Part shown: positions 1-64,000 of the stretch, piece after piece
How positions within the stretch are numbered: position 1 is the stretch's first letter
Layout of the letters: every line of letters begins with the position of its first letter
DNA from: Acidisarcina polymorpha
GTDB lineage: Bacteria > Acidobacteriota > Terriglobia > Terriglobales > Acidobacteriaceae
Length of the DNA: 64,000 bases
Assembly: GCF_003330725.1 (NCBI RefSeq)
Contig: NZ_CP030840.1
Location: 1,364,001 to 1,428,000 of the forward strand
Direction of reading: 5' to 3'
Made by a program: the position numbers and the translations under genes
Notes under the pieces: generated by a model
Database searches by the model: none
The model's input: only the letters and a program-made list of their open reading frames with translations
Told to the model about the DNA's origin: nothing

Positions 1-333
1 ACCAAGCTGGTCGTAGTAATACATTTCAATCCCGGCTTGTGGTAGGAACGATTCCATAGCCTCCAGGTAGTCATGGGGAAAACCGGGCCCGCCATGCAGT
101 AGAAGCACCTTTAAAGAGCCGGAGCCAATTCGTTTGGTCCAGACTTTATATTTGCCTCCCGCCACTGGAATCATTCGAATGCCCGCAACGCGAATCCCGG
201 CTGGGTTCAAGGCATCTCCGATTGGAGAAGGCTCAATAGGGATCGATTCTTTTGCAGATTGCGATAGAAGCGATGTGGAGGCGGTGGTTGCAATGGCAGC
301 AGCGGAGCATTTCAGGAAGCTTCGGCGTTTCAC
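1..333 (-). CDS. Partial proline iminopeptidase-like alpha/beta hydrolase with Tat signal
   Basis: The N-terminal 111 codons of a gene that runs off the left edge. The protein opens with a twin-arginine-type signal (KRRSFLK followed by an Ala-rich stretch), so the enzyme is probably exported folded. Further in, LLLHGGPGFPHDYLE is the oxyanion-hole HGGPG block of the proline iminopeptidase branch of alpha/beta hydrolases, followed by YYYDQLG, the usual DQLG(C/S)G block. The Ser-Asp-His triad lies outside the window. The start is a GTG at 331-333, 3 nt after GAGG; it puts the Tat motif right at the N-terminus, and no ATG lies between it and the upstream stop. The family is well supported; the substrate (N-terminal proline or another small peptide/amide) is inference. 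Confidence 0.75.
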   Translation of the reverse strand, partial: MKRRSFLKCSAAAIATTASTSLLSQSAKESIPIEPSPIGDALNPAGIRVAGIRMIPVAGGKYKVWTKRIGSGSLKVLLLHGGPGFPHDYLEAMESFLPQAGIEMYYYDQLG

Positions 334-569
334 ATTCCTCAGGATAAGGGACTCGTCCAGTCCCCTGACTTGGCGATCGAAGAAATGACAAACGGATGAC
401 TTTTACCAAAGTTTGAGGCGTGAGCCGGCCCGGAGAGGGCTTCGATGAAGATCGAACAAGCCTTCCATCCGCGCGTAGCTTTACCACCGGCAAAAGCCCG
501 ATCGATTCAGGCGGAGTCGCGCATCGCTCCTGTGGGTTTCGCACTTTCCCAGACCCAATCGCCGTTTCT

Positions 570-1649
570 CTAGAGCGCTGGTGATGGCGCGCGTACAAGT
601 AACTCGGTGCGGTCGTGACTGCTGTCCCGGTGATCGCTCCGCCCCTTGCTTCTTTTCTGGACGTACATCGCTGCATCTGCCAACGCGAGCAGATCGCCGA
701 TTGAGGAAGGATCGCAAGGACCGCATCCGACGACACCGATGCTCATCGAAAGTTGATATTGCCTTTCCATCCCCCTGTTGCAGGCATCGAGCTTGGCTTG
801 CAGCCGCTCGACAATCGCCGCATGATTGACCTCCGATGTACTCATGGCTAGAACGGCAAATTCGTCGCCGCCGAGACGCGCGATCACGTCGGACTCGCGA
901 TATGTCTGTCTGAGAACGTTGGCTATGTCGATCAGCGCCTGATCTCCTGCCGAGTGACCGAGGGAATCGTTGATTGCCTTGAATCCGTCCATGTCGGCGA
1001 ACACCAGCAAAGCCTCCGTGTTGAGCCGCCGCGCTAGATTCAGCTGTTGCTGGGCGAGCGTCAGAAATCCGCGTCGATTGGACAATTCCGTCAACTCGTC
1101 GATCAGCGACAAATTGCGCAGTTCGTCTCTGGCCTGATTTCGCAGGGTGAGATCGGTCGCTACGGCGCACACTCCGGACGAACCATGGGTATACATCGGA
1201 CTGAGCGAGAGTTGCACCGGTTCGATGGAGCCATCCTGACAACAGAAGGTCGTATCCATGGAGCAACTCTCCCTCCTGGCCCGCTCAACAAGCAGAGCTA
1301 TTTGTTCTCTGTCCTGGGAGGCGATGAAGCCAAATAAGGAATTGCCCATCACCCTCTCCAGGGGAGCCTTCAACATGGCAGACAGGCGGCCATTGCAGTA
1401 AAGCACAATCCCCTCCTCCTTCAGGATTGCGGCACCTTCGTTCATTGCTTCCACCAGGATGCGATGTGCAGACTCGATGCCGTCCAGCGTAAGCACGTGC
1501 TCTTTATGCTCTCCGATCACAAACAACGCATCGACTTGGCCACAATGAATTGCTCGCAAGGTTTCTTCCAGTTCCAACAGGCGGGCGCGCAATGTCTTGT
1601 TCTCTTCGATGAGCGCTCGTCGTGTGCTGGCTTCCGATTGCGTCTTCAT
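570..1649 (-). CDS. PAS-GGDEF diguanylate cyclase
   Basis: A 359-aa protein likely to make cyclic di-GMP from two GTP. Order: a short N-terminal coiled coil (about 10-35), a PAS-like sensor domain (about 60-170), a linker helix, then a GGDEF domain (about 180-345). The active-site loop GGDEF is intact at 260-264, and an allosteric inhibitory RxxD (RESD, 251-254) lies exactly five residues before it, so product inhibition is expected. There are no membrane segments, so it is cytoplasmic. The ATG has a GGAGG/AAGGCGGAG-type ribosome-binding region. It lies 176 nt downstream of kaiB on the same strand, so co-transcription with kaiC-kaiB is plausible but unproven. PAS ligand unknown; no EAL domain follows. 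Confidence 0.9.
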   Translation of the reverse strand: MKTQSEASTRRALIEENKTLRARLLELEETLRAIHCGQVDALFVIGEHKEHVLTLDGIESAHRILVEAMNEGAAILKEEGIVLYCNGRLSAMLKAPLERVMGNSLFGFIASQDREQIALLVERARRESCSMDTTFCCQDGSIEPVQLSLSPMYTHGSSGVCAVATDLTLRNQARDELRNLSLIDELTELSNRRGFLTLAQQQLNLARRLNTEALLVFADMDGFKAINDSLGHSAGDQALIDIANVLRQTYRESDVIARLGGDEFAVLAMSTSEVNHAAIVERLQAKLDACNRGMERQYQLSMSIGVVGCGPCDPSSIGDLLALADAAMYVQKRSKGRSDHRDSSHDRTELLVRAPSPAL

Positions 1650-1825
1650 CTCCGCCTTTCCTCCCTACGTCTAGGGTGAGGTGCGTTGACTTCCCACGAC
1701 GACGAAAGCCGCACCATCGGGTTTTGACTTGGTGCCCGCTGGATTCTAGCCGGGTCCTAATCGAGACCCACTTCATCTCGCCCGAGGCGTCCGCCGGTCA
1801 ATCCCCTTGTCTTGAACGGCAAAAT

Positions 1826-2170
1826 TCACGTTGGATGGACCAGCAAATCGAGGGCAATCAGAATACGTTCAGCGTTCGAGAAGTCCCCCACAAGCCGCCG
1901 CAGCGGCTTGGGGTAATGCCTCACTAAGGTTGGAACAGCGATGATCTGTTCATCCCGCGCCAGCACCGGTCGCTGGTAAATGTCGACGACCTCCAGCCGG
2001 TATTTGCCAGCTAGATGGTCGTCGCAGAGTCTACGAGCGTCTATGATTGCCCGCGTAGACTGGGCCGTGCCTCCAGCCACATATAAGCGCAAGAGGTAGG
2101 GCCGGTTTTTTTCATCGAGGGCTTTCGGCAAGGGAGTTGACTCGGCAATAGGGTTCTTGCGCGCGGACAT
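1826..2170 (-). CDS. kaiB: KaiB-like protein
   Basis: A 114-aa KaiB homologue. The core (about 25-108) is the thioredoxin-like KaiB domain: YLLRLYVAGGTAQS as the first strand, a helix with DARRLCDDHL, then YRLEVVDIYQRP, and the proline-containing IAVPTLVR turn that precedes the fold-switching half in cyanobacterial KaiB. In cyanobacteria KaiB binds the CI ring of KaiC; outside them KaiB-KaiC pairs are linked to stress or signalling and often lack KaiA. The gene starts 3 nt after the kaiC stop, so translational coupling is likely. A charged N-terminal extension of about 20 residues is unremarkable. A role in rhythm versus redox/stress signalling cannot be told from sequence. Confidence 0.9.
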   Translation of the reverse strand: MSARKNPIAESTPLPKALDEKNRPYLLRLYVAGGTAQSTRAIIDARRLCDDHLAGKYRLEVVDIYQRPVLARDEQIIAVPTLVRHYPKPLRRLVGDFSNAERILIALDLLVHPT

Positions 2171-2173
2171 GGG

Positions 2174-3934
2174 CTACGCTCCTTTGTTTTGCTTCGTCTT
2201 CGGATTGGGTTCGTCATCCGCCGAGGCATCGGCCCGACGCGCTTGTGCCATTTCCAAGCGGTTGGCGAGAAGCATCTTGTTCTTAGCTCCATTCTGAGCG
2301 CCCAGCTGGGCTCGTCCGCGCACCGCGATCTTCAGTTCCAACGCCAACGACTTCGACTTCGCCTGCAACGACTGAATGGACCTATCCATCTCATGCCTGC
2401 GACGCGCGAACTCTTCCTCGTCCAACAGCAGGTCCGCCGCCTCCCGGGCTTCCTGTGCCAGCCGGGCAGCGCCAGTGAGCACTCCTCCAGGTCCCACATA
2501 CACGTCCACCAACTCGATGCCGTGATCGCTCAACTGAAATTCGCGGACTTGATTGGAGTGGGCCATGCCGCGTGATTTGAGGACGTAAAGCACGCGGTTG
2601 CGTTCCCCGCCAGATTCCACGTTCCTCACCAGGATCCAAGTGTCCATCAGTGACGAAATACCGGCGTCGGTGGTCTCTTCATCTTTGCCGCCACGGGTAA
2701 GACTGGTGAACAGGGTGGTAATCTGCTTGGCTTTAAAAAAATCGATCAGCCTGGTCAACAGCGAGCTTGCCTCGTCTGCAGTTCCGCCGGACTCGAGGTT
2801 GGTGACCGGATCGATGACCACTACGCTTGGTTTGAACTCTCCGGCGATACGGTGCATCGTCACAAGATGGGTCTCCAACCCACAGAGCGTCGGCCGAGCG
2901 GCGTGGAAGAGCAGAAGCCCGCACCGGATCCAGGGTTCAAGGTCCAGACCTAGCGAGCGCATGTTGCGGATGTATTGGCTAGGCGATTCTTCGAAAAGAA
3001 AGATGAGGCAACGTTGACCGGCTGCGCACACTGAATTCGCCAAATGCGCCGCAATACTCGTCTTGCCGGTGCCGGAGCCGCCCGAGATCAAGATGCTGCT
3101 GCCCCGGTGGTACCCCCTGCCGCCCAACATTGCGTCCAGCCTCTGGATGCCGCTGAGGACTCGACCCGCCGGCGTCAGATGATTCAGCCCTACCGAAGTA
3201 ATCGGGAGTACGGAAATTCCGTGGTCACCGACGATGAATGGATACTCGTCCATGCCGTGGCGAGAGCCGCGATATTTGACGATCCGTAAACGGCGCGTCG
3301 CGAACTGGTTATTGACCCGATTGTCCAGCAGAATGACGCAGTCGGAGACATACTCTTCAAGCCCATGTCGGGTTAGGGTGCCCTCCCCCCGCTCCGCAGT
3401 AATGACCGAAGTGACTCCCTTCGCATGTAGCCAACAGAACAGACGGCGCAACTCGGAGCGAAGCAGAGCGGCATCGCTTAGGCTAGCGAAGAGCACTTCC
3501 AGCGAGTCCATCGCCACCCGCTTTGCGCCGATAGAATCGATCGCATACTCAAGCCTAACGAACAAGCCTTCCAGACTGTATGCTCCCGTTTCCAGCATCT
3601 CGCTTCGCTCGAAGTGGACATAGTCGAGCACCATCTTCTTCGCCGTGACCAGTTGCGCGAGCGGAAAGCCAAGCGACGCCAGGTTCTGGGTGAGATCTTC
3701 ACGAGTCTCTTCAAAGGCGATCAAAACACCAGGCTCATCAAACTCCATAGCGCCACGAACCAGGAACTCGGCAGCCAGGAGCGTCTTGCCGGACCCCGCT
3801 GCCCCGCACACCAGAGTGGACCGCTGCCGCGGAAGGCCGCCCTCGAGGATCTCATCCAAGCCGTGAATGCCAGTCGGCGCTTTGGGGAGAATGAGCCGGG
3901 CATAAGTCGGACGTGCGGGAGGTCGCTTTCTCAT
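2174..3934 (-). CDS. kaiC: KaiC-like double-domain ATPase
   Basis: A 586-aa protein with two RecA-like KaiC domains. CI has Walker A GAAGSGKT (about 44-51), catalytic FEE (75-76) and Walker B MDS. CII has GGSGTGKT (about 285-292), FEE (315-316) and VIDP. Both domains look ATPase-competent. The cyanobacterial phosphosites Ser431-Thr432 align with Ser-Ser (about 427-428, in GISSLMDT). After CII comes a tail of about 70-85 residues, charged and heptad-like (from RLAQEAREAADLL on), longer than the tail of the roughly 519-aa cyanobacterial protein. Two in-frame ATGs exist: 3940 directly abuts the GAAGG sequence, while 3934 sits 6 nt after it, so 3934 is chosen. It heads the kaiC-kaiB unit; no kaiA is nearby. 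Confidence 0.92.
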   Translation of the reverse strand: MRKRPPARPTYARLILPKAPTGIHGLDEILEGGLPRQRSTLVCGAAGSGKTLLAAEFLVRGAMEFDEPGVLIAFEETREDLTQNLASLGFPLAQLVTAKKMVLDYVHFERSEMLETGAYSLEGLFVRLEYAIDSIGAKRVAMDSLEVLFASLSDAALLRSELRRLFCWLHAKGVTSVITAERGEGTLTRHGLEEYVSDCVILLDNRVNNQFATRRLRIVKYRGSRHGMDEYPFIVGDHGISVLPITSVGLNHLTPAGRVLSGIQRLDAMLGGRGYHRGSSILISGGSGTGKTSIAAHLANSVCAAGQRCLIFLFEESPSQYIRNMRSLGLDLEPWIRCGLLLFHAARPTLCGLETHLVTMHRIAGEFKPSVVVIDPVTNLESGGTADEASSLLTRLIDFFKAKQITTLFTSLTRGGKDEETTDAGISSLMDTWILVRNVESGGERNRVLYVLKSRGMAHSNQVREFQLSDHGIELVDVYVGPGGVLTGAARLAQEAREAADLLLDEEEFARRRHEMDRSIQSLQAKSKSLALELKIAVRGRAQLGAQNGAKNKMLLANRLEMAQARRADASADDEPNPKTKQNKGA

Positions 3935-3940
3935 GATCAT

Positions 3941-4262
3941 CCTTCGGCAAACGTACTTCGGGTCACCAATGCTTGTCGTACCGTGCTATTTCTGATTGAG
4001 AAGATCGACACGATCCTCGCCTTCAGTACTTCAGCCAGACTGGTGGCAAGGGAAATGCCAAAACATAGTCACAAGTCTTTGGAAATTCTTAGAAGAGAGT
4101 GCCAGCAGGCTCGAATCGACGCCTACTACCGCTAAGACTCGCAAGCGCGCCCTTCACGGTGGCTTTACATGTAGCAGTTTGCTGGCTTTGCATTTTGCGG
4201 ATTCGAAATGCTCCCGTATACTGAATGATGTTGTAAAGACAGAATTTCCTTGTAGGACAACC
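3941..4262. other. Intergenic region between kaiC and rpmI
   Basis: Divergent spacer of about 320 nt. Its right end carries the rpmI promoter described separately. No ORF of recognisable family, tRNA or strong hairpin was seen in the remainder; it must also contain the kaiC promoter, for which no convincing -35/-10 pair was found. Confidence 0.5.
4195..4222 (+). promoter_or_regulatory. Sigma-70-type promoter for rpmI-rplT
   Basis: TTGCGG at 4195-4200 and TATACT at 4217-4222, separated by 16 nt, 40 nt upstream of the rpmI ATG. Both hexamers are close to consensus (4/6 and 5/6). Because infC, which usually heads this operon, is not adjacent, a dedicated promoter here makes sense. Confidence 0.6.
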
Positions 4263-4460
4263 ATGCCTAAATTGAAGACCCATAAAGGCGCAGCCAAGCG
4301 CTTCAAGAAGACTGGAACCGGCAAGATCAAGCGCGGCCAGTCAAAGATGCGCCACATCCTGACGTCAAAGGAGACCAAGACCAAGCGCAAACTTGCTCAT
4401 TCTGCGCTGGTTTCGGACGCCGACTACGCCAAGGTATCGCGCATGATTCCCTATGCCTGA
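4263..4460 (+). CDS. rpmI: 50S ribosomal protein L35
   Basis: A 65-aa basic protein with the L35 signature: [15 protein letters not shown] at the N-terminus, [10 protein letters not shown] in the middle and RKLAHS before the C-terminal helix. It is a component of the large ribosomal subunit. The ATG at 4263 gives the normal family length; the longer open frame upstream is spurious. It is followed 171 nt later by rplT. The usual upstream partner infC (IF-3) is missing; the neighbour on that side is the divergent kaiC. Confidence 0.97.
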
Positions 4461-4506
4461 TCGGTCGTCTTCGACTTGGGCCGCATTAACGTCACATGAC
4501 GGCCCC

Positions 4507-4528
4507 CGACACCTCATCGCAGGTGTCG
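4507..4528 (+). promoter_or_regulatory. Hairpin between rpmI and rplT (possible L20 leader element)
   Basis: A perfect 8-bp inverted repeat (CGACACCT at 4507-4514, AGGTGTCG at 4521-4528) with a 6-nt loop lies in the unusually long rpmI-rplT spacer. No U-rich run follows, so it is unlikely to be a terminator. In other bacteria L20 represses its own operon by binding structured RNA near this position; a similar role is inference only. Confidence 0.4.
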
Positions 4529-4631
4529 AGAGATCAGTAACAAGCGAGTGAAGAGGTTCTCAAGTGCCGCCCTGAGGGGTGTCGCCTCCTGCCTCCAGCC
4601 GCATAACGAATGACTTAAAGGAGATCAACCC

Positions 4632-5012
4632 ATGCCCCGCGTCAAACGTGGAACCAAGCGCAATGATCGCCGCAAAAAGATACTGAAGCGCGCGAGCGGT
4701 TACTTTCTTACAAAATCGAAGCTCTACCAGGCTGCCCAAGAAGCAGTTGAGCGCGGACTCAAGTTCGCTTACATAGGACGCAAGCAGAAGAAGAGGCAAT
4801 TCCGCTCGCTGTGGATTGCCCGAATCAACGCTGCCGCGAAGCTGAACGGCACCACCTATTCACTGCTCATTCACGGTCTCAAGGTCGCTGGAGTGGAACT
4901 CGACCGCAAGGTGCTGGCTGAGATCGCCGTCGCCGATCCGGCCGGCTTCACTGCCTTGGCCAACCAAGCCAAGGCAGCACTCGCCAAGGCGCCCGCTACC
5001 GAAGCCGCCTAG
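4632..5012 (+). CDS. rplT: 50S ribosomal protein L20
   Basis: A 126-aa L20 protein: [16 protein letters not shown] is the extended basic tail that threads into 23S rRNA, followed by ASGYF, the [17 protein letters not shown] block and the globular C-terminal half ([14 protein letters not shown]). L20 is an early assembly protein of the 50S subunit and in several phyla also a translational repressor of its operon. AAAGGAG about 10 nt upstream supports the ATG. A short Ala/Lys-rich C-terminal tail extends past the conserved core. Confidence 0.97.
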
Positions 5013-5035
5013 GCCGGTCGGCAACCAGTGGTATA

Positions 5036-5058
5036 GGGCACTGCACCGAGCAGTGCCC
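5036..5058. terminator. Hairpin between convergent rplT and glcG-like genes
   Basis: Perfect 9-bp stem (GGGCACTGC/GCAGTGCCC, 5036-5044 and 5050-5058) with loop ACCGA, 23 nt after the rplT stop and in the spacer to the convergent gene ending at 5115. There is no clear U-tract on either strand, so it may be a weak bidirectional terminator or an mRNA 3'-end stabiliser. Confidence 0.5.
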
Positions 5059-5114
5059 GCCAATCTCCACCGAATTAGGCATCACCAGCAGTCCGGCGCC
5101 AAATCGCGTCCAAT

Positions 5115-5519
5115 CTAGAACGCAGCGGCCCCCGCCTCCGCCACGGCATGGTCCTGGTCCCCGGAACCCCCGCTCACGCCGACCGCGCCGACGACTTTGC
5201 CGTCCGACTTGAGCGGAATTCCTCCAGCGAAGATCATGATTTTGCCGTCGTTCGAAGCATGAATGCCAAAAAACTGATTGCCCGACTGCGAGTGGCCGGC
5301 CAGGTCTTTGGTGCTGATATCAAAGGCCCGAGAGGTGTAGGCTTTCTTGATCGAGATATCGACAGATCCTAACCACGCGCCATCCATGCGGACGTGGGAG
5401 ACCAGATTCCCACCTTCATCGGCCACGGCAATGTTCATGGGCTGACCGATTTCAGCTGCCTTCTTTTCGGCCGCGGCGATGACTCGGCGTGCGTCTTCTA
5501 GTTTCACTTTATTGGACAT
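5115..5519 (-). CDS. GlcG/HbpS-family (DUF336) protein
   Basis: A 134-aa single-domain protein of the GlcG/HbpS family: an early ARRVIAAAEKKA helix, MNIAVADEGGNLVSHVRMDG, then KKAYTSRAF, GGIPL and the C-terminal VVGAVGVSGGSGDQD block. Members include the uncharacterised glycolate-operon protein GlcG, cobalamin adenosyltransferase-like PduO C-domains and the haem-binding, redox-responsive HbpS. No signal peptide is visible, so it is cytoplasmic here. It stands alone, convergent with rplT. Haem or cobalamin binding would be a guess. Confidence 0.85.
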   Translation of the reverse strand: MSNKVKLEDARRVIAAAEKKAAEIGQPMNIAVADEGGNLVSHVRMDGAWLGSVDISIKKAYTSRAFDISTKDLAGHSQSGNQFFGIHASNDGKIMIFAGGIPLKSDGKVVGAVGVSGGSGDQDHAVAEAGAAAF

Positions 5520-5636
5520 AGTAACCCTCAGTTCTTGATTTTCGAGATTAGATGCTCACTACATAAATCCGCGCGACCATCATGAGGTTACAACAAGAAG
5601 AGGGTGAAGATGGCTAAAGGATCAAAGCTGCACAAC

Positions 5637-5936
5637 CTAGTGCGCAGCGACGCTTCGTGCGGGGCCGCGCTTCGACTGGAAACAGTGGCGGCAGAGAACA
5701 GGGCGCCCTTGTGTGGGAAGAAAAGGGACGGTGGTGTCGGCACCGCATTGGGAACAAGTGGTACGGGTTTCCGGGCGCACACCGGAGGCTCCCGACGCCC
5801 GCTTGGCCTTGCACGGCTTACACCTTTTAGGATCATTTCTGAATTGCTGCTGGTGAAAGAACAACTGTTCTCCCGCAGTGAAGACAAAGTCACTTCCACA
5901 ATCAACACACTTCAGAACCCTATCGGCAAGCTCCAT
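5637..5936 (-). CDS. Zinc-ribbon protein with two Cys4 motifs
   Basis: A 99-aa protein with two zinc-knuckle modules. The first (about 10-45) is the probable zinc-ribbon type seen next to GEQ: CVDCGSDFVFTAGEQ, then PKRCKPCKAKR. The second (about 60-88) is CSQCGADTTVPFLP followed by GRPVLCRHCF. Eight cysteines in four CxxC pairs would bind two zinc ions. The ATG at 5936 has a strong GGGGAGGGG sequence 5-7 nt upstream. The family is widespread and uncharacterised; a nucleic-acid-binding or small regulatory role is inferred from the zinc ribbons. It is cytoplasmic and has no obvious operon partner. Confidence 0.85.
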   Translation of the reverse strand: MELADRVLKCVDCGSDFVFTAGEQLFFHQQQFRNDPKRCKPCKAKRASGASGVRPETRTTCSQCGADTTVPFLPTQGRPVLCRHCFQSKRGPARSVAAH

Positions 5937-6429
5937 TTCATCCCCTCCCCGCGTTCGCCCCTTGCAGAGGACAAACGTTCCGGCCGCGCTGATCCGCGCA
6001 CGAACCGATTCGCTGCTAGATGCATCAAGGAACTGGACTCCCCTCTACTCCGCAAGCGCCGAGGGATCTAAGAGCCGTCTCCATGAGGAAAACAGCCCTG
6101 CGATATTGCACGGCGTCAGTGCGCGTATCAAGGAAATCCGGTTTGAAGCACTACCCAGTAGAGTGGTTCGGCGACTAAGGGATAGCAGCAGAGCCCTCGA
6201 AACGAGGAATCGACTGCTTATCGCTGACTCTATTGTGAAGTGCTTTCGGGGCCCAGCCGCCATTGGAGAGCGGCTACTTCAAGCGGTTGGAAAGGAAACC
6301 GTAAGGGCTACAGGAAACTACCAGCAGAGATCGCAGGGTAAGAACATCAGTGTTACTTGGCACGGCGGGGAAGATATGTCGGACGATCTAACCCGCCGTA
6401 CTTACTCAAACTTCGTTCATGTTTCAGTA
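5937..6429. other. 493-nt region without a supported gene
   Basis: Between the zinc-ribbon gene and rpsU, both on the minus strand. Open frames exist on both strands, but none shows a recognisable domain or ribosome-binding site; the longest plus-strand frame runs on antisense through rpsU. No tRNA cloverleaf or terminator was recognised. Confidence 0.4.
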
Positions 6430-6627
6430 TTAGTCGGCTTCTTTGCGCGCCTTCTTGCGATTCCGTTTTCGCGCCAATGCTTCCTTGACGCGACGCTTTT
6501 CCCCGGGTTTCAGATAGAAGGAGTGACGCTTGACTTCCTTGATGATGTCTTCCTGCTGAACCTTCCGCTTAAACCGGCGTAGCGCGTTTTCAAGGGGTTC
6601 ACCCTCTTGAACTCGAACCTCTGCCAA
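6430..6627 (-). CDS. rpsU: 30S ribosomal protein S21
   Basis: A 65-aa S21 protein: MAEVRVQEGEPLENALRRFK, then EDIIKEVKRHSFYLKPGEKR and a long Arg/Lys tail (ARKRNRKKARKE). S21 helps initiation at the anti-Shine-Dalgarno end of 16S rRNA. The start is a TTG at 6625-6627: a full GGAGGT lies 8 nt upstream and the resulting N-terminus matches the family. The longer ATG-started frame would add nonfamily residues translated from the Shine-Dalgarno itself. It is a single gene, divergent from the carbonic anhydrase. Confidence 0.93.
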   Translation of the reverse strand: MAEVRVQEGEPLENALRRFKRKVQQEDIIKEVKRHSFYLKPGEKRRVKEALARKRNRKKARKEAD

Positions 6628-6836
6628 AAGAAATACACCTCCAAACATCCCCACGTGGGCTCTTTTATGATACTTCAATTCAGCGGATTTTTCTGCGATC
6701 CCGGGCATGAATTCAGCCTAAGTCGCGAGCAAACCAGCTGAGCGTGTGGAGAGATCTCGGACTTTGCTGCAGAGTTGGTGCAATGAGGTTCGCGATAGAC
6801 TGCGAATTGACCACTTTTTACCTTAAGGCAGGTTTC

Positions 6837-7361
6837 ATGATTCGGTCTTATCAAGGACATTCTCCCATCATCCCAGCGAGCTGCTACATCGATCTGTCGG
6901 CGCAGGTAATCGGCGACGTCCGCTTGGGCGAAAATTCCAGCATCTGGATGAATGCGGTGGTCCGAGGCGATGTTCATTCCATTCGAATCGGGGCAAACTC
7001 CAACGTGCAGGATTGTTCTGTTCTCCATGGGATGCGTTACAAATATCCAGTCGTTATTGGCGATTGGGTCACAATTGGCCATAACGCGACCGTGCACGGA
7101 TGCGTGATCGAAGACGCCTGTCTTATCGGGATGGGCGCGGTGGTACTCAATGACGCAAGGATCGGAGAAGGATCCATCATCGCCGCCGGGGCGGTGGTTC
7201 CGGAGCATACTGTGATCGAGCCGAACAGCCTATGGGCCGGAGTGCCAGCAAAGCAGCGTCGCAAGCTGGAAGGAAGCGATCGGGAGATGATTCTTCAATA
7301 CGCGCGGAACTACGTTGATTATGTGGCGATCTATCTGCAGGAGCAGGAGATTGGAAGTTGA
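6837..7361 (+). CDS. Gamma-class carbonic anhydrase / YrdA-type hexapeptide protein
   Basis: A 174-aa left-handed beta-helix protein built of hexapeptide repeats (for example VIGDVRLGENSSIW). The three zinc-ligand histidines of gamma carbonic anhydrases are present at about 64 (VLHG), 82 and 87 (IGHNATVHG), spaced as in the archaeal Cam enzyme. The family hydrates CO2 in some members; many bacterial YrdA/PaaY-like proteins have weak or unknown activity, and the acidic proton-shuttle loop of Cam is not evident. The ATG at 6837 gives the family-typical N-terminus; its ribosome-binding site is weak. Cytoplasmic trimer expected. It lies 190 nt ahead of hisS. Confidence 0.88.
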   Translation: MIRSYQGHSPIIPASCYIDLSAQVIGDVRLGENSSIWMNAVVRGDVHSIRIGANSNVQDCSVLHGMRYKYPVVIGDWVTIGHNATVHGCVIEDACLIGMGAVVLNDARIGEGSIIAAGAVVPEHTVIEPNSLWAGVPAKQRRKLEGSDREMILQYARNYVDYVAIYLQEQEIGS

Positions 7362-7551
7362 ACATATGGCGGTATCTGAGCCCGGTCCTCGCGCAAGCGC
7401 ATCAGAGCATTCAACTTCTTGCCCTCTCGAACGAACTGCTTCTTCATTGCCCTTGCTGCTACTCCGTTGGGGACGACCTATCACTTCGCATCAGCTAGCT
7501 TCCATCTTCGGTAGACTTATATAACACGAGGAAAAGAGAAGCTACCCAAGC

Positions 7552-8871
7552 ATGAGTATCTTGAAGGCTGTACGCGGCACCCGGGATTTATTGCCGCCCG
7601 AAACCGAAATCTGGAATCACATCGAGAACACGGCACGCTCAGTCTTCGGCCGCTACAGCTTCGGCGAGATCCGCACGCCGATCTTTGAAGATACCCAGCT
7701 CTTCGCCCGTGGCGTGGGCGAGGAGACCGACATTGTTGCGAAGGAAATGTATACCTGGGAAGACCGAGCACGCGCCCAATCAGAGAAGGCGCAATCGCTG
7801 ACTCTCCGCCCCGAGAATACGGCCGGGGTGGTTCGGGCCTACATCGAGCACGGCCTGGGCGAATCGGGGATGCTGCAAAAGCTCTATTACATCGGGCCGC
7901 AGTTCCGCCGGGAGCGTCCGCAGAAGGGCCGCTACCGCCAGTTCTACCAGATCGGGGCAGAAGTGATCGGGCCGCCGAGCGCGGGTTCCGAGTCTCCGCT
8001 GCGGGACGCCGAGGTGCTCGAGATGCTGGCCACTTTTCTCAATGAACTCGGCATCACCGGCTGGAAGCTGCTGATCAACTCGGTCGGCTCGGCGAGCGAT
8101 CGTCCGCGCTACATCGCCGCGCTCAGAGAGGCGCTCAGGGATGTTGCGCCAACCATGTGCATCGATTGCCAGAGGCGAGCGGAGACCAACCCCTTGCGGG
8201 TGCTGGACTGCAAAGTCCCCGAAGACCAGCCGATTATCGAGACTTTGCCGCGCATTGCCGATTATCTCGACGAAGCATCGCAGGCGCATTTCGCTGCCGT
8301 TCGCGCAGCGCTTGATACCTGTGGCGTGGCGTATGAGATCAGTCATCGTCTGGTGCGCGGGTTAGATTACTACACCCGAACGACCTTCGAATTTCAGGTC
8401 CAAAGCGAAGAAGGAGGTCTCGGCGCACAGAATGCCCTGCTCGGCGGTGGCCGTTACGACGGGCTCTCCGAGATGATCGGCGGCCCGAAGGCGCCCGGGA
8501 TCGGCTTCGCCATCGGCGCGGACCGGTTGGTGCTGACCCTGGAGGCGCAAGCCGGGCAGATCGCACCTAGGCTCGCAGACGCCTACATTGCTCCGCTCGG
8601 CGAAGGGCTGAATCCGGCCGGGTTGCTGTTGGCCCGGGAGTTGCGTCGTGCAGGATTGCGGATTGAGGTGGGCGACGGAGGATTCCGGCTCAAGAAATCG
8701 TTCGAAACCGGAAACAAGCTGGCCCGCAACATCGTGCTGTTGGGCGAAGATGAGCTGCACTCCGGTATCCTGACAGTAAAGAATTTTGCCAGCGGCGAGC
8801 AGACGAAAATTGCACGGGGGGAACTTGCCTTCGCGCTGAATCCGGACAGCCATAGCTCGCCCCAAGAATAG
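7552..8871 (+). CDS. hisS: Histidine-tRNA ligase
   Basis: A 439-aa class II aminoacyl-tRNA synthetase. Motif 1 region: AVRGTRDLLPPE and the following FGEIRTPIFED. Motif 2: YYIGPQFRRERPQKGRYRQF. The histidine-specific loop is RGLDYYTRTTFEF, and motif 3 lies near GGGRYDGL and PGIGFAIGADRL. The C-terminal anticodon-binding domain covers about 340-430. Length is normal for bacterial HisRS. GAGGAAAAGAGAAG upstream supports the ATG. It is followed after 8 nt by aspS, a common hisS-aspS pair, so a single transcript is likely. Confidence 0.97.
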   Translation: MSILKAVRGTRDLLPPETEIWNHIENTARSVFGRYSFGEIRTPIFEDTQLFARGVGEETDIVAKEMYTWEDRARAQSEKAQSLTLRPENTAGVVRAYIEHGLGESGMLQKLYYIGPQFRRERPQKGRYRQFYQIGAEVIGPPSAGSESPLRDAEVLEMLATFLNELGITGWKLLINSVGSASDRPRYIAALREALRDVAPTMCIDCQRRAETNPLRVLDCKVPEDQPIIETLPRIADYLDEASQAHFAAVRAALDTCGVAYEISHRLVRGLDYYTRTTFEFQVQSEEGGLGAQNALLGGGRYDGLSEMIGGPKAPGIGFAIGADRLVLTLEAQAGQIAPRLADAYIAPLGEGLNPAGLLLARELRRAGLRIEVGDGGFRLKKSFETGNKLARNIVLLGEDELHSGILTVKNFASGEQTKIARGELAFALNPDSHSSPQE

Positions 8872-8879
8872 GATCTGCA

Positions 8880-10721
8880 TTGCTCGACTTTTTAGGAACG
8901 CTGCAACGTACGCACACTTGCGGAGAACTCCGCGCGGCCTCGGCCGGAGAATCGGTCATCCTCATGGGTTGGGTCAATCGCCGCCGCGACCACGGCAACC
9001 TGATCTTTCTCGACCTCCGCGACCGTTTCGGCATCACCCAGGTGGTGCTCGACGCCGAGTTGAGTCCTGAGGCCCATGCCAAAGGCGAAGCCGTTCGTCC
9101 GGAGTATGTTGTCGCAGCGATCGGCAAGGTACGGCTACGCGGGAGAGACGTCATCAACCCGAAGATGGCAACCGGTGAAATCGAGGTCGTTGCCGAGCAG
9201 CTGCTGGTCTTGAACGACGCCAAGTTGGCGCCATTCTCCCCTGCTGAAGACGCGATCGCGAATGAAGAGGTCCGACTCAAATACCGCTACCTCGACCTTC
9301 GACGGCAGGAGATGCAGCATAATCTCAAGCTGCGCCACGACATCACACTGGCGATCCGGCAGTACCTTTCGGGCGAGGGCTTCCTCGAAGTCGAGACCCC
9401 CTTCATGACCCGCTCCACGCCCGAGGGTGCGCGCGATTATCTGGTGCCGAGCCGCGTTCACGCGGGCAGTTTCTACGCCCTGCCGCAATCCCCGCAGCTG
9501 TTCAAGCAGATCCTGATGATCTCCGGACTGGACCGGTATTTCCAGATCGCCCGCTGCTTCCGTGACGAGGATTTACGCGCCGATCGCCAGCCGGAGTTCA
9601 CCCAGATCGATCTGGAGATCTCCTTTCCACAGCAGGAGAGCGTCTTTGCCGTTGTTGAAGGATTTCTAAGCGCCGCCTTCGAGGTAGCAGGCACGAAGCT
9701 CACCCCTCCCTTTCCGCGGATGACCTTCGACGAAGCGCTGCGGCTCTACGGCATCGACAAACCCGACCTGCGGTTGCCGCAGTTGACCCGCGTCAATGAT
9801 GTCTTTGCTCCTGGAGATTTGGAGACCCTGGCAGTGAATCCGGCGCTCCCGGTGGTGGCCGTCCGGATTCCTGCAGTCGGCGAACTCTCGCGCAAGGAGC
9901 GAGATGATCTACGCCTGCTTTATCCCGCCAAGCTGACACAGCAGGGCACCAAGGTGCTGGACGATTTCAAGCGACTCGAAAAAATGTTCCCGGAAGCCAT
10001 GAACAAGGTGCGCGAGCTGACCGGCGCGGGCGAGCAGGATGTGCTGGCCCTAGTGGCAGCGGCGAGCACCGTTGAGGCAACCAGCGAGCCGCGCGCTCCT
10101 GGCGTGCTTTCAAGCCGCGAACGGCAGATTTACGAGGCCGCCGGAGCAGTTCGTCTGGCGATCGCGCAGAAGTATGCCGACCGGCACAAGCTGTTCGAGA
10201 AAAAAGGTAACAGCGACGATTACAAGTTTCTCTGGGTTACGGATTTCCCCTTCTTCGAGTGGGACGAGGACACCAAATCCTGGACCTTCGCGCATCATCC
10301 CTTCACTTCGCCGCACGAAGACGATCTCAAGGCCGGGCGGCTCACGTCTGATCCTGGAGCGGTACGAGCGCTCGCTTACGACATCGTGCTGAACGGCACC
10401 GAACTAGGCTCGGGATCGATCCGTATTCATCGCCAGGACGTGCAGCGGGAGATCTTCCGCGCGCTCGGCATGAGCGATGAAGAGGCCAAGGCGCGCTTCG
10501 GATTCTTTCTCGAAGCGCTTGAGTATGGCACGCCTCCCCACGGAGGAATCGCCCTGGGGCTGGACCGGATCGCGATGATTCTGGCCGGAGCACAGAGCCT
10601 GCGCGAGGTCATCGCCTTCCCCAAGACCGCCAAGGCCATCGACCTGATGGTCGACGCTCCGACCCCGGTGAGCGAAGTTCAGTTGCGAGACCTCCACATT
10701 CGGACCGTTCTGAAGAACTAA
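8880..10721 (+). CDS. aspS: Aspartate-tRNA ligase
   Basis: A 613-aa bacterial-type AspRS. N-terminal OB-fold anticodon domain (RTHTCGELRA to about 120), class II motif 1 near FLEVETPFMTRSTPEGARDYLVP, motif 2 FRDEDLRADRQPEFTQID, and PQSPQLFKQILMISG between them. The bacterial GAD insertion domain is about 290-420, and the C-terminal motif 3 is GGIALGLDRIAMIL. The start is TTG at 8880, 8 nt after the hisS stop, with AGGA about 7 nt upstream; it yields the expected N-terminus. Whether it is discriminating or also charges tRNA-Asn cannot be decided here; no gatCAB genes are in the window. Confidence 0.96.
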   Translation: MLDFLGTLQRTHTCGELRAASAGESVILMGWVNRRRDHGNLIFLDLRDRFGITQVVLDAELSPEAHAKGEAVRPEYVVAAIGKVRLRGRDVINPKMATGEIEVVAEQLLVLNDAKLAPFSPAEDAIANEEVRLKYRYLDLRRQEMQHNLKLRHDITLAIRQYLSGEGFLEVETPFMTRSTPEGARDYLVPSRVHAGSFYALPQSPQLFKQILMISGLDRYFQIARCFRDEDLRADRQPEFTQIDLEISFPQQESVFAVVEGFLSAAFEVAGTKLTPPFPRMTFDEALRLYGIDKPDLRLPQLTRVNDVFAPGDLETLAVNPALPVVAVRIPAVGELSRKERDDLRLLYPAKLTQQGTKVLDDFKRLEKMFPEAMNKVRELTGAGEQDVLALVAAASTVEATSEPRAPGVLSSRERQIYEAAGAVRLAIAQKYADRHKLFEKKGNSDDYKFLWVTDFPFFEWDEDTKSWTFAHHPFTSPHEDDLKAGRLTSDPGAVRALAYDIVLNGTELGSGSIRIHRQDVQREIFRALGMSDEEAKARFGFFLEALEYGTPPHGGIALGLDRIAMILAGAQSLREVIAFPKTAKAIDLMVDAPTPVSEVQLRDLHIRTVLKN

Positions 10722-10727
10722 ATTCCC

Positions 10728-11324
10728 TTAAGGCTTATCTTGCCACCGGGCATCGCACGAGTTGCACCGCCATGTCTCCTTGCCGAGCGGAAGGGGCATA
10801 GCCAGCAGATACAGCGAGGTGAGCGCGGCACTTCGGGACGAGCCCTCGAAGGTGATGTCTCTCGAACCGCACTGAGGACAGACCGGCTGAGCAAACACGG
10901 CCTCCTGACCAAACGCAACCGTGTCCGGAATCGGCTGATTCAGGAGCTCGGCTGCAGCACCCGCGTTTGCCTGCTCCACCTGAAGGCGGATGCCGCCGAT
11001 GAAATTGGATATCTGCCATTCGAGCCGAACGAGGTTCTCGTCGCGAAGATAAACCGGAATGCCGGCAGATTCGAGAAGAGAACGCGCAACAATCGCTTCG
11101 GAGAGATCCCGATAACGCCGGACCGTCACGAACGTTCGGTCGCTGGCGACTTGATCTTCATTCTCTTGAACCAACGGCGGCTCGAGATCACGTCTGCCGA
11201 ACTCCGCTCGGAGAAGAGCCTGAGCCGAGTCAATGAGCGAGTCGTAGGAGCGGGCTACCTCAATCAACTCAGACTCACTCATCCGGGAGTAGGTATTCGC
11301 GATGTCCTCGTCATTAGGGTTCAT
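10728..11324 (-). CDS. DUF2007 protein with C-terminal zinc ribbon
   Basis: A 198-aa protein. The middle (about 75-140: VRRYRDLSEAIVARSLLESAGIPVYLRDEN and the following IGGIRLQV) matches the DUF2007 putative signal-transducing domain, a GlnB-like alpha/beta fold. The C-terminus has a Cys4 zinc ribbon, CPQCGSRDITFEG then WRCNSCDARW, separated by a hydrophobic stretch (LTSLYLLAMPLPL) that may be a short membrane or packing helix. The N-terminal SESELIEVARSYDSL helix is typical of acidobacterial relatives. The ATG at 11324 is chosen because the longer frame is antisense to the neighbouring coding region. It is convergent with aspS (6-nt spacer). Function unknown. Confidence 0.8.
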   Translation of the reverse strand: MNPNDEDIANTYSRMSESELIEVARSYDSLIDSAQALLRAEFGRRDLEPPLVQENEDQVASDRTFVTVRRYRDLSEAIVARSLLESAGIPVYLRDENLVRLEWQISNFIGGIRLQVEQANAGAAAELLNQPIPDTVAFGQEAVFAQPVCPQCGSRDITFEGSSRSAALTSLYLLAMPLPLGKETWRCNSCDARWQDKP

Positions 11325-11349
11325 GGGTAGGAATTCTGGCAGAGCGTTC

Positions 11350-12381
11350 TTATCTTGCTGCGTAGCTCTTACTCTGTTGCGTCCGTGAATTAAAGACGGC
11401 AAAGCTGCCATCCGGGCTCGCGGTGAGCTTGAGATAATTCCCCTGGTCCGCTCCTCCAGAGAAGTTCGCGTCATATTCGTCGGCGGTATTATGCTCCGTC
11501 CCTCCCTCCTCTGAGAAATGCAGCTGCCAGAGCGTCTCAAGACCGGGTGCTTTGCGGACAGTGTCGAGAACCGGTGTCGACCCTCCCTTCTTCGCGCCGT
11601 TGTCCATGATCGCGATTCGGGCTTGTATCGCGTCAACCAGCGCGGGACTGGAACTCTGATTCCATCCATGGTGGGAAACAATCAGGACGTCGACCTTGCC
11701 GAGCTTGTTGTCTGGACACATCAGCTGCATTTCCTTGTCCCAGGTCAAGTCGCCGAGGTCAAGAATTCTTAGTTTGCCGAAGGTCATAAGAACGCCGACC
11801 GAGCGGGCATTTTCGGTCTGGTCTGCAGGACGAGTCTCGCTCGCTTTGCAATACTCATTTGGCTGGCCTGCTCCGTCGAGAGGTTTGTCGATCAATTTGC
11901 CGTCGGCGCTGATCACCTGAACGTGGATTCCGGAGATTGGCAGCGTCTCTCCAGGTTTGGCGATGATGCGTTTGTAGTGGCCGCTGGCAAGAGTCTTCTG
12001 ATAGGCGTCGAAGTTTCCATTGACGTCCGGAGTCAGCTCGCGGTTCGGGCCGTGATCGATGAAGGCGCCAACCGGAATCCGCTGCACAAGTTGCGGAACG
12101 CCGCCGACGTGGTCATCGTGAAAGTGAGTGATGAGGACATAGTCTATTTTGGCGATGCCGGCCGCTTTCGCTGCGGCGGCAATGCGGTCGGCGTCGCGGC
12201 TGTTGTTGCCCGCCCATCCCGTGTCGATCAGCAGCGATTTGCCTTCGGGAGTGACGAACAGGGTCGACTGTCCACCTTCAACATCGATGAAATAAATCTG
12301 TAGCTGAGTGCCAGCGGACGACTGTGCCGGGATCACAAGTGCGGAGCAGAGCAGGACGAGAAGAGTTAAAAAGTTGCGCAT
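11350..12381 (-). CDS. Exported metallo-beta-lactamase-fold hydrolase (ComEC-type)
   Basis: A 343-aa protein with a cleavable signal peptide (MRNFLTLLVLLCSALVIPAQSSA). The MBL domain begins at LQIYFIDVEGGQST and carries the dinuclear metal motif THFHDDHVGG (His86, His88, Asp90, His91). Later ligands include ILDLGDLTW and VSHHGWNQS, which resemble the hydrolase part of ComEC/Rec2. Probably periplasmic. Substrate unknown; relatives are annotated only as MBL-fold hydrolases. The ATG at 12381 is chosen because the signal peptide starts there; 41 upstream in-frame residues are dropped as atypical. The downstream neighbour is the DUF2007 gene after 25 nt. Confidence 0.85.
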   Translation of the reverse strand: MRNFLTLLVLLCSALVIPAQSSAGTQLQIYFIDVEGGQSTLFVTPEGKSLLIDTGWAGNNSRDADRIAAAAKAAGIAKIDYVLITHFHDDHVGGVPQLVQRIPVGAFIDHGPNRELTPDVNGNFDAYQKTLASGHYKRIIAKPGETLPISGIHVQVISADGKLIDKPLDGAGQPNEYCKASETRPADQTENARSVGVLMTFGKLRILDLGDLTWDKEMQLMCPDNKLGKVDVLIVSHHGWNQSSSPALVDAIQARIAIMDNGAKKGGSTPVLDTVRKAPGLETLWQLHFSEEGGTEHNTADEYDANFSGGADQGNYLKLTASPDGSFAVFNSRTQQSKSYAAR

Positions 12382-12467
12382 AGGTTTCGCTGCAATTTTG
12401 TCATATTCTCCCTTGGAACGCTTTCGCGTCCAGGTTATCGCGATGGTGCCTCCGTGCAGTGTTCCAT

Positions 12468-14537
12468 TCAACGTTGAGAACTTCGCCTTTCCCTTGTGCG
12501 CCACTTCATGAGTGGCAGCAACGAGGAGTAATCATCGGTCCATAGACGCAGGCCCGGAGTCATGGAGACGGGCTGGGCGACGTTGGCTATTTCAGACCGG
12601 TGCAAGAGCGCGTGATTGGCAGACATCAGCAGCCAATCGGCGGTGAAGAGGCCGCGTGATTCATCGGCTTCGGAGTGGACAAGCGCAGTCTCAAGGCCTG
12701 CATGTTGCGCCTGCAACTCTAGTTCGGGTGCGAGGTCGAGATACTGGCTGGAGATGTTGAAGACCAGGACACCATCAGGACGCAACCTGCGACGATAGAG
12801 AGCAATAGCCTGGGCGGTCAACAGATGAATCGGTATCGCGTCGCCAGAAAATGCATCGAGAACGATCACGTCATTCAGGGGCTGAACCTTGCCGATTGCG
12901 GATTCCCGGGCCAGCGAGAGGCGAGCGTCCCCTAGAACGACATGCACCGCCGCCTGAGAATCGTGGAGATAGGTGAAGAGTGCACGGGCTAGACGCTCAA
13001 CGAGTGGATCGATCTCATAGAAAGTGATGTCATCGCCGGGTTTTCCGTAAGCGGCGACGGTTCCGGTTCCGAGGCCGACGACGGCGATGCGTTTCGGGTG
13101 CCCCTCGCAGCATAGGTCAAGAGCTAGCCCGACCCCGGAGCTCTGCGCATAGTAGGACGAAGGCTGGGTTCGGAGACCATTTCCGAAGAGCTGAGTACCA
13201 TGCTGGATCCTGCCGTGATATAGCGTGCGGGTGGTTTCGGCTTCTGGCGGCAGATGGGTCTCGGTGACCCGGAGAGTGCCGTAGAAGCTGCGCAGTTGAA
13301 CGATGGCTTCCTGACCAAGGCTCCTCGCTTGCATGACGGCAATGTAGATCATGGCGATCGTCGCAGCAGTCCAGAGGATCCTTGGGGTCATCCCCGACTT
13401 CCAAGTCACGATCAGCGCTACGGCAGCGAGCAGGATCACGGTAATGGCTAAGTCGTAGCTCGCATGAAAAAAGTTCGGGGCTACGAGCCCAACGAGGATC
13501 GCACCGGCCGCTGAGCCCCCCGAAAGCGAGAGGTAGAAGCCGGTAAGCCGGTTGGCGCTCGGGCGAAGGCGGTAGAGTTCGCCATGGCAAAAGAGGCAAG
13601 CGAAGAAAAGTGCGAGGGTGTAGACAGGAATGGATATCTGCGGAGGGAGACTCATCCGGCTGCTATAGAGCAGGTAGGCAAAGGTCGCGAGCGTGAGAGC
13701 GAGCATGCGCACCGAAACAAAACGTGGCCACGCCCGCGGTGACGCAAAGGCGACGATAAAGCTCAACAGATAAGCCGCCAACGGGACGATCCAGAGGAGT
13801 GGAATGGCGGCGATGTTTTCGCCCAGATGGTTGGTGACTGCGCAAAGCAGCATCGAGGCGCAGCCGGGGAGCAAAATCCAAAGTGCCCAGGAACGAGGCG
13901 AATCTTGGTCGGGACTTGGTCTATCCACTGCCGCAGCTGCAGAGCCGATCCGCCGGCTTTGCAGCGCGAGCGCCCCGCAGAAGGCGCTGAAAACGCAAAA
14001 GCCTATAGCCCAGACAATCACCTGCCAATGAAGCGCCAGATGCGTCTCGATGAGGGCTGGATACAGGAAAAGCGCAAATAACGATCCCGCGTTCGATAAG
14101 GCGAAAAGCCACCATGGAGGCGCCTCTGATCCTCCGGCCCTGGAATACCAGGCTTGTAGTAACGGGCTGGTAGCGGCGAGGGTCAAGAAGGGGAGACCGA
14201 TGCTGACGGCGAGTAACCCAAGAATGCTCAAGATCGGGTGCCACGTAACAGCTGTGGCACTGGGATGTACCCGTAGCTCGAGGCTCAGCAATGCGAGGGT
14301 GAGCAGCGCCATATGGATGACCGCCTGCGCGCGTGGAGCGGTGTGAGAGATGAGCAGATGAGCGTACCAGTAGCCGGCCAGGAGAGTGCATTGGAAGAAG
14401 ACCAGGCAGGTGATCCAGACCGCAGCTGAGCCGCCAAAAAGAGGAAGCAACTGCCGGGCGGCGATCGGTTCCAGCAAAAAGAGCAAGAAGGCTGAAAGGC
14501 AAATGACCGTGGCGTAGAGAGCAGTAAGCAGCTTCAT
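12468..14537 (-). CDS. Membrane-fused spermidine synthase-like protein
   Basis: A 689-aa fusion. The N-terminal about 430 residues form a run of roughly 11-12 hydrophobic segments, starting MKLLTALYATVICLSAFLLF. The C-terminal about 230 residues are a Rossmann methyltransferase fold of the spermidine synthase superfamily: RIAVVGLGTGTVAAYG (SAM/dcSAM loop), FYEIDPLVERLA (acidic ribose-binding Glu), VVLGDARLSLA and DVIVLDAFSGDAIP (catalytic-region Asp). Such fusions are common in soil bacteria; true polyamine synthesis has not been shown for them, and other group transfers at the membrane are possible. The ATG at 14537 lacks a good Shine-Dalgarno; an ATG 20 codons upstream (14597) is an alternative. 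The C-terminal stop is 86 nt before the MBL gene. Confidence 0.82.
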   Translation of the reverse strand: MKLLTALYATVICLSAFLLFLLEPIAARQLLPLFGGSAAVWITCLVFFQCTLLAGYWYAHLLISHTAPRAQAVIHMALLTLALLSLELRVHPSATAVTWHPILSILGLLAVSIGLPFLTLAATSPLLQAWYSRAGGSEAPPWWLFALSNAGSLFALFLYPALIETHLALHWQVIVWAIGFCVFSAFCGALALQSRRIGSAAAAVDRPSPDQDSPRSWALWILLPGCASMLLCAVTNHLGENIAAIPLLWIVPLAAYLLSFIVAFASPRAWPRFVSVRMLALTLATFAYLLYSSRMSLPPQISIPVYTLALFFACLFCHGELYRLRPSANRLTGFYLSLSGGSAAGAILVGLVAPNFFHASYDLAITVILLAAVALIVTWKSGMTPRILWTAATIAMIYIAVMQARSLGQEAIVQLRSFYGTLRVTETHLPPEAETTRTLYHGRIQHGTQLFGNGLRTQPSSYYAQSSGVGLALDLCCEGHPKRIAVVGLGTGTVAAYGKPGDDITFYEIDPLVERLARALFTYLHDSQAAVHVVLGDARLSLARESAIGKVQPLNDVIVLDAFSGDAIPIHLLTAQAIALYRRRLRPDGVLVFNISSQYLDLAPELELQAQHAGLETALVHSEADESRGLFTADWLLMSANHALLHRSEIANVAQPVSMTPGLRLWTDDYSSLLPLMKWRTRERRSSQR

Positions 14538-14635
14538 CGTAAATAGAGTCGGACTTTCAACATCGGCAAGCCTAGAGCAAAGCAGAGCAGATGTCATGTG
14601 GAAGCCTATGGCGGCAACGCCTTGCTGTCGGTGCC

Positions 14636-15688
14636 CTAGCGCTGCGAAGGCGGGGAACCAGGTCGAGGATCTCTTTCCTCGGGAAGGATCCGGCTTGGCG
14701 GATTTGGCGCTTCGGGTATATACCGGCGAGCGGGCAATGGGAGTGACGATGTGGCAGCCGGACTGGCATCCGGGATTGTAGATGTCCCCGATGCTGCCGG
14801 TGCCTGGCCTGACGTCGATTTCTCGGCCGGTTTGACGGCGCCAGTTGCGTACGCGGAGCTTGCTCCACCACTCGCCGCGAGCAGCGGAGACTCGGCTGGA
14901 TGGACGGAGTATGGCTCGCGGGCTACGGCCATGAGATCTCCGGCAGCCGCATACGTGAATGTCCAGACCTGGTAGGTATCGCCGCCGCTCCGAACGGAGA
15001 ATACCTGCTGCACTCTTCCCCTCTCCAGGAACGCCAGCGTAGGGACAGGAGCATGGATGGTACTCGACTCGCGCGAAGGGTCGCGTTGGGCGATAGGCGT
15101 TTCTCCCACCATCGCTAAATAACATAGACTCCGCTCGAGCAGCGGCTCTTCTGGGTGTTCGGCGTTGGCGGAGATGAGCTGTTCAATGGGTTCGGGAGCG
15201 ATGGCTTGGTTAAAAACCTCGATGGAATGGGAACTCGACCAGGCGGGTACAAAAAGGGCCGCGCCAGCGCGTTGAATAGGCAGAATCTGGACGACACTAT
15301 GGCCCGAGCGGTTCCTCAGATTCTCCCGGGAGATGGTCGCCGTGAAACGCGAGGTAGAACCATTCGGCTGGATTGATTCATACGCCAGCAACAGATGGCG
15401 GGTGACAAGAGGACACGCGATCTCTTTATATTCGTAAGAAGAACGAACGGGACTATGGCCACCGAGAGTACTCTCGCCGAGAGTAAACCCATACAGACGT
15501 GCGGAGTCGGCAAGAGCCCTTTGGCTATTCTCGACTAAGCGAAGTTGTGTCGGGTCCATCTGTGAAGCCGGCACCGAAGAAATCGCGAGCCCCGGCGATG
15601 ACTGCTTAGTTCCTTGAGTCAAGCCCCGACCGGCAACAAAAACCAGGGTCAGCGGGATAAAACAGGCATATCGATTGAAGAGGCCCAT
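14636..15688 (-). CDS. Exported protein of unknown function
   Basis: A 350-aa protein with an N-terminal signal (MGLFNRYACFIPLTLVFVAGRGL). The body (about 40-255) is a soluble domain I do not recognise, with a WTFTYAAAGDLMAVAREPY strand-rich end. It is followed by a low-complexity Ala/Ser/Pro/Thr tail (about 265-350, ending in repeated PP/PR motifs), which suggests an extended, possibly cell-wall-spanning linker. It lies 98 nt upstream of the spermidine synthase-like gene on the same strand. No catalytic motif was seen. Confidence 0.65.
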   Translation of the reverse strand: MGLFNRYACFIPLTLVFVAGRGLTQGTKQSSPGLAISSVPASQMDPTQLRLVENSQRALADSARLYGFTLGESTLGGHSPVRSSYEYKEIACPLVTRHLLLAYESIQPNGSTSRFTATISRENLRNRSGHSVVQILPIQRAGAALFVPAWSSSHSIEVFNQAIAPEPIEQLISANAEHPEEPLLERSLCYLAMVGETPIAQRDPSRESSTIHAPVPTLAFLERGRVQQVFSVRSGGDTYQVWTFTYAAAGDLMAVAREPYSVHPAESPLLAASGGASSAYATGAVKPAEKSTSGQAPAASGTSTIPDASPAATSSLPLPARRYIPEAPNPPSRILPEERDPRPGSPPSQR

Positions 15689-15720
15689 TTGGGTCGACGC
15701 CTCAGATGAAACCAGGAAGC

Positions 15721-15748
15721 AGAAAGGCAGCCAACCGGCTGCCTTTCT
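15721..15748 (-). terminator. Rho-independent-like terminator after the TPR gene
   Basis: A perfect 12-bp inverted repeat (AGAAAGGCAGCC at 15721-15732, GGCTGCCTTTCT at 15737-15748) with a 4-nt loop, 35 nt after the stop of the minus-strand gene ending at 15784. The 3' arm ends in TTTCT but the U-run is short. It separates this gene from the next minus-strand gene starting at 15688. Confidence 0.65.
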
Positions 15749-15783
15749 GCGGATATTCCTTTCTCCATGCGTCGGAGCTGCGT

Positions 15784-17121
15784 CTACTGATGAGCCGCAG
15801 GCTTCCGGCGGACAGGAGCTTTCGTTGCTTCCGGCAGTGATCCCTCGTTCAGGATGATCATCGGCGGCGTCTTGGTATACGAGTCGAACGTGGCATCGTA
15901 CTTGACGCTGTCGCCGATGGCCGGAACGGTAGTCAATGGCTTGGTGAAGTTCACGGTGAAATCGGCCGTCTTCGACTGCTGGGCGTCAGGCGAAACTGCG
16001 AGTTGTACCGAGTCCGGCGTAGCCTGAATCACGATTCCGGGAACCTGGGTGCGGACACCCTTCATCACCGCCCATACCTTGTCCGCGTCTTCCTGGTTGC
16101 CATTGGCGAGGACGAACTCCTTATCAGAAAGCGCCATATTCTTGAGCGCCTCTGGTGTGGATGCAGCGGCTACAGCGTCGTGCGCAAGCTTATCAGGAGC
16201 TGGCGGCGGCGGCGCCGGGGTGGGAGCGTAAGAAGCGGGCGGCGTCGCGTTGTCATGAGCAAGCTGCTTAATCGGATCGAACCCATCCATGCCACCGTGG
16301 TACTTCTGATACCAGTATTCAGCAGCTTTTTCAACCGAGTCCTTCGCGGCCGGAGGTGCATATTGCGCTGCGCGCTCCAGATAGAAAATGCCGTTCGGCA
16401 GGTCTTTCGGATCCTTGTCCTGAATGTAAGCCTGGCCAAGCAAATAAGTCTCGTTAATACCAGGGGCGTTGGCCGGAGAAGTGAGATCGGGATAGCTCTT
16501 CAGCTCCTCCTGATAATTCTGGATTGCGCCCTGATAATCCTTCTTCCCAACATCATCGGTGGCGATGGCGCTCTGGAATATCGGGGTGGTCGCCGCCTTG
16601 AGCTTGGCGAAATCCTCCGCCGAGATGCCGGAATTGGGGGTGGGCGCGGTGACAGCGAGCGCCGTCTGGGCCACCTTTGCCGCATCATCCAACATGCTCT
16701 GAGCCCCGGCCGGATCCGTCGCCGCCTTGGCGGTAGCCTGCTGCTTGGTCAGGTAGACATACACCAGAGCTGCGCGCAGATTGTTCGGGTCCGCATCGAG
16801 GACGCGTTTGGCCGTCTTCAAGAGGTTTGCGGTATCGTTTGCCTGCTGATAGGTCAGCAGCAATGTCGTCAATACCTGGTTCTTGACGACGGTATTCGGA
16901 TATTTGGTCAAGAAATCTTCAAGAGCAGCAGCTTTGGCCGCCGGGGCCGACGTGCCGATCGCGTTTTGATAGGCATTGAACTCGGCTGGATCTTTAATGG
17001 TGATCTGGTCTGACGATCCACTGGGAGTCGATCCAGTCGCGGCTTGGGAGAATGCGGCAGGCACCGCGCAAAGTGTGCCGGTGGCGATGGCCAGCACGGA
17101 AGCAAAAACGACCTTCTTCAT
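15784..17121 (-). CDS. Exported tetratricopeptide-like repeat protein
   Basis: A 445-aa protein with a clear signal peptide (MKKVVFASVLAIATGTLCAVPAAFSQA). The central part (about 45-290) is helical and Ala/Lys-rich with TPR-like units, for example NLLKTAKRVLDADPNNLRAA and GIFYLERAAQYAPP, typical of periplasmic scaffold proteins. A Pro/Ala linker (PTPAPPPPAP) leads to a C-terminal strand-rich domain (about 340-435) ending TFDSYTKTPPMIILNEGSLP. Probably an envelope assembly or adaptor protein; no enzyme motif is visible. It has its own terminator and a 305-nt upstream region shared with the divergent SDR gene. Confidence 0.75.
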   Translation of the reverse strand: MKKVVFASVLAIATGTLCAVPAAFSQAATGSTPSGSSDQITIKDPAEFNAYQNAIGTSAPAAKAAALEDFLTKYPNTVVKNQVLTTLLLTYQQANDTANLLKTAKRVLDADPNNLRAALVYVYLTKQQATAKAATDPAGAQSMLDDAAKVAQTALAVTAPTPNSGISAEDFAKLKAATTPIFQSAIATDDVGKKDYQGAIQNYQEELKSYPDLTSPANAPGINETYLLGQAYIQDKDPKDLPNGIFYLERAAQYAPPAAKDSVEKAAEYWYQKYHGGMDGFDPIKQLAHDNATPPASYAPTPAPPPPAPDKLAHDAVAAASTPEALKNMALSDKEFVLANGNQEDADKVWAVMKGVRTQVPGIVIQATPDSVQLAVSPDAQQSKTADFTVNFTKPLTTVPAIGDSVKYDATFDSYTKTPPMIILNEGSLPEATKAPVRRKPAAHQ

Positions 17122-17426
17122 CTTCTAACGCTCCTGGGAACTACTTGTATCAAAGCCGCGTCCGCGGTACGACTAGATCGAAAATTCTGGGTTCGGAGAA
17201 CGAACGCCGATACGCGTTCGCCACGGTGAGTTGATTGCTGGATTATAAGAACCACCGGTGTATGTGACAAGCCAAGCTTTGAATCACGTGCTTCTAACAA
17301 TATCGGTGAGATGAAGAATTCTGGCAACGGGTCAAGTTGCTTCGACGAGTTATTTCCTGATTTGACAGCGGCCGCGCTGAACGGCGCCGCATCAGGAAAG
17401 CGAATCTTACTATAGAGGAGTGACCG
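17122..17426. other. Divergent intergenic region, TPR protein / SDR
   Basis: A 305-nt spacer that must hold both promoters. A TTGACA at 17362-17367 has no -10 at proper distance (the nearest TACTAT, 17408-17413, is 40 nt away), so no promoter is called. GAGGAG 7 nt before the SDR ATG is a good ribosome-binding site. Confidence 0.4.
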
Positions 17427-18152
17427 ATGAAGGATACAGGTGTCAAAGGGCTGGACGGACAAATAGCCGTAGTCACCGGGGCAGCGCGAGGGATTGGCCG
17501 GGCAGTCGCGATCCGTTTGGCGGCGATGGGCGCCACCGTAGCGCTCGTGGCCAGAGACCAGGGACAGCTCGAGGCGCTGGCTAAAGAAATTCAGTCAGAT
17601 GGTGGGCAGGCAGTGGTGGCGACCTGTGATCTCTTGAACCCGGCACTGATTGTCCAACTCGGCAAGCGCATTCGCGCCGACTATGGACGTTGCGACATTC
17701 TGGTAAACAACGCCGGCGTCGGCAACCTTGGTCAGCCTTTATGGGAGATGCCGCTCGAGGAATGGGAATTGCTGATGGCGACGAATCTACGGGCCCCCTA
17801 CCTGATGATCCAAGCGTTCGCGCCGCTGATGGTCGAGGCGAAGCGCGGCCACATCGTGAACATCTCCTCGCTGGCGGGCAAGAACCCTTTGCCCAATGGA
17901 GCAGCCTATGCGGCGTCCAAATGGGGGCTCAATGGACTGACTTACTCAGTTGCTGAAGAGCTTCGGTCCCATGGAGTCAGAGTCTCGGTAGTAGCACCCG
18001 GGTCGGTCAATACTCACTTCAGCGGCGGCAGCGGCAAAGATCCTGCCAAAGCGCTGCAGCCTGACGATATCGCCCAGGTCGTGGCTCTGCTGGTAACCCA
18101 GGCGCCGCAGAGTTTTATCAGTGAAGTGCTTGTGCGTCCAACCCAGAAGTAA
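17427..18152 (+). CDS. Classical SDR-family oxidoreductase
   Basis: A 241-aa short-chain dehydrogenase. Cofactor motif TGAARGIG (about 17-24), NNAG (about 89-92), active-site Ser in NISSLAG, YxxxK in AAYAASKWG, and a C-terminal PGSVNTHF. The residues after the second strand (VARDQGQL, with Arg) suggest NADP(H) preference. It resembles 3-oxoacyl-ACP reductase-like SDRs of about 240 aa, but no fatty-acid genes are adjacent, so the substrate is open. GAGGAG 7 nt upstream supports the ATG. Confidence 0.9.
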   Translation: MKDTGVKGLDGQIAVVTGAARGIGRAVAIRLAAMGATVALVARDQGQLEALAKEIQSDGGQAVVATCDLLNPALIVQLGKRIRADYGRCDILVNNAGVGNLGQPLWEMPLEEWELLMATNLRAPYLMIQAFAPLMVEAKRGHIVNISSLAGKNPLPNGAAYAASKWGLNGLTYSVAEELRSHGVRVSVVAPGSVNTHFSGGSGKDPAKALQPDDIAQVVALLVTQAPQSFISEVLVRPTQK

Positions 18153-18486
18153 TCTGGAGCAAAGATTCACCGGCTGCGGCGAGGTGGCTCCAAAGTGCCA
18201 GAAAGATCCAGGCCAAAAGATAACGGAACTGTCTGCCTGATCAGAGTGGACGATAGGCGGAGTAGCATAAGCGACAGAGCCCCTTCTTGATCGTTTCCCT
18301 AATTTCTGGCCGGCATCTTGAGTGGTACCCGAATATGTTGCGGTGGGGACACCTTATCCACAAGATGTGGGGTCCCCTATGTTGACCTCGCTTATAGCGG
18401 GGGATAGCATTTTCTTAGGCCATCCTGAGTAATTCTGCATACCTGAAGATCGGCCTGATCTTTACCTGGAAGATGGGTTATCGACA
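18153..18486. other. Intergenic region upstream of smc with nested palindrome
   Basis: A 334-nt spacer. It contains a nested inverted repeat (GGGGAC 18345-18350 with GTCCCC 18372-18377, enclosing CCACA/TGTGG at 18358-18370), followed closely by the smc promoter candidate at 18382-18410. No ORF was supported. Confidence 0.5.
18382..18410 (+). promoter_or_regulatory. Candidate promoter for smc
   Basis: TTGACC (18382-18387) and TAGCAT (18405-18410) with an ideal 17-nt spacer, 76 nt before the smc ATG. The -35 is 5/6 and the -10 is 4/6. It sits directly downstream of the nested palindrome at 18345-18377, which could be an operator or simply a hairpin. Confidence 0.45.
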
Positions 18487-21400
18487 ATGCTGAAGCTGAA
18501 GAAGATCCAGATCCTGGGGTTCAAGTCCTTCTGTGATCGCACCGAAGTGCAGGTTCCCGGTCATGGGATTGCGGTTGTCGTCGGTCCCAACGGCTGCGGC
18601 AAATCGAACATCCTCGATGGCGTGAGCTGGGTGCTTGGCGAGCAGAGCGCCAAGACGCTGCGCGGCGGCAAGATGGAGGACGTCATCTTCGCTGGAACCC
18701 GCGACCGGAAGCCGCTGGGCATGGCGGAGGTCTCGCTGACCTTGATCGATCCGGAAGCGTATGAAGGCGGCCCGCTGCTGGAGACCGCAGTTGAAATCGA
18801 GAACGAACTTGCTGACTGGAACGAGGAAGAAGTTCGCGCGGAAAAAGCTGCGGAAGTAGAAGAGATCATCGCTGAAGCACAACCCGGCCAGGTGATTGAA
18901 GAGGAGCTTTCGGCTGGCCCGGCTACCCCGCCAAACAGCCCCCAAGTCACCCCCGATACTGCAGAGGCCCTACGGAACTCGAATGCAGTGGTCCTGAAGA
19001 TTCGGCGGCGTAAATTTCAGAGCACCCCTCAGCGCGGCGAGATCGTCATCACCCGGCGTCTGTTCCGCACCGGCGATAGCGAATATCTGCTGAATGGAAA
19101 GCTTTGCCGGCTGCGTGACATTCAGGATATCTTCATGGGCACTGGTCTAGGCCCTGAATCGTACGCCATCATCGGACAGGAACGGATCGGACAACTTCTC
19201 AGCTCAAAGCCGCATGACCGTCGCGCCATCATTGAGGAGGCGGCCGGGATCACCCGCTTCAAAACCAAAAAGCGGCTGGCCGAGCTTCGGCTGGAACAAT
19301 CCAAGCAAAACCTGGCCCGGGTAAACGACATCTTCGAGGAGGTCGCCAAGCAGGTGACCTCGTTGAAGCGTCAGGCCGTCAAGGCCGAGCGCTATGGAGC
19401 GTTGCGCGATGAGTTGCGTACCCGTCTGCGGGTAGTCTTGGCCAGCAAGCTGGCGGAAATGGATGCTGAGCAGGCTGCGCTAGCTGGCGAAATCGCTTCC
19501 CTGACCTCTGAAATTGAGAATCAAAGTGCTCAAGCTGAATCCCTGCAAGGGGAGTATTCCACCGGCACCGCTCGCGGCTATGCACTCGATGTCAGCGCCA
19601 AAGAGGCCGCTGCCAAGGCCAGCCAGGCGGCGGTTGAGCTGGAGCGGGCCGCTACCCGGCAGCATTCGAATGAGGAGCGAGTTGCGGAGCTCGAGGCACG
19701 CGCTAAAGCCGGAAGTGCGGAGCTAGAGCAGGGAAAACAACATCTAGAGGGTTTGACTGCCGAGCGCGAAGGTCAACGCGTTTTCCTTGAAACCGCCGCC
19801 GCCGAGGCCGCCGGCTTTCGCCAGCAGGCGCAGCAGAAGCAGCAGCAAGTGCGCGACACGGCCCAAGCGGTCTCCGTCGCGGAGCAAAAACTTGAGGCCG
19901 GGCGCCGACAGGCAATGCAACTGCTGCAGCAAGTATCACAGACACGCAACCAAACTACACAGGCGGAAGAATCCCTCGCCGCCCTCGAACGCGAGGCTTC
20001 TCGGCTCGCGACCGAGATGACGGCGGCCCGTCGCGATCTCGATGCTTTGGGTGCGGAGCGCGGGCAGTTGTCGATCAACTTTCAGTCAGTGACGGAAACG
20101 CTCGGGCGGCTAGAAGAAGAGATTGCGCAGCTTCGCGTGGAGATCGCCACAAAGCGCACGGAAGAATCCGAGACCAAGCGGCGCGGCGACCAGCTCCGCG
20201 CTGAACATGCGACATTGACCGGTCGCAGGAACTCCCTGCAATCGCTCATTCGCGATCACAGCTATTCCACCGAGACGGTGAAGAAGCTGCTACGGCAGAA
20301 CTCGCTCGGTGGCGCATTAGCGCCGGCCGGCACGCTGGCGGATTTTCTTGAAGTGAATGGCCAATATGAAAATGTGGTCGATGAATTCCTGCGCGATGAG
20401 TTGAACTATGTCGTCGTAAAGAGCTGGGAATCTGCGGATGAAGGCATGCGCCTGCTGAAGCATGATGTTGATGGCCGCGCGACCTTCCTGGTGCATCCCG
20501 ATGATTCGCAGGCCAAGTTCTCTTTTGCGGCCGGCGCGGCAATCGGCAGCTACGAGGCGCGGTCCGGAGTGGTGCGGCTTAAGGATTGCATCCGGGTGTT
20601 AGATGGGTTCGGTTCCTCTCTCGAAGTAATCCTTCCGAAACTGCGAGAAGGCTATGTAACTCCCGATGCAGAGACCGCTCGGACGCTAGCGTTGGAAAAT
20701 CCGCACGCGTTCTTTCTCGCGCCATCCGGCGAGTGCTTTCACAATGTGACCGTGACCGGAGGCAAACCGAGGGTCGAAGGGCCACTCGCGCTCAAGCGCG
20801 AACTTCGCGATGCACAGAAGAAGCTGGAGAAGGTTGAGGCGGAACTCAGTCAAACGGATATTGCCGTCGCTTCACTCGCGAAGACGATCGCCGAACTGGT
20901 AAGGATATCGGAGGCGAAGCTCGAAGAGCGTCGCGACGCCGAGCGCGAAAGCGCCAACCATACAGCGGCGCTTCGGCAGATGGATGCGGAAGTAAAACGC
21001 CTGGAAGGCCGTGCCCAACAATGGACGATCGAGAACGAACGCAATAAGGATGCTCGCCGGGCGAAGGACGAGTTCATTGCCCGCAAGCGCGAAGAGGCTA
21101 TGCAACTTGACGCTCAGCACCAGCAGGCAGAGGCTTCCCTGCTCGCGCTGCAGCAGTCGGTCGAAGAGCTGCGCCGGGCCCGGGAAACAGCACAAAATGA
21201 GGCATCGGCAGTATCGGCAGAGTTGGCCGGACTGGAAGAACGGCGGCGCGGAGCAGAGGCTGCGTTCGCTCGCATCGACCGCATGTATGGCGACCTCGGG
21301 CGGCGGGTACTCCAACTGGAGCAGCAGTTAAATGCGGCGAACGAAGAGCGCGAACAGCGTCTTCGCGAAAATGAGCAGCTTGCGATCACTCGGCAGCAGG

Positions 21401-22434
21401 TTGCGGCTGTTCGGGAGCAGGCCACCGCAGAGGCGGCGGGTTGGACGGAAGAGGCCAAAACTCTACGAATATCCCTGGCCGCAATAGAGCAGGCGTTAAA
21501 GGCCGCGCGGGATCATACCGACACATTGCGAGAGACGAAGAGCCTTCGCACTGCTAAGGCCGCAAAGCTGGCTGCGGACTTGAATCACATCGAGGAATCC
21601 TGCATCAACGACCTCGGAGCAGAGGCGGCTGTGCTGCGCGAAGACCGCGAGATGATCCGAATCGATGCCGAGTCTCTCGTCTCGGAAGAGGACGCCTGCC
21701 GTGGGCTCAAGCAAAAACTCGAGTCTATGGGGCCGGTCAATATGATGGCTCTCGAAGAATATCAGGAAGCATCCCAACGACATGAGTTCCTGGAGACACA
21801 GCGTAAGGACTTACTAGAATCCATCGAGAACACTCAATCCACGATCAAAGAAATCGATCAGATTTCACGGACGAAATTCGAGGAAGCCTTCGGCAAGATC
21901 AATGAGAATTTCAGCGTCACTTTTGCGCGGCTCTTCGGTGGCGGCCAAGCATTCATGAAGTTGACTGATGAAGAAAACTCGATCGACAGCGGCATCGATA
22001 TCGTTGCTCAGCCTCCAGGGAAGAAGCTGCAGAACGTGCTCCTGCTCTCCGGAGGAGAGAAGGCGCTGACTGCCTTGTCGCTGCTGATAGGAATTTTTCA
22101 CTACCAGCCTAGCCCCTTTTGTGTGCTGGACGAGGTAGATGCGCCGCTCGATGAAACCAATGTGGGCCGGCTTGCGGAGATGATCAAAGGCATGGCTGCA
22201 ACCACGCAGTTTGTGATCGTGACTCACTCCAAACGGATGATGCAGGCCGGCGATATGATCTACGGCGTCACTATGCAGGAACCTGGCGTGTCAAAGATCG
22301 TCTCTGTTCGATTGGGCGGCAATGATCGCGGAGGCGGCGATAAAGACGACCGGCGTGGACGGAGTGAAGCAGGAACGGCGGAACGTTCGCGCAATATTAA
22401 TGCGGCCCCAGCTCCCCAGCTCGCAACCGCATAG
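18487..22434 (+). CDS. smc: Chromosome partition protein SMC
   Basis: A 1315-aa SMC ATPase. Walker A GPNGCGKSNILDG lies near residue 35, and the ABC signature LLSGGEKALTALSLL and Walker B FCVLDEVDAPLDE are in the C-terminal head. Two long Ala/Glu/Arg/Gln-rich coiled coils flank a hinge (about 590-720, from SLGGALAPAGTLADFL). It forms the arms of condensin with ScpA/ScpB to organise and segregate the chromosome; those genes are not in the window. It is longer than the usual 1150-1200 aa: an insert of roughly 70 residues (about 95-170, with an acidic Glu-rich first part and a Pro-rich end) splits the N-terminal head between VSLTLIDPEAY and GEIVITRRLF. The short C-terminal tail is Arg/Gly-rich. 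Confidence 0.96.
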   Translation: MLKLKKIQILGFKSFCDRTEVQVPGHGIAVVVGPNGCGKSNILDGVSWVLGEQSAKTLRGGKMEDVIFAGTRDRKPLGMAEVSLTLIDPEAYEGGPLLETAVEIENELADWNEEEVRAEKAAEVEEIIAEAQPGQVIEEELSAGPATPPNSPQVTPDTAEALRNSNAVVLKIRRRKFQSTPQRGEIVITRRLFRTGDSEYLLNGKLCRLRDIQDIFMGTGLGPESYAIIGQERIGQLLSSKPHDRRAIIEEAAGITRFKTKKRLAELRLEQSKQNLARVNDIFEEVAKQVTSLKRQAVKAERYGALRDELRTRLRVVLASKLAEMDAEQAALAGEIASLTSEIENQSAQAESLQGEYSTGTARGYALDVSAKEAAAKASQAAVELERAATRQHSNEERVAELEARAKAGSAELEQGKQHLEGLTAEREGQRVFLETAAAEAAGFRQQAQQKQQQVRDTAQAVSVAEQKLEAGRRQAMQLLQQVSQTRNQTTQAEESLAALEREASRLATEMTAARRDLDALGAERGQLSINFQSVTETLGRLEEEIAQLRVEIATKRTEESETKRRGDQLRAEHATLTGRRNSLQSLIRDHSYSTETVKKLLRQNSLGGALAPAGTLADFLEVNGQYENVVDEFLRDELNYVVVKSWESADEGMRLLKHDVDGRATFLVHPDDSQAKFSFAAGAAIGSYEARSGVVRLKDCIRVLDGFGSSLEVILPKLREGYVTPDAETARTLALENPHAFFLAPSGECFHNVTVTGGKPRVEGPLALKRELRDAQKKLEKVEAELSQTDIAVASLAKTIAELVRISEAKLEERRDAERESANHTAALRQMDAEVKRLEGRAQQWTIENERNKDARRAKDEFIARKREEAMQLDAQHQQAEASLLALQQSVEELRRARETAQNEASAVSAELAGLEERRRGAEAAFARIDRMYGDLGRRVLQLEQQLNAANEEREQRLRENEQLAITRQQVAAVREQATAEAAGWTEEAKTLRISLAAIEQALKAARDHTDTLRETKSLRTAKAAKLAADLNHIEESCINDLGAEAAVLREDREMIRIDAESLVSEEDACRGLKQKLESMGPVNMMALEEYQEASQRHEFLETQRKDLLESIENTQSTIKEIDQISRTKFEEAFGKINENFSVTFARLFGGGQAFMKLTDEENSIDSGIDIVAQPPGKKLQNVLLLSGGEKALTALSLLIGIFHYQPSPFCVLDEVDAPLDETNVGRLAEMIKGMAATTQFVIVTHSKRMMQAGDMIYGVTMQEPGVSKIVSVRLGGNDRGGGDKDDRRGRSEAGTAERSRNINAAPAPQLATA

Positions 22435-22607
22435 AGCGGACACTTGATCTCATCGAGCGGAAGGAATCGGCCTCCCGCTTGACATCTTGGAGCGCCCCGT
22501 GACTGGAGGCTCCGGGGCCGCGTATTCATGGGATTTTTACTGCGTTGACAAAGTCCGCCCCTCACCGGACAATCGAATCTTCAGTCGATCCCCGAAAGGC
22601 CTCACCC

Positions 22608-23501
22608 TTGACAGCACTCCTTCAGACCGAACTGGCAGACTTGCATTTGTACGCGCGCGGAAAGGTGCGCGATCTCTATGCGGCAGGCGAGTTTCTGCTG
22701 ATGGTTGCGACCGACCGAATCTCCGCTTTCGATCATGTGCTTGGCAGCGGCATTCCCGGTAAGGGCAAGGTGTTGACGCAGTTGTCGCTGTTCTGGTTTG
22801 ACTTTCTTGCGGATATCGTTCCGAACCACTTGATCTCCGCCAATGTCGATGACTATCCGCCGGACATAGCTGCTCACGCTGACGAGCTGCGCGGCCGATC
22901 GATGCTGGTGGCGAAGGCGCAGATGTTCCCAGTTGAATGTGTGGTTCGAGGATACCTCTCGGGGTCCGGTTGGAAAGACTATCTGGCGACAGGCAAGGTT
23001 TGTGGCATTACTCTGCCGGCCGGTTTGCGAGAGTCGGAGAAACTTCTCGAGCCGCTCTTCACCCCCGCAACCAAAAGCATGGACGGCGAGCATGACGTTA
23101 ACATTTCTTTTGACGAAATGGCCTCCCGGATCGGGCATCAGTCGGCGGAAACGCTGCGACGCTTGAGCCTGGCGATTTATATCAAAGCTGCAGATTATGC
23201 CGAGAGCCGGGGATTGCTGCTGGCCGATACTAAATTCGAATTCGGGCGCACGGCTAAAGGCATTGTGCTGGCGGACGAAGCGCTCACTCCCGACTCTTCG
23301 CGCTATTGGCCCCGAGCGAGCTTTCAGCCGGGCGGTCCGCAGGCGTCCTTTGACAAACAATTTGTACGCGATTACTTGGAATCCATTCACTGGAACAAAA
23401 AAGCTCCGGCGCCAACTTTGCCGGAGGATGTGGTTCAGCGTACTCAGGATAAATACCTTGAGGCGTACCGCTTGCTTACGGGCATGACGCTGCAGACTTG
23501 A
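22608..23501 (+). CDS. purC: SAICAR synthetase (phosphoribosylaminoimidazole-succinocarboxamide synthase)
   Basis: A 297-aa PurC that joins CAIR and aspartate with ATP in purine biosynthesis. Recognisable blocks: LYARGKVRDLY (ATP loop), ATDRISAFDHVL, PVECVVRGYLSGSGWKDY, HDVNISFDEM and ADTKFEFG, with SRYWP near the end. Length matches the longer (yeast/acidobacterial-like) class. The start is a TTG at 22608 preceded by GAAAGG 8 nt upstream; the more upstream TTG at 22545 has no ribosome-binding site and would add 21 nonconserved residues. No other pur genes are adjacent. Confidence 0.93.
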   Translation: MTALLQTELADLHLYARGKVRDLYAAGEFLLMVATDRISAFDHVLGSGIPGKGKVLTQLSLFWFDFLADIVPNHLISANVDDYPPDIAAHADELRGRSMLVAKAQMFPVECVVRGYLSGSGWKDYLATGKVCGITLPAGLRESEKLLEPLFTPATKSMDGEHDVNISFDEMASRIGHQSAETLRRLSLAIYIKAADYAESRGLLLADTKFEFGRTAKGIVLADEALTPDSSRYWPRASFQPGGPQASFDKQFVRDYLESIHWNKKAPAPTLPEDVVQRTQDKYLEAYRLLTGMTLQT

Positions 23502-23546
23502 GACGTCGCATTTCTTGGGCTTATGGTCCGGATTGAAAGGTTTTGA

Positions 23547-24113
23547 ATGGCTCCGATCGATTGGGTGATCGCCGCAATTCTCGTGCTGTCGACAATCAGC
23601 GCAGCTAAGAACGGCTTCTTTATCGAGGCGTTCTCGCTCGGCGGCGTCATCCTTGGCTTACTAATTGCAAGCTGGAACTTTCAGAAGCTGATGCCCTGGA
23701 TCATGCATACGATCCACACTCCGCAAATCGCTGAGGCCATCGCCTTTCTGGCCATCGCGTTCGCGATCATGATCCTCGCAGGACTGCTCGGGCGCGCCCT
23801 GCACTGGTCGGCCCGGTCGATCGGACTGGGATGGCTGGACCGCCTCATTGGAGCAGTTTTTGGGTTCTTAAAGGGATGTGTGGTGGTGACCCTGGGGGTG
23901 ATGGCATTGGCTGCTTTTTTCCCGCGCAACGGGTGGCTCGACCATTCCCAACTGGCGCCGTATTTTCTAACCGCAGCTCATTCGACCACCGCAATTACTC
24001 CGGTTGAGCTGGGCGAAAGGATTCGCGATGGAGTTAGGATCATCCGGGATGTACAGCCGGATTGGCTGAAGCCGCATGCTGAAGCTTGTGCACAGGTCGC
24101 CGCTTTCGGCTAA
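23547..24113 (+). CDS. cvpA: CvpA-family membrane protein
   Basis: A 188-aa inner-membrane protein with four hydrophobic segments (about 5-25, 30-50, 60-85, 100-125). The family pattern is visible in DWVIAAILVLSTISAAKNGFFIEAFSLGG at the N-terminus (quoted in part) and GWLDRLIGAVFGFLKG before the last segment. CvpA proteins are linked to envelope stress and colicin V release. The C-terminal about 60 residues are soluble. It lies 45 nt after purC, echoing the purine/cvpA linkage known from other bacteria. Confidence 0.85.
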   Translation: MAPIDWVIAAILVLSTISAAKNGFFIEAFSLGGVILGLLIASWNFQKLMPWIMHTIHTPQIAEAIAFLAIAFAIMILAGLLGRALHWSARSIGLGWLDRLIGAVFGFLKGCVVVTLGVMALAAFFPRNGWLDHSQLAPYFLTAAHSTTAITPVELGERIRDGVRIIRDVQPDWLKPHAEACAQVAAFG

Positions 24114-24191
24114 GAGATTGGGCTGAAGGTCGCCGTTTGTTCAACAGTTTGAAAGAAAGAGACCGGGCAAAGTACCGGCAGCGAGGTTTCC

Positions 24192-24473
24192 TTGAAGCGA
24201 GAGCTGGACAGTCTAGTGGCCCACATGCACGCGAGCGGCATCACCTATGCCGAGGGTGTGCGCGAATTCAAGAAACGCTTCATCCTGGAAGTGTTGGCAC
24301 GCCATCGCGGCAACCAATGCAAGGCCGCGCGCGAATTGGGCATGCATCGCAATACTCTCAGCCGGACGATTGCCGAGCTGGACCTGAATCCCGCCCAGAT
24401 ACGGAGCGGGTTGAAGCGGCCGCCGCGGAGCGCTCGTCCCGCTCTGGAACTTCGCCAGACGGTCAGTTCCTAA
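24192..24473 (+). CDS. Fis-type helix-turn-helix protein
   Basis: A 93-aa protein. Residues about 20-70 match the Fis C-terminal DNA-binding domain: FKKRFILEVLARHRGNQCKA and AARELGMHRNTLSRTIAEL, i.e. helix-turn-helix with the usual hydrophobic spacing. No N-terminal AAA or receiver domain, so it is a small stand-alone nucleoid-type or local regulator. The start is TTG at 24192 with GAGG 5 nt upstream. The C-terminal tail is Arg/Pro-rich. It lies between cvpA (78 nt) and the HAD gene (186 nt). Confidence 0.82.
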   Translation: MKRELDSLVAHMHASGITYAEGVREFKKRFILEVLARHRGNQCKAARELGMHRNTLSRTIAELDLNPAQIRSGLKRPPRSARPALELRQTVSS

Positions 24474-24659
24474 CCGCACAGAGTGGGATCATCTGCACGC
24501 CAAGAAGCAGATGGCGACGTGACGATTTCCCGCAAGGCCCGCCCCGGCCGAACTTAGAGTGCACCTGCAACCTGAGAACTGCTCTAGAATTGAGTAAGGA
24601 ACCCTGCTGGGCTAGGCCACGCCAGAATTGTGTCCCGATCCTGGAAAGGACGAATCGAT

Positions 24660-25424
24660 TTGACCACTATTGCGACCGGCGCTGAAATACCCAGTCAGCC
24701 AAGTTCCGCCCAGTCTCAGGTCTACATTCGGCAAGGATTTGTCTGGGATGCGGAGCCGGCTTATCTCTTCGATATCGACGGCACTCTGTTGCGCAGCCAG
24801 GACGGCGTTCATTACGCTTCCTTCTTCTCGAGCGTCAAAAGCGTGATGGGACGTGACCTCGTTCTCGATCAAGTGGTATTACACGGCAATACCGATCCTG
24901 GAATCTTGCGCGACGCCTTCCGGGCCGCGAGATTGGAAGACTCGGAATGGCATCCGGTGCTCGAAGACATTCTCGATGCAATGCGAACAGATGTCATGGC
25001 TCGGCGCGAGGCGATGAAGGTCCAAGTAATGCCTGGGGTGGCGGCTACCCTCGATTATCTGCAGTCGAAAGGCGCGGCCTTGGGCGTCGCCACAGGTAAT
25101 CTCGAATCGATCGGCTGGCTGAAGATTGAGACGGCCGGCTTGCGGCACTGGTTCACCTTTGGCGGATTCAGCGACCGGTTTGTGGATCGAGCCGAGATGA
25201 TCTGCGAAGCCGCCTTGACCGCGCGCGCGATTGTTGGCCCAGATGCGTCTGTGTGCGTAGTAGGTGACACGCCGTTTGATATATCGGCGGCCAAGTCGAA
25301 TTCCCTGCCGGTCATTGCGGTTGCGACCGGACGCTATTCTTTTGACGACTTGATGACCTCTGAGCCGGACGTATGCGCGACCACTCTCGACGCACTGCTG
25401 CAAAGAACTCGACTGGAGTCATGA
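24660..25424 (+). CDS. HAD-superfamily phosphatase
   Basis: A 254-aa HAD hydrolase. Motif I is FDIDGTLLR (nucleophile Asp and acid Asp), motif II is GVATGN with Thr, and motif III/IV is VCVVGDTPFDISAAKS. The cap is helical (C1 type). It probably dephosphorylates a small phosphate ester; relatives are phosphoglycolate phosphatase-like. The start TTG at 24660 is chosen because AAAGGA lies 9 nt upstream; a GTG 30 nt earlier lacks a site. Its stop overlaps the ATG of the secretin gene (ATGA at 25421-25424), so the two are translationally coupled. Confidence 0.88.
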   Translation: MTTIATGAEIPSQPSSAQSQVYIRQGFVWDAEPAYLFDIDGTLLRSQDGVHYASFFSSVKSVMGRDLVLDQVVLHGNTDPGILRDAFRAARLEDSEWHPVLEDILDAMRTDVMARREAMKVQVMPGVAATLDYLQSKGAALGVATGNLESIGWLKIETAGLRHWFTFGGFSDRFVDRAEMICEAALTARAIVGPDASVCVVGDTPFDISAAKSNSLPVIAVATGRYSFDDLMTSEPDVCATTLDALLQRTRLES

Positions 25425-27442
25425 GGGACTTGCAGACTAGTCTTCGCGCCCAGGTTATGGCCGGAGCGTTGGCCGCCACCCTCGTTTTCCCGCTCACCAT
25501 TTTCGGGCAGCAGCCTGGGGAGACCGGCAGCAACTCCTCGGCGGCAGATTCTAAGCCGGCCTCGGCTGAAATGCTTCCCTCGGTATCCGTCTCCCACCCG
25601 CTACTGCCTCAAACTCCGAACGTGACTCCGCCAGTCGCCGGCAAGCCGCTAGCCACTGTAGCGGCGCCATCGACCCCGGCAACTCCGAAACAGCAGCGCC
25701 AAGCGGAAAAACTTTACCTGCAAGGCGCGAAGGCCATCGAGCAGAATAATCCTCGGGTTGCCTTCGAAGATTTCACGCGGGCAGTGTCGCTTAACCCGTC
25801 AAACTCCCAATACGCGGCGGCGAAGGAGATTGCCCGTCAGCACCTGATCACGCTGCTGGTTCAGGAAGCGGACAAAGCCCGTCTGTCTCAGCATCCCGAA
25901 GATTCACGGAAGAAGCTCGAAGAAGCACTGGCGCTTGACCCGAAAAATCCATTCGTCAGACAACATGTAGACGAATTGGCCGACGATCAGAAGATGTCGT
26001 TCGATCAGGTCGATGAAGCGGGTGTCTCAGCCGAAGGACCGATCGAGCTTACTCCCTCGAATGGCAAGAAGAGCTTTCACTTGAAGGGCTCGCAACAGGA
26101 CATTCTTCGCCAGGTGTTGTCGGCGTATCAAGTCACGCCGGTAATGGACAGTTCCGTGACGAGCCAGGCGATCCGCCTCGATGCCGACGATTTGGACTAT
26201 GCCCAGGCTGCGCAGATGTTGAACTTGGTTACCGGAACGTTCTTTGTGCCTCTTGATCCGCGACGTGTATTGGTAGCCAAGGACACCAAGGAGAACCGCT
26301 CCAAGTTCGAACGGCTGCTCGTGGAATCGATTTACTTGCCAGGACTGAACACGACCGAACTTAACGACATCAGCAACGTGGCGAAGACGGTCTTTGAAGC
26401 GCCGGTTGCCAGCCTGCAGCCGCAACGAAATATCCTCACGGTGCGCGCGCCCGAGCCGCGCATGAAAGCGCTCAATGCCACGCTCGAAGAACTGCTCGAT
26501 GGACGAGCTCAGGTCATGATCGAAGTGAAGCTCTACGACATCACTCGAACCCGCACAACCAATATCGGGGTTGTGCTCCCTTCGCAAACCAATGTCTTCA
26601 ATGTGGACAGCGAACTGAACGGTCTGCTGCAAAACAACCAGGCCGCCATTAACCAGATCATCTCAAGCGGACTCGCCGCACCAGGGGACTATGGAGCTAT
26701 TCTGGCGATCCTGATCGCGACGGGTCAAGTAACCAGCTCGGTTCTCACGCAAGGATTTCTGACGTTCGGTGGCGGCCTCAGCCAGTTCGGCTACAACCTT
26801 GGCACCGTCTCAGGAAATTTGCAGTTGAATTCCAGCGACGCCCGAGCGCTCGACGATATTCATCTCCGCGTTCAAGATCAAGAGGCGGCAACATTCAAAG
26901 TTGGAAGCCGGTATCCGATTGTGTCTTCCACATACTCCTCTGGCGGTGGTTCGCTGAACGTACCAGGCATCAGCACGGCCGGACTATCGAGCACGCTCAA
27001 CGGCTTAGGGGTAAACCTTTCGAGCTTGAGCGCACAGGTGACCATCCCGCAAATCCAATACGAGGATCTCGGACTGACATTGAAGGCAACGCCACGGGTC
27101 CAGCACGGTCAGGAAGTCGCGCTCAACATGGATCTGGAACTGACAGCCTTGGGGGGCAGCACACTGGATGGCAACCCGATTCTCAACAATCGTAAGTACA
27201 CTGCCACAATCACGCTCAAGGATGGTTCAAGCGCCCTGGTCGTAAGCAACCTCTCCAAGCAAGAGAACAAAGCAGTCACGGGACTGCCTGGTCTCGACGA
27301 GCTGCCCGGGCTTCGATCGGCCACCAACGACGCGAAGGACCTGAACATCTCCACCCTTGTCCTGCTCGTTACCCCGCACATTGTTCGCCGTTCGCACATG
27401 GAAGTGGCTGGACGAGAGATCCTCTTGCCGCGGCATGATTAA
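25421..27442 (+). CDS. TPR-containing secretin (GspD/PilQ-like)
   Basis: A 673-aa exported protein. N-terminal signal (LRAQVMAGALAATLVFPLTIFG), a Pro/Ala linker, then a TPR region (about 80-190: EKLYLQGAKAIEQNNPRVAF). Next are secretin N-type domains (about 215-400, with VLSAYQVTPVMDSSV and NILTVRAPEPRMKAL), and a C-terminal secretin barrel (about 540-660: YEDLGLTLKATPRV, TLKDGSSALVVSNLS and LVLLVTPHIVR). It would form an outer-membrane gate for a type II secretion or type IV pilus machine. No other gsp or pil gene is present. It overlaps the HAD phosphatase by 4 nt. The TPR-secretin architecture is familiar from acidobacterial genomes. Confidence 0.85.
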   Translation: MRDLQTSLRAQVMAGALAATLVFPLTIFGQQPGETGSNSSAADSKPASAEMLPSVSVSHPLLPQTPNVTPPVAGKPLATVAAPSTPATPKQQRQAEKLYLQGAKAIEQNNPRVAFEDFTRAVSLNPSNSQYAAAKEIARQHLITLLVQEADKARLSQHPEDSRKKLEEALALDPKNPFVRQHVDELADDQKMSFDQVDEAGVSAEGPIELTPSNGKKSFHLKGSQQDILRQVLSAYQVTPVMDSSVTSQAIRLDADDLDYAQAAQMLNLVTGTFFVPLDPRRVLVAKDTKENRSKFERLLVESIYLPGLNTTELNDISNVAKTVFEAPVASLQPQRNILTVRAPEPRMKALNATLEELLDGRAQVMIEVKLYDITRTRTTNIGVVLPSQTNVFNVDSELNGLLQNNQAAINQIISSGLAAPGDYGAILAILIATGQVTSSVLTQGFLTFGGGLSQFGYNLGTVSGNLQLNSSDARALDDIHLRVQDQEAATFKVGSRYPIVSSTYSSGGGSLNVPGISTAGLSSTLNGLGVNLSSLSAQVTIPQIQYEDLGLTLKATPRVQHGQEVALNMDLELTALGGSTLDGNPILNNRKYTATITLKDGSSALVVSNLSKQENKAVTGLPGLDELPGLRSATNDAKDLNISTLVLLVTPHIVRRSHMEVAGREILLPRHD

Positions 27443-27579
27443 GCCGTTTTGCGGGTCTCCGAACCCACCACAATCCCTTGGTGCGGCCTTCGTCCCGCCA
27501 ACCTCATCCTAGACCAAGGTGTGGCTCACCTCTGGCCAGGATCTTCATAGTTAATCGATAGCGAAGTAGGAGTACCTGT

Positions 27580-28809
27580 TTGAAATTGAATCGTTGGGCA
27601 ATCGCGGTTGCAGGCTTTCTGCTGCAAATGGCCTTGGGGGCAGTTTACGCGTGGAGCGTCTTCCGAGGACCACTCGTGAGGCAGTTCCACTGGAGTATCT
27701 CGCAAGTTACGCTGACTTTCACTATTTGTATCTTCGTGCTGGGCGTGTCTGCATTCTTCGGTGGTCTCTGGTTAAACAAAACTGGGCCTCGGACGGTGGC
27801 GCTGGTGGGCGGCTTTCTCTATGGTCTAGGCGTTTTTCTCGCCAGCTTCTCAGCCGACAGGTTATGGTGGCTTTATCTGAGCTTTGGCGTTATCGGCGGC
27901 GTTGGGCTTGGCTTCTCCTACATCGTTCCGGTTTCCGTGCTGGTCAAGTGGTTTCCCGATCGACGTGGATTGATCACAGGCGTGGCTGTGGGCGGTTTCG
28001 GCGCTGGTGCGCTGGTGACGGCGCCGGTCGCTACCAGGCTCATTGAGAGTGTGGGAGTGCTGCATACTTTCGCCTATCTAGGAGTGGCCTACCTGATAGT
28101 GACCATGGGGACCGGGTATTTCATGGTGAACCCGCCGGTCGGATGGAAGCCCGAAGGCTGGTCTCCTAGCTCCGCACAGCAAGCGCAACGGGCGGCAGCC
28201 GATTACACCCTTGGCGAGGCGCTGAGAAGGTGGCAGTGGTGGGCGCTCTGGCTTCTGCTCTTCTTAAATACGACGGCCGGGATCTCAATCATCTCGCAGG
28301 AAGCTCCGCTCTTTCAGGAGATCGGCAAAGTCACGGCGATCGTTGCTGCCGGCATGGTAGGCATTGCGAGCATCGGCAACGCAGTAGGACGCATTTTCTG
28401 GGCTTGGGTCTCGGATACCATCACCCGGCGATGGACATTCGCGACGATGTTTCTGTTGCAGGTCGCGCTCTTCTGGCTACTTCCCAGTGTAACGACCGTC
28501 GCGATCATCGCCCTGGTCTCGTTTCTCATCTTGATGTGCTACGGCGGAGGCTTCGGCGCCATGCCCGCCTTCTCCGCCGATTACTTCGGATCCAAGAACG
28601 TGGGCCCTATCTATGGGCTGATGCTGACCGCATGGGGAACGGCCAGTGCTTTCGGGCCTCTGCTCATAGCCCACCTGCGGCAGATGAGCAACTCGTATGG
28701 CAGCGGCCTGCATGTGATTGCCGTGATCATGGCGGTCTCAGTGGTACTGCCAATCTTGGTGTCGCCACCAAGGAAAGTACTCACCCGGAGTAGCGCCAGC
28801 GAAAGCTAG
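27580..28809 (+). CDS. OFA-family MFS transporter
   Basis: A 409-aa major facilitator with 12 predicted membrane segments. The N-terminus (NRWAIAVAGFLLQMALGAVYAWSVF) and the motif WFPDRRGLITGVAVGGFGAGA are typical of the oxalate/formate antiporter (OFA) family, as is WALWLLLFLNTTAGI at the start of the second half. OFA members carry oxalate/formate and other monocarboxylates; the substrate here is unknown and no oxalate-decarboxylation genes are nearby. The start is TTG at 27580, 7 nt after AGGAG. It is convergent with the acyltransferase gene. Confidence 0.87.
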   Translation: MKLNRWAIAVAGFLLQMALGAVYAWSVFRGPLVRQFHWSISQVTLTFTICIFVLGVSAFFGGLWLNKTGPRTVALVGGFLYGLGVFLASFSADRLWWLYLSFGVIGGVGLGFSYIVPVSVLVKWFPDRRGLITGVAVGGFGAGALVTAPVATRLIESVGVLHTFAYLGVAYLIVTMGTGYFMVNPPVGWKPEGWSPSSAQQAQRAAADYTLGEALRRWQWWALWLLLFLNTTAGISIISQEAPLFQEIGKVTAIVAAGMVGIASIGNAVGRIFWAWVSDTITRRWTFATMFLLQVALFWLLPSVTTVAIIALVSFLILMCYGGGFGAMPAFSADYFGSKNVGPIYGLMLTAWGTASAFGPLLIAHLRQMSNSYGSGLHVIAVIMAVSVVLPILVSPPRKVLTRSSASES

Positions 28810-28815
28810 CGCTAC

Positions 28816-29934
28816 TCATGCGGCAATCAGTTGCTTCCGTTTGACGATCCTGTGGCCAAGGTCGATCATCGGCTTCTCAATCGCATAGTAGGTCACTGTG
28901 GCAACCAGGAGCGTCACCGCAATGGTGATAAGAAACAACCCAATGCCACCTGTTCTGCCGTAGCGGAAGAGGAAACTGATAATCGGATGGACAAGGTAGA
29001 CGGAATAACTGATCCGCCCCAGCCACATCCCAACAGCCGGAAATTCGCGATTGCGCAGCGCGTAGGCTGCGAAAAACATCACGAATCCCACAAACCAAGG
29101 TCCAAATACAGCCACATACGAGAATTGCATCTCGACTTTTTTGGTGTAGACGTAGTTAAGATAGACACCAACAGATACGGACAGGAGGAGCGCTCCCATC
29201 AAGGCGTTCATGGCTTTGGCGGAGATATTCCCTTTGTAGTACCTGTAAATCGCTGTTCCACAAAAGAGCGTCACCCCGTAAAACAGGCCAGCCATCTCCA
29301 TCCGCCGGTGAAAGACAAGCGGGCCCAGGATCCATAAGGCCGAGACCGCAACCAACAGCACCCACGTCAGGGCATAGGTATTCCGCAGCTGCTTGATCAA
29401 CAGCAGAAGCGAACATGCTATGTAGAAGAACATCTCAATGGTGAGGGTGTAGTAGAGCCCAATCGCTTGAGGCACGCGGAAAGCGCCTTGAAACATGGTC
29501 ACATTCACCAGCACATTACGCCAGAGATGGGCGCGAAAGGGCGGATCGAAGATCGGGGTATACCCCAGCAGATAGATGATCACGACGGCTGCAAGGCTAA
29601 CCCAATAGAGCGGAAAAAGGCGAAAGAAACGCTGCACCCAAAAACGCTTGAGCGAGTGGCCTTTTTCGATGCTGAGCGGTATGACAAATCCACTCACCAA
29701 GAAAAAAATTACAAGTCCGAGTTTGCCAAAGCTGAAGTAGTCGTGTGTAAATTTTGCGAACTTTGGAAAAAGGTTCTCCCCGCAATGTTGAACGGCGACT
29801 ACCAGTGCAGCAGTGCCGCGGAGGAAGTCCATGAACTCCATCCGCCCGCTGCGGATCGAGCTTTTCTGCGGGATACGCTTAGCGGAAATAGTTTCCGCGG
29901 CGCCATCAAGTAGCGGCTGGGTGGATGAAGTCAT
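28816..29934 (-). CDS. Acyltransferase 3-family membrane protein
   Basis: A 372-aa integral membrane acyltransferase (OafA/NodX type). The start of the domain is FMDFLRGTAALVVAVQHC with the catalytic-region His, followed by about ten membrane segments, VIFFLVSGFVIPLS and GRISYSVYLVHPIISF. Such enzymes O-acylate surface polysaccharides or other envelope molecules. The C-terminus is a short basic tail. The N-terminal 30 residues are cytoplasmic. No polysaccharide gene is adjacent, so the target is unknown. Confidence 0.88.
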   Translation of the reverse strand: MTSSTQPLLDGAAETISAKRIPQKSSIRSGRMEFMDFLRGTAALVVAVQHCGENLFPKFAKFTHDYFSFGKLGLVIFFLVSGFVIPLSIEKGHSLKRFWVQRFFRLFPLYWVSLAAVVIIYLLGYTPIFDPPFRAHLWRNVLVNVTMFQGAFRVPQAIGLYYTLTIEMFFYIACSLLLLIKQLRNTYALTWVLLVAVSALWILGPLVFHRRMEMAGLFYGVTLFCGTAIYRYYKGNISAKAMNALMGALLLSVSVGVYLNYVYTKKVEMQFSYVAVFGPWFVGFVMFFAAYALRNREFPAVGMWLGRISYSVYLVHPIISFLFRYGRTGGIGLFLITIAVTLLVATVTYYAIEKPMIDLGHRIVKRKQLIAA

Positions 29935-30470
29935 AGGCTCTCCCGATCTTTGTGCCTGAGTAACAGATTTAGGGCATTTGCGATGGCTAAGGAGTTACAG
30001 CCCAGGGAACCAAGCGCTTTTCCGACACTTGACAGGTTACTAAGAAAGTTCCGGTATCGGGAAATTGAGGAAAATTGCCTACCGCGAAAATTTGCGGTGA
30101 TCTAATTTCATACACTCGATTTTGATCAGCATATCAGGTTTCGAAATGAACGAACAACGAAAGTGTGTTGTCCGGACTTTCACTCCTTTTTTTGGCGAAT
30201 TCGAGTCAATTATGCTGAATAGGCTTTCTTCCGTTTTAATTGCCTGAAGCAGCGGCAGTTGCTCCGTCTTGAACCGCCTGATAGGAGATGACGTACTAAC
30301 ACAGGAAGGAAAAGCTGGAGAGAAGAGAAGGTCCCTTAGCATCCCGTATGGGATGTGCTTGACGACGACTGTACCTCCAAGTGGCTTCCACGAGCAAGGG
30401 CTGAGCGTTCGACCATAGCGACACGAGATCTGCCGAAGAGCGCAGTCTCCACTGTACTCAAAATGAAGTC
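29935..30470. other. Noncoding, AT-richer region between acyltransferase and IS110 element
   Basis: About 536 nt, visibly lower in GC than its surroundings. A 138-codon minus-strand frame (30079-30495) shows no family, crosses the IS boundary, and is not called. A small hairpin CATCCC/GGGATG lies at 30340-30355. Before the IS inserted, this would have been the 3' side of the DsbA-like gene. Confidence 0.5.
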
Positions 30471-30474
30471 TCAA

Positions 30475-30481
30475 CCAAGTG
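30475..30481. repeat. Left 7-bp direct repeat flanking IS110 element
   Basis: CCAAGTG, identical to 31924-31930 at the other end. On the minus strand it reads CACTTGG and is followed by TTGA, which supplies an in-frame TGA to the interrupted DsbA-like gene when the IS is removed. Confidence 0.65.
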
Positions 30482-30509
30482 AAAGGCCGAATCATTATCT
30501 ACGAGGTCC

Positions 30510-31787
30510 TTACGGCCTCGACGGCCCAGGTGAAGCGGCTCTTCCACTTGGTGCCGCTGCCTCATAGAAGCAGCGGAAGTCGGTACCGGTCTTGATGATC
30601 CCATGAGCCACGCGAGCCATCTTGGCGGCGACGGCGACATACGCCATACGCTTGCGGTCGGCACTGGCAGGATCACGCCGGAGATATCGTTCGAACTTGT
30701 CTCGGAAGCTGTTCTCTCGCAGCCTCACAGCCACAGTGGCGGCCATCCAGAAGGCGCAGCGAAGCCGTGCGTTGCCGTATTTCGACAGCTTGGTCGCTCC
30801 TCGAAACTGGCCCGACTGCTGAGTCGAGAGATCGAGGCCACAGAACTTGAGGAACTGACGATGGTGATTGAAGCGGCGCAGGTCGCCGGCTTCGGCCAGG
30901 ATCGTGAGCGCCAGGATAGGGCCGATGCCTGGCATCTGCTGGAGACGCCTGAAGTCGACGTTTTCCTTCAGGTGAAGCGCAGCTCGTTGTTCCAGTTGAT
31001 CGCGGAGCTGGCAGAGTCGGATCATCTCGCCGAGTACGACGCGGAACATCGCAACGGCCTCTGAGTCCTCAGCAACGGGGATCCCGATGGAGGACTGGGC
31101 CGTGCGGTAAATATCCTCTAGCAGCCGCTGTTTACTTACCTTGCGTCCGACGACCGTCCACGCTTGCTGAACGAAGTCTTCCATCGAGAGGCGTGCAATC
31201 AGGGCAGGCGTGGGGAAGACCTGAAGGAACGCGAGAAGCCACTCAGAACGCGTGGCATGATAATACCGCTCTATCTCCGGAAAGTAGAGCGGCAGGTAAT
31301 GGGTCAAGAGCCGATGCTGGGTCCGGGTCTTCTCAAGAGAGATCTGCGCATAGGTGAGCGACAGCTCCTGAAAGTCATGGATCTGGTTCACGAGCGGGTC
31401 ATGGTAGTGCTGAGTCACGCCGGTCTTGAGCAGATGGAGCAGGACCTGGGCGTCCTTCGGATCGTTCTTGTCCCAGGAGTTATGCATGGCTTCGCGGGTT
31501 CGCGCCACAGCGAGGGACGCGATCAGCTCCAGATGGAAACCCTCGGCCTGCAGAAAGTGCGCCAGCGGCCTATGGTAGTTCCCAGTGGCCTCGAAGACGA
31601 TGCGCACCGGGTGCTTCAAGCCATGAAGAAAGTCGGCAAACAGTCGGAACTCGACTGCGGTGTTGGGCAGGATCAGGCGCTTGCGGCTCTTCCATCCCGG
31701 AGCTTCGATCAGGACATCGTGACGGAGCTTGGCAATATCGATCGCTACCAGAACGGTGGACGGTTGAGTAGGCTGGACAAGGGACAT
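30510..31787 (-). CDS. IS110-family transposase (DEDD recombinase)
   Basis: A 425-aa transposase. The N-terminal RuvC-like DEDD domain shows VAIDIAK (Asp), RIVFEATGNY (Glu) and WDKNDPKDAQ (two Asp), the full catalytic tetrad. The C-terminal Transposase_20 domain has LQQMPGIGPILALTILAEAG and the conserved FCGLDLSTQQSGQ then KYGNARLR with the downstream serine region. In IS110 elements this enzyme recombines donor and target DNA guided by a bridge RNA from the element's noncoding end. The ATG at 31787 is used: AGGAG lies 10 nt upstream, while the ATG at 31820 has none. The frame is intact, so the element may be active. Confidence 0.92.
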   Translation of the reverse strand: MSLVQPTQPSTVLVAIDIAKLRHDVLIEAPGWKSRKRLILPNTAVEFRLFADFLHGLKHPVRIVFEATGNYHRPLAHFLQAEGFHLELIASLAVARTREAMHNSWDKNDPKDAQVLLHLLKTGVTQHYHDPLVNQIHDFQELSLTYAQISLEKTRTQHRLLTHYLPLYFPEIERYYHATRSEWLLAFLQVFPTPALIARLSMEDFVQQAWTVVGRKVSKQRLLEDIYRTAQSSIGIPVAEDSEAVAMFRVVLGEMIRLCQLRDQLEQRAALHLKENVDFRRLQQMPGIGPILALTILAEAGDLRRFNHHRQFLKFCGLDLSTQQSGQFRGATKLSKYGNARLRCAFWMAATVAVRLRENSFRDKFERYLRRDPASADRKRMAYVAVAAKMARVAHGIIKTGTDFRCFYEAAAPSGRAASPGPSRP

Positions 31788-31923
31788 GGTTGGTTCTCTC
31801 CTAAAAGTGAAAGTAGGCATACGTTCAGCTTAGGAGACCTACGGCCAGCCATGGCCCAGGAAGTCGGATCTCGGTCGCTACGCTCCCCAAACCTGACTTC
31901 CTGCCTTCCTCAACCTCTTCCTT
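31788..31923 (-). ncRNA. Candidate bridge RNA region / structured 5' end of IS110
   Basis: The 136-nt noncoding end upstream of tnp holds two perfect inverted repeats: CAGGAAGTC (31857-31865) with GACTTCCTG (31895-31903), loop 29 nt, and TCTCCTAA (31797-31804) with TTAGGAGA (31830-31837), loop 25 nt. The latter includes the tnp Shine-Dalgarno. Known IS110-group elements encode the bridge RNA here; guide loops were not matched base by base, so this is a location-based prediction. Confidence 0.35.
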
Positions 31924-32924
31924 CCAAGTGCTTCGTGTGGTGCTATGGATTTCAATTGATCGTACTGGATCCCGCCGATCGGTAATCCGCGGCCATTGAC
32001 ATAGAGGAATGGCGTCTCTCGGACCTCAAGCTTGTGGGCCAGGTCGAGTGAGGCCTTCACTCCATCGACGCCTACCGAAGACGTCGAACAGGCCGTAATC
32101 TTGGCTGGATCAAGGCCGATCTTTGTGACTACATCCTTCAGAGTCTGATCGGACTGCTCTGGCGTTAAGCCTGCCTGGTTGGCGAAGACTTGATCGGCGT
32201 ATTTGAAGAAAGCCGCATCACCGCCCGCCTTTTGAACGCACACTCCGTAGGCTGCGGCCTTCGGAGCTTCGCTATGCTGCGGAAGCGGAAAGCTCTCATA
32301 GACGAATCGGGCGTTCGGGAACTCCTTGACCATGCGATCGATGGTCGGTTGCGCATCCTTGCAATGCGGGCACTGAAAATCGGCAAATTCGACGATCAGT
32401 AATGCTTTCGAGGCGGAACCACGAGCAGGGCCCGCAGCCTCCGCTTCCAGGATTTTGCGATTCTCCTCAAAAGGGTGAGGGCCGAAGGGGACAATCTCGT
32501 CCTGGGAGATAATGTGTCGCCCATCGGGAAGGACGAAGAAGACCAGCTGCCCGACTTGAGCAGGATTGCTTTTCTGACCGATGGCCACAGTCACCTTGCT
32601 GATCCCTGGGACTGGCGTCTTGGCCACCGCCTCGACCTGCCATCCGAGATCCGGATTGTAGCCCCAGGTGGCTTTCAGGAAGTCGTTGATTTCAGGAGAG
32701 GTGGGCTTGTCTGCTGTGAAGTTCTTGGGATCGGGCGTCGCAAAGGTCAGGGCTTGCGGCGCAGCCGACGCTTGAGCTGGTGCTGCAGGAAGCTCCTGCT
32801 GCGCTGGCGGCTGAGCCTGGTTCTGAGCAAATGCCGAAAGGAAAGAAATAGCGAAAAACGATCCCAGCAGGGCCGTGTGTGCGAACCAATCCCCTGACTT
32901 GCGGGCCCGAGAACTAAATGACAT
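31878..32924 (-). CDS. DsbA-like thioredoxin-fold protein, C-terminus altered by IS110
   Basis: A 348-aa exported protein: signal peptide (TALLGSFFAISFLSAFAQ), a Pro/Ala/Gln linker, a domain of about 100 residues (60-160), then a DsbA/thioredoxin_4 domain with FADFQCPHCKDAQ (CPHC active site) and the cis-Pro loop RETPFLYVNGR. It is probably a periplasmic disulphide oxidoreductase. The reading frame runs into the IS element: after ...APHEALG the last 14 residues (RKRLRKAGSQVWGA) come from IS DNA. Joining the two flanking repeats restores GCA-CTT-GGT-TGA, i.e. the original protein ended ...HEALG. The catalytic part is untouched. AGAGG 6 nt upstream supports the ATG. Confidence 0.88.
   Translation of the reverse strand: MSFSSRARKSGDWFAHTALLGSFFAISFLSAFAQNQAQPPAQQELPAAPAQASAAPQALTFATPDPKNFTADKPTSPEINDFLKATWGYNPDLGWQVEAVAKTPVPGISKVTVAIGQKSNPAQVGQLVFFVLPDGRHIISQDEIVPFGPHPFEENRKILEAEAAGPARGSASKALLIVEFADFQCPHCKDAQPTIDRMVKEFPNARFVYESFPLPQHSEAPKAAAYGVCVQKAGGDAAFFKYADQVFANQAGLTPEQSDQTLKDVVTKIGLDPAKITACSTSSVGVDGVKASLDLAHKLEVRETPFLYVNGRGLPIGGIQYDQLKSIAPHEALGRKRLRKAGSQVWGA
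31924..31930. repeat. Right 7-bp direct repeat flanking IS110 element
   Basis: CCAAGTG, second copy of the repeat at 30475-30481. It lies within codons Ala-Leu-Gly near the end of the interrupted DsbA-like gene. Confidence 0.65.
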
Positions 32925-32968
32925 TGAAACCTCTTCTCAGAACTCAGTGAAATATTTCTTCGAGATGC

Positions 32969-34627
32969 TCAAACCTGGACCTTGACGGCGATCGGGAAAC
33001 GGCGCCCCATGCCGAACGCCTTCTCGGTCACTTTGAGCACCGGCGCGGCCTGTTGGCGCTTATACTCGCTGCGCTCTACTAGTTTGACGACGGAGCGTAC
33101 AAGTTCAAGATCAAAACCGAATTGTGCGGCGATCGCCTCTGGATTTTCATAGCGTTCCACGTAGGCTTCAAGAATCGGATCGAGCACGTCGTAAGGCGGC
33201 AAGGAATCGGTGTCCTTCTGACCGGGCCGCAGCTCAGCCGAGGGCGGCTTTTCGAGGATCGCGTTAGGAATTACCTCGCGTGCACGATTGACGTAGCGGC
33301 AAAGATCGTAAACGCGCGATTTCATCACATCGCCTATGACGGCTAAGGCGCCCACCATATCCCCATAAAGGGTGCAATAGCCGACTGACATTTCGGACTT
33401 ATTTCCAGTAGTCAACACCAAGGCGCCGAACTTGTTCGACATTGCCATCAGCAGGCCGCCACGGATCCGAGACTGGATATTCTCTTCCGTGATGTCGGGC
33501 TTCGTTCCAGCAAAGATGGGCGCCAAAGCTTGTTCATAAGCCTCAAAAAGCCCCTCGATGGGTATCTGATCAAGTTGAATACCAAGCGTATCGGCCAGGG
33601 CGCGGCTGTCGCCTACTGATCCAGTAGAGGAATATTGACTCGGCATAGTGACGCCTCGGACATTTTCCTTGCCTAGCGCGTCCACTGCGATAGAAGCGAC
33701 CAAGGCTGAGTCAATCCCTCCGCTCAAACCTACCAGGGCCTTTGAAAAGCCGCATTTGCGAACGTAGTCGCGGGTGCCAAGCACGAGAGCCTTATAGATA
33801 CCGGCATACGGAGTACGATCCTTGGGACGGATGTCCCCGGAAAGCGCCTTAGTGTCGACAAAGACCAGGTCCTCCTCAAAGGCCTCGGCCTGGGCGAGAA
33901 GCTGTCCATCGGGACCAATCGCGAGACTTGATCCATCGAAGATAAGGCTGTCGTTGCCGCCGACCTGATTTACCAGAATGACCGGGGTGCGGTGACGCTT
34001 GGCGATTGCCGCGAGCATCTCAAATCGCACCTGCCGCTTACCTCGCCAATACGGGGAGGCGGAGATATTGATAATCACCTTGTCGTCCCCATCGCCGGCT
34101 TCCCGCATCAAGTCTTCGACCGGATCAACGGCATAGAGCCTTGCCGGCCAGAAGCCCTTGTCGTTCCATGCGTCTTCGCAGATCGTGAGGGCAACGCTTA
34201 CGCGCTTCACGCAAGTCAACTCCTGCCGTTCGGCCGGAGCGAAGTATCGCTGCTCGTCAAAGACGTCGTAGAAAGGCAGCAGCATCTTCGACTGAATAAA
34301 TTCGATTCGCCCGTGGCGCAGCAAAGCAGCAGAATTTCGCACATGCTTGCCGCTCGTCAGGTTCGCTGGAGTGACATACCCGCAGATGATCGCTATCGGC
34401 AGCGAAGCAGTCGCCGCCGCCACTTCTGCAACCGCCTGTCCGGCGCGAGCGACAAACGATGTCTTTTCGAGAAGATCCGCGGGCGGATAGCCGCAGATTA
34501 CCAGTTCGGAGAAAACGACTAACTCAGCTCCGCCACCAGCCGCCCGGCGGGTAAACTCGATGATCTTCGCAGTGTTGCCAACGAAATCCCCGATAGTGGG
34601 GTTGATCTGTGCGAGCGCAATCTTCAC
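32969..34627 (-). CDS. nadE: Glutamine-dependent NAD+ synthetase
   Basis: A 552-aa two-domain NadE making NAD+ from deamido-NAD+, ATP and glutamine. The N-terminal nitrilase-type glutaminase has Glu41 (FSELVICGYP), Lys114 (QSKMLLPFYD) and Cys150 (ALTICEDAW). The C-terminal synthetase domain has the PP-loop GLSGGIDSALVA, then TGNKSEMSVGYCTLYGD. Ammonia made in the first domain is channelled to the second. Length fits the shorter bacterial glutamine-dependent class. It follows the DsbA-like gene on the same strand (transcribed before it) with a 44-nt spacer. Confidence 0.96.
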   Translation of the reverse strand: MKIALAQINPTIGDFVGNTAKIIEFTRRAAGGGAELVVFSELVICGYPPADLLEKTSFVARAGQAVAEVAAATASLPIAIICGYVTPANLTSGKHVRNSAALLRHGRIEFIQSKMLLPFYDVFDEQRYFAPAERQELTCVKRVSVALTICEDAWNDKGFWPARLYAVDPVEDLMREAGDGDDKVIINISASPYWRGKRQVRFEMLAAIAKRHRTPVILVNQVGGNDSLIFDGSSLAIGPDGQLLAQAEAFEEDLVFVDTKALSGDIRPKDRTPYAGIYKALVLGTRDYVRKCGFSKALVGLSGGIDSALVASIAVDALGKENVRGVTMPSQYSSTGSVGDSRALADTLGIQLDQIPIEGLFEAYEQALAPIFAGTKPDITEENIQSRIRGGLLMAMSNKFGALVLTTGNKSEMSVGYCTLYGDMVGALAVIGDVMKSRVYDLCRYVNRAREVIPNAILEKPPSAELRPGQKDTDSLPPYDVLDPILEAYVERYENPEAIAAQFGFDLELVRSVVKLVERSEYKRQQAAPVLKVTEKAFGMGRRFPIAVKVQV

Positions 34628-34720
34628 TGATCTAGTGTAGCAATCCAGATTAGCAATGCGATGAATGGAGCAGCCGATGGCGCCCTATCGTAGAGGAGAG
34701 GACCCCGGCCTTCAACAAAG

Positions 34721-35578
34721 TTACGCCGGCAGCACAAGCGCGTCGAGGTCCAGGAACTGCCGGATGATCGGGTCCTGGCTCTTCTGCATCTCGGTCATGG
34801 TCCCGAAAAAGTGGGCCTTGGCTTCGTGCAAGAAGAGGACTCGGTCGGCGAGCTTCTCGGCAAAACGCATGTCGTGCGTCACAACGATGCTGGTGAGCTT
34901 CAGTTGGTGTTTAAGCTTCTGAATCAGGTCTCCCAACAAGCGGCCCATGAGCGGATCGACCATCGTCGTCGGCTCATCGTAGAGGATGGCCTGCGGCTGC
35001 GAGGAAAGCGCCCGAGCGATGGCCACCGACCTTTTCATGCCGGTCGAGAGGTCCGATGGAAGCAGGTCGGCCATGCCGGCAACCCCCACCATCTCCAGGA
35101 GTCCGTTGACGATCTGGAGGATCTGATCTTCGACCAGTTCGCCGCGCTCCCGCAGCGGGAATGCTACGTTTTCTCCCACGCTTAACGAGTCAAACAGAGC
35201 GCCATTCTGAAAGACCATCGTCACTTTCTTGCGAACCACCTGCATCTGCTCTTCGGTATAGCCGCAGATATTCTCGCCGGCCACCAGGATCGAGCCGGAA
35301 TCGGGTTTGAGAAAGCCCATGATCTGCTGCAAAGACACGGACTTACCGACGCCGCTGCGGCCCAGAATGCACAACGTCTCGCCCGGGAGCACAAAGAAGC
35401 TGACGTCGTCGAGAACACTCAGGCTGCCGAAGGATTTCGATACATGCTCAAACGCAATGTATGGCGAACTCTTGTCGACATGGCCATTGGTGCCTTCATC
35501 AACCCGCTCATGAGGATGGTTGGCGCCCATGCTCTCGACGATTGTCTGGATGGGAGGGGGCTGGGGACTGCTGCTCAA
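34721..35578 (-). CDS. ABC transporter ATP-binding protein, MlaF-like
   Basis: A 285-aa ABC ATPase. Walker A GRSGVGKS (about 73-80), Q-loop VFQNGALFDSLSV, signature LSTGMKRSVAIARAL, Walker B AILYDEPT and H-loop VVTHDM. The QNGALFDSL segment and the M in the signature are typical of MlaF/Ttg2A, the ATPase of the phospholipid-trafficking Mla system. The signature has Thr (LSTGM) where MlaF usually has Gly. An N-terminal about 38-residue extension precedes the domain. MlaE, MlaD and the other partners are not in the window. The start is TTG at 35578 with GAGGAGA 8 nt upstream. Confidence 0.86.
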   Translation of the reverse strand: MSSSPQPPPIQTIVESMGANHPHERVDEGTNGHVDKSSPYIAFEHVSKSFGSLSVLDDVSFFVLPGETLCILGRSGVGKSVSLQQIMGFLKPDSGSILVAGENICGYTEEQMQVVRKKVTMVFQNGALFDSLSVGENVAFPLRERGELVEDQILQIVNGLLEMVGVAGMADLLPSDLSTGMKRSVAIARALSSQPQAILYDEPTTMVDPLMGRLLGDLIQKLKHQLKLTSIVVTHDMRFAEKLADRVLFLHEAKAHFFGTMTEMQKSQDPIIRQFLDLDALVLPA

Positions 35579-35674
35579 ACCGAATCTCTCCTCTGTCCAT
35601 CAGCTTAGAGCATTTCCATCATTCGCATCAGCATCACAAAAGTTCCAACGCATGACACTGTCGATCTTTCTCCT

Positions 35675-36106
35675 CTAAATATGAGGGGAAAAATCAGTCA
35701 GCGTCATGAAGGTGGAATCTACCTTTTCGACGATTTTGCCGTTGGCTTCTGAAGCGGACTGCACTTTCTGCCACTCCGGATCGTCCCGGAACGCTTGCCA
35801 GTTCTTGGTGGCGGCGTCGCGCGAGGGATGGGAGATGAGATAGATCAAGGTCTTGCCCTTGAGAGGATCGTCAGTGGGAGTCCAGTACGCCACGTTGTGG
35901 ATGCCGTGTCTCTCAAAGATTGTCATGGTGTGCTCGCGAAAGCGAGTCAGCAAGGTTTCAAGCTTACCTTCATAGCAGTGATAAACGCGAAGTTCATAGA
36001 CGGCCCCCGCCGGGGCGCTCGATGCTTGAGAAGTCATCTGGGCCTGCAATGGAGCGGCAATAAATGCGAGTGCAGGAACGGACTGGAGCAGGTCTCTTCT
36101 ATTCAT
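35675..36106 (-). CDS. Exported NIPSNAP-family protein
   Basis: A 143-aa protein. An N-terminal Tat-like signal (MNRRDLLQSVPALAFIAAP) precedes a single NIPSNAP domain, a dimeric ferredoxin-like fold: VYELRVYHCYEGKLETLLTRF, then FERHGIHNVAYW and LIYLISHPSRDAATKNW. NIPSNAP proteins lack a defined bacterial function. ATG 36106 is chosen for the signal; ATG 36115 three codons earlier is equally possible. It is 64 nt downstream of the GH16 gene on the same strand. Confidence 0.82.
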   Translation of the reverse strand: MNRRDLLQSVPALAFIAAPLQAQMTSQASSAPAGAVYELRVYHCYEGKLETLLTRFREHTMTIFERHGIHNVAYWTPTDDPLKGKTLIYLISHPSRDAATKNWQAFRDDPEWQKVQSASEANGKIVEKVDSTFMTLTDFSPHI

Positions 36107-36170
36107 ACCCGCCATTTTAGAGCAATCCCCAAAAATGTGAAGACAGGAGAAGTGGAGGCAAGCAAGCAAC

Positions 36171-37115
36171 TCAGTGCAAAATCTCCCTTACTGAGGAATG
36201 CTCCGCCGCGGCTTTTGGAGAGTCTTGCCCTTCGGCGTAGACCCGCACGTAATCGACCAGCATTTCCTGGGGAAATTTCGTTGATGAATCGGGATTGCCG
36301 GGCCAGTTGCCGCCGACAGCGACGTTCAGAAGGATGAAGAACTTTCCAGTATCGAAGGGCCAGATCGCGCCCTTCGGTAGGTCAGCCGGAGTATACCTCG
36401 CATAAACGTTGCTGGGATTGTCAAAGTAGAACTGAACTCGTCCCGGGGACCAGATCATGCCGTAGACGTGAAACGCCTCTCCTAACGTTTGGCTGTCAGG
36501 AAGAGTCAAGCTCTTGGTCAAATCGCCGCCTGGAGCGTGGATGGAACCATAGACGGTCGATGGAGTTTTCCCAATGTTCTCCATAATGTCGAGTTCGCCG
36601 CAGGCTGGCCACCCGACTGCAGCGATGCTGTCACCAAGCATCCAGAAAGCGGGCCAGATCCCCTGCCCTACCGGAATGCGAATACGGGCCTCGATACGCC
36701 CGTAAAGGAAGCCGTGGAGAGACTGGGTCTTCAGGCGGGCTGATGAATAAACGCCGTCACCCATTTTGCGGGCGACTATGTGCAAGTAGCCGTCGCCGAG
36801 CAGGTAGGCACTAGGCTGTTCAGCTGTGCACGGAGATGCATTGCTTCCCCATGCGCAATAGGTTTCGAGCTCTTTGTTGCCCCAGCCACTAGATCCGGTG
36901 TCGTACGTCCATTTGGCTGGATCGGGCTGGCCGCGGCGCACGTTGCCGTTGAACTCGTCGCTCCAGACAAGCGTCTCTTTGCCGGTCGGAGCGGTTGGAA
37001 CTGCTTGCGCTCCGGCGCGCACAGAAGCCCAGCCGAACAAGAGGCAGCCGAATAACAAAAGGCGTTTCCCGCGTAACCAGACAGCGCCCAATTCGGGGAA
37101 TTCGATATCTGCCAT
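36171..37115 (-). CDS. GH16-family endo-beta-glucanase
   Basis: A 314-aa secreted glycoside hydrolase of family 16. Signal segment LLLFGCLLFGWASVRAGA. The catalytic beta-jelly roll starts LVWSDEFNG and has the retaining active site GELDIMEN (nucleophile Glu174, Asp176, acid/base Glu179), plus the laminarinase-like WPAFWMLG and VYGMIWSPGRVQFY. Likely a beta-1,3(4)-glucanase cutting laminarin- or lichenan-type polysaccharides outside the cell. The N-terminus before the signal is about 17 residues, so a slightly later start is possible. It ends 9 nt after the SDR stop in the same direction. Confidence 0.9.
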   Translation of the reverse strand: MADIEFPELGAVWLRGKRLLLFGCLLFGWASVRAGAQAVPTAPTGKETLVWSDEFNGNVRRGQPDPAKWTYDTGSSGWGNKELETYCAWGSNASPCTAEQPSAYLLGDGYLHIVARKMGDGVYSSARLKTQSLHGFLYGRIEARIRIPVGQGIWPAFWMLGDSIAAVGWPACGELDIMENIGKTPSTVYGSIHAPGGDLTKSLTLPDSQTLGEAFHVYGMIWSPGRVQFYFDNPSNVYARYTPADLPKGAIWPFDTGKFFILLNVAVGGNWPGNPDSSTKFPQEMLVDYVRVYAEGQDSPKAAAEHSSVREILH

Positions 37116-37124
37116 AGAGTCGCC

Positions 37125-37943
37125 TTAATTCTTGGGGCGGAAAGCTTTCGCGACTCCAGCCGTCACCATCCGTCGCGGTAAAAAGCGTTGAACAAACACC
37201 CCGGCCTGACCAACGAAATAGGGGATCACCCACTGTCTTCCGAGCGCGAGTCCCTCCAATCCCTTCCGGGCGACAGAACTGGCTTTCTGCGATCCGCGAA
37301 ATTGGTCTGCCGGTGAGCCGGCGACCTGGCCGAACTCAGATTCCGTAGGTCCAGGACAGAGTGCACTAACGTGAACCCCAAAGGGTCTCACCTCTTGGGC
37401 CAGGGCTTCGGCGAGAAAGCGATCGAAGACTTTCGTAGCCGCATAGGTCGCCAGATACGGGACTGGTTGGTAGGCCGCGGTCGATGCAACGATCATAATG
37501 TCCCCTCGCTTCCGAGCGATCATCCTGGGCAAGAACAGGTTGGTGAGCGCGACGACCGCAGAGCAGTTGACCTGCACCATGGCGGTTTGCCGGGCCGGGT
37601 CCCCTTTGGAGAACTCTCCGTAGTAGCCAAAGCCGGCATTATTGATGAGGACATCGATCGATTGGCCGGCGCCCTCAGTGGCGGCAAAGATTTGCTCAGG
37701 AGCGTCGGCTTGTTCCAGATCGGCGACCAAGACCTTGGTCTGGATACCGAAGGCGGTCGCCAATTTTGCTGCGAGGGCCTGCAGTCGATCCTGGCGGCGT
37801 GCGGTCAGCACCAGATTCACGCCGGCGGCAGCCAGCTCCTCAGCCAGTGCCATACCGATGCCGGCGCTGGCTCCGGTGACGAGTCCCCATTTACCTTGCC
37901 ATCGCTTGCGTAGAATTGACGATCCTTGAGCTGAACTGGTCAT
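37125..37943 (-). CDS. SDR-family oxidoreductase (YqjQ/DltE-like)
   Basis: A 272-aa SDR. Cofactor loop TGASAGIG (about 23-30), NNAGFGYYG (about 104), VASTAAYQPVPYLATYAATK with the Ser and YxxxK triad, then LCPGPTESEF. The second-strand TARRQDRL (Arg-Arg) predicts NADP(H). A C-terminal helix with FVQRFLPRRM is the hallmark of the membrane-associated YqjQ/DltE-like SDR group. The ATG at 37943 has GAGGAA 5 nt upstream; the open frame continues 95 codons farther but without family similarity. Substrate unknown. Confidence 0.88.
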   Translation of the reverse strand: MTSSAQGSSILRKRWQGKWGLVTGASAGIGMALAEELAAAGVNLVLTARRQDRLQALAAKLATAFGIQTKVLVADLEQADAPEQIFAATEGAGQSIDVLINNAGFGYYGEFSKGDPARQTAMVQVNCSAVVALTNLFLPRMIARKRGDIMIVASTAAYQPVPYLATYAATKVFDRFLAEALAQEVRPFGVHVSALCPGPTESEFGQVAGSPADQFRGSQKASSVARKGLEGLALGRQWVIPYFVGQAGVFVQRFLPRRMVTAGVAKAFRPKN

Positions 37944-38028
37944 GTTATTCCTCAAAACCTGACTGAAGCCGGGAAGAAATTTTAAAGAAGCGGCTGAATT
38001 GCATCCCAGCGTCCCTCGTTCAGAGGTT

Positions 38029-40062
38029 TTATGAAGCTGGGCTAGCGAATTCCTCACTGATCCAGGCCTTGAATGCTTCAAGACTTTGCTGTCTGCCGAG
38101 AAACTCCTGCACCAGTTCCCGGGCCGGGCGAGCGCCGCCGGGCTCGAGTACTGTCTGGCGGTAACGTAGGCCGGCCGGCCCTTCGAGCAGGTTTTCACGA
38201 TCGAACTGGTTGAAGAAGTCAAGTGCAATTGCCTTATCGAAGAGGTAGGTGTAGTAGTTTGACGAATACCCGATCAGATGCCCAAAACTCGCGTACATGC
38301 GGTTCCCTTCAATCCAGGCGTAGGGAGAGAATCGCTTGTATTCCGCTTGGAGCAGGCGATCGAGATCGATCTTCTCGGGATCGACATTATGCGTGTCGAG
38401 TGAGTAGCTGGTGTAAACCAGCTGAGTCCGGATGCTATCGGCGCGGCCGAAGGCACTGGCGTGATTCATGCGCTGGACGATCTCGGCCGGAAGCGCCTCA
38501 CCACTCTCATAATGATGGGCGAATGTGGCCAACAGCTTCGGGTCACGGAAGAACTCTTCGAGCATCTGTGAGGGCGCTTCGACAAAGTCCCATTCGGTGC
38601 GGATCCCGCTGATGCCCGCCCATTCCTGATGACCCCCGAGGATGGCATGCATGAGATGGCCGAATTCATGAAAATAGGTGACAACGTCGCTGTACTGCAT
38701 CAAGCCGGGGTCGCCCTCTTTCCCGCCGGGAAAGTTGCAGATCAAGGCCGCTTCGGGAAACTGGCGGTCGCGGACGCCGGGCACCAGGGGCGCGGCACTG
38801 AACCATTTATCTTTGCCCTCGCGCGGATGCATGTCGAGATAGAACAGCCCGATCTGCCTCTCTCCATCACGATCAGCGGCAATCTCCTTATCGGCGTCGA
38901 AGACTCGCCAGGCACTGACTGAAGGATCCCAAACGTCGGCATCTTCGACTTGCTCGAAGCGTACCTGGAAGAGCTTTTCCGCGGTAGCGAGAATGCCTTG
39001 TTCTACCTGCGCGTATGGGAAATATGGCCGGACGGACTGGGAATCGAACTGGAAGGCGGAGCGGCGGAATTGCTCATACCAGTAGCCCCGGGCGGCCAAG
39101 TCGATCTCCTCGAGGCCTGCCTCTTGTTGCTTTGCGAAACCCAGAACCATCGCGTATTCACGCTCAGCGCCGGACCTGGACGCCTCTTCCAATTCGTCCA
39201 GGAAGGCTTGCATCCGCTCGGCGGACTGCATCATCTGGTCGGCGGTAGCTAGATCGGCCCAGGTCTTGTAACCCAGAATCGTGGCCAGTTCCTGACGGAC
39301 CTTCAGCAGGTCGAGGAGCAATTCCTTGTTCAGCGGATAGGCGCGCGTCTGGTACGCGAGGAACATACGGCGCCGCGCCTCCGCATTCCTGCAATAGGTC
39401 ATCAGCGGCTGCATGTCCGGGAAGTCGGTGCTGAGCGTGATCAAGCCATCCTCCCCGGCAGGATGTGCCTTCAAGTAATCGTCGGGAAGCCCGGCTAGTT
39501 CGGCCTCGGTCACCTGGATATGCTGGGCGCCTTCTTGCACGTTCCGGCTGAAGGCCAGGGAGATCTCGGTCGCCTTGTCTTGCAGTTCCTTGATCCTGGA
39601 GCGGGTAGCCTCATCGCGATCGACACCGGACAGCCGGTATTGCAGCAACGTGCGTTCGACATAGTGGCGCGTCGCCGCGTCCGCTGGGGTGATGTCGATA
39701 GCGCTGAGGGCGTTATAAACTTCCTGGTTCAGCGATAAGGCGGTCGCCGCCGCCGAGATTTTCTGCGTCGCCGCTTGGGCGACATCCCGCACCGCCTTGT
39801 CGGGATGGACACTGTCGAGGAGCGATGCCTGCTGCCCGGCGATCGCCAGCACAGCCTGAGCGTCATCAAAGGGGCGCAAAGTATTCTCAATCGTCCGATG
39901 CCCTGGAACGGAGACCAGCTTGTCGATACTCGCCTGATATTGGTCCAGACGAGCGTCAACCCACGCCTTCACGCTGGCCGCATCGGCCTTTTCCATCCAG
40001 GCATGCGAGACAGCGCCCTCTGCAAGTGCCGCTTCTCTTCTCTCTGCTATCTCTACACTCAT
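38029..40062 (-). CDS. M3-family zinc metallopeptidase
   Basis: A 677-aa thimet/oligopeptidase-F-type peptidase. The long alpha-helical N-terminal half is followed by the zinc site FHEFGHLMH (His465, Glu466, His469) and the third ligand Glu within WDFVEAPSQMLEEF. It cleaves short peptides in the cytoplasm; the absence of a signal peptide agrees. GNRMYASFGHLIGYSSNYYTYLF near the end (quoted in parts: YASFGHL, GYSSNYYTYLF) is the substrate-binding Gly/Tyr loop of the family. ATG 40062 is preferred over a GTG 63 nt earlier. The gene is transcribed just ahead of the SDR/GH16 genes. Confidence 0.93.
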   Translation of the reverse strand: MSVEIAERREAALAEGAVSHAWMEKADAASVKAWVDARLDQYQASIDKLVSVPGHRTIENTLRPFDDAQAVLAIAGQQASLLDSVHPDKAVRDVAQAATQKISAAATALSLNQEVYNALSAIDITPADAATRHYVERTLLQYRLSGVDRDEATRSRIKELQDKATEISLAFSRNVQEGAQHIQVTEAELAGLPDDYLKAHPAGEDGLITLSTDFPDMQPLMTYCRNAEARRRMFLAYQTRAYPLNKELLLDLLKVRQELATILGYKTWADLATADQMMQSAERMQAFLDELEEASRSGAEREYAMVLGFAKQQEAGLEEIDLAARGYWYEQFRRSAFQFDSQSVRPYFPYAQVEQGILATAEKLFQVRFEQVEDADVWDPSVSAWRVFDADKEIAADRDGERQIGLFYLDMHPREGKDKWFSAAPLVPGVRDRQFPEAALICNFPGGKEGDPGLMQYSDVVTYFHEFGHLMHAILGGHQEWAGISGIRTEWDFVEAPSQMLEEFFRDPKLLATFAHHYESGEALPAEIVQRMNHASAFGRADSIRTQLVYTSYSLDTHNVDPEKIDLDRLLQAEYKRFSPYAWIEGNRMYASFGHLIGYSSNYYTYLFDKAIALDFFNQFDRENLLEGPAGLRYRQTVLEPGGARPARELVQEFLGRQQSLEAFKAWISEEFASPAS

Positions 40063-40349
40063 ATGGCTTTTCGATCGCTCCTCAAAAATTCCGGCTGAAG
40101 TCCTCACCACTGCGGAAGCCCTCACTCTTCAGAATAGATGGTTTTTTCTGGGGGTGCGGCCGGTGGCATTTCCCCAAGCCATATCGTTTCGGTGAAGTGG
40201 GATTGAACGCTGTGGGGGCAGCAGTACTGGGCGGTCATGCCAGAATGAGACCCCCCCGCAAGTCCCGCTCAGAGAGCAGCATGGGCTCGCCCGCAGCCGG
40301 TCACGCGACCCGCTTGGCGATTTTATTAATAAATTACTTATATCTTGCT

Positions 40350-40379
40350 ATGACAAACCTTATGGGGTCGGCTTATAAT
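40350..40379 (+). promoter_or_regulatory. Near-consensus sigma-70 promoter
   Basis: ATGACA (40350-40355) and a perfect TATAAT (40374-40379), spacer 18 nt, preceded by an A/T-rich tract (40321-40345) like an UP element. It is the best promoter match in the window. The expected transcription start (about 40386-40387) falls on an ATG. Confidence 0.65.
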
Positions 40380-40386
40380 GCCGTCC

Positions 40387-40605
40387 ATGATGCGGGCGCC
40401 CAATACCGTTCCCATGGGATTCTCTCCACTGCAGCATTCGCGGGTCTGCATAGTCTTCGCTATTGTCCTGTTTTCACTGGCTGCCGGGGCCTACCATTGG
40501 AATGAAGCTGCTCACCTGGAGATCTACCTGGTCTTGGGTTTGATCTTTGCTGTCCTCGGAATCGCACCGTTGTTGATGCGTGCGCTCCACGGGAATTCAA
40601 AGTAG
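40387..40605 (+). CDS. Small two-segment membrane protein
   Basis: A 72-aa protein with two hydrophobic segments (about 20-37 and 47-65) joined by a short acidic loop (HWNEAAHLE), ending in a basic tail. No family recognised. The frame is open from an ATG at 40378, but that codon overlaps the TATAAT of the promoter, so translation should start at 40387 (leaderless), 40390 or 40414. I use 40387. The strong promoter and the plausible membrane topology argue for a real gene. The next gene, aroDE, follows after 87 nt. Confidence 0.6.
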   Translation: MMRAPNTVPMGFSPLQHSRVCIVFAIVLFSLAAGAYHWNEAAHLEIYLVLGLIFAVLGIAPLLMRALHGNSK

Positions 40606-40692
40606 ACGCTCGTTGACGCGCCACCCGGCCGATGGTTGCGGCAATCATCTTGCATCCTGGCGAAAACGCCGGTAAGATGCCGCAGTCACTTC

Positions 40693-42258
40693 ATGAATTC
40701 TACCTTCTCATCTGTCTCTTCCCACTACCTCCGAGCCCGGATCGGTAAGATCTGCGTCGCTATCATCGGTTCGACCCCCGTGGATCTGGTTCAGAAAGCG
40801 GAGACTGCCTACCGCGAGACGACATTTCTCGAATTCCGCATCGACTATCTCCCTAAACCTCTGGCGGCGCTTCCTGCGTTAAAGGAATTTCTCGGCAAGC
40901 ACCCCGAAGTGACTGCCATCGCGACCTGCCGTCGCGAAGCAGTTGGCGGCAGATTCGTCGGCACCAGTCATGCCGAGCTGGACGTCCTTCAAAAGGCGAT
41001 CGCCTCAGGCTGTCAACTGGTTGACGTGGAATTGCAGACCGCCGAGGAGATCCGCCCCGCAGCGATGGATAAGTTGCGGGCACAGGGCGGCGGGCTGATC
41101 CTGTCCTACCACGATTTCGTGACCACTAAAGACCTGGACGGCGTCTTCGAGCGGATGCTAGCCTTCGAGCCGGAGTTCATCAAAGTAGTCTCAACCGCCC
41201 GCAGCTTGGCCGACAACGTCGCCTTGATCCGCTTTCTGGAGCGTGCACGAGACAAGGCCAATGTGGTGGGTATTTGTATGGGCGAACAGGGCGTCATCAG
41301 CCGCATTCTTGGGCCCCGCTCCGGCAGCGTGTTCACCTTTGCCTCAGCAACAACGGGGGAGGAAACGGCGCCTGGACAGCTTTCGGCACAGACGCTGCTC
41401 GAACTTTACCGGGTCGATCAACTTGACGCCGCGACCAAAGTTTACGGAGTTGCCGGCAATCCAGTGACGCACTCACTCTCCCCGACGATGCTGAATGCCG
41501 CCTTTCGGCGAGAACGAGTGAACTCCGTATACCTGCCGCTTCAGACCTCGGCCCTAAGCGACTTGCTGACTCTGGTTCGCGAGGTTCCTTTGAGCGGGCT
41601 GAGTGTGACGATGCCGTTCAAGCAGGAAATCTTGAAGCATCTGCAAAAGACCGACGCCATTTCGGAAAAAATCGGCGCCTGCAACACCGTCGTCCGCTCT
41701 CAGGATGGAAAATTGTACGGTTTCAACACCGATGTGGCTGCCGTGGTTCGACCGCTGGAGAAGCGTTTAGTTCTCCGCGGCGCGAAGGTGTTGGTGTTGG
41801 GTGCAGGCGGCGCTGCCCGGGCCGCAGTCTTCGGACTCAAGGAAAAAGGCGCCGAGGTCTCGATCCTGAACCGAAGCTTGCTCAATGCTCAAAAACTCGC
41901 CAAGGAAGCGAAAGCCAAGGTCGCAAAAGCCGAACAGCTTGGCAAGAGCGATTTTGATGTCATTGTGAATGCAACGCCCGTCGGAATGGGTGGCGTGAAG
42001 ACCCACTCCTTGCTGAAGCCGGAAGAGATCAATGCGCGAATCGTCTTCGACCTGGTTTATAACCCTATCGATACGCCGCTCATCAAAGCAGCGAGGGCGA
42101 AGAACATTCCCGTGATCACCGGCATCGAGATGTTCGTGCATCAGGGCGCTCGGCAATTCGAGATCTGGACTGGCAAGCCAGCTCCCGAAGATGAGATGCT
42201 ACGGGTAGTCCTTCACTCGCTGCGGCAGCGAGCGGCAACGGCCAACGGCTCTCACTAA
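40693..42258 (+). CDS. aroDE: Bifunctional 3-dehydroquinate dehydratase / shikimate dehydrogenase
   Basis: A 521-aa fusion covering two successive shikimate-pathway steps. Residues about 15-235 are type I dehydroquinase: EFRIDYL, SYHDF (base His) and EFIKVV (Schiff-base Lys). Residues about 250-515 are AroE: GNPVTHSLSP, the catalytic Lys in VTMPFKQ, NTDV (Asp), the NADP loop GAGGAARAA with NRS after the second strand, and VNATPVGMG. Such fusions are standard in plants and found in some bacteria. ATG 40693 is used; a TTG 19 codons upstream is unlikely. Confidence 0.95.
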   Translation: MNSTFSSVSSHYLRARIGKICVAIIGSTPVDLVQKAETAYRETTFLEFRIDYLPKPLAALPALKEFLGKHPEVTAIATCRREAVGGRFVGTSHAELDVLQKAIASGCQLVDVELQTAEEIRPAAMDKLRAQGGGLILSYHDFVTTKDLDGVFERMLAFEPEFIKVVSTARSLADNVALIRFLERARDKANVVGICMGEQGVISRILGPRSGSVFTFASATTGEETAPGQLSAQTLLELYRVDQLDAATKVYGVAGNPVTHSLSPTMLNAAFRRERVNSVYLPLQTSALSDLLTLVREVPLSGLSVTMPFKQEILKHLQKTDAISEKIGACNTVVRSQDGKLYGFNTDVAAVVRPLEKRLVLRGAKVLVLGAGGAARAAVFGLKEKGAEVSILNRSLLNAQKLAKEAKAKVAKAEQLGKSDFDVIVNATPVGMGGVKTHSLLKPEEINARIVFDLVYNPIDTPLIKAARAKNIPVITGIEMFVHQGARQFEIWTGKPAPEDEMLRVVLHSLRQRAATANGSH

Positions 42259-42289
42259 GAACAGCGATGGATCCCTTACAACCTTCCCT

Positions 42290-42859
42290 ATGGCAAAGTC
42301 ACCATTCACCAGGCAAGTCTCCGAAATAGACCGTCTCATCGAATTGGCGTCCGACGAACAAAGCCCGTCTCCGAATCTGAAGGAAGCGCACGCCGAACTC
42401 AGTCATACTCCTATAACCGCTCTGTCTCTTGAAGACAAAAAGGATCCTCGTCCTTCCATGTGGCGCATCTTGCTTCAACTTCGAGTTCTTCTGCCGTATC
42501 TTGCGCGCGTACTGCCGCTGCTGGAGCGCAGTGTGCTGGGCACCAATGTGCTTAGCGCTGGCGGCGGGGCGGCTATGCCAACCCCAGATGACCATCATCG
42601 GGAGGAGGAGTATGAGGAGATACGCGCGTCTTTGCGGGACCTCAATGGGCAGCTGAAGAATCAGACCGCCGACCTTAAGTATCTGCAGGAGCGCTTGACC
42701 TGGATCAGCAAGTCTTTCGAGTCGGAGACGCAACGGCAAGCCCAAACTCTCGAGGCGCTAACTTCCCTCAAGAAGACCGTCAGAACCTGGGCGATCTCGA
42801 TCGTAGTGCTGCTTCTGGTCGTCCTGGGCGCGATCCTGTTCCTTATGTTTAGAGCGTAG
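42290..42859 (+). CDS. Tail-anchored coiled-coil membrane protein, unknown
   Basis: A 189-aa protein that I do not recognise. The N-terminal about 55 residues are polar. Residues 57-75 (MWRILLQLRVLLPYLARVLP) are amphipathic to hydrophobic. Residues about 105-160 form a heptad-rich coiled coil (EIRASLRDLNGQLKNQTADL onward), and 168-187 is a strong C-terminal membrane anchor (AISIVVLLLVVLGAILFLMF). It is 31 nt after aroDE on the same strand. Probably an inner-membrane scaffold; conserved hypothetical in related genomes is a guess. Confidence 0.65.
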   Translation: MAKSPFTRQVSEIDRLIELASDEQSPSPNLKEAHAELSHTPITALSLEDKKDPRPSMWRILLQLRVLLPYLARVLPLLERSVLGTNVLSAGGGAAMPTPDDHHREEEYEEIRASLRDLNGQLKNQTADLKYLQERLTWISKSFESETQRQAQTLEALTSLKKTVRTWAISIVVLLLVVLGAILFLMFRA

Positions 42860-42974
42860 TCAACGGATCCCGAAGATACACTGCTCCTCGGCTTGGCCGA
42901 CATGGGATATTAAAGCTGGCTTGGGATATCAAAGCTAGCCAGGATCGGTGCCGCTCGGCCTGGCGGAAAAGCGC

Positions 42975-43469
42975 TCAACGCAGGTTCACAGTAATCCGGC
43001 GGGCGTCACCGCCAGCGGACTTCACCACAATTTCTCCATCGCTGCGCTTAACCACACTGGGAAATTTTTCCCCCCATTCAACCAAAACGATGCTATCCGG
43101 ACCCGCCAGCTCATCGAGTCCCAAAGCTTCAAGCTGTCTTTCCGCATCCACTCGATACAGGTCCAGGTGGTACAACTTCACGGGCGTCTCGTGTCCGGAC
43201 TCAGGAAACTGGCCCTCGTACTCGTGGATCAGAGTGAAGGTCGGGCTAGTTACTTCCTCCGCTTCAGCTGCATTCAAACCTTCGGCAATTCCCTTGACCA
43301 GCGTGGTCTTGCCAGCACCCAGATCGCCGCGAAGGATCAGAAATTTGGGCGGGGTCAGCAGCTTGGCGATCTCTCGCCCGACGCCAATGGTCTCATCGCT
43401 TCCGTTCGTTTCAAACACCTGGCCTTCGTTGCTGGTTGTCTCCGCTGTCATATCTTCTGTCTTCGGCAT
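42975..43469 (-). CDS. tsaE: tRNA threonylcarbamoyladenosine biosynthesis protein TsaE
   Basis: A 164-aa P-loop ATPase needed, with TsaB and TsaD, for t6A37 modification of ANN-decoding tRNAs. Walker A is LRGDLGAGKTTLVKGIA; SPTFTLIHEY and YHLDLYRV are the following family blocks, with VEWGEKFP at the end of the core. ATG 43469 is chosen: AGGGG lies 7 nt upstream, and it overlaps the end of nnr by 59 nt. Coupled expression with nnr is therefore likely. Confidence 0.93.
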   Translation of the reverse strand: MPKTEDMTAETTSNEGQVFETNGSDETIGVGREIAKLLTPPKFLILRGDLGAGKTTLVKGIAEGLNAAEAEEVTSPTFTLIHEYEGQFPESGHETPVKLYHLDLYRVDAERQLEALGLDELAGPDSIVLVEWGEKFPSVVKRSDGEIVVKSAGGDARRITVNLR

Positions 43470-45060
43470 TTGGAAACCCCTGTAACCAAACATACCCGCC
43501 TTTGTCCTTAGAGCGATAGCGGAAAGCGTTACAAAGATGTGAAACTGTATCGGTCGCCAGCAAGGTATGTTCGTCTTGTTCCAACACCGCCAGATCCGCA
43601 GCCAGTCCGTGGAGGTAGACGGCGGCCGTGACTGCCGCAGCGACGTTCTCGGCAGCCGGATCGCGGGCATATTGTGCGACCATGGCCGCAACGATTCCGG
43701 TGAGGATGTCTCCGCTGCCTCCCTTCGCCATACCCGGGTTGCCGGTAGTGTTTACGGCGACCGCGCCGTTGGGATGCGCTATCAAAGTTCGCCAGCCTTT
43801 GAGGACAACGGTAACCTGATGACGCGTGGCGAAGTTGCGAGCAGTATTCTCGCGATCCGCCTGAACGTCCTTGACACTCCCACCGATGAGTCTCGCCATC
43901 TCGCCCGGGTGAGGCGTGATGATCACCGGGCGCTGGCTTCCGTCGAGAAGCTCGGGGTTCTTCGAGACGATGTTCAGGGCGTCAGCGTCAAGGACCAGAG
44001 GCAATCGCGACTGTCTAACCAGTTCGATCACAAATTCGGCCGTTTCCGGATGCTGGGAGATCCCGGGACCCACGGCCAAAACCGTGATCTTCTCGATCAA
44101 AAATTTGAGGCGTTCAGGATCTGCGTTGACGCGAGCGATCTCCCCGTGTTTGCCCTGAACCAGGGGGACAGTCATGAGCTCAAGTGCGGCGCGCGCCACC
44201 GTCGGGAGAATTGATTCCGGAACCGCGGCCGTCACCAGTCCAGCGCCGGCGCGAAGAGCTGAGACCGACGCCATTGCAGCAGCTCCCGCCGTCCCTTTTG
44301 CTCCTCCTACGACGAGAACGTGGCCAAACATTCCCTTGTTGCTGTCTGGAACGCGGGGTTTATGGGAGACTTCGGCTGCCGCACCGCTCCACGTCAAGCC
44401 AGTCGTTGAAATGATGGCTTCTTCGGGAGAACCAATCCCGGCGACCACGATCCCCCCTCGCGTCATGTTGCCAAATAGGTGGGCCGGCTTCGGTGCGGTG
44501 AAGGTGACAACTGCATCGGCACGGAAGGCCCCAGGCGAGTCGGCCCCGCGCGAGTCGGCGTCCCACCCGGACGGAAGATCGACGGCAACCACCGGCGCTT
44601 CGAGGCCATGGATGCGTTCGGCGAGGGCAGCCACGACGCCACGCAAGGGGGGCTGGAAGCCAGTTCCTACGACGGCATCGAGAAATAGTTCAGTATTGCT
44701 GAAAAGCGCTCGGACAGAAGGTTCGTCGAGCGCTGCTTCGTCCTTCGCGAAGAGGGCCCGCTGCGGAAGGCGCTCAAACATGACCTTGGCATCGCCCTTG
44801 AGGTCAGCCGCTTCTCCAAGAAGCAGGACAGCGACGACCCGTCCAGCCTCGGCGAGTGCGCGGGCGGCCACAAAGCCATCCCCACCATTGTTGCCCCGTC
44901 CGCAAAGAATCGTGATGCGGGCATAGTCGGGAAACTCGCGAAGCACAAAGCGAGCAACCGCTGCGCCGGCATTCTCCATCAGCGTCGTCGCAGCGACGCC
45001 ATATTGCTCGACCGTCCGTACGTCGACTTCGCGCATCTCTTTAGCGGTAAGAATCTTCAT
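43411..45060 (-). CDS. nnr: Bifunctional NAD(P)H-hydrate epimerase / ADP-dependent dehydratase
   Basis: A 549-aa NAD(P)HX repair enzyme. The N-terminal epimerase domain (about 1-215) has MKILTAKEMREVD, MENAGAAVARF, LCGRGNNGGDGFVAAR and VDLPSGWD. The C-terminal dehydratase, a ribokinase-like domain (about 235-530), has GAKGTAGAAAMASVSALRAG, PHPGEMARLIG and MAKGGSGDILTG. The two domains remove damaged hydrated cofactors. ATG 45060 matches the family N-terminus. The last 19 codons overlap the start of tsaE. This nnr-tsaE order occurs in many bacteria. Confidence 0.95.
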   Translation of the reverse strand: MKILTAKEMREVDVRTVEQYGVAATTLMENAGAAVARFVLREFPDYARITILCGRGNNGGDGFVAARALAEAGRVVAVLLLGEAADLKGDAKVMFERLPQRALFAKDEAALDEPSVRALFSNTELFLDAVVGTGFQPPLRGVVAALAERIHGLEAPVVAVDLPSGWDADSRGADSPGAFRADAVVTFTAPKPAHLFGNMTRGGIVVAGIGSPEEAIISTTGLTWSGAAAEVSHKPRVPDSNKGMFGHVLVVGGAKGTAGAAAMASVSALRAGAGLVTAAVPESILPTVARAALELMTVPLVQGKHGEIARVNADPERLKFLIEKITVLAVGPGISQHPETAEFVIELVRQSRLPLVLDADALNIVSKNPELLDGSQRPVIITPHPGEMARLIGGSVKDVQADRENTARNFATRHQVTVVLKGWRTLIAHPNGAVAVNTTGNPGMAKGGSGDILTGIVAAMVAQYARDPAAENVAAAVTAAVYLHGLAADLAVLEQDEHTLLATDTVSHLCNAFRYRSKDKGGYVWLQGFPNAEDRRYDSGDNQQRRPGV

Positions 45061-45184
45061 TGGCACCCAGCGCATTCTACTAGTGTCGTCGATGCCAAGC
45101 AGAGGGCGTCTTGGCATCTCCGGGGAAGAAGCTGATCGAACGCACTCTCCTGCAATTTTGACCGACTTCTCTTTATTCTCCGCC

Positions 45185-45214
45185 GAAAAACAAACGGCCT
45201 CCAGTCGGAGGCCG
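45185..45214 (-). terminator. Rho-independent terminator after the transpeptidase gene
   Basis: On the minus strand: an 8-bp GC stem CGGCCTCC/GGAGGCCG (45195-45202 and 45207-45214) with a 4-nt loop, followed directly by TTTGTTTTTC (45194-45185). It lies 26 nt after the stop at 45241. This is the clearest intrinsic terminator in the window. Confidence 0.88.
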
Positions 45215-45240
45215 GTCTTGAATGACTAACCCTTGCATTG

Positions 45241-46527
45241 TTATTGCGAGACGCCCAGCACGGTAGCATTGCCTGGCGCGGTTGATTGATCCGGTGCCGA
45301 TTTCTCCACGAAGTAGCTGTGGTCCCAAAGATTCCGATAGAAGACTCCGGTCAACTCCGCGGCGCGAGGTCCGAAGGTGGGACGTCCTCCTTCGAGGAAG
45401 AAGACCGTGACTATGCGTCCATATTGGGTATCTGCGTAGGAAGCAAACCAGCCAAACCGGGTGCCATTGTTCGAGCAGGTGCCGGTCTTGCCCATCACCG
45501 GAAACTCGTTGAAGTTTGCACGGAGGCTGCGGGCGGTACCGTAAAGAGTCGCAGCGTGCATACCGTCCTGGATTTCTGGAATCACTTTCGAAATATCGAG
45601 GGTGCGCTTGATCTTAGGATGATAATCAAGCACCTCCTGGGGCGTGGTTGGATGCTGGAGGTAGTAAAGGGTCCCTCCATTTGCAATGGAGGAGACGAGA
45701 GCACCCAACTGCAGCGGCGTCATCGAAACGCCCTCGCCGAAGCTGCACATTCTGCCGACGCCGCCCTGAGCCTCTGGAAGTACCTCGTCTGGATAGGTGC
45801 CCAGGGTCTCGCCCGGGATATTGTAGCCAGCCAACTCCCCCAGACCAAACTGATTTGCATAATGGCGAACTCGCTCAAATCCGAGGGTCCGGCCGAGGGT
45901 CTCAAAATAAAGGTTGTTGGAGTGGGCCAGAGCCTCGGTGAGCGTCATGTGATAGCTGCCGCCCAGGTTGACCGGAGTGTCCTTGGTAATAATGCCTTCC
46001 TGCAGTGCTGCCAAGGCAACAGAAACCTTGATCGTCGAGCATGGTTCGGCGCCCCCGCTCAAGGCGAGCTTCTGGTTCACCATGGCGAGAATGCGGCCGT
46101 TCTTCGGATCGATGGCCACAACCGTACCATTCATATTTCCTAGAGCTTCGACCGCAGCCGCTCTGACCACCGGGTCTTCCCCGGCGGTGACGTCCCCGGT
46201 GGTCAGGTCGGCGTCGACAAACGAGCTTCCCGTAAATCGCTCGAACGAACGGCGCCGGCGGTAAGCCAGGCTCGCCCTCCGCATGCCCGCCCTTCCGGAG
46301 GAATGCACGACGGTATGAGCACCCGCGTAGCCAGCTGCATGGACCGCTCGTCTTTGAAGCGTCGATGCATGAGCAGAATGCGCAGAGACTGCATGCAACG
46401 CGGTGGCCTGTCCGGCATGATGGTGGACGTGATGGACGGTCGCTGCTACGCAAACCGGCGACATCGCCGCTCCCAGCGGCATTAGAAGGGACGTCAATAA
46501 TGACTTTATGAGTGTGTTCAGTTTCAT
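45241..46527 (-). CDS. Penicillin-binding protein, transpeptidase domain only
   Basis: A 428-aa exported protein. Signal segment LIKSLLTSLLMPLGAAMSPVCVAA, then a His/Ala-rich linker (residues 32-80: VHHVHHHAG, HAVSAHSAHAS) and a transpeptidase domain (about 120-410). The Ser-x-x-Lys is EPCSTIKV, the SxN is AHSNN, and the KTG is MGKTGT. It is a class B-like transpeptidase with no N-terminal PBP dimerisation domain, so it is shorter than PBP2/FtsI (about 600 aa). Cross-linking at the septum or a beta-lactam-sensor-like role are both possible. It lies 262 nt downstream of ftsZ and ends at a strong terminator. Confidence 0.85.
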   Translation of the reverse strand: MKLNTLIKSLLTSLLMPLGAAMSPVCVAATVHHVHHHAGQATALHAVSAHSAHASTLQRRAVHAAGYAGAHTVVHSSGRAGMRRASLAYRRRRSFERFTGSSFVDADLTTGDVTAGEDPVVRAAAVEALGNMNGTVVAIDPKNGRILAMVNQKLALSGGAEPCSTIKVSVALAALQEGIITKDTPVNLGGSYHMTLTEALAHSNNLYFETLGRTLGFERVRHYANQFGLGELAGYNIPGETLGTYPDEVLPEAQGGVGRMCSFGEGVSMTPLQLGALVSSIANGGTLYYLQHPTTPQEVLDYHPKIKRTLDISKVIPEIQDGMHAATLYGTARSLRANFNEFPVMGKTGTCSNNGTRFGWFASYADTQYGRIVTVFFLEGGRPTFGPRAAELTGVFYRNLWDHSYFVEKSAPDQSTAPGNATVLGVSQ

Positions 46528-46761
46528 AAATTTCAGGTCTCTAGAAGAACGGGTACCCTCAGAGTGTAATGATCGGTAAGGTAAGGCATTTCTTCTCTTG
46601 CTGCTAAATTCCAGCCGGAGTCCCAAAATAGTAAGATGCCTTCCAAATCGGGATACAACCAAAACCGCCGTGAACCGGAAGTAATTTAGACCCGGAGCCA
46701 GCGTCGCGGTTGCGCGACCTCGGGACATCCACCTGAAACCTCAAAGCTGAATCACTCCCTC

Positions 46762-46791
46762 AGTGTAAACCTGTCTAAGTGTAAACCTGTC
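46762..46791. repeat. Tandem 14-bp direct repeat at the 3' end of ftsZ
   Basis: AGTGTAAACCTGTC occurs at 46762-46775 and 46778-46791, 2 nt apart (period 16). The second copy overlaps the ftsZ stop codon. No further copies were seen. Confidence 0.7.
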
Positions 46792-48199
46792 ACAGCCCTC
46801 CCCGACGCAAAAACGCTGGGACGTCGAGGTCTTCCCGTTCCGTGTCATGCTCCTCAGCGTCCAAGGACCCGCTGTACATGCGCGGCTGTGGCCTATTTGC
46901 AACCATCACCAGATGCTCTTTCGGCGCGCCCTCCACGTCCTCTCCTTCTCGACTTGCAAAATCAATCGGCTGCAGGAAGTCCACGTCGTGGGTGGGGTCC
47001 GCCACGGCCGTGATATTCGGGGAAGTCGGCTCCTCCATCCTCAAAGAACCGGTGGAGTAGACGATGACGGGCGGTTCTTCCGGCTTCCGGAAAGAGGCCG
47101 CTTCGTCTCGAGCCTCTCCGGCGAATCGCGGAGTGTCATTCGCAGTCTCACTGCGGACGAACGCCATCGGCGGGACATGGGCATTGAGCACAGAATTTAG
47201 CATGCGCTCGCGGCGTTCCGGTTGCTCCTGGCGAAAACCGGTCGCGATCACTGTGATTTTGACGTCGTCACCCATGGCTTCATCGAGCACCGCGCCGAAG
47301 ATGATGTTGGCATCTTCATGGGCGGCATTCTGGATCAGGCTGGAAGCTTCGTTGACCTCGCTGAGCTTGAGTGTGCTCGAACCGCTGATGTTGATGAGGA
47401 TGCCGCGCGCTCCGTCGATGGCTCCATCTTCGAGCAGAGGAGAGGCCATCGCAGCCTGCGCCGCTTCAATGGCGCGATTCGCGCCGGCTCGCATGGCTGT
47501 TCCCATGACCGCATAGCCCATTCCAGCCATGGTGGTCTTCACGTCGGCGAAATCGCGATTGATGATGCCGGGAATGGTGATGATGTCTGAGATCCCCTGC
47601 ACACCCTGCCGCAGGACGTCATCCGCGATCCGGAATGACTCGAAGAACCCTGCATCTTTGGCGACGGCCAACAGCTTCTCATTGGGAATCACGATCATCG
47701 TGTCCACGCTTTCGAGCAATTCCTCCATGCCGCGCTCGGCCTGCTTCATCCGCCGTTTACCCTCGAAGCCAAATGGCCGGGTGACCACGGCCACGGTAAG
47801 CGCTCCCATCTCGCTGGCTAAAGACGCAATCACTGGTGCCGCACCGGTCCCGGTGCCGCCACCCAGGCCGGCCGTCACAAAAACCATGTCTGCGCCTTCG
47901 AGGGCCTCGATGATCTTGTCCGAGTCCTCGAGGGCGGCACGGCGGCCGACGTCCGGGTTCGCGCCGGCGCCGAGTCCGCTGGTCAGCTTCACTCCGAGCT
48001 GTAGTTTCACCGGAGCCTGACAAAGCTGGAGCGCCTGGACATCGGTATTCGCTGCGATAAACTCCACGCCCTCGACCCGGGCCTGAATCATTCGATTGAC
48101 TGCGTTGCCGCCCCCGCCGCCAACGCCGATCACCTTGATCTTCGCGCTGCGCGGCATCTCTTCCTGGTACTGAATACGAATTCCTTCCGGATAGCTCAT
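46790..48199 (-). CDS. ftsZ: Cell division protein FtsZ
   Basis: A 469-aa tubulin-like GTPase that builds the Z-ring. The GTP-binding domain has [18 protein letters not shown] and the tubulin signature [10 protein letters not shown]; the T7 catalytic loop is [12 protein letters not shown] long variable linker (about 330-450) ends in the conserved C-terminal peptide DVPAFLRR, which binds FtsA and other partners. The ATG at 48199 has GAGGAG 7 nt upstream; the extra 24 upstream codons are not family-like. It follows ftsA after 68 nt. Confidence 0.98.
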
Positions 48200-48267
48200 T
48201 GTTTGGCTCCTCTGTTCCGAATCTCTCTCTTCAATCCGTCTGCTGATCCTGTTTGTGGCGAACACGG

Positions 48268-49470
48268 TCAAATGGTGCCGGCGAACATCGCCCTCAGCTT
48301 GGCCTTCAACCCGCCGTCTTCAGCCGCCCGCAGCACTCCGGTGCGATGCGAGTAAAGCAGCATGCCTACGAGGACCGCGCACTCTGGCTCGGCCAGCTCT
48401 TCGGGCATCCGCGAAACTTTCACCGGCGAGCCGATGCGTGCCGGAACGCGGAGCAGGCTTTCAGCGACTTCCAGTAGTCCCGCCATCCGTGCGCCTCCTC
48501 CGGTCAGAATGCAACCCGCTCCGAGCGCCTCGAGCACCCCGCCCTGACGGAGATTATCGCGGAGCATATAGAACAACTCGCGCGCCCTTGGTTCGAGCAT
48601 TTCGGCGATGACCCGCTGGCGAATCACCCGGCCGTCACTCAGGGTGAGCTCGCTCGAATTCGGAACGGCGGTGACCACCGAATGTCCGAACTCGAGCTTC
48701 AACCACTCCGCCTCGGGTACGGGTACGTGCAGCCCCTGAGCCAGGTCGTTGGTGAAGTGGTCACCACCGATCGGTATGGCGGCCGTATGGGCCACCGATC
48801 CTTCGAAGAACACGACCAGTTCAGTAGACCCGGCGCCGATATCGATAAGACAGGCGCCAAGCTCGCGCTCGTCCGCAGAGACAATTGCCTCAGCCGCGGC
48901 GATTGCCTCGAAGATGGTCTCCGTTACCTCAAGACCAGCCTTGTTAGCGCAGGTGATGATGCTTTGAAGGACCCCGCCGGAGCAGGTCGACAAGTGCAGG
49001 TTCACTTCGAGCCTGGTGCCGACCATCCCCACCGGATCATGAATGCCCGGCTGGTCGTCCAACAGGAATTGCTGCGGCAGCAAATGGATCACCTCGCGGT
49101 CGGCGGGCAGAGAAACCGATCGGGCGCGATCCACTGCAGCTCGAACATCTTCACGGGTGATCTCCCGCAACCGGGTCCCCAGACTGATGCCGCCGCGACT
49201 GTTTACTCCACGAATATGCTGGCCGCCGACACCGATGACGCAATGCTCGATCACCCCGCCGGCAAGCCGTTCAGCTTCGGTGGCAGCCTGGTTGATACAT
49301 TCAGTTACCGGGCCAAGTTCGGCGATCAATCCCTTGCGCATCCCTCTGGAATCGATCATGGCATGACCGCGATACCGCAGCGCCCCTTCGTGCAGTTCGG
49401 CAACCAGGACGCGGGTCTTGGCGCTCCCGACATCGATGACCGTAATGAGATCGTCTGCTCTCTGACTCAT
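48268..49470 (-). CDS. ftsA: Cell division protein FtsA
   Basis: A 400-aa actin-fold protein that tethers FtsZ to the membrane. Signs: [17 protein letters not shown] (phosphate 1), the 1C/SHS2 region with [34 protein letters not shown] (phosphate 2), and the adenosine loop [11 protein letters not shown]. The C-terminus is basic ([10 protein letters not shown]), consistent with an amphipathic membrane-targeting helix. The ATG at 49470 has AGGA 9 nt upstream and lies 4 nt after the ftsQ stop, so translation is coupled. Confidence 0.95.
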
Positions 49471-49474
49471 GCTT

Positions 49475-50728
49475 CTAATTCCTGACCGGCTGGTCGTGGA
49501 AGGTTGCCGCACTTCGGCGCGGCGCTGGTTTCTTGATCCCTGTCTTCTTGCTCGCCGCAGCCATCTGCCGCGCCGCTCGCGGGGAGATGGCGCTGGCCTC
49601 CGCCTTCAAGTCGTCCATGGTCTTTCCGGCCGCGTCCTGCCCGGGAGCAATCGATGCCCCCTTTTGCATCTCGAGAACTACCTGACGCTCATAACGAAGG
49701 TCCACAGAGGCCAGCTTTGGATATTCCTGCTTCCACTCGGTTAGATGCTGCTGATAATTGCGCCATCGGGTCAGAAAATCCTGGTCGCCGAGATGCAGCA
49801 ACAGATCGCTTCCCTCGGATGCCACTACCGCTCTCACATCTTCGGGATCGGAGAGGTCGACTTCGCTCAGCTGGTTCGAGATTTTATCGCCTCCCGAGTC
49901 GAGTTCCGCAACGAAGCGCTGATAGAGCTTCATACGCGCGGACCGCGTCGATTGCGGATCACTGGCAGTGATTCCGGTGACGACTGCAAACGAATAATGT
50001 TTGGCAGCGATCGTCTTCGGATCCATGGCCAGCAACACGCCATCGCGATCGACCAGGCCAATCTTGTTGCCGGTGCGCACAAAGGCAATCGGGGTCCGCT
50101 CGACCACCGCGACCCGCAACTGGTCCGGAAGCAGACGCATGACCGTGGCCCTTTCCACCCAGGGCAGACGCTCGAGATCGGCGCGACGCTCCTGAAGTGG
50201 GACAAAGAAGACATTCCTACCCATGTCGCCGCCAAAAACACTGAGCAACTCTGCTTGAGTCACCTCAGAATTTCCCAGTATTTGAATATTTTCCGAAGAA
50301 TCGATGCGAAAGCGAGGGTCGTGCGCAGCAAAGTGACGAATGACAATCGCCAGCCACACAAGGCCACCGGTCAGCGCAACGACGCCAGCAGTAATGCCGA
50401 TTCGGCCCCAACGACCTCGAGGGATGATGCCGCGACGAACGGCAACACGTCGCCGTGACCGCAGAAACGGTTCGTCCTCGTCCTCATTTGCGCCGGCTTT
50501 CTTTTCTCTGAAGGGAAAGTCCGCAGGCAACGGCCGCTCCGGCGATGACTTCTTAGCGGGAGGGCGATAGAAAGCGCTGCCACCCGTGGTCGCCTCCAAG
50601 GCATCGTCTTCGGCAAGCGCACCTGGCCTGACGCTTCCAGTAGGAGAGAAGCGCGTGGTGACACGACCAAGTTGTCCGTCAGTTTTCGCCACGCCCGAGC
50701 AAGGTCGTGAAGAACCGCCAAGGAACAC
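49475..50728 (-). CDS. ftsQ: Cell division protein FtsQ/DivIB
   Basis: A 417-aa bitopic membrane protein. A basic, acidic-patched cytoplasmic part (1-105) is followed by a membrane segment (about 110-130, GITAGVVALTGGLVWLAIVI). Then come a POTRA domain (about 145-215: IQILGNSEVTQAELLSVFG, LERLPWVERATVMRLLPDQL) and the FtsQ-type beta domain (to about 335). It organises FtsB/FtsL in the divisome. The start is uncertain: a GTG at 50728 has no clear Shine-Dalgarno, and a GTG 13 codons later is an alternative. The gene next upstream is an asparaginase, so the usual murC/ddl partners are missing. Confidence 0.88.
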   Translation of the reverse strand: MFLGGSSRPCSGVAKTDGQLGRVTTRFSPTGSVRPGALAEDDALEATTGGSAFYRPPAKKSSPERPLPADFPFREKKAGANEDEDEPFLRSRRRVAVRRGIIPRGRWGRIGITAGVVALTGGLVWLAIVIRHFAAHDPRFRIDSSENIQILGNSEVTQAELLSVFGGDMGRNVFFVPLQERRADLERLPWVERATVMRLLPDQLRVAVVERTPIAFVRTGNKIGLVDRDGVLLAMDPKTIAAKHYSFAVVTGITASDPQSTRSARMKLYQRFVAELDSGGDKISNQLSEVDLSDPEDVRAVVASEGSDLLLHLGDQDFLTRWRNYQQHLTEWKQEYPKLASVDLRYERQVVLEMQKGASIAPGQDAAGKTMDDLKAEASAISPRAARQMAAASKKTGIKKPAPRRSAATFHDQPVRN

Positions 50729-50832
50729 TATAGCCCGGCTCGCGCCAGCTTCCGGCCTGTGAATTTCAGATTCGAACGGCGAGGTATCGATGAAAGAACT
50801 ACGATCGAAAGCTCCAGAACGCTTTGGTTCGA

Positions 50833-51936
50833 CTATTTCCCTACTTCGACAACCGGTTCGCCGCCCTCAACCTGCCGCGCGCGGAACATCCCTAAAGTGT
50901 TGAAGCTCCACACCGGATCTGACTTGGCATCAAGAACGATGACGCCACCTTCTCCACCCTTGAGCGCGGCGACCTCGTGACGAATGACCTGATCGGCTGC
51001 CTCTTGGATCGACAAACCCTTGTATTCCACCAGGACGCAGATCTCCTTCGCAACCGAGAGGCGGATGAAATACTCTCCAACTCCGGTGGATGAGACTGCA
51101 CAAGCATGATTCGCGGCGTAGGTGCCGGCGCCAATCACCGGCGAGTCGCCGACTCGGCCCGGCATCTTGCCCTGCAATCCTCCGGTGGAAGTGCCGGCGG
51201 CCAGGTCGCCGTGGATGTCGCGGGCAACCACGCCGACCGTCCCATATTTATGAGCAAACGGCCTCAACTGCGAAAAGGAAGAGGGCAAAGACAAGCTGGC
51301 GTGCCCTTGATGCTCCGGGGGAACACCGGCCGGGCGCGGAGGAAGCGGCCTTCCACCCGCCCGCAAAACCTGGAGCAGCTCCTGCCAGCGCGCTTCGGTA
51401 AAGAAATAAGAGGCGGGCATCTGGGGTAGATGGATGCTGGTCGCGAAAGCATCCGCTCCAGGACCGGCCACCATGACATACGGGGTCTTCTCCATAACCG
51501 CCCGGGCGAGCGAGATTGGATTCTTCGTAAAACGAACCCCGGCTACAGAACCAGCCTCGAGTGTCGCTCCGTCCATGATGGAAGCGTCCATCTCGTTCTT
51601 GCCTTCAGAGTTGAAAGCGGCGCCGCGACCCGCATTGAAGAGTGGATCGTCCTCTAGAACTATGATCGCTGCCTCGACGGCGTCGAGAGCCTTTCCGCCA
51701 TGACTAAGCTTGTCCACTCCTGCTGCGAGAGCGCGATCCAGTGAAGCGTGGTAAGCAGCAGCGGTCGCTGCGTCCATGTGTTCCCATTCGGTCTCGCCAG
51801 CGCCGCCATGGATCGCGATGGCCCACTTCATTGCTGGTGGCAGAGGTGCGGCCTGAGAGGAGACGGCCTGCCCCTGCAGATTGGAGCCGTAACCAATCAA
51901 GCACACAGCAGTGACCGCATGCAGCAGGACTCTCAT
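50833..51936 (-). CDS. Exported plant-type asparaginase / isoaspartyl peptidase
   Basis: A 367-aa Ntn-hydrolase. After a signal peptide (LLHAVTAVCLIGYGSNLQGQ) comes WAIAIHGGAGE, the family start, and NAGRGAAFNSEG. The autoprocessing site is KYG-TVGVVARD, where cleavage before Thr would free the catalytic Thr; LAAGTSTGGLQGKMPGRVGDSPV carries the downstream Thr, Arg and Asp (cited in parts). The alpha/beta subunits would hydrolyse isoaspartyl peptides and asparagine in the periplasm. ATG 51936 has AAAGG 6 nt upstream. A linker of about 40 residues (about 200-240, GRPLPPRPAGVPPEHQGH) lies before the cleavage site. Confidence 0.92.
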   Translation of the reverse strand: MRVLLHAVTAVCLIGYGSNLQGQAVSSQAAPLPPAMKWAIAIHGGAGETEWEHMDAATAAAYHASLDRALAAGVDKLSHGGKALDAVEAAIIVLEDDPLFNAGRGAAFNSEGKNEMDASIMDGATLEAGSVAGVRFTKNPISLARAVMEKTPYVMVAGPGADAFATSIHLPQMPASYFFTEARWQELLQVLRAGGRPLPPRPAGVPPEHQGHASLSLPSSFSQLRPFAHKYGTVGVVARDIHGDLAAGTSTGGLQGKMPGRVGDSPVIGAGTYAANHACAVSSTGVGEYFIRLSVAKEICVLVEYKGLSIQEAADQVIRHEVAALKGGEGGVIVLDAKSDPVWSFNTLGMFRARQVEGGEPVVEVGK

Positions 51937-52140
51937 TCTGACCTTTCTAACGATGCTGATGGAATTTTTCCCCATGCGGCAGGATTGAGTGTTTATCTTA
52001 GCGCCACGAAGGGCCCAGCTAAACGTTACCCTCGTGGCGGCGGGTATGAAGGCTTCGTGGTGCGAGTCCACGAGGTCGCTCCATTGGCGCCCTGGCCTCC
52101 AAAAAGCTAGACTGACGAATCATCTAGTACGGAGGCTCGC

Positions 52141-52908
52141 CTGGGTCCGCATCCACGGATTATTGCCGTCATTCCTGCCCGTCTTGCATCCACTCGCCTT
52201 CCTCGGAAAGTCCTGCGCGAGATTGCGGGGCAGCCGATGCTGGCCTGGGTCTACCGGGCGGCCAGAGCCTGCAGCCAGTTGAGCGACGTTTTGATCGCGA
52301 CCGATTCCAACGAGGTGGTCGACTTCGCGAGAAAGTCCGGCTTCCAGGTAATGCTGACTCCAGTGGACTGTGCCAGCGGGACAGATCGCCTCCACTTTGT
52401 AGCCGAGAGAGTTGATGCGGACATTTATGTCAATGTCCAAGGTGACGAACCGCTATTGCGCCCGGAGCATATCGATGCCTTGCTCCGCCCCATGATATCG
52501 GCCTCAATCAGCGGCAGCGAGGTACTGGTTTCGACGTTGGCGACCCCTTGCGCTCCGGACCAGGTTAGCAATCCAAACGCCGTCAAAGTCGTCACTACCG
52601 GGGACGGACGCGCGCTATATTTTTCGCGTGCCACGATCCCCTTTGACCGCGATCAGACGGGGATGGTGTCTTACCGAAAACACCTGGGGATATACGCCTA
52701 CCGCAAGTCTGCGCTCTTGCGCTTCCCGACCCTGCCTGCCAGCGCACTCGAGGCCGCGGAGCGCCTGGAGCAACTTCGCTTCTTAGAAAACGGCATCGAT
52801 ATCCATGTCGAATTGACTCCCTATGACACCATCGGCGTTGATACCGAAGAGGACCTCGGGGCCGCAGAGACAATCCTTCTCAAGGGCGCTTCGATCTCCG
52901 AAAATTAA
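52141..52908 (+). CDS. kdsB: CMP-KDO synthetase, apparently CTG-initiated
   Basis: A 255-aa cytidylyltransferase that activates KDO for lipopolysaccharide. The CTP site IAVIPARLASTRLPRKVL is at residues 8-25, then YVNVQGDEPLL (metal/diphosphate Asp), FSRATIPF and GIYAYRKSALL. The conserved N-terminus lies upstream of the first ATG (52237). The frame is closed by TAG at 52108-52110, and between it and the CTP motif there is no ATG, GTG or TTG. CTG at 52141 sits 5 nt after a perfect GGAGG and gives the family length, so it is called as the start. It is convergent with no neighbour and 85 nt ahead of the azoreductase. It implies a Gram-negative, LPS-bearing envelope. Confidence 0.85.
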   Translation: MGPHPRIIAVIPARLASTRLPRKVLREIAGQPMLAWVYRAARACSQLSDVLIATDSNEVVDFARKSGFQVMLTPVDCASGTDRLHFVAERVDADIYVNVQGDEPLLRPEHIDALLRPMISASISGSEVLVSTLATPCAPDQVSNPNAVKVVTTGDGRALYFSRATIPFDRDQTGMVSYRKHLGIYAYRKSALLRFPTLPASALEAAERLEQLRFLENGIDIHVELTPYDTIGVDTEEDLGAAETILLKGASISEN

Positions 52909-52993
52909 TCGCTTAGTCTCGCAAACGACTGAATCGCGAGCGAGAATTGGTCATCTAGTTGTTGTAACGACTATCTTGCTCGAGGAGTTCCCT

Positions 52994-53599
52994 ATGCCTA
53001 CCCTGCTTGTCATTGAATCAAGCCCTCGTCCGGCTTCTGTGTCCACTTCACTTACTCAGAAATTCGTAGCTGAATGGCAGCAGAAGTATCCAGGCGGGAA
53101 CGTCATCACCCGCAACTTGTTTGCTCAACCCGCTCCTTTTGTCAGCGAAGCCTGGATCATGGCTGCCTACACGCCCAAGGACCACCGGACCGCTGAACAA
53201 ACAGCGGCACTGGCCGCCTCTGACGAATATATTCAAGAGCTCTCCCAAGCCGATACGATCGTAATTGGCGCTCCCATGCACAACTTCAGCATCTCCGCTC
53301 CACTCAAGGCCTGGATTGACCAGATCGTGCGGCCGGGGGCAACTTTCTCTATCGGCGAAGGTGGCTATAAGGGGCTTCTCGACTCCAAGAAGAAGGTGAT
53401 TGTCGCTTCGGCGCGCGGCGGGGAATACACTGGAGAACTGGCATTTCTAGATCATCAAACACCTTACCTAAAGACCATTCTCGGCTTCATCGGGCTGACG
53501 GACGTGCACTTCGCTTTGGCGAACAACCAGAGCCGGGCTGCCGAGGCGGCGGAAGCGGGCCTGAAACTTGGAACCGAACAGATTCTGGCGCTTGCCTGA
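52994..53599 (+). CDS. azoR: FMN-dependent NADH:quinone/azo reductase
   Basis: A 201-aa flavodoxin-like oxidoreductase of the AzoR family. LLVIESSPRPASVSTSL binds FMN phosphate, PMHNFSISAPLKAWIDQIVR is the central FMN block, and ARGGEY follows. It reduces quinones and azo compounds by two electrons and protects against thiol stress in E. coli. The ATG at 52994 has GAGGAG about 6 nt upstream. The open frame to its left overlaps kdsB and is spurious. Confidence 0.92.
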   Translation: MPTLLVIESSPRPASVSTSLTQKFVAEWQQKYPGGNVITRNLFAQPAPFVSEAWIMAAYTPKDHRTAEQTAALAASDEYIQELSQADTIVIGAPMHNFSISAPLKAWIDQIVRPGATFSIGEGGYKGLLDSKKKVIVASARGGEYTGELAFLDHQTPYLKTILGFIGLTDVHFALANNQSRAAEAAEAGLKLGTEQILALA

Positions 53600-53614
53600 C
53601 ATCTGGCAGCCGAC

Positions 53615-54280
53615 TTAAGGCCGTGGCAGGGGTTGAAATTCAAGTTCTAACCCCTGCCCGTCCGGCAGGATCGTCACGGTAAGGTGCTCCAGAGAATCGA
53701 TGACCCAGTCGGCGGCTTCAAGACTCTCAACGGAATGAGAAAAAGTTGTGGCGAGCACCTTGCAGCCGGCTGCTCGTCCGGCCTCCGCTCCCGTTGCGGC
53801 GTCTTCAATAACGAGGCAGTCCTGCGGAGCAAACCCTAGTAATTCTGCTCCCTTGAGGTAGGGTTCGGGATCGGGTTTGCCGTTCGTGACCATCTCCGCG
53901 CTGATCCAACGGGCTGGCGGAATGATTCCACCCGCCTGGAGTCGAGTCTCGGCCAGACGGCGGGTGGCCGATGTCACAATAGCCCAGGACCCTTCCGGTA
54001 ACCGGGCGATCAGGTCGCCGACGCCAGCCAGCTGTTCCACGCCGTCGGTATCCGCAATCTCCCAGTCTTCAATCCTGGTGTTTTCTGCTTCCGCATCGAG
54101 ATCGGGCCGCAACGCTCTTACCGATTCGATGCTGCGTCGACCGTGGGCACTCTTGATCGCCTCTACGGGGTCGAGCCCATGCATCAGTGCCCATCTCGTC
54201 CAGGAACGCTCAACTGACCCGATCGAACTGACCAGGACGCCGTCCATATCGAACAATATCCCTTTGACCTTTAGCTTCAT
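53615..54280 (-). CDS. HAD-superfamily sugar phosphatase / beta-phosphoglucomutase-like
   Basis: A 221-aa HAD hydrolase: motif I FDMDGVLVSS, cap type C1 (about 20-85), motif II VTSATR, motif III KPDPEPYL with Lys, and motif IV VIEDAATGAEAG. VSS after motif I and the overall pattern resemble sugar-phosphate phosphatases such as YfbT/DOG1. Cytoplasmic. It is convergent with azoR (15-nt spacer) and divergent from the DUF885 gene. Substrate not assignable. Confidence 0.87.
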   Translation of the reverse strand: MKLKVKGILFDMDGVLVSSIGSVERSWTRWALMHGLDPVEAIKSAHGRRSIESVRALRPDLDAEAENTRIEDWEIADTDGVEQLAGVGDLIARLPEGSWAIVTSATRRLAETRLQAGGIIPPARWISAEMVTNGKPDPEPYLKGAELLGFAPQDCLVIEDAATGAEAGRAAGCKVLATTFSHSVESLEAADWVIDSLEHLTVTILPDGQGLELEFQPLPRP

Positions 54281-54360
54281 CCTGCTCCTTCATTGCGCAC
54301 GTGCTTCTCCTTCATCCTAGCCGAGTCAAAAGGCAAAAACGCTATACACTCAGGTCAACG

Positions 54361-56184
54361 ATGAAGATGAAAAGGTCGCCATCTATTAAGAAATCGGTCA
54401 CGCTGGGTTTCGCGTTGCTGATGCTCCCGGCAGCGGTCTCCCCCAGGACTTTACTAGCTCAATTGGCTCCCTCAATCCCTATCTCGATCGCGGATCGCGA
54501 GAAAGCCCTGAACACGCTCTTCGATGAGATCTGGCAAGACCAGTTGAAGCATCAGCCCGAGTTTGCCTCGAGCATCGGAGACAAGCGCTATGACGATCAG
54601 CTGACGGATTACTCGGTTGCTGCCTATGACGCCCAGCTGGCCCGTGGCCGGAGCTACATTGAGAAACTCAGCCTGATCGACCCGAGCGGCCTTCCCGACC
54701 AAACCCAGCTCAGTCTCGATCTGATGCTGCGCCAGCTTATCGATGAACAGGAAGAATCCCGATTTAAGACGTGGGAGATTCCAGTAAACCAGATGGATGG
54801 CATCCACGCCGACCTGCCGCGGCTGGTGCGCCAGATCAGCTTTGACAAGGCGGAGGATTATGACCGCTATGTCTCCAGACTGAACAAGGTGCCGGTCGCA
54901 TTCCAGCAGATCACGGAAGACATGAGTGCGGGCATCGACGATAACCGGACGATGCCGAAATACCTGATGGAGAAGGTGTTGGTTCAGGTCAACGCGATCG
55001 CCAACCAGAAGCCCGAAGAGACAACTTTCGCCGCCCCGCTGAAGAAGTTTCCCGCGGGGATTTCCGCCGAAGAGCAGAAACGCATTCAGACGGACGTGTT
55101 GGACGCAATCTCGAAGCAGGTGATCCCTACCTATGCCCGCTTCGCGAAATATCTGACCGCTGTCTACATTCCGAAAGGCCGCACCGAAATAGGAGTGTCG
55201 TCGCTACCTGATGGGGATGCGTATTACGCGTTTTGCATCCGCCAACGTACCACCACGAAGATGACTGCCGGTCAGATCCATCAAATCGGCATCGATCAGG
55301 TCAAGCAGGACGAGACGGAGATGCTGGCCATCGCTCAGAAGCTTGGCTACAAAGACATCCCTTCGCTGCGTGCCGCAATGAACGCGAATCCGAAGCTGCA
55401 CCCCACCTCAGGGGAAGAGTTGTTGAGTGCCTATCGGGGCTACATCGATGGAATGAAGCCCAAACTCCCAGCGCTCTTTGGCCGTTTGCCAAAGGCACCT
55501 TTGACCGTTGAGGCAGTTCCCGCATTTCTCGAGAAAGACTCGGCCTTCGCCTACTACGAACCCGGAACGCCGGATGGCAAGCGTCCTGGGACTGTCTTCA
55601 TCTCGACCTATAAATATGAATCCAGGCTGCTTTCCGGAGCCGAGACGACTGCCTACCACGAAGGCCTGCCCGGGCACCACCTTCAGGTTTCGGTCGCGCA
55701 GGAATTAAGCGGGCTGCCGGAATTTCGCAAATACATTAACTACACTGCCTATGTCGAGGGATGGGGGCTGTACGCCGAAAGACTTGGAAAGGATGTCGGT
55801 CTTTACACGGACCCTTACAGCGATTTTGGAAGGCTCGAAGCGGATATGCATCGAGCCATTCGTCTCGTGGTCGATACCGGAATCCACTCAGAACACTGGA
55901 CCCGGGAGCAGGTCGTTGATTATTTCCATGCCCACTCCGGACTCGATGAGGCTACAGTTCAATCGGAGACCGATCGCTACGTCGCAATGCCCGGACAGGC
56001 GCTTGGCTACAAGATCGGTCAGTTGAAGCTCCTTGAGCTCCGCAGCCGAGCTCAACAGACACTAGGAGCAAAGTTCGATATCAAGGCATTCCACGATCAG
56101 GTGATCGATTCGGGCGCTCTGCCACTCGATGTTCTCGAGACCCGCGTTGACGCTTGGATTGCCCAGCAGAAGGCTGGTAAATGA
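54361..56184 (+). CDS. Exported DUF885-family protein (putative metallohydrolase)
   Basis: A 607-aa protein with a signal (MLPAAVSPRTLLAQ region after a basic start). The DUF885 domain spans nearly all of it: an N-terminal helical part (ALNTLFDEIWQDQLKHQP), then the diagnostic TAYHEGLPGHHLQ with HExxxxHH-like residues, followed by YVEGWGLYAERL and an RLVVDTGIH block. These suggest a zinc-dependent peptidase-like active site, with His-Glu and a downstream Glu as ligands. Biochemical function is not established for the family. The stop overlaps proC by 4 nt (ATGA). Confidence 0.85.
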   Translation: MKMKRSPSIKKSVTLGFALLMLPAAVSPRTLLAQLAPSIPISIADREKALNTLFDEIWQDQLKHQPEFASSIGDKRYDDQLTDYSVAAYDAQLARGRSYIEKLSLIDPSGLPDQTQLSLDLMLRQLIDEQEESRFKTWEIPVNQMDGIHADLPRLVRQISFDKAEDYDRYVSRLNKVPVAFQQITEDMSAGIDDNRTMPKYLMEKVLVQVNAIANQKPEETTFAAPLKKFPAGISAEEQKRIQTDVLDAISKQVIPTYARFAKYLTAVYIPKGRTEIGVSSLPDGDAYYAFCIRQRTTTKMTAGQIHQIGIDQVKQDETEMLAIAQKLGYKDIPSLRAAMNANPKLHPTSGEELLSAYRGYIDGMKPKLPALFGRLPKAPLTVEAVPAFLEKDSAFAYYEPGTPDGKRPGTVFISTYKYESRLLSGAETTAYHEGLPGHHLQVSVAQELSGLPEFRKYINYTAYVEGWGLYAERLGKDVGLYTDPYSDFGRLEADMHRAIRLVVDTGIHSEHWTREQVVDYFHAHSGLDEATVQSETDRYVAMPGQALGYKIGQLKLLELRSRAQQTLGAKFDIKAFHDQVIDSGALPLDVLETRVDAWIAQQKAGK

Positions 56185-57005
56185 CAGAAGACGTTGCAAA
56201 CCTGAAGATCGCAGTGCTCGGCGCCGGAAAGATGGGCGGTATCCTGCTTCAGGCTTTTCTGAAGGAAGGCTTGTTTGCCAGGAGTCAGATCTTTGCCACC
56301 GTCGCCCATGAGCGGCGAGCAACCCTGCTTGCCGATCAATGGGGCATCGAAGTCTCAACTGACAATCTCGCCGCCGTTGAACGCGCCGACCTTATTCTGC
56401 TGGGAGTCAAGCCGTTCCAGATACCGGATTTGATCACGCGTATCCATCCGGCGCTCACCATTGAAAAAACGATATTTTCAATTGCCGCTTCGGTCACAAC
56501 GCGCGCCATTGAAGAGGCCGCCGAGATCGAAATCCCGGTCATTCGCGCCATGCCGAATACCCCATCGCAGGTAGGTGCCGGAATGACAGCGTTGTGCCGG
56601 GGCCGTTTCGCTACCGAACCCCAGATGCAACTCGCCGCCCGCATCTTTGAGACGGTCGGCAGGTCAGTCACCGTCGATGAGAAGCTCATGGACGCGGTAA
56701 CTGGCCTTTCCGCTAGCGGTCCGGCGTTTATCTACATCATTCTCGAGTCGCTTGCAGAAGCTGGTGTCAAGGTCGGTCTCGCGCGGGATGTCGCAACCTT
56801 GCTGGCAGCGCAAACCACCTTTGGGGCTGCGAAGATGGTGCTCGAGACCGGATATCATCCGGCGCTACTCAAGGATGCGGTGACCACCCCGGCGGGCTGC
56901 ACCATCGATGGAATTCTTGAGTTGGAAGAGGGCGGTTTGCGCGTAACGCTGATCAAGGCAGTGATGCGCGCCGCACAGCGAGCAAAGGAGCTGGCCGCTG
57001 GCTAA
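56181..57005 (+). CDS. proC: Pyrroline-5-carboxylate reductase
   Basis: A 274-aa enzyme for the last step of proline synthesis. Rossmann loop VLGAGKMGGILL at the N-terminus, LGVKPFQI, and the C-terminal signature TTPAGCTIDGILELEEGG, plus ALSGSGPAF-like TGLSASGPAFIYIILESLAEAG. The NADPH-binding loop precedes VAHERRATLL. Its ATG lies in the ATGA overlap with the DUF885 gene, so translation is coupled, though a metabolic link between the two is not obvious. Confidence 0.95.
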   Translation: MTEDVANLKIAVLGAGKMGGILLQAFLKEGLFARSQIFATVAHERRATLLADQWGIEVSTDNLAAVERADLILLGVKPFQIPDLITRIHPALTIEKTIFSIAASVTTRAIEEAAEIEIPVIRAMPNTPSQVGAGMTALCRGRFATEPQMQLAARIFETVGRSVTVDEKLMDAVTGLSASGPAFIYIILESLAEAGVKVGLARDVATLLAAQTTFGAAKMVLETGYHPALLKDAVTTPAGCTIDGILELEEGGLRVTLIKAVMRAAQRAKELAAG

Positions 57006-57030
57006 AGCAGAAATACAACTACGGTTATTA

Positions 57031-57083
57031 GAACTACTATTAGAACTACTTATTATATGAACTACTTATTATATGAACTACTT
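57031..57083. repeat. Short tandem repeat (12/16-bp units)
   Basis: GAACTACT-based units: 57031-57042 (12 bp), 57043-57058 and 57059-57074 (two identical 16-bp units) and a partial unit 57075-57083. AT-rich, intergenic, between proC and the CPBP gene. Confidence 0.85.
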
Positions 57084-57163
57084 GGGAGACCTCTTCCCCA
57101 GGGAATGGCCACAATTGCCAGCACATCATACTGTCTAGATGTCTGATCTATCGAGCGAGAGAT

Positions 57164-57793
57164 ATGTCCAGAGCATATTTGGTCGTCGAGTTCACCCTCA
57201 TTTTTGTCGGGATTCCGATTTGGCTGCGGCTCGCTTCGCGCAAAGTCCCTCCTCTGCCGCTTCTCTGGGTTGCGTCTGGACTATGCCTATGGATGCTGCT
57301 GCGCGATCCAGGCTTTGACCGCTCGCTACTCTGGAACCCGGCTCCCCTCGCGAACAGTCTGAACAGCATCCTGATTCCCTTTGCGCTGGCCGTCGTTGGG
57401 ATCGGCTTGGGTGTCCTTCATTTTGCACCGCGTCTGCTCTTCAATTTCGTCCGCGTTAACCCAGGCCTTTGGGCTCTGGTCATGCTGCTCTATCCGGTTT
57501 TGTCGGTCTATCCGCAGTCGATCATCTATCGGGCCTTTCTGATGCATCGCTATCAAACGCTCTTCATATCTCCGTGGGCGCTGATTCTAGGAAGTGGCAT
57601 GGCTTTCAGTCTCATGCATCTTATCTTCCGCAATCCTCTCGCGCCCGCCTTGACCCTGATCGGCGGAATTCTCTTCGCCTACCGTTATCAGCGGACTGGC
57701 TCCCTCTTCGTCTCCTCGCTTGAGCATTCGCTTTATGGCTGCTTCCTTTTCACCATCGGACTTGGCCGCTATTTCTACGCGCGCGTCATCTAA
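57164..57793 (+). CDS. CPBP-like membrane protein with degenerate active site
   Basis: A 209-aa protein with about six membrane segments. The C-terminal half resembles CPBP/Abi intramembrane proteases: VYPQSIIYRAFLMHRY stands where EExxxR is expected, then MAFSLMHLIF (FxxxH-like) and SLEHSLYG. In the first motif the catalytic Glu pair reads Gln-Ser, though the Arg three residues later is kept. That suggests an inactive homologue or a changed chemistry. Only a weak ribosome-binding site (GAGAG) precedes the ATG. The tandem repeats at 57031-57083 lie upstream. Confidence 0.72.
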   Translation: MSRAYLVVEFTLIFVGIPIWLRLASRKVPPLPLLWVASGLCLWMLLRDPGFDRSLLWNPAPLANSLNSILIPFALAVVGIGLGVLHFAPRLLFNFVRVNPGLWALVMLLYPVLSVYPQSIIYRAFLMHRYQTLFISPWALILGSGMAFSLMHLIFRNPLAPALTLIGGILFAYRYQRTGSLFVSSLEHSLYGCFLFTIGLGRYFYARVI

Positions 57794-57980
57794 CCCGCAT
57801 AGCACGACAAATTCAATTCAGGATTGCAAATTCGCCTCTTTGCGGAACCCGTTTACCGGCTTCATTTAACCGTTTTCCGCTGAAATTACTGTGCCTTTCG
57901 TCACACGGCATTGACAAGCCAAGGCGTAAGATGTGGCAGTCAGCAACTTGAATCGAGAATTCTCCACGAGGAGCCAACGC

Positions 57981-60389
57981 ATGTCCACGGAAGCTCAAGT
58001 GCCAGTTGAAAGCCCGACCGAAGCCAACGGCCGGCCAAAGCCAACTCCCGAACTCCTACAGAAGATGAATGCCTATTGGCGCGCGGCAAACTACTTGACC
58101 GTCGGTCAGATTTACCTGAAGGACAATCCGCTTCTCGAACATCCGCTGACTTTAGCCGACATCAAACCGCGACTACTCGGGCATTGGGGGACTACTACTG
58201 GGCTTAATTTTATTTACACCCATCTGAATCGGCTGATCGTGGAACGCGATCTGGACATGATCTACATCATCGGGCCTGGGCATGGGGGTCCGGGGATCGT
58301 TGCGCACACTTACCTAGAAGGCTCTTACAGCGAAAGCTACCCTGCAATTGAGCAAAATAAAGACGGAATGAAGCGGCTTTTCCGGCAGTTTTCATGGCCC
58401 TACGGCATCCCTTCGCACGTTGCGCCGGAGACTCCGGGATCGATCCATGAAGGCGGGGAGCTGGGTTATTCGGTACTGCATGCCTACGGCGCGGCCTTCG
58501 ACAATCCCAACCTGATCGTCGCCTGCATTGTCGGCGATGGCGAAGCCGAAACCGGGCCGGCGGCTACCAGCTGGCATTCGAATAAGTTCCTGAATCCAGT
58601 GCGCGATGGGGCGGTTCTGCCGATTCTCCACCTGAACGGCTACAAGATTGCCAACCCAACCGTGCTGGCGCGGATTCCAGAAGAGGAGCTGCTCGACCTT
58701 TTCCGTGGTTACGGATACGAGCCTTTTACCTTGACGGGCAACGATCCAATGACCATGCATGCAGAGATGGCGGAGGTGATGGATACCATCGTCGATCGGA
58801 TTCACGCCATTCAAAAGGCAGCACGCGTGGAAGGCGATACTGAGCGCCCACGCTGGCCGATGCTGATCCTGCGCACCTTGAAAGGCTGGACGGGGCCGAA
58901 GGAAGTGGATGGCAAGCCGGTAGAAGGAACATGGCGGGCCCATCAGGTTCCGCTCGACGGGCTGGCCAAGAATCCGGAACACGTCCAACTGCTCGAGGAG
59001 TGGCTGAAGAGCTATCGCCACGACGAACTCTTCGACGAGAACGGCAAGTTCCGCGCTGAACTGGCGGACATCGCCCCCAAGGGCCGGCGCCGTATGGGCA
59101 TGAATGCACACGCCAACGGCGGCCTGCTATGGCAGCCGCTGAAGATGCCGCGCTTTCAGGATTTTGCCGTAGAGGTGCCTCACCCCGGATCATCGTTGAG
59201 CGAGGCGACGCGAGTTCTAGGGAAGTTCCTGGGCGAGGTCATGAAGTGCAACCTCGACAGCAACAACTTTCGCATCTTTGGACCGGATGAGACCGCGTCC
59301 AACCGCATCGATGACGGCTATGTCGTGAGCGGCAAGACCTGGCTCGACAAACAGCTTCCGGTGGACGTAAGCCTCTCGCCGACGGGCCGCTACATGGAGA
59401 TCCTCAGCGAACACATGTGCCAGGGATGGCTCGAAGGCTATCTGCTCACGGGACGCCATGGGTTTTTCTCCTGTTATGAAGCCTTTATCCACATCATCGA
59501 TTCGATGGTGAACCAGCATGCAAAGTGGTTGAAGACGACACGCGAGATCACCTGGCGCAAGCCGATCGCCTCGCTGAACTACCTGCTCACCTCGCATGTC
59601 TGGCGGCAGGACCACAATGGTTTTTCGCACCAGGATCCCGGCTTCATCAATCATCTGGTCACCAAAAAGTCGGAGATCGTGCGCATTTATCTTGCACCCG
59701 ACGCGAACTGCCTGCTCTCGATTGGAGATCACTGTCTCCGCAGCCGGAACTATATCAACCTAATCATCGCCGGCAAACAGCCAGCGGAGAACTGGCTGAC
59801 CATGGAAGAGGCGATCAAGCACTGCACCGCCGGTCTGGGCAAGTGGGAGTGGGCGAGCAATGACAATGGCGGCGATCCGGATGTAGTCATGGCCTGCTGC
59901 GGAGACGTGCCGACGCTGGAGACGCTAGCCGCGGTCACCAACCTGCGCGAGGATTATCCGGACATCAAGATCCGCGTGGTCAATGTGGTCGACCTGATGA
60001 CGCTCGAACCGCAGAGTGAACATCCGCATGGCATCCCGGATGAGGATTTCAATAACCTCTTCACCAAGAACAAGCCGGTCATCTTCGCCTTTCATGGTTA
60101 TCCAATGATCGTTCACCAACTCACTTACCGGCGCACCAATCACGACAACATCCATGTACGCGGCTACAAAGAAGAAGGCACCACCACAACGCCGTTCGAT
60201 ATGTGCGTACTGAATAACATTGACCGCTTCCAGCTCGCTTATGACGCCATCCGCCGCATTCCCAGGTTTGCGGACCAAAAGGACGCCGCCTATCAGCGTT
60301 ACACCGAACAGATCCAACGCCACAAGCTTTATGTTTCGGAAAATGGCGAGGATCTGCCGGAGGTCAGAGATTGGAAGTGGACGCTGTAA
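57981..60389 (+). CDS. xfp: Phosphoketolase (xylulose-5-P/fructose-6-P)
   Basis: An 802-aa thiamine-diphosphate enzyme that splits xylulose-5-P or fructose-6-P with phosphate into acetyl phosphate and glyceraldehyde-3-P or erythrose-4-P. Family signatures: [30 protein letters not shown], and the TPP motif [18 protein letters not shown]. Central are [11 protein letters not shown]-type ([12 protein letters not shown]), [17 protein letters not shown] and DANCLLS. Length is normal. ATG 57981 has CGAGGAG about 8 nt upstream; a GTG-led 16-residue extension is rejected. It pairs with ackA 87 nt downstream. Confidence 0.96.
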
Positions 60390-60476
60390 CCACTCGTTTG
60401 CCACGAGGGACCCGTGCGGGGCGCAGCGTGCGGGTCTTCTCTCCAGCCTACTTATTTCTTGAAACGACAGGAGCAA

Positions 60477-61700
60477 ATGTCCGAACTCGGAATCCTGGTC
60501 CTCAATAGCGGCTCGTCCTCCATCAAATTTTCCAGCTTTCGCGCTACCGCCTCCGAGAAGACGGAACTCTTTGACGGGGCGGTGGACGGCATCGGCACCG
60601 CCAATGGCAGCTTTCACGTCAAAGGCACTAATGGCGAGAAGCTGGTTGAAAGTGCGCCGCAGGTCCCGAACCGCGAGGCCGCTTTTAAGTTGATTGCCGA
60701 GGCGCTGCAGAAGCCGCCCTTCCCAAAGCCGGATGCCATCGGCCATCGCGTTGTCGCCGGCGGACCGCATCTGCGCGATCACCAGCGAATCACTCCTGAG
60801 GTGCTCGCCGAACTAGAGCGCAGCGTCGCATTCGCGCCGCTGCACAATCCCAGCGCAATCTACATCATTCACCGCCTCCAGGAACTTTTTCCCGGAGTAC
60901 CGAATTTCGTCTGCTTCGATTCAGCCTTCCACCAGACGATCCCTGAAGTGGCTGCGCGTTTTGCAATTCCCCAGACCTATTTTGAGCAAGGCGTGCGCCG
61001 CTATGGAGCGCACGGGATCTCCTGCGAGTCCACGATGTACCAGCTAGGCTTGGACATCCCGAATCGCCTGATCATCGCGCATCTGGGCAATGGCTGCTCG
61101 GCGACTGCAGTCAAGGATGGTAAGTCGGTCGATACTTCGATGGGATTGACACCGACCGGCGGCATCATCTCCGGGACTCGAACCGGAGACATCGATCCGG
61201 GGGTGTTGCTCTACATCTTGAGAGAACTGAAGGCGGAGGATGGAGCTGCTTCGCTAAGCCGCGATCAGGCTGCAGACGCACTCGAAAAGCTGGTCAATCG
61301 CAAGTCGGGAATGCTCGGGACCTCGGAGGGCTTGTCCGACATGCGCGACCTGCGGTCGGCTGTCCAGAAAGGCAATCCATTCGCGAGCATGGCCGTCGGC
61401 CAATTTATCTATGTTCTGCGGAAGTTTATCGGCGCGTATACGGCCGTTCTTGGCGGACTGGACGCGGTAGTGTTTACCGGCGGGATTGGCGAGCACGACG
61501 TCAGCACCCGGGAGGAAGTCTGCGCTGGCCTGGAGTCCCTGGGAATTGTGCTGGACCCGGCGCGAAATCAGTCGCCGCAAAAAGACCCCAGAGGGCTGGC
61601 GTCTATCAGCAGCGACGCATCGGCAGTCAAGGTGCTGGTGGTTCCCGCCAAAGAAGATTTGATGATTGCCTCGCATGTGTACACGCTGCTCAACGCCTGA
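60477..61700 (+). CDS. ackA: Acetate kinase
   Basis: A 407-aa ASKHA-fold kinase making ATP and acetate from acetyl phosphate. Blocks: ILVLNSGSSSIKFSSF (N-terminal phosphate loop), GHRVVAGG, CFDSAFHQTIP, RYGAHGISCES, HLGNGCSATA, GLTPTGGIISGTRTGDIDPG and VFTGGIGEHD. AGGAG 3-4 nt before the ATG supports the start. Downstream of xfp it completes the route from sugar phosphate to acetate plus ATP. A 6-bp inverted repeat (GACCCG 60409-60414, CGGGTC 60431-60436) lies in the intercistronic spacer. Confidence 0.96.
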   Translation: MSELGILVLNSGSSSIKFSSFRATASEKTELFDGAVDGIGTANGSFHVKGTNGEKLVESAPQVPNREAAFKLIAEALQKPPFPKPDAIGHRVVAGGPHLRDHQRITPEVLAELERSVAFAPLHNPSAIYIIHRLQELFPGVPNFVCFDSAFHQTIPEVAARFAIPQTYFEQGVRRYGAHGISCESTMYQLGLDIPNRLIIAHLGNGCSATAVKDGKSVDTSMGLTPTGGIISGTRTGDIDPGVLLYILRELKAEDGAASLSRDQAADALEKLVNRKSGMLGTSEGLSDMRDLRSAVQKGNPFASMAVGQFIYVLRKFIGAYTAVLGGLDAVVFTGGIGEHDVSTREEVCAGLESLGIVLDPARNQSPQKDPRGLASISSDASAVKVLVVPAKEDLMIASHVYTLLNA

Positions 61701-61709
61701 TGGTGAGCC

Positions 61710-62108
61710 TCACGCCCGGCGGGGCTTCTTGCTGTTGAGGTTGAGTTCTACGGCAGCACGAATGAGATCCTTCAGGGCGCCCTCATCGATCTTGTCGTCT
61801 TCGTGGATGTCGATGGCGCGCCGGACATTGCCGTCGAGGCTGGAGTTGAACAGACCAGCAGGATCCTTGAGCGCAGCGCCTTTGGCGAAGGTAAGCTTAA
61901 CGACGCTCTTATAGGTCTCTCCGGTGCAGACGATGCCGGCGTGGGAGAAGACGGGGGTCCCAGGATTGGTGGGCTTTACCCACTTCCACTCTTCGACGAT
62001 CTCAGGGTCTGCTGCGTGAATGATTGCGCGCACCTGCGCGAACGTCTTGCCGCGCCAGTCTGCAAGCTGCTTGATCTTCGCGTCGATTTGTGCGGAGGCG
62101 GATTCCAC
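61710..62108 (-). CDS. DUF1801-family protein
   Basis: A 132-aa single-domain protein of the DUF1801/YdhG type: IDAKIKQLADWRG, then AADPEIVEEWKWVKPTNPGTPVFSH (cited in part, with the Trp-Lys pair), KSVVKLTFAKGAAL and AIDIHEDD. The fold is a small alpha/beta barrel-like domain with no known enzyme activity. Start GTG at 62108 with GGAAAGG about 8 nt upstream. Convergent with ackA (9-nt spacer). Confidence 0.85.
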   Translation of the reverse strand: MESASAQIDAKIKQLADWRGKTFAQVRAIIHAADPEIVEEWKWVKPTNPGTPVFSHAGIVCTGETYKSVVKLTFAKGAALKDPAGLFNSSLDGNVRRAIDIHEDDKIDEGALKDLIRAAVELNLNSKKPRRA

Positions 62109-62201
62109 GATACAGACCTTTCCACTCCAATCACGTTCCTAATTTAGCTTCGCCGCTCCAGGGTCTGCAAGCTCCCGCCGCCTTCTCTTGGCACTTCCCA
62201 A

Positions 62202-62771
62202 CTACTTGGCCGCGAGGCGGCCTGGGTCAGGGGTATCGCCGATACTTCCGGCCTCGACATCGGCGAGTACCGCGCGGAGCCAGCGCAGGTCGAGACGGCA
62301 TTGCTCCGCCATGTGCTGCATGAGGTGGCGGCTGCCGGTGGGGAGCATCGCCTCCCACTGCTGGCGCAATTTCCGGATCTCCGCGAGCCGCGCATTCTGC
62401 CTGTCGATCTGGTGGCGCAGAGCCGCAGCCACCAGATCGAGGTCGGCGAGATGCAGGAAGAGCATGGGCCCGTAGAGGGTCTGCCTAAGGTCGCCCTCGG
62501 CGGCGAACTGCGCGTGCAGTAGTTCGCGAAAGCGGTCCCTGCCGCGCGGAGTGATGCGATAAACCGTACGCATACCGCCCCGCGCCACGCGCTCGTGGGC
62601 GACGGCGGCCAACAATCCGGACCGGGCAAGCTGGGCCACGGCGTAGTAGAGCGTGCCGACATCGACATCGGTAAAGCACTCGATCATGGCCTGGCTCAGC
62701 CGCCGCTTGATCTCATAGGGATGAAAATCGCCGCGATGCAGAACGCCCAAGATAAATAGCTCCGCTTTCAT
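62202..62771 (-). CDS. PadR-family transcriptional regulator
   Basis: A 189-aa repressor-type regulator. The N-terminal winged helix (about 1-85) has LFILGVLHRGDFHPYEIKRRL, DVDVGTLYYAVAQLARSGLL and TVYRITPRGRDRF. The C-terminal about 100 residues form the Vir-type helical dimerisation domain. PadR proteins usually repress themselves and an adjacent gene and respond to small hydrophobic compounds. The divergent membrane-protein gene, 45 nt away, is the natural candidate target. A palindrome in the shared promoter fits this. Confidence 0.9.
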   Translation of the reverse strand: MKAELFILGVLHRGDFHPYEIKRRLSQAMIECFTDVDVGTLYYAVAQLARSGLLAAVAHERVARGGMRTVYRITPRGRDRFRELLHAQFAAEGDLRQTLYGPMLFLHLADLDLVAAALRHQIDRQNARLAEIRKLRQQWEAMLPTGSRHLMQHMAEQCRLDLRWLRAVLADVEAGSIGDTPDPGRLAAK

Positions 62772-62802
62772 TAGTCTAATTGTACTATTATGATCGGACT
62801 AA
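62771..62802. promoter_or_regulatory. Inverted repeat in divergent padR promoter
   Basis: TTAGTC (62771-62776) and GACTAA (62797-62802), an exact inverted repeat, with an inner TAAT/ATTA pair (62777-62780, 62787-62790). It covers the padR start and the region up to the ribosome-binding site of the opposite gene. The position fits an autoregulatory operator; the motif was not compared with known PadR boxes. Confidence 0.45.
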
Positions 62803-62816
62803 AGGAGGAGCCTGCC

Positions 62817-63200
62817 GTGAAGCGCTCTATTCTCGCCTGCCTCGCAGGACTGCTTACCTGGGCTGTGGTTGTCACCGTGATCGACCGGGTTCTTCGTCTG
62901 AGCCTGGCGAACTACAGCGCGGCGGAACACACGCTCCACTTCACGCTGGGCATGAAGTGGGCGCGTCTGTTGATGGCAATCGCGACTTCGCTGGCGGCTG
63001 GCGCGGTGACCCGATGGGTATCCCAATCGAGCCGCTGGGCGCCGTTGATCGTCGGCAGCGTGGTGTTTGCCATGTTCGTGCCTGCGCACCTTGCCATCTG
63101 GAGCAAATTTCCGGTGTGGTATCACCTGACATTTCTGCTGACGATTATTCCGTCGGTGCTTGCGGGTGCGCTGTTGCCGCAGCGCCAGGCAGGATCCTGA
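62817..63200 (+). CDS. Small polytopic membrane protein under putative PadR control
   Basis: A 127-aa protein with four hydrophobic segments (about 4-24, 45-63, 75-97, 104-122). No family is recognised. Start GTG at 62817: AAGGAGGAG lies about 6 nt upstream; an ATG at 62790 would place this strong site inside the coding sequence. It is divergent from padR and probably regulated by it, in the way PadR proteins control small multidrug-type membrane proteins; transport function is speculative. Confidence 0.7.
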   Translation: MKRSILACLAGLLTWAVVVTVIDRVLRLSLANYSAAEHTLHFTLGMKWARLLMAIATSLAAGAVTRWVSQSSRWAPLIVGSVVFAMFVPAHLAIWSKFPVWYHLTFLLTIIPSVLAGALLPQRQAGS

Positions 63201-63473
63201 TGCCTGTGGCGAATCAGCAATCCAACGACCCAAGCCGTCAGCAATCCAGCAATCAGCAATCCAGCGATCAGCAATCCAGCGATCAGCGAACGCGTGCTTG
63301 CGTGACCTCTAGCGCGAAAAAGCCGATGGTCATGATGGATGCGTACCAGAGTGCCCCGATACTGTTGCGATGGCGATAGAGTTGACTGCCAGCCACGCAG
63401 CTTCTGGGACGACTGCCCCGGCGATCACCGACATCCCGATAGGCTTCATCCGGCTCCTATCGTGCACTGGGAG
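63200..63473. other. Region with 15-bp repeats and no supported gene
   Basis: A plus-strand open frame starting at the TGATG overlap (63200-63379, 59 codons) is low-complexity (Gln-Gln-Ser-Ser-Asn/Asp) and made from the repeats, so it is not called. On the minus strand, membrane-like peptides appear in different frames (ALWYASIMTIGFFALEV near 63340-63290 and LIAGLL units across the repeats), possibly a decayed small membrane-protein gene. A 39-codon minus frame (63330-63449) has GGAG 4 nt before its ATG but no family. Confidence 0.35.
63239..63283. repeat. Three 15-bp tandem repeats
   Basis: CAGCAATCCAGCRAT units at 63239-63253, 63254-63268 and 63269-63283; the last two are identical. A degenerate related copy lies just upstream (about 63214-63226). 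Directly adjacent, no spacers. Confidence 0.85.
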
Positions 63474-63923
63474 TTATCTGAACTTCGAGCCGAGCAGGAT
63501 TGGATCGGTTTCGATAAGGGTCAGGGACTTCACCATCTGCTGCGTCTGCTGTTTGTACTTCTTGAAGTGGGCCGATTGCAGGTGCGCCTGATAGGAAGCC
63601 GCATCGCGATAGGTCTCGAAGAGCCAGACCTGTTCGGGATGGTCTTTGATGGAAACGGCGTTCAAGGTCAGCACACCCGGCTCGATGCGGATTGATGCGT
63701 CGATTTCTTCTTCGAGTGCTGCTCTGTAGGCGCTCAGTTGATCGGGATAAATTTCCAGCTCTGCGATCCTGACGATGCGGTCTTCCTTCTGTTCTGAATA
63801 TCCGCGCCGTATCGCCCAGAAGAAACACGAGGAGATCAGGGTTAAGCCGAGAATCAAACCAAGGATCGAACCATGGATCGAACCATGGATCAAACCAGGG
63901 ACCACGACTTGTTGTCTTTTCAT
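63474..63923 (-). CDS. Membrane-anchored ABM-domain (antibiotic biosynthesis monooxygenase-like) protein
   Basis: A 149-aa protein. The N-terminal segment (about 8-38) is a membrane anchor containing the four-residue repeat LIHG-SIHG-SILG-LILG, encoded by four 12-bp DNA repeats. The soluble part (about 50-140) is an ABM domain: VRIAELEIYPDQLSAYRAALEEEI (cited in part), GVLTLNAVSIKDHPEQVWLFE and ETYRDAASYQAHLQSAHFKKY. ABM domains form ferredoxin-like dimers, acting as monooxygenases or detoxifying quinones. Anchored ABM proteins are probably envelope-facing. The ATG at 63923 has GAGGG 4 nt upstream. Confidence 0.8.
   Translation of the reverse strand: MKRQQVVVPGLIHGSIHGSILGLILGLTLISSCFFWAIRRGYSEQKEDRIVRIAELEIYPDQLSAYRAALEEEIDASIRIEPGVLTLNAVSIKDHPEQVWLFETYRDAASYQAHLQSAHFKKYKQQTQQMVKSLTLIETDPILLGSKFR
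63851..63898. repeat. Four 12-bp tandem repeats in the ABM gene
   Basis: GRATCRAACCAN-type units at 63851-63862, 63863-63874, 63875-63886 and 63887-63898; the middle two are identical. They encode the repeated tetrapeptide in the membrane anchor, in frame. Confidence 0.85.
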
Positions 63924-64000
63924 GTTTCCCTCGCGGCGGGTGTTTGATCTTTGCAGCGTCGCTATCTTGGTCGGCTTTTCTTAGGCGATGTTAGCGGCGA

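Follow-up and report, generated by a model that had tools for sequence, protein, structure and literature searches.

Many bacteria other than cyanobacteria have KaiB-KaiC pairs. The Rhodobacter (Cereibacter) sphaeroides system, KaiBC-RS, is an ATP/ADP-reset hourglass, and the C-terminal coiled-coil extension of KaiC proteins of this type makes a dodecamer; Legionella pneumophila likewise has KaiB and KaiC outside the cyanobacteria, in a kai operon that presumably also holds a PAS-GGDEF-EAL gene. KaiA is described in the available text of one account as known from cyanobacteria only (PMC11832031), and SasA, a KaiC-reading kinase, is given as a dedicated reader of Kai state in cyanobacteria (PMC13001216). 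De Luca et al. 2011 reported kaiC-kaiB followed by a histidine kinase gene or a GGDEF/EAL gene (PMC3164672); the general arrangement, GGDEF/EAL neighbours included, is that of the locus described here, so that the KaiC-GGDEF module, of which the first-pass annotation knew no description, is not new in that general form. The portion of that report available to us makes no mention of an N-terminal module common to the kinases and cyclases of kaiB cassettes, and its RtaNt domain, which we compared with our module by description only, is found in cassettes without kaiB. The Bradyrhizobium 'circadian clock operon', kaiC-kaiB-PAS kinase-CheY-like (PMC3899966), also compared by description, has a PAS signalling gene after kaiC-kaiB as here, but its output is a histidine kinase. 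We found no literature on KaiC/kaiB plus a histidine kinase in Acidobacteria.

The window, by which we mean the whole stretch of 64,000 nucleotides analysed, carries the following features:

2174-3940, minus strand: kaiC, 588 aa, two KaiC ATPase domains and a C-terminal extension
2651-2656, minus strand: Ser429-Ser430 codons of KaiC, placed by alignment with R. sphaeroides KaiC Ser413-Ser414
2216-2473, minus strand: KaiC C-terminal extension, about residues 490-575, which can be aligned to the coiled-coil tail of the R. sphaeroides protein
1826-2170, minus strand: kaiB, 114 aa, beginning 3 nt past the kaiC stop
1650-1825, minus strand: spacer between kaiB and the cyclase gene, 176 nt
570-1649, minus strand: predicted PAS-GGDEF diguanylate cyclase gene, 359 aa
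1137-1613, minus strand: kai-linked module, cyclase residues 13-171, comprising the last part of a long helix, a hairpin and PAS, from homology and an AlphaFold2 model
645-1106, minus strand: GGDEF catalytic domain, residues 182-335, from a domain match
858-899, minus strand: residues 251-264, spanning the RESD inhibition site and the GGDEF active site, from motif reading

The minus-strand reading frames bear out the gene order first proposed, with kaiC and kaiB 3 nt apart and the cyclase 176 nt further on along the same strand; position 3934, which had been taken as the end of kaiC, is a second ATG two codons in, and the reading frame starts at 3940. No promoter-like site was found in the spacer, and a terminator between kaiB and the cyclase was rejected since a simple consensus scan of the gap found no terminator-like site; a GGAGG ribosome-binding-like stretch lies at its end, ahead of the cyclase ATG. 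The three genes are presumed to be co-transcribed. The distance from the kaiB stop to the start of the module is about 216 nt here, with module residue 14 taken by hand as the reference point; the median for 115 module proteins is 68, and only one of them has a larger value.

KaiC matches its Pfam family at 1.8e-103 and scores 690 bits with NCBIfam PRK09302 (cut-off 408), while falling under the cut-off of TIGR02655 (335 vs 546 bits); Walker A motifs at 46 and 287 and Glu pairs at 77/78 and 317/318 indicate two P-loop ATPase domains. The protein is 55% identical to R. sphaeroides KaiC over residues 11-490, both having a Ser-Ser pair and a C-terminal extension, and an alignment with R. sphaeroides KaiC 8dba spans residues 18-574 (3.6e-176). 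The phosphosites of the R. sphaeroides protein are given as Ser413-Ser414 in the text available to us (PMC10076222), and Ser429-Ser430 in the second domain of the window's KaiC, which align with this pair, are putative phosphosites. KaiB matches Pfam at 6.5e-23 (80.7 bits, family cut-off 27) and scores under the cut-offs of both NCBIfam KaiB equivalog models.

The product of the third gene matches PAS (1.4e-12) and GGDEF (4.5e-39), the order and fold being those of PA0861 and the LOV-activated cyclase 8c05; to our knowledge, PAS-GGDEF cyclases such as these are not known as Kai partners. Its GGDEF motif (residues 260-264) is intact, with RESD (251-254) five residues ahead, in line with the earlier description of an intact cyclase with an RxxD site, and the protein is predicted to be a diguanylate cyclase. 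The first 171 residues, which an AlphaFold2 model predicts to form a helix, a hairpin and PAS, share homology with the N-terminal part of histidine kinases that lie behind kaiB in relatives: 28 of the 29 matches between the module and genes behind kaiB have E values of 2.9e-40 to 6.3e-17, the 29th being a 70-aa contig-end fragment (3.6e-11), and the module's next-best match within its own genome is at E 0.19. The kinase of the kaiC-kaiB-kinase set on R. sphaeroides pB starts with the same module (8e-24), but its output domain is an HWE histidine kinase rather than GGDEF. Because its module is that of the kai-linked histidine kinases, the cyclase has the look of a partner that belongs to the kai cassette and whose catalytic part is a GGDEF.

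Two other readings were considered. SasA has a KaiB-like N-terminal domain, according to the part of the source available (PMC3164672), where the window's cyclase has helix, hairpin and PAS; Pfam and NCBIfam scans gave no KaiB-like or SasA match in the cyclase, and a SasA-like reader was rejected on this ground and because GGDEF stands in place of the histidine kinase. A phage link was likewise rejected, as the 15 pattern matches found in viral contigs included no gene for a module relative; the whole cyclase has three matches at E ≤ 1e-20 among phage records, with 28-33% identity.

The genome surveys associate the module with kai genes. The order was covered by 298 genomes: 30 of the 38 KaiC-positive ones (E ≤ 1e-100) have the module, against 2 of the 260 others, a contrast for which the Fisher test ignores the relatedness of the genomes. 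Since the KaiC and whole-cyclase surveys of the order, and the class survey described below, scored the best 4-6 first-look candidates per genome, weaker or further copies can be missed. Taking 'directly upstream' to mean on the same strand and ≤ 900 nt from the KaiB domain, kaiB directly precedes 32 of 33 further module proteins in the order set (the remaining one is at a contig edge), 64 of 69 in a GTDB contig scan, 15/15 at phylum KaiB loci and 4/4 on plasmids; these sets overlap. The GTDB scan placed the module in 13 named phyla, and its 68 loci favour relatives with the motif because one short peptide pattern was used. Exceptions occur in both directions: no module was seen in the KaiC-KaiB genomes G081, G119 and G257 of the order, and L177 and L161 have the module with no kai gene on their short contigs, no KaiC having been found in the L177 genome.

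The output joined to the module is nearly always a kinase. Pfam assigns HATPase_c to 27 of 28 module proteins and GGDEF to one, that of the window (the count covers the window and 27 others, leaving out L043 and L072, which are cut by contig ends, and the later additions L107-L110); the phylum survey, with 26 KaiB loci, gave 15 module proteins, 0/15 with GGDEF. Among the best 4-6 candidates scored per genome, the KaiC nearest to that of the window (G031, 68%) is accompanied by a kinase as output. The first-pass annotation had named neighbours that vary freely in close relatives as evidence that would refute its reading. On this point the outcome is mixed: the module is nearly constant behind kaiB, and it is the catalytic part that varies, as the G031 kinase illustrates.

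With at most 6 first-look candidates scored in each of the 298 genomes, the full-length cyclase was recovered at E ≤ 1e-60 in a single genome of the order, and the module-GGDEF fusion also lies behind kaiB at L111 and L114, from an Acidobacterium and a gammaproteobacterium. The GGDEF domains of the window, L111 and L114 form one clade with support 99/97 in a careful tree; the module clade has support 98 and the KaiC clade 99 in quick trees which, like one GGDEF tree, carry SH-aLRT support only. The GGDEF trees took in 30 of 101 GGDEF matches, of which 7, not counting the window's cyclase, are among the 19 of its genome, together with the GGDEFs of L128, L212 and L216 and the kai-linked ones, the careful tree adding three from the class survey. 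Comparison of the genes flanking the window with the flanks of L111, L114, G031 and L112 gave no match at 1e-5, so that the cassette itself is what stays together. At L111, kaiC is deleted to its first ~30 codons and runs out of frame into a kaiB without its beginning, and a search of the genome at E ≤ 1e-10 gave no KaiC; barring an assembly error, the cyclase therefore persists there without KaiC. The fusion was not found at E ≤ 1e-50 in the other 35 of the 36 genomes of L114's order. In its class, 4 of 369 genomes match at E ≤ 1e-45 among the best candidates scored, with the full fusion in L114's own genome and a near GGDEF inside large proteins in G771, G926 and G725, whose short loci gave no match to KaiB or KaiC. 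KaiC-KaiB-PAS-GGDEF-EAL cassettes (L070 in G071, and L152, a betaproteobacterium) also have a GGDEF protein straight after kaiB, but they belong to another KaiC subfamily (36-38% identity; KaiC clade support 99), include an EAL domain and lack the module.

We favor, at a probability of roughly 55%, a swap of the output domain through which a KaiBC timer, equipped with a dedicated reader protein, would signal by c-di-GMP; the genes, the motifs, the module homology, the swap and the shared GGDEF origin are read directly from sequence. The usual reader of the cassette would be a kinase in which an N-terminal coil, hairpin and PAS module answers the KaiC-KaiB complex and is joined to a histidine kinase, and in the window's lineage the kinase half was exchanged for GGDEF at the helix after PAS. 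By analogy with the ATP/ADP-reset phosphorylation cycle of R. sphaeroides, high ATP would lead to KaiC autophosphorylation, and rising ADP would have KaiB bind KaiC and favor dephosphorylation. The module may bind and sense one of these states, directly or via KaiB; its coiled coil would then switch the GGDEF dimer between active and inactive, and the resulting c-di-GMP would be limited by the intact RxxD site. The early proposal of c-di-GMP as a Kai output is thus partly supported, in that the cyclase carries the module of kai-linked histidine kinases, while the direction, output rather than input, is one that we infer.

Several observations count against this timer-output reading: the long spacer, the L111 cyclase without KaiC, the module without a kai gene seen at L177 and L161, its absence from G081, G119 and G257 despite KaiC-KaiB, and the prospect that the PAS domain might take a small ligand and work on its own. 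Module homology and kai linkage are also compatible with the reverse direction, in which the module protein senses a signal (a PAS ligand, redox) and feeds KaiC-KaiB through c-di-GMP, GTP use or direct contact. In the available text of one study, the phase and period of the Synechococcus clock shifted when c-di-GMP was changed, though in vitro the Kai proteins did not respond consistently to c-di-GMP in solution (PMC13001216). For R. sphaeroides, the part of the source consulted suggests that the kinase of the kaiBC cassette passes a redox signal on to KaiBC (PMC5520375). A swapped catalytic half with a retained N-terminal module would nevertheless fit reading better than writing the Kai state, and we regard an input role as unlikely.

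It is similarly improbable that the cyclase is a co-regulated neighbor in which PAS responds to a ligand of its own and governs the enzyme without Kai contact, expression alone being shared: the PAS-GGDEF architecture is known, including from solved structures, the cyclase is kept at L111 without kaiC and the gap behind kaiB is long, but in the sets searched the module hardly occurs outside kai loci, and the fusion occurs with kai genes in two phyla. The wide gap and the single full-length protein in the order could also speak for an unrelated cyclase gene that came to lie behind kaiB by chance. However, the same fusion lies behind kaiB at L111 and L114, and with 19 GGDEF domains and one KaiB found in the 7.6 Mb genome, and a cyclase N-terminus homologous to the usual kaiB neighbor, the placement is more than chance; we rejected this explanation as very improbable.

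A module that keeps its place after kaiB, joined now to a kinase and now to a cyclase, points to the proposed reader domain itself and offers a short, testable protein. Tentatively, and with somewhat less confidence than even odds, we suggest that a transferable 'Kai reader' module found across many phyla reads the ATP/ADP-driven KaiC-KaiB state and can be combined with various catalytic outputs, and that in this clade it connects an hourglass timer to c-di-GMP directly. Because a GGDEF output is easy to assay, one could ask how a KaiBC timer signals in a simple reconstituted system that has a chemical read-out. If the proposal is true, energy state or time of day could set behavior controlled by c-di-GMP, e.g. 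the switch between motile and sessile life.

The arrangement reported in the first-pass annotation, a kaiC-kaiB pair followed by a PAS-GGDEF diguanylate cyclase gene, is confirmed by Pfam and NCBIfam matches to three minus-strand genes:

3940-2174, minus strand, kaiC (Pfam, NCBIfam)
2170-1826, minus strand, kaiB, 3 nt after kaiC (Pfam)
1649-570, minus strand, PAS-GGDEF cyclase gene, 176 nt after kaiB (Pfam, NCBIfam)

The nearest solved structure to the window KaiC is that of Rhodobacter sphaeroides KaiC (3.6e-176, residues 18-574); both P-loops, the Glu pairs and the Ser-Ser pair are present, and the cyclase carries RESD five residues ahead of GGDEF. The genome (7.6 Mb, five contigs) encodes one KaiC of this kind; its four other KaiC-domain matches are either long with 28-29% identity (two) or short and weak (two). 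It also encodes one KaiB and 19 GGDEF domains.

N-terminal homology and domain content indicate that the window gene is the usual kai-linked protein, its kinase half replaced by a cyclase. Of the 298 genomes surveyed from the order Terriglobales, 38 encode a KaiC matching at E <= 1e-100, and the full cyclase is found at E <= 1e-60 in the window's genome only, among the best six or fewer candidates per genome; in most KaiC loci of the order, the gene behind kaiB starts with a relative of cyclase residues 1-171 (helix, hairpin and PAS domain, here the module). The matches to the module lie between E 2.9e-40 and 6.3e-17 in 28 of 29 cases; the remaining match, to a 70-residue fragment from the end of a contig, scores 3.6e-11. 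With this fragment excluded, the alignment shows conservation both ahead of the PAS domain, in cyclase residues 13-64 (11 to 29 identities per at most 52 aligned positions), and in the PAS domain itself (30 to 49 per 103 to 107). Pfam finds HATPase_c in 27 of 28 module proteins and GGDEF in one, the window's own. On plasmid pB of R. sphaeroides 2.4.1, kaiC and kaiB are followed by an HWE kinase in which residues 5-99 are homologous to the module (8e-24); the same module thus stands behind kaiB there, but with a kinase in place of the window's GGDEF domain. PMC10076222 describes the KaiBC of this system as an hourglass timer that is reset according to the ATP/ADP ratio and whose KaiC forms a dodecamer held together by a coiled coil.

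The AlphaFold2 model of the cyclase (mean pLDDT 85.5, pTM 0.60), to which PAS-GGDEF(-EAL) proteins are the nearest solved folds, contains:

residues 2-35, helix
residues 41-54, hairpin (low confidence)
residues 168-178, linker helix, with the PAS domain before and the GGDEF domain after

In the alignment, kinase and cyclase versions diverge at the linker helix, which makes it plausible that a coiled coil could set the GGDEF dimer.

Present once in its own genome (next match E 0.19), the module occurs at E <= 1e-9 in 32 of the 298 genomes, namely 30 of the 38 that are KaiC-positive versus 2 of the 260 others; of these two, G248 has kaiB and kaiC pieces beside the module, and G288 has its copy at a contig edge, where a search of the locus for KaiB found none. 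The eight KaiC-positive genomes with no match comprise G058, where a contig end interrupts the module; G072, G260 and G271, whose contigs stop within ~1 kb behind kaiC or kaiB; G071, with a different KaiC subfamily; and G081, G119 and G257, in which the module was not found. Four overlapping sets of module proteins were checked for a kaiB immediately upstream, on the same strand and no more than 900 nt away. Such a kaiB precedes 32 of 33 from the order (window's excluded; the exception is at a contig edge), 64 of 69 in a GTDB contig scan spanning 13 named phyla, 15/15 in phylum KaiB loci and 4/4 on plasmids. The remaining five in the GTDB scan are two at contig edges and three unlinked: L161, L177 (Propionibacteriales) and the second copy in the myxobacterial L133. 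This last locus encodes two module proteins in opposite orientations (2003-2527 and 5678-8170), of which one follows kaiC-kaiB-kaiB and the other has no kai gene next to it. Two tandem kaiB genes separate kaiC from the module protein in many relatives (several of L037-L073 and L208-L226); the window has one.

Module-GGDEF proteins are also found in L111 (Acidobacterium sp. palsa_343; kaiB and a 371-aa protein) and L114 (Gammaproteobacteria Ga0077536; kaiC, kaiB and a 730-aa protein with additional PAS domains). Identity to the window's KaiC is 63% for the KaiC of L114 and 68% for that of G031, a genome with a module kinase; among the other matches of the order, those above 400 residues reach at most 59%, and the shorter G209 and G058 61-62%. 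The modules of the window, L111, L114 and the G031 kinase form one clade (SH-aLRT 98), as do the KaiC proteins of the window, G031 and L114 (support 99). The GGDEF domains of the window, L111 and L114 form a single clade (99/97), nested in a group with three gammaproteobacterial GGDEFs, themselves chosen by likeness, and separate from the 33 genomic and three other GGDEFs in the tree. The simplest history for these sequences would be one fusion and transfer of the cassette between phyla, since the genes flanking the window cassette match none of the flanks of L111, L114, G031 or L112 at 1e-5; because the G031 kinase falls inside the clade, a later return to a kinase is possible, as is a branching order that the trees do not resolve. 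The module-GGDEF-EAL protein of L177 is probably a separate event, as its module groups with actinobacterial kinases (support 99); its 7-kb contig holds no kai gene, and its genome no KaiC at E <= 1e-10.

Several observations speak against a Kai-coupled cyclase. The kaiB-to-module spacing is ~216 nt in the window; the median of 115 module proteins is 68, and a single one of them exceeds the window's value. At L111:5614-5979, a deletion leaves approximately the first 30 kaiC codons joined, in a different reading frame, to a kaiB that begins near codon 36, and that genome has no KaiC at E <= 1e-10; the loss is either real or an assembly error, and if it is not an error, the cyclase could persist without KaiC. 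Module proteins also occur without kai neighbours (L161, L177), and kai cassettes without the module (G081, G119, G257 and four phylum-survey loci with a Crp-type regulator).

Among the 38 KaiC-positive genomes, some with the next gene hidden by a contig end, a GGDEF protein behind kaiB is seen only in the window's genome and G071. A second kind of cassette, at L070:5836-10303 (G071) and L152:326-8436 (a betaproteobacterium), differs from the window's in its KaiC, which belongs to another subfamily, and in the PAS-GGDEF-EAL protein behind kaiB, which lacks the module; beside the L152 cassette, on the opposite strand, lies a pair formed by kaiB and a module kinase gene. The Legionella kai operon includes a PAS-GGDEF-EAL gene as well. 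In 4 of 26 phylum-survey KaiB loci, a Crp-type regulator (cNMP_binding and HTH_Crp_2), possibly a third kind of output, replaces the module kinase right behind kaiC-kaiB-kaiB:

L221:5345-6031, Crp-type regulator gene (Pfam)
L223:6755-7432, Crp-type regulator gene (Pfam)
L225:6513-7265, Crp-type regulator gene (Pfam)
L226:5238-5939, Crp-type regulator gene (Pfam)

In G257 (L053:5259-5618) and G119 (L065:7759-8118), a 119-aa protein with no Pfam match follows kaiC-kaiB; L065 has a weakly receiver-like protein just ahead of kaiC.

The kaiC-kaiB-GGDEF arrangement is not new, since a GGDEF/EAL gene following kaiC-kaiB appears in a 2011 report (De Luca et al., PMC3164672). No description of the shared N-terminal module or of the kinase-to-cyclase swap was found in literature on KaiC/KaiB with GGDEF or c-di-GMP, covered by excerpts from PMC3164672, PMC13001216, PMC11434070 and PMC3899966, a weak negative. 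The sections of PMC13001216 on Synechococcus report a clock shifted by c-di-GMP changes, with no consistent c-di-GMP effect on Kai proteins in vitro; the direction there is opposite to the proposed one, from Kai to c-di-GMP. That proposal, made in the first-pass annotation, stands in part: judged by its module, the window gene looks like the partner protein of the cassette with a swapped output, and c-di-GMP is therefore favoured as the output of KaiC-KaiB in this organism.
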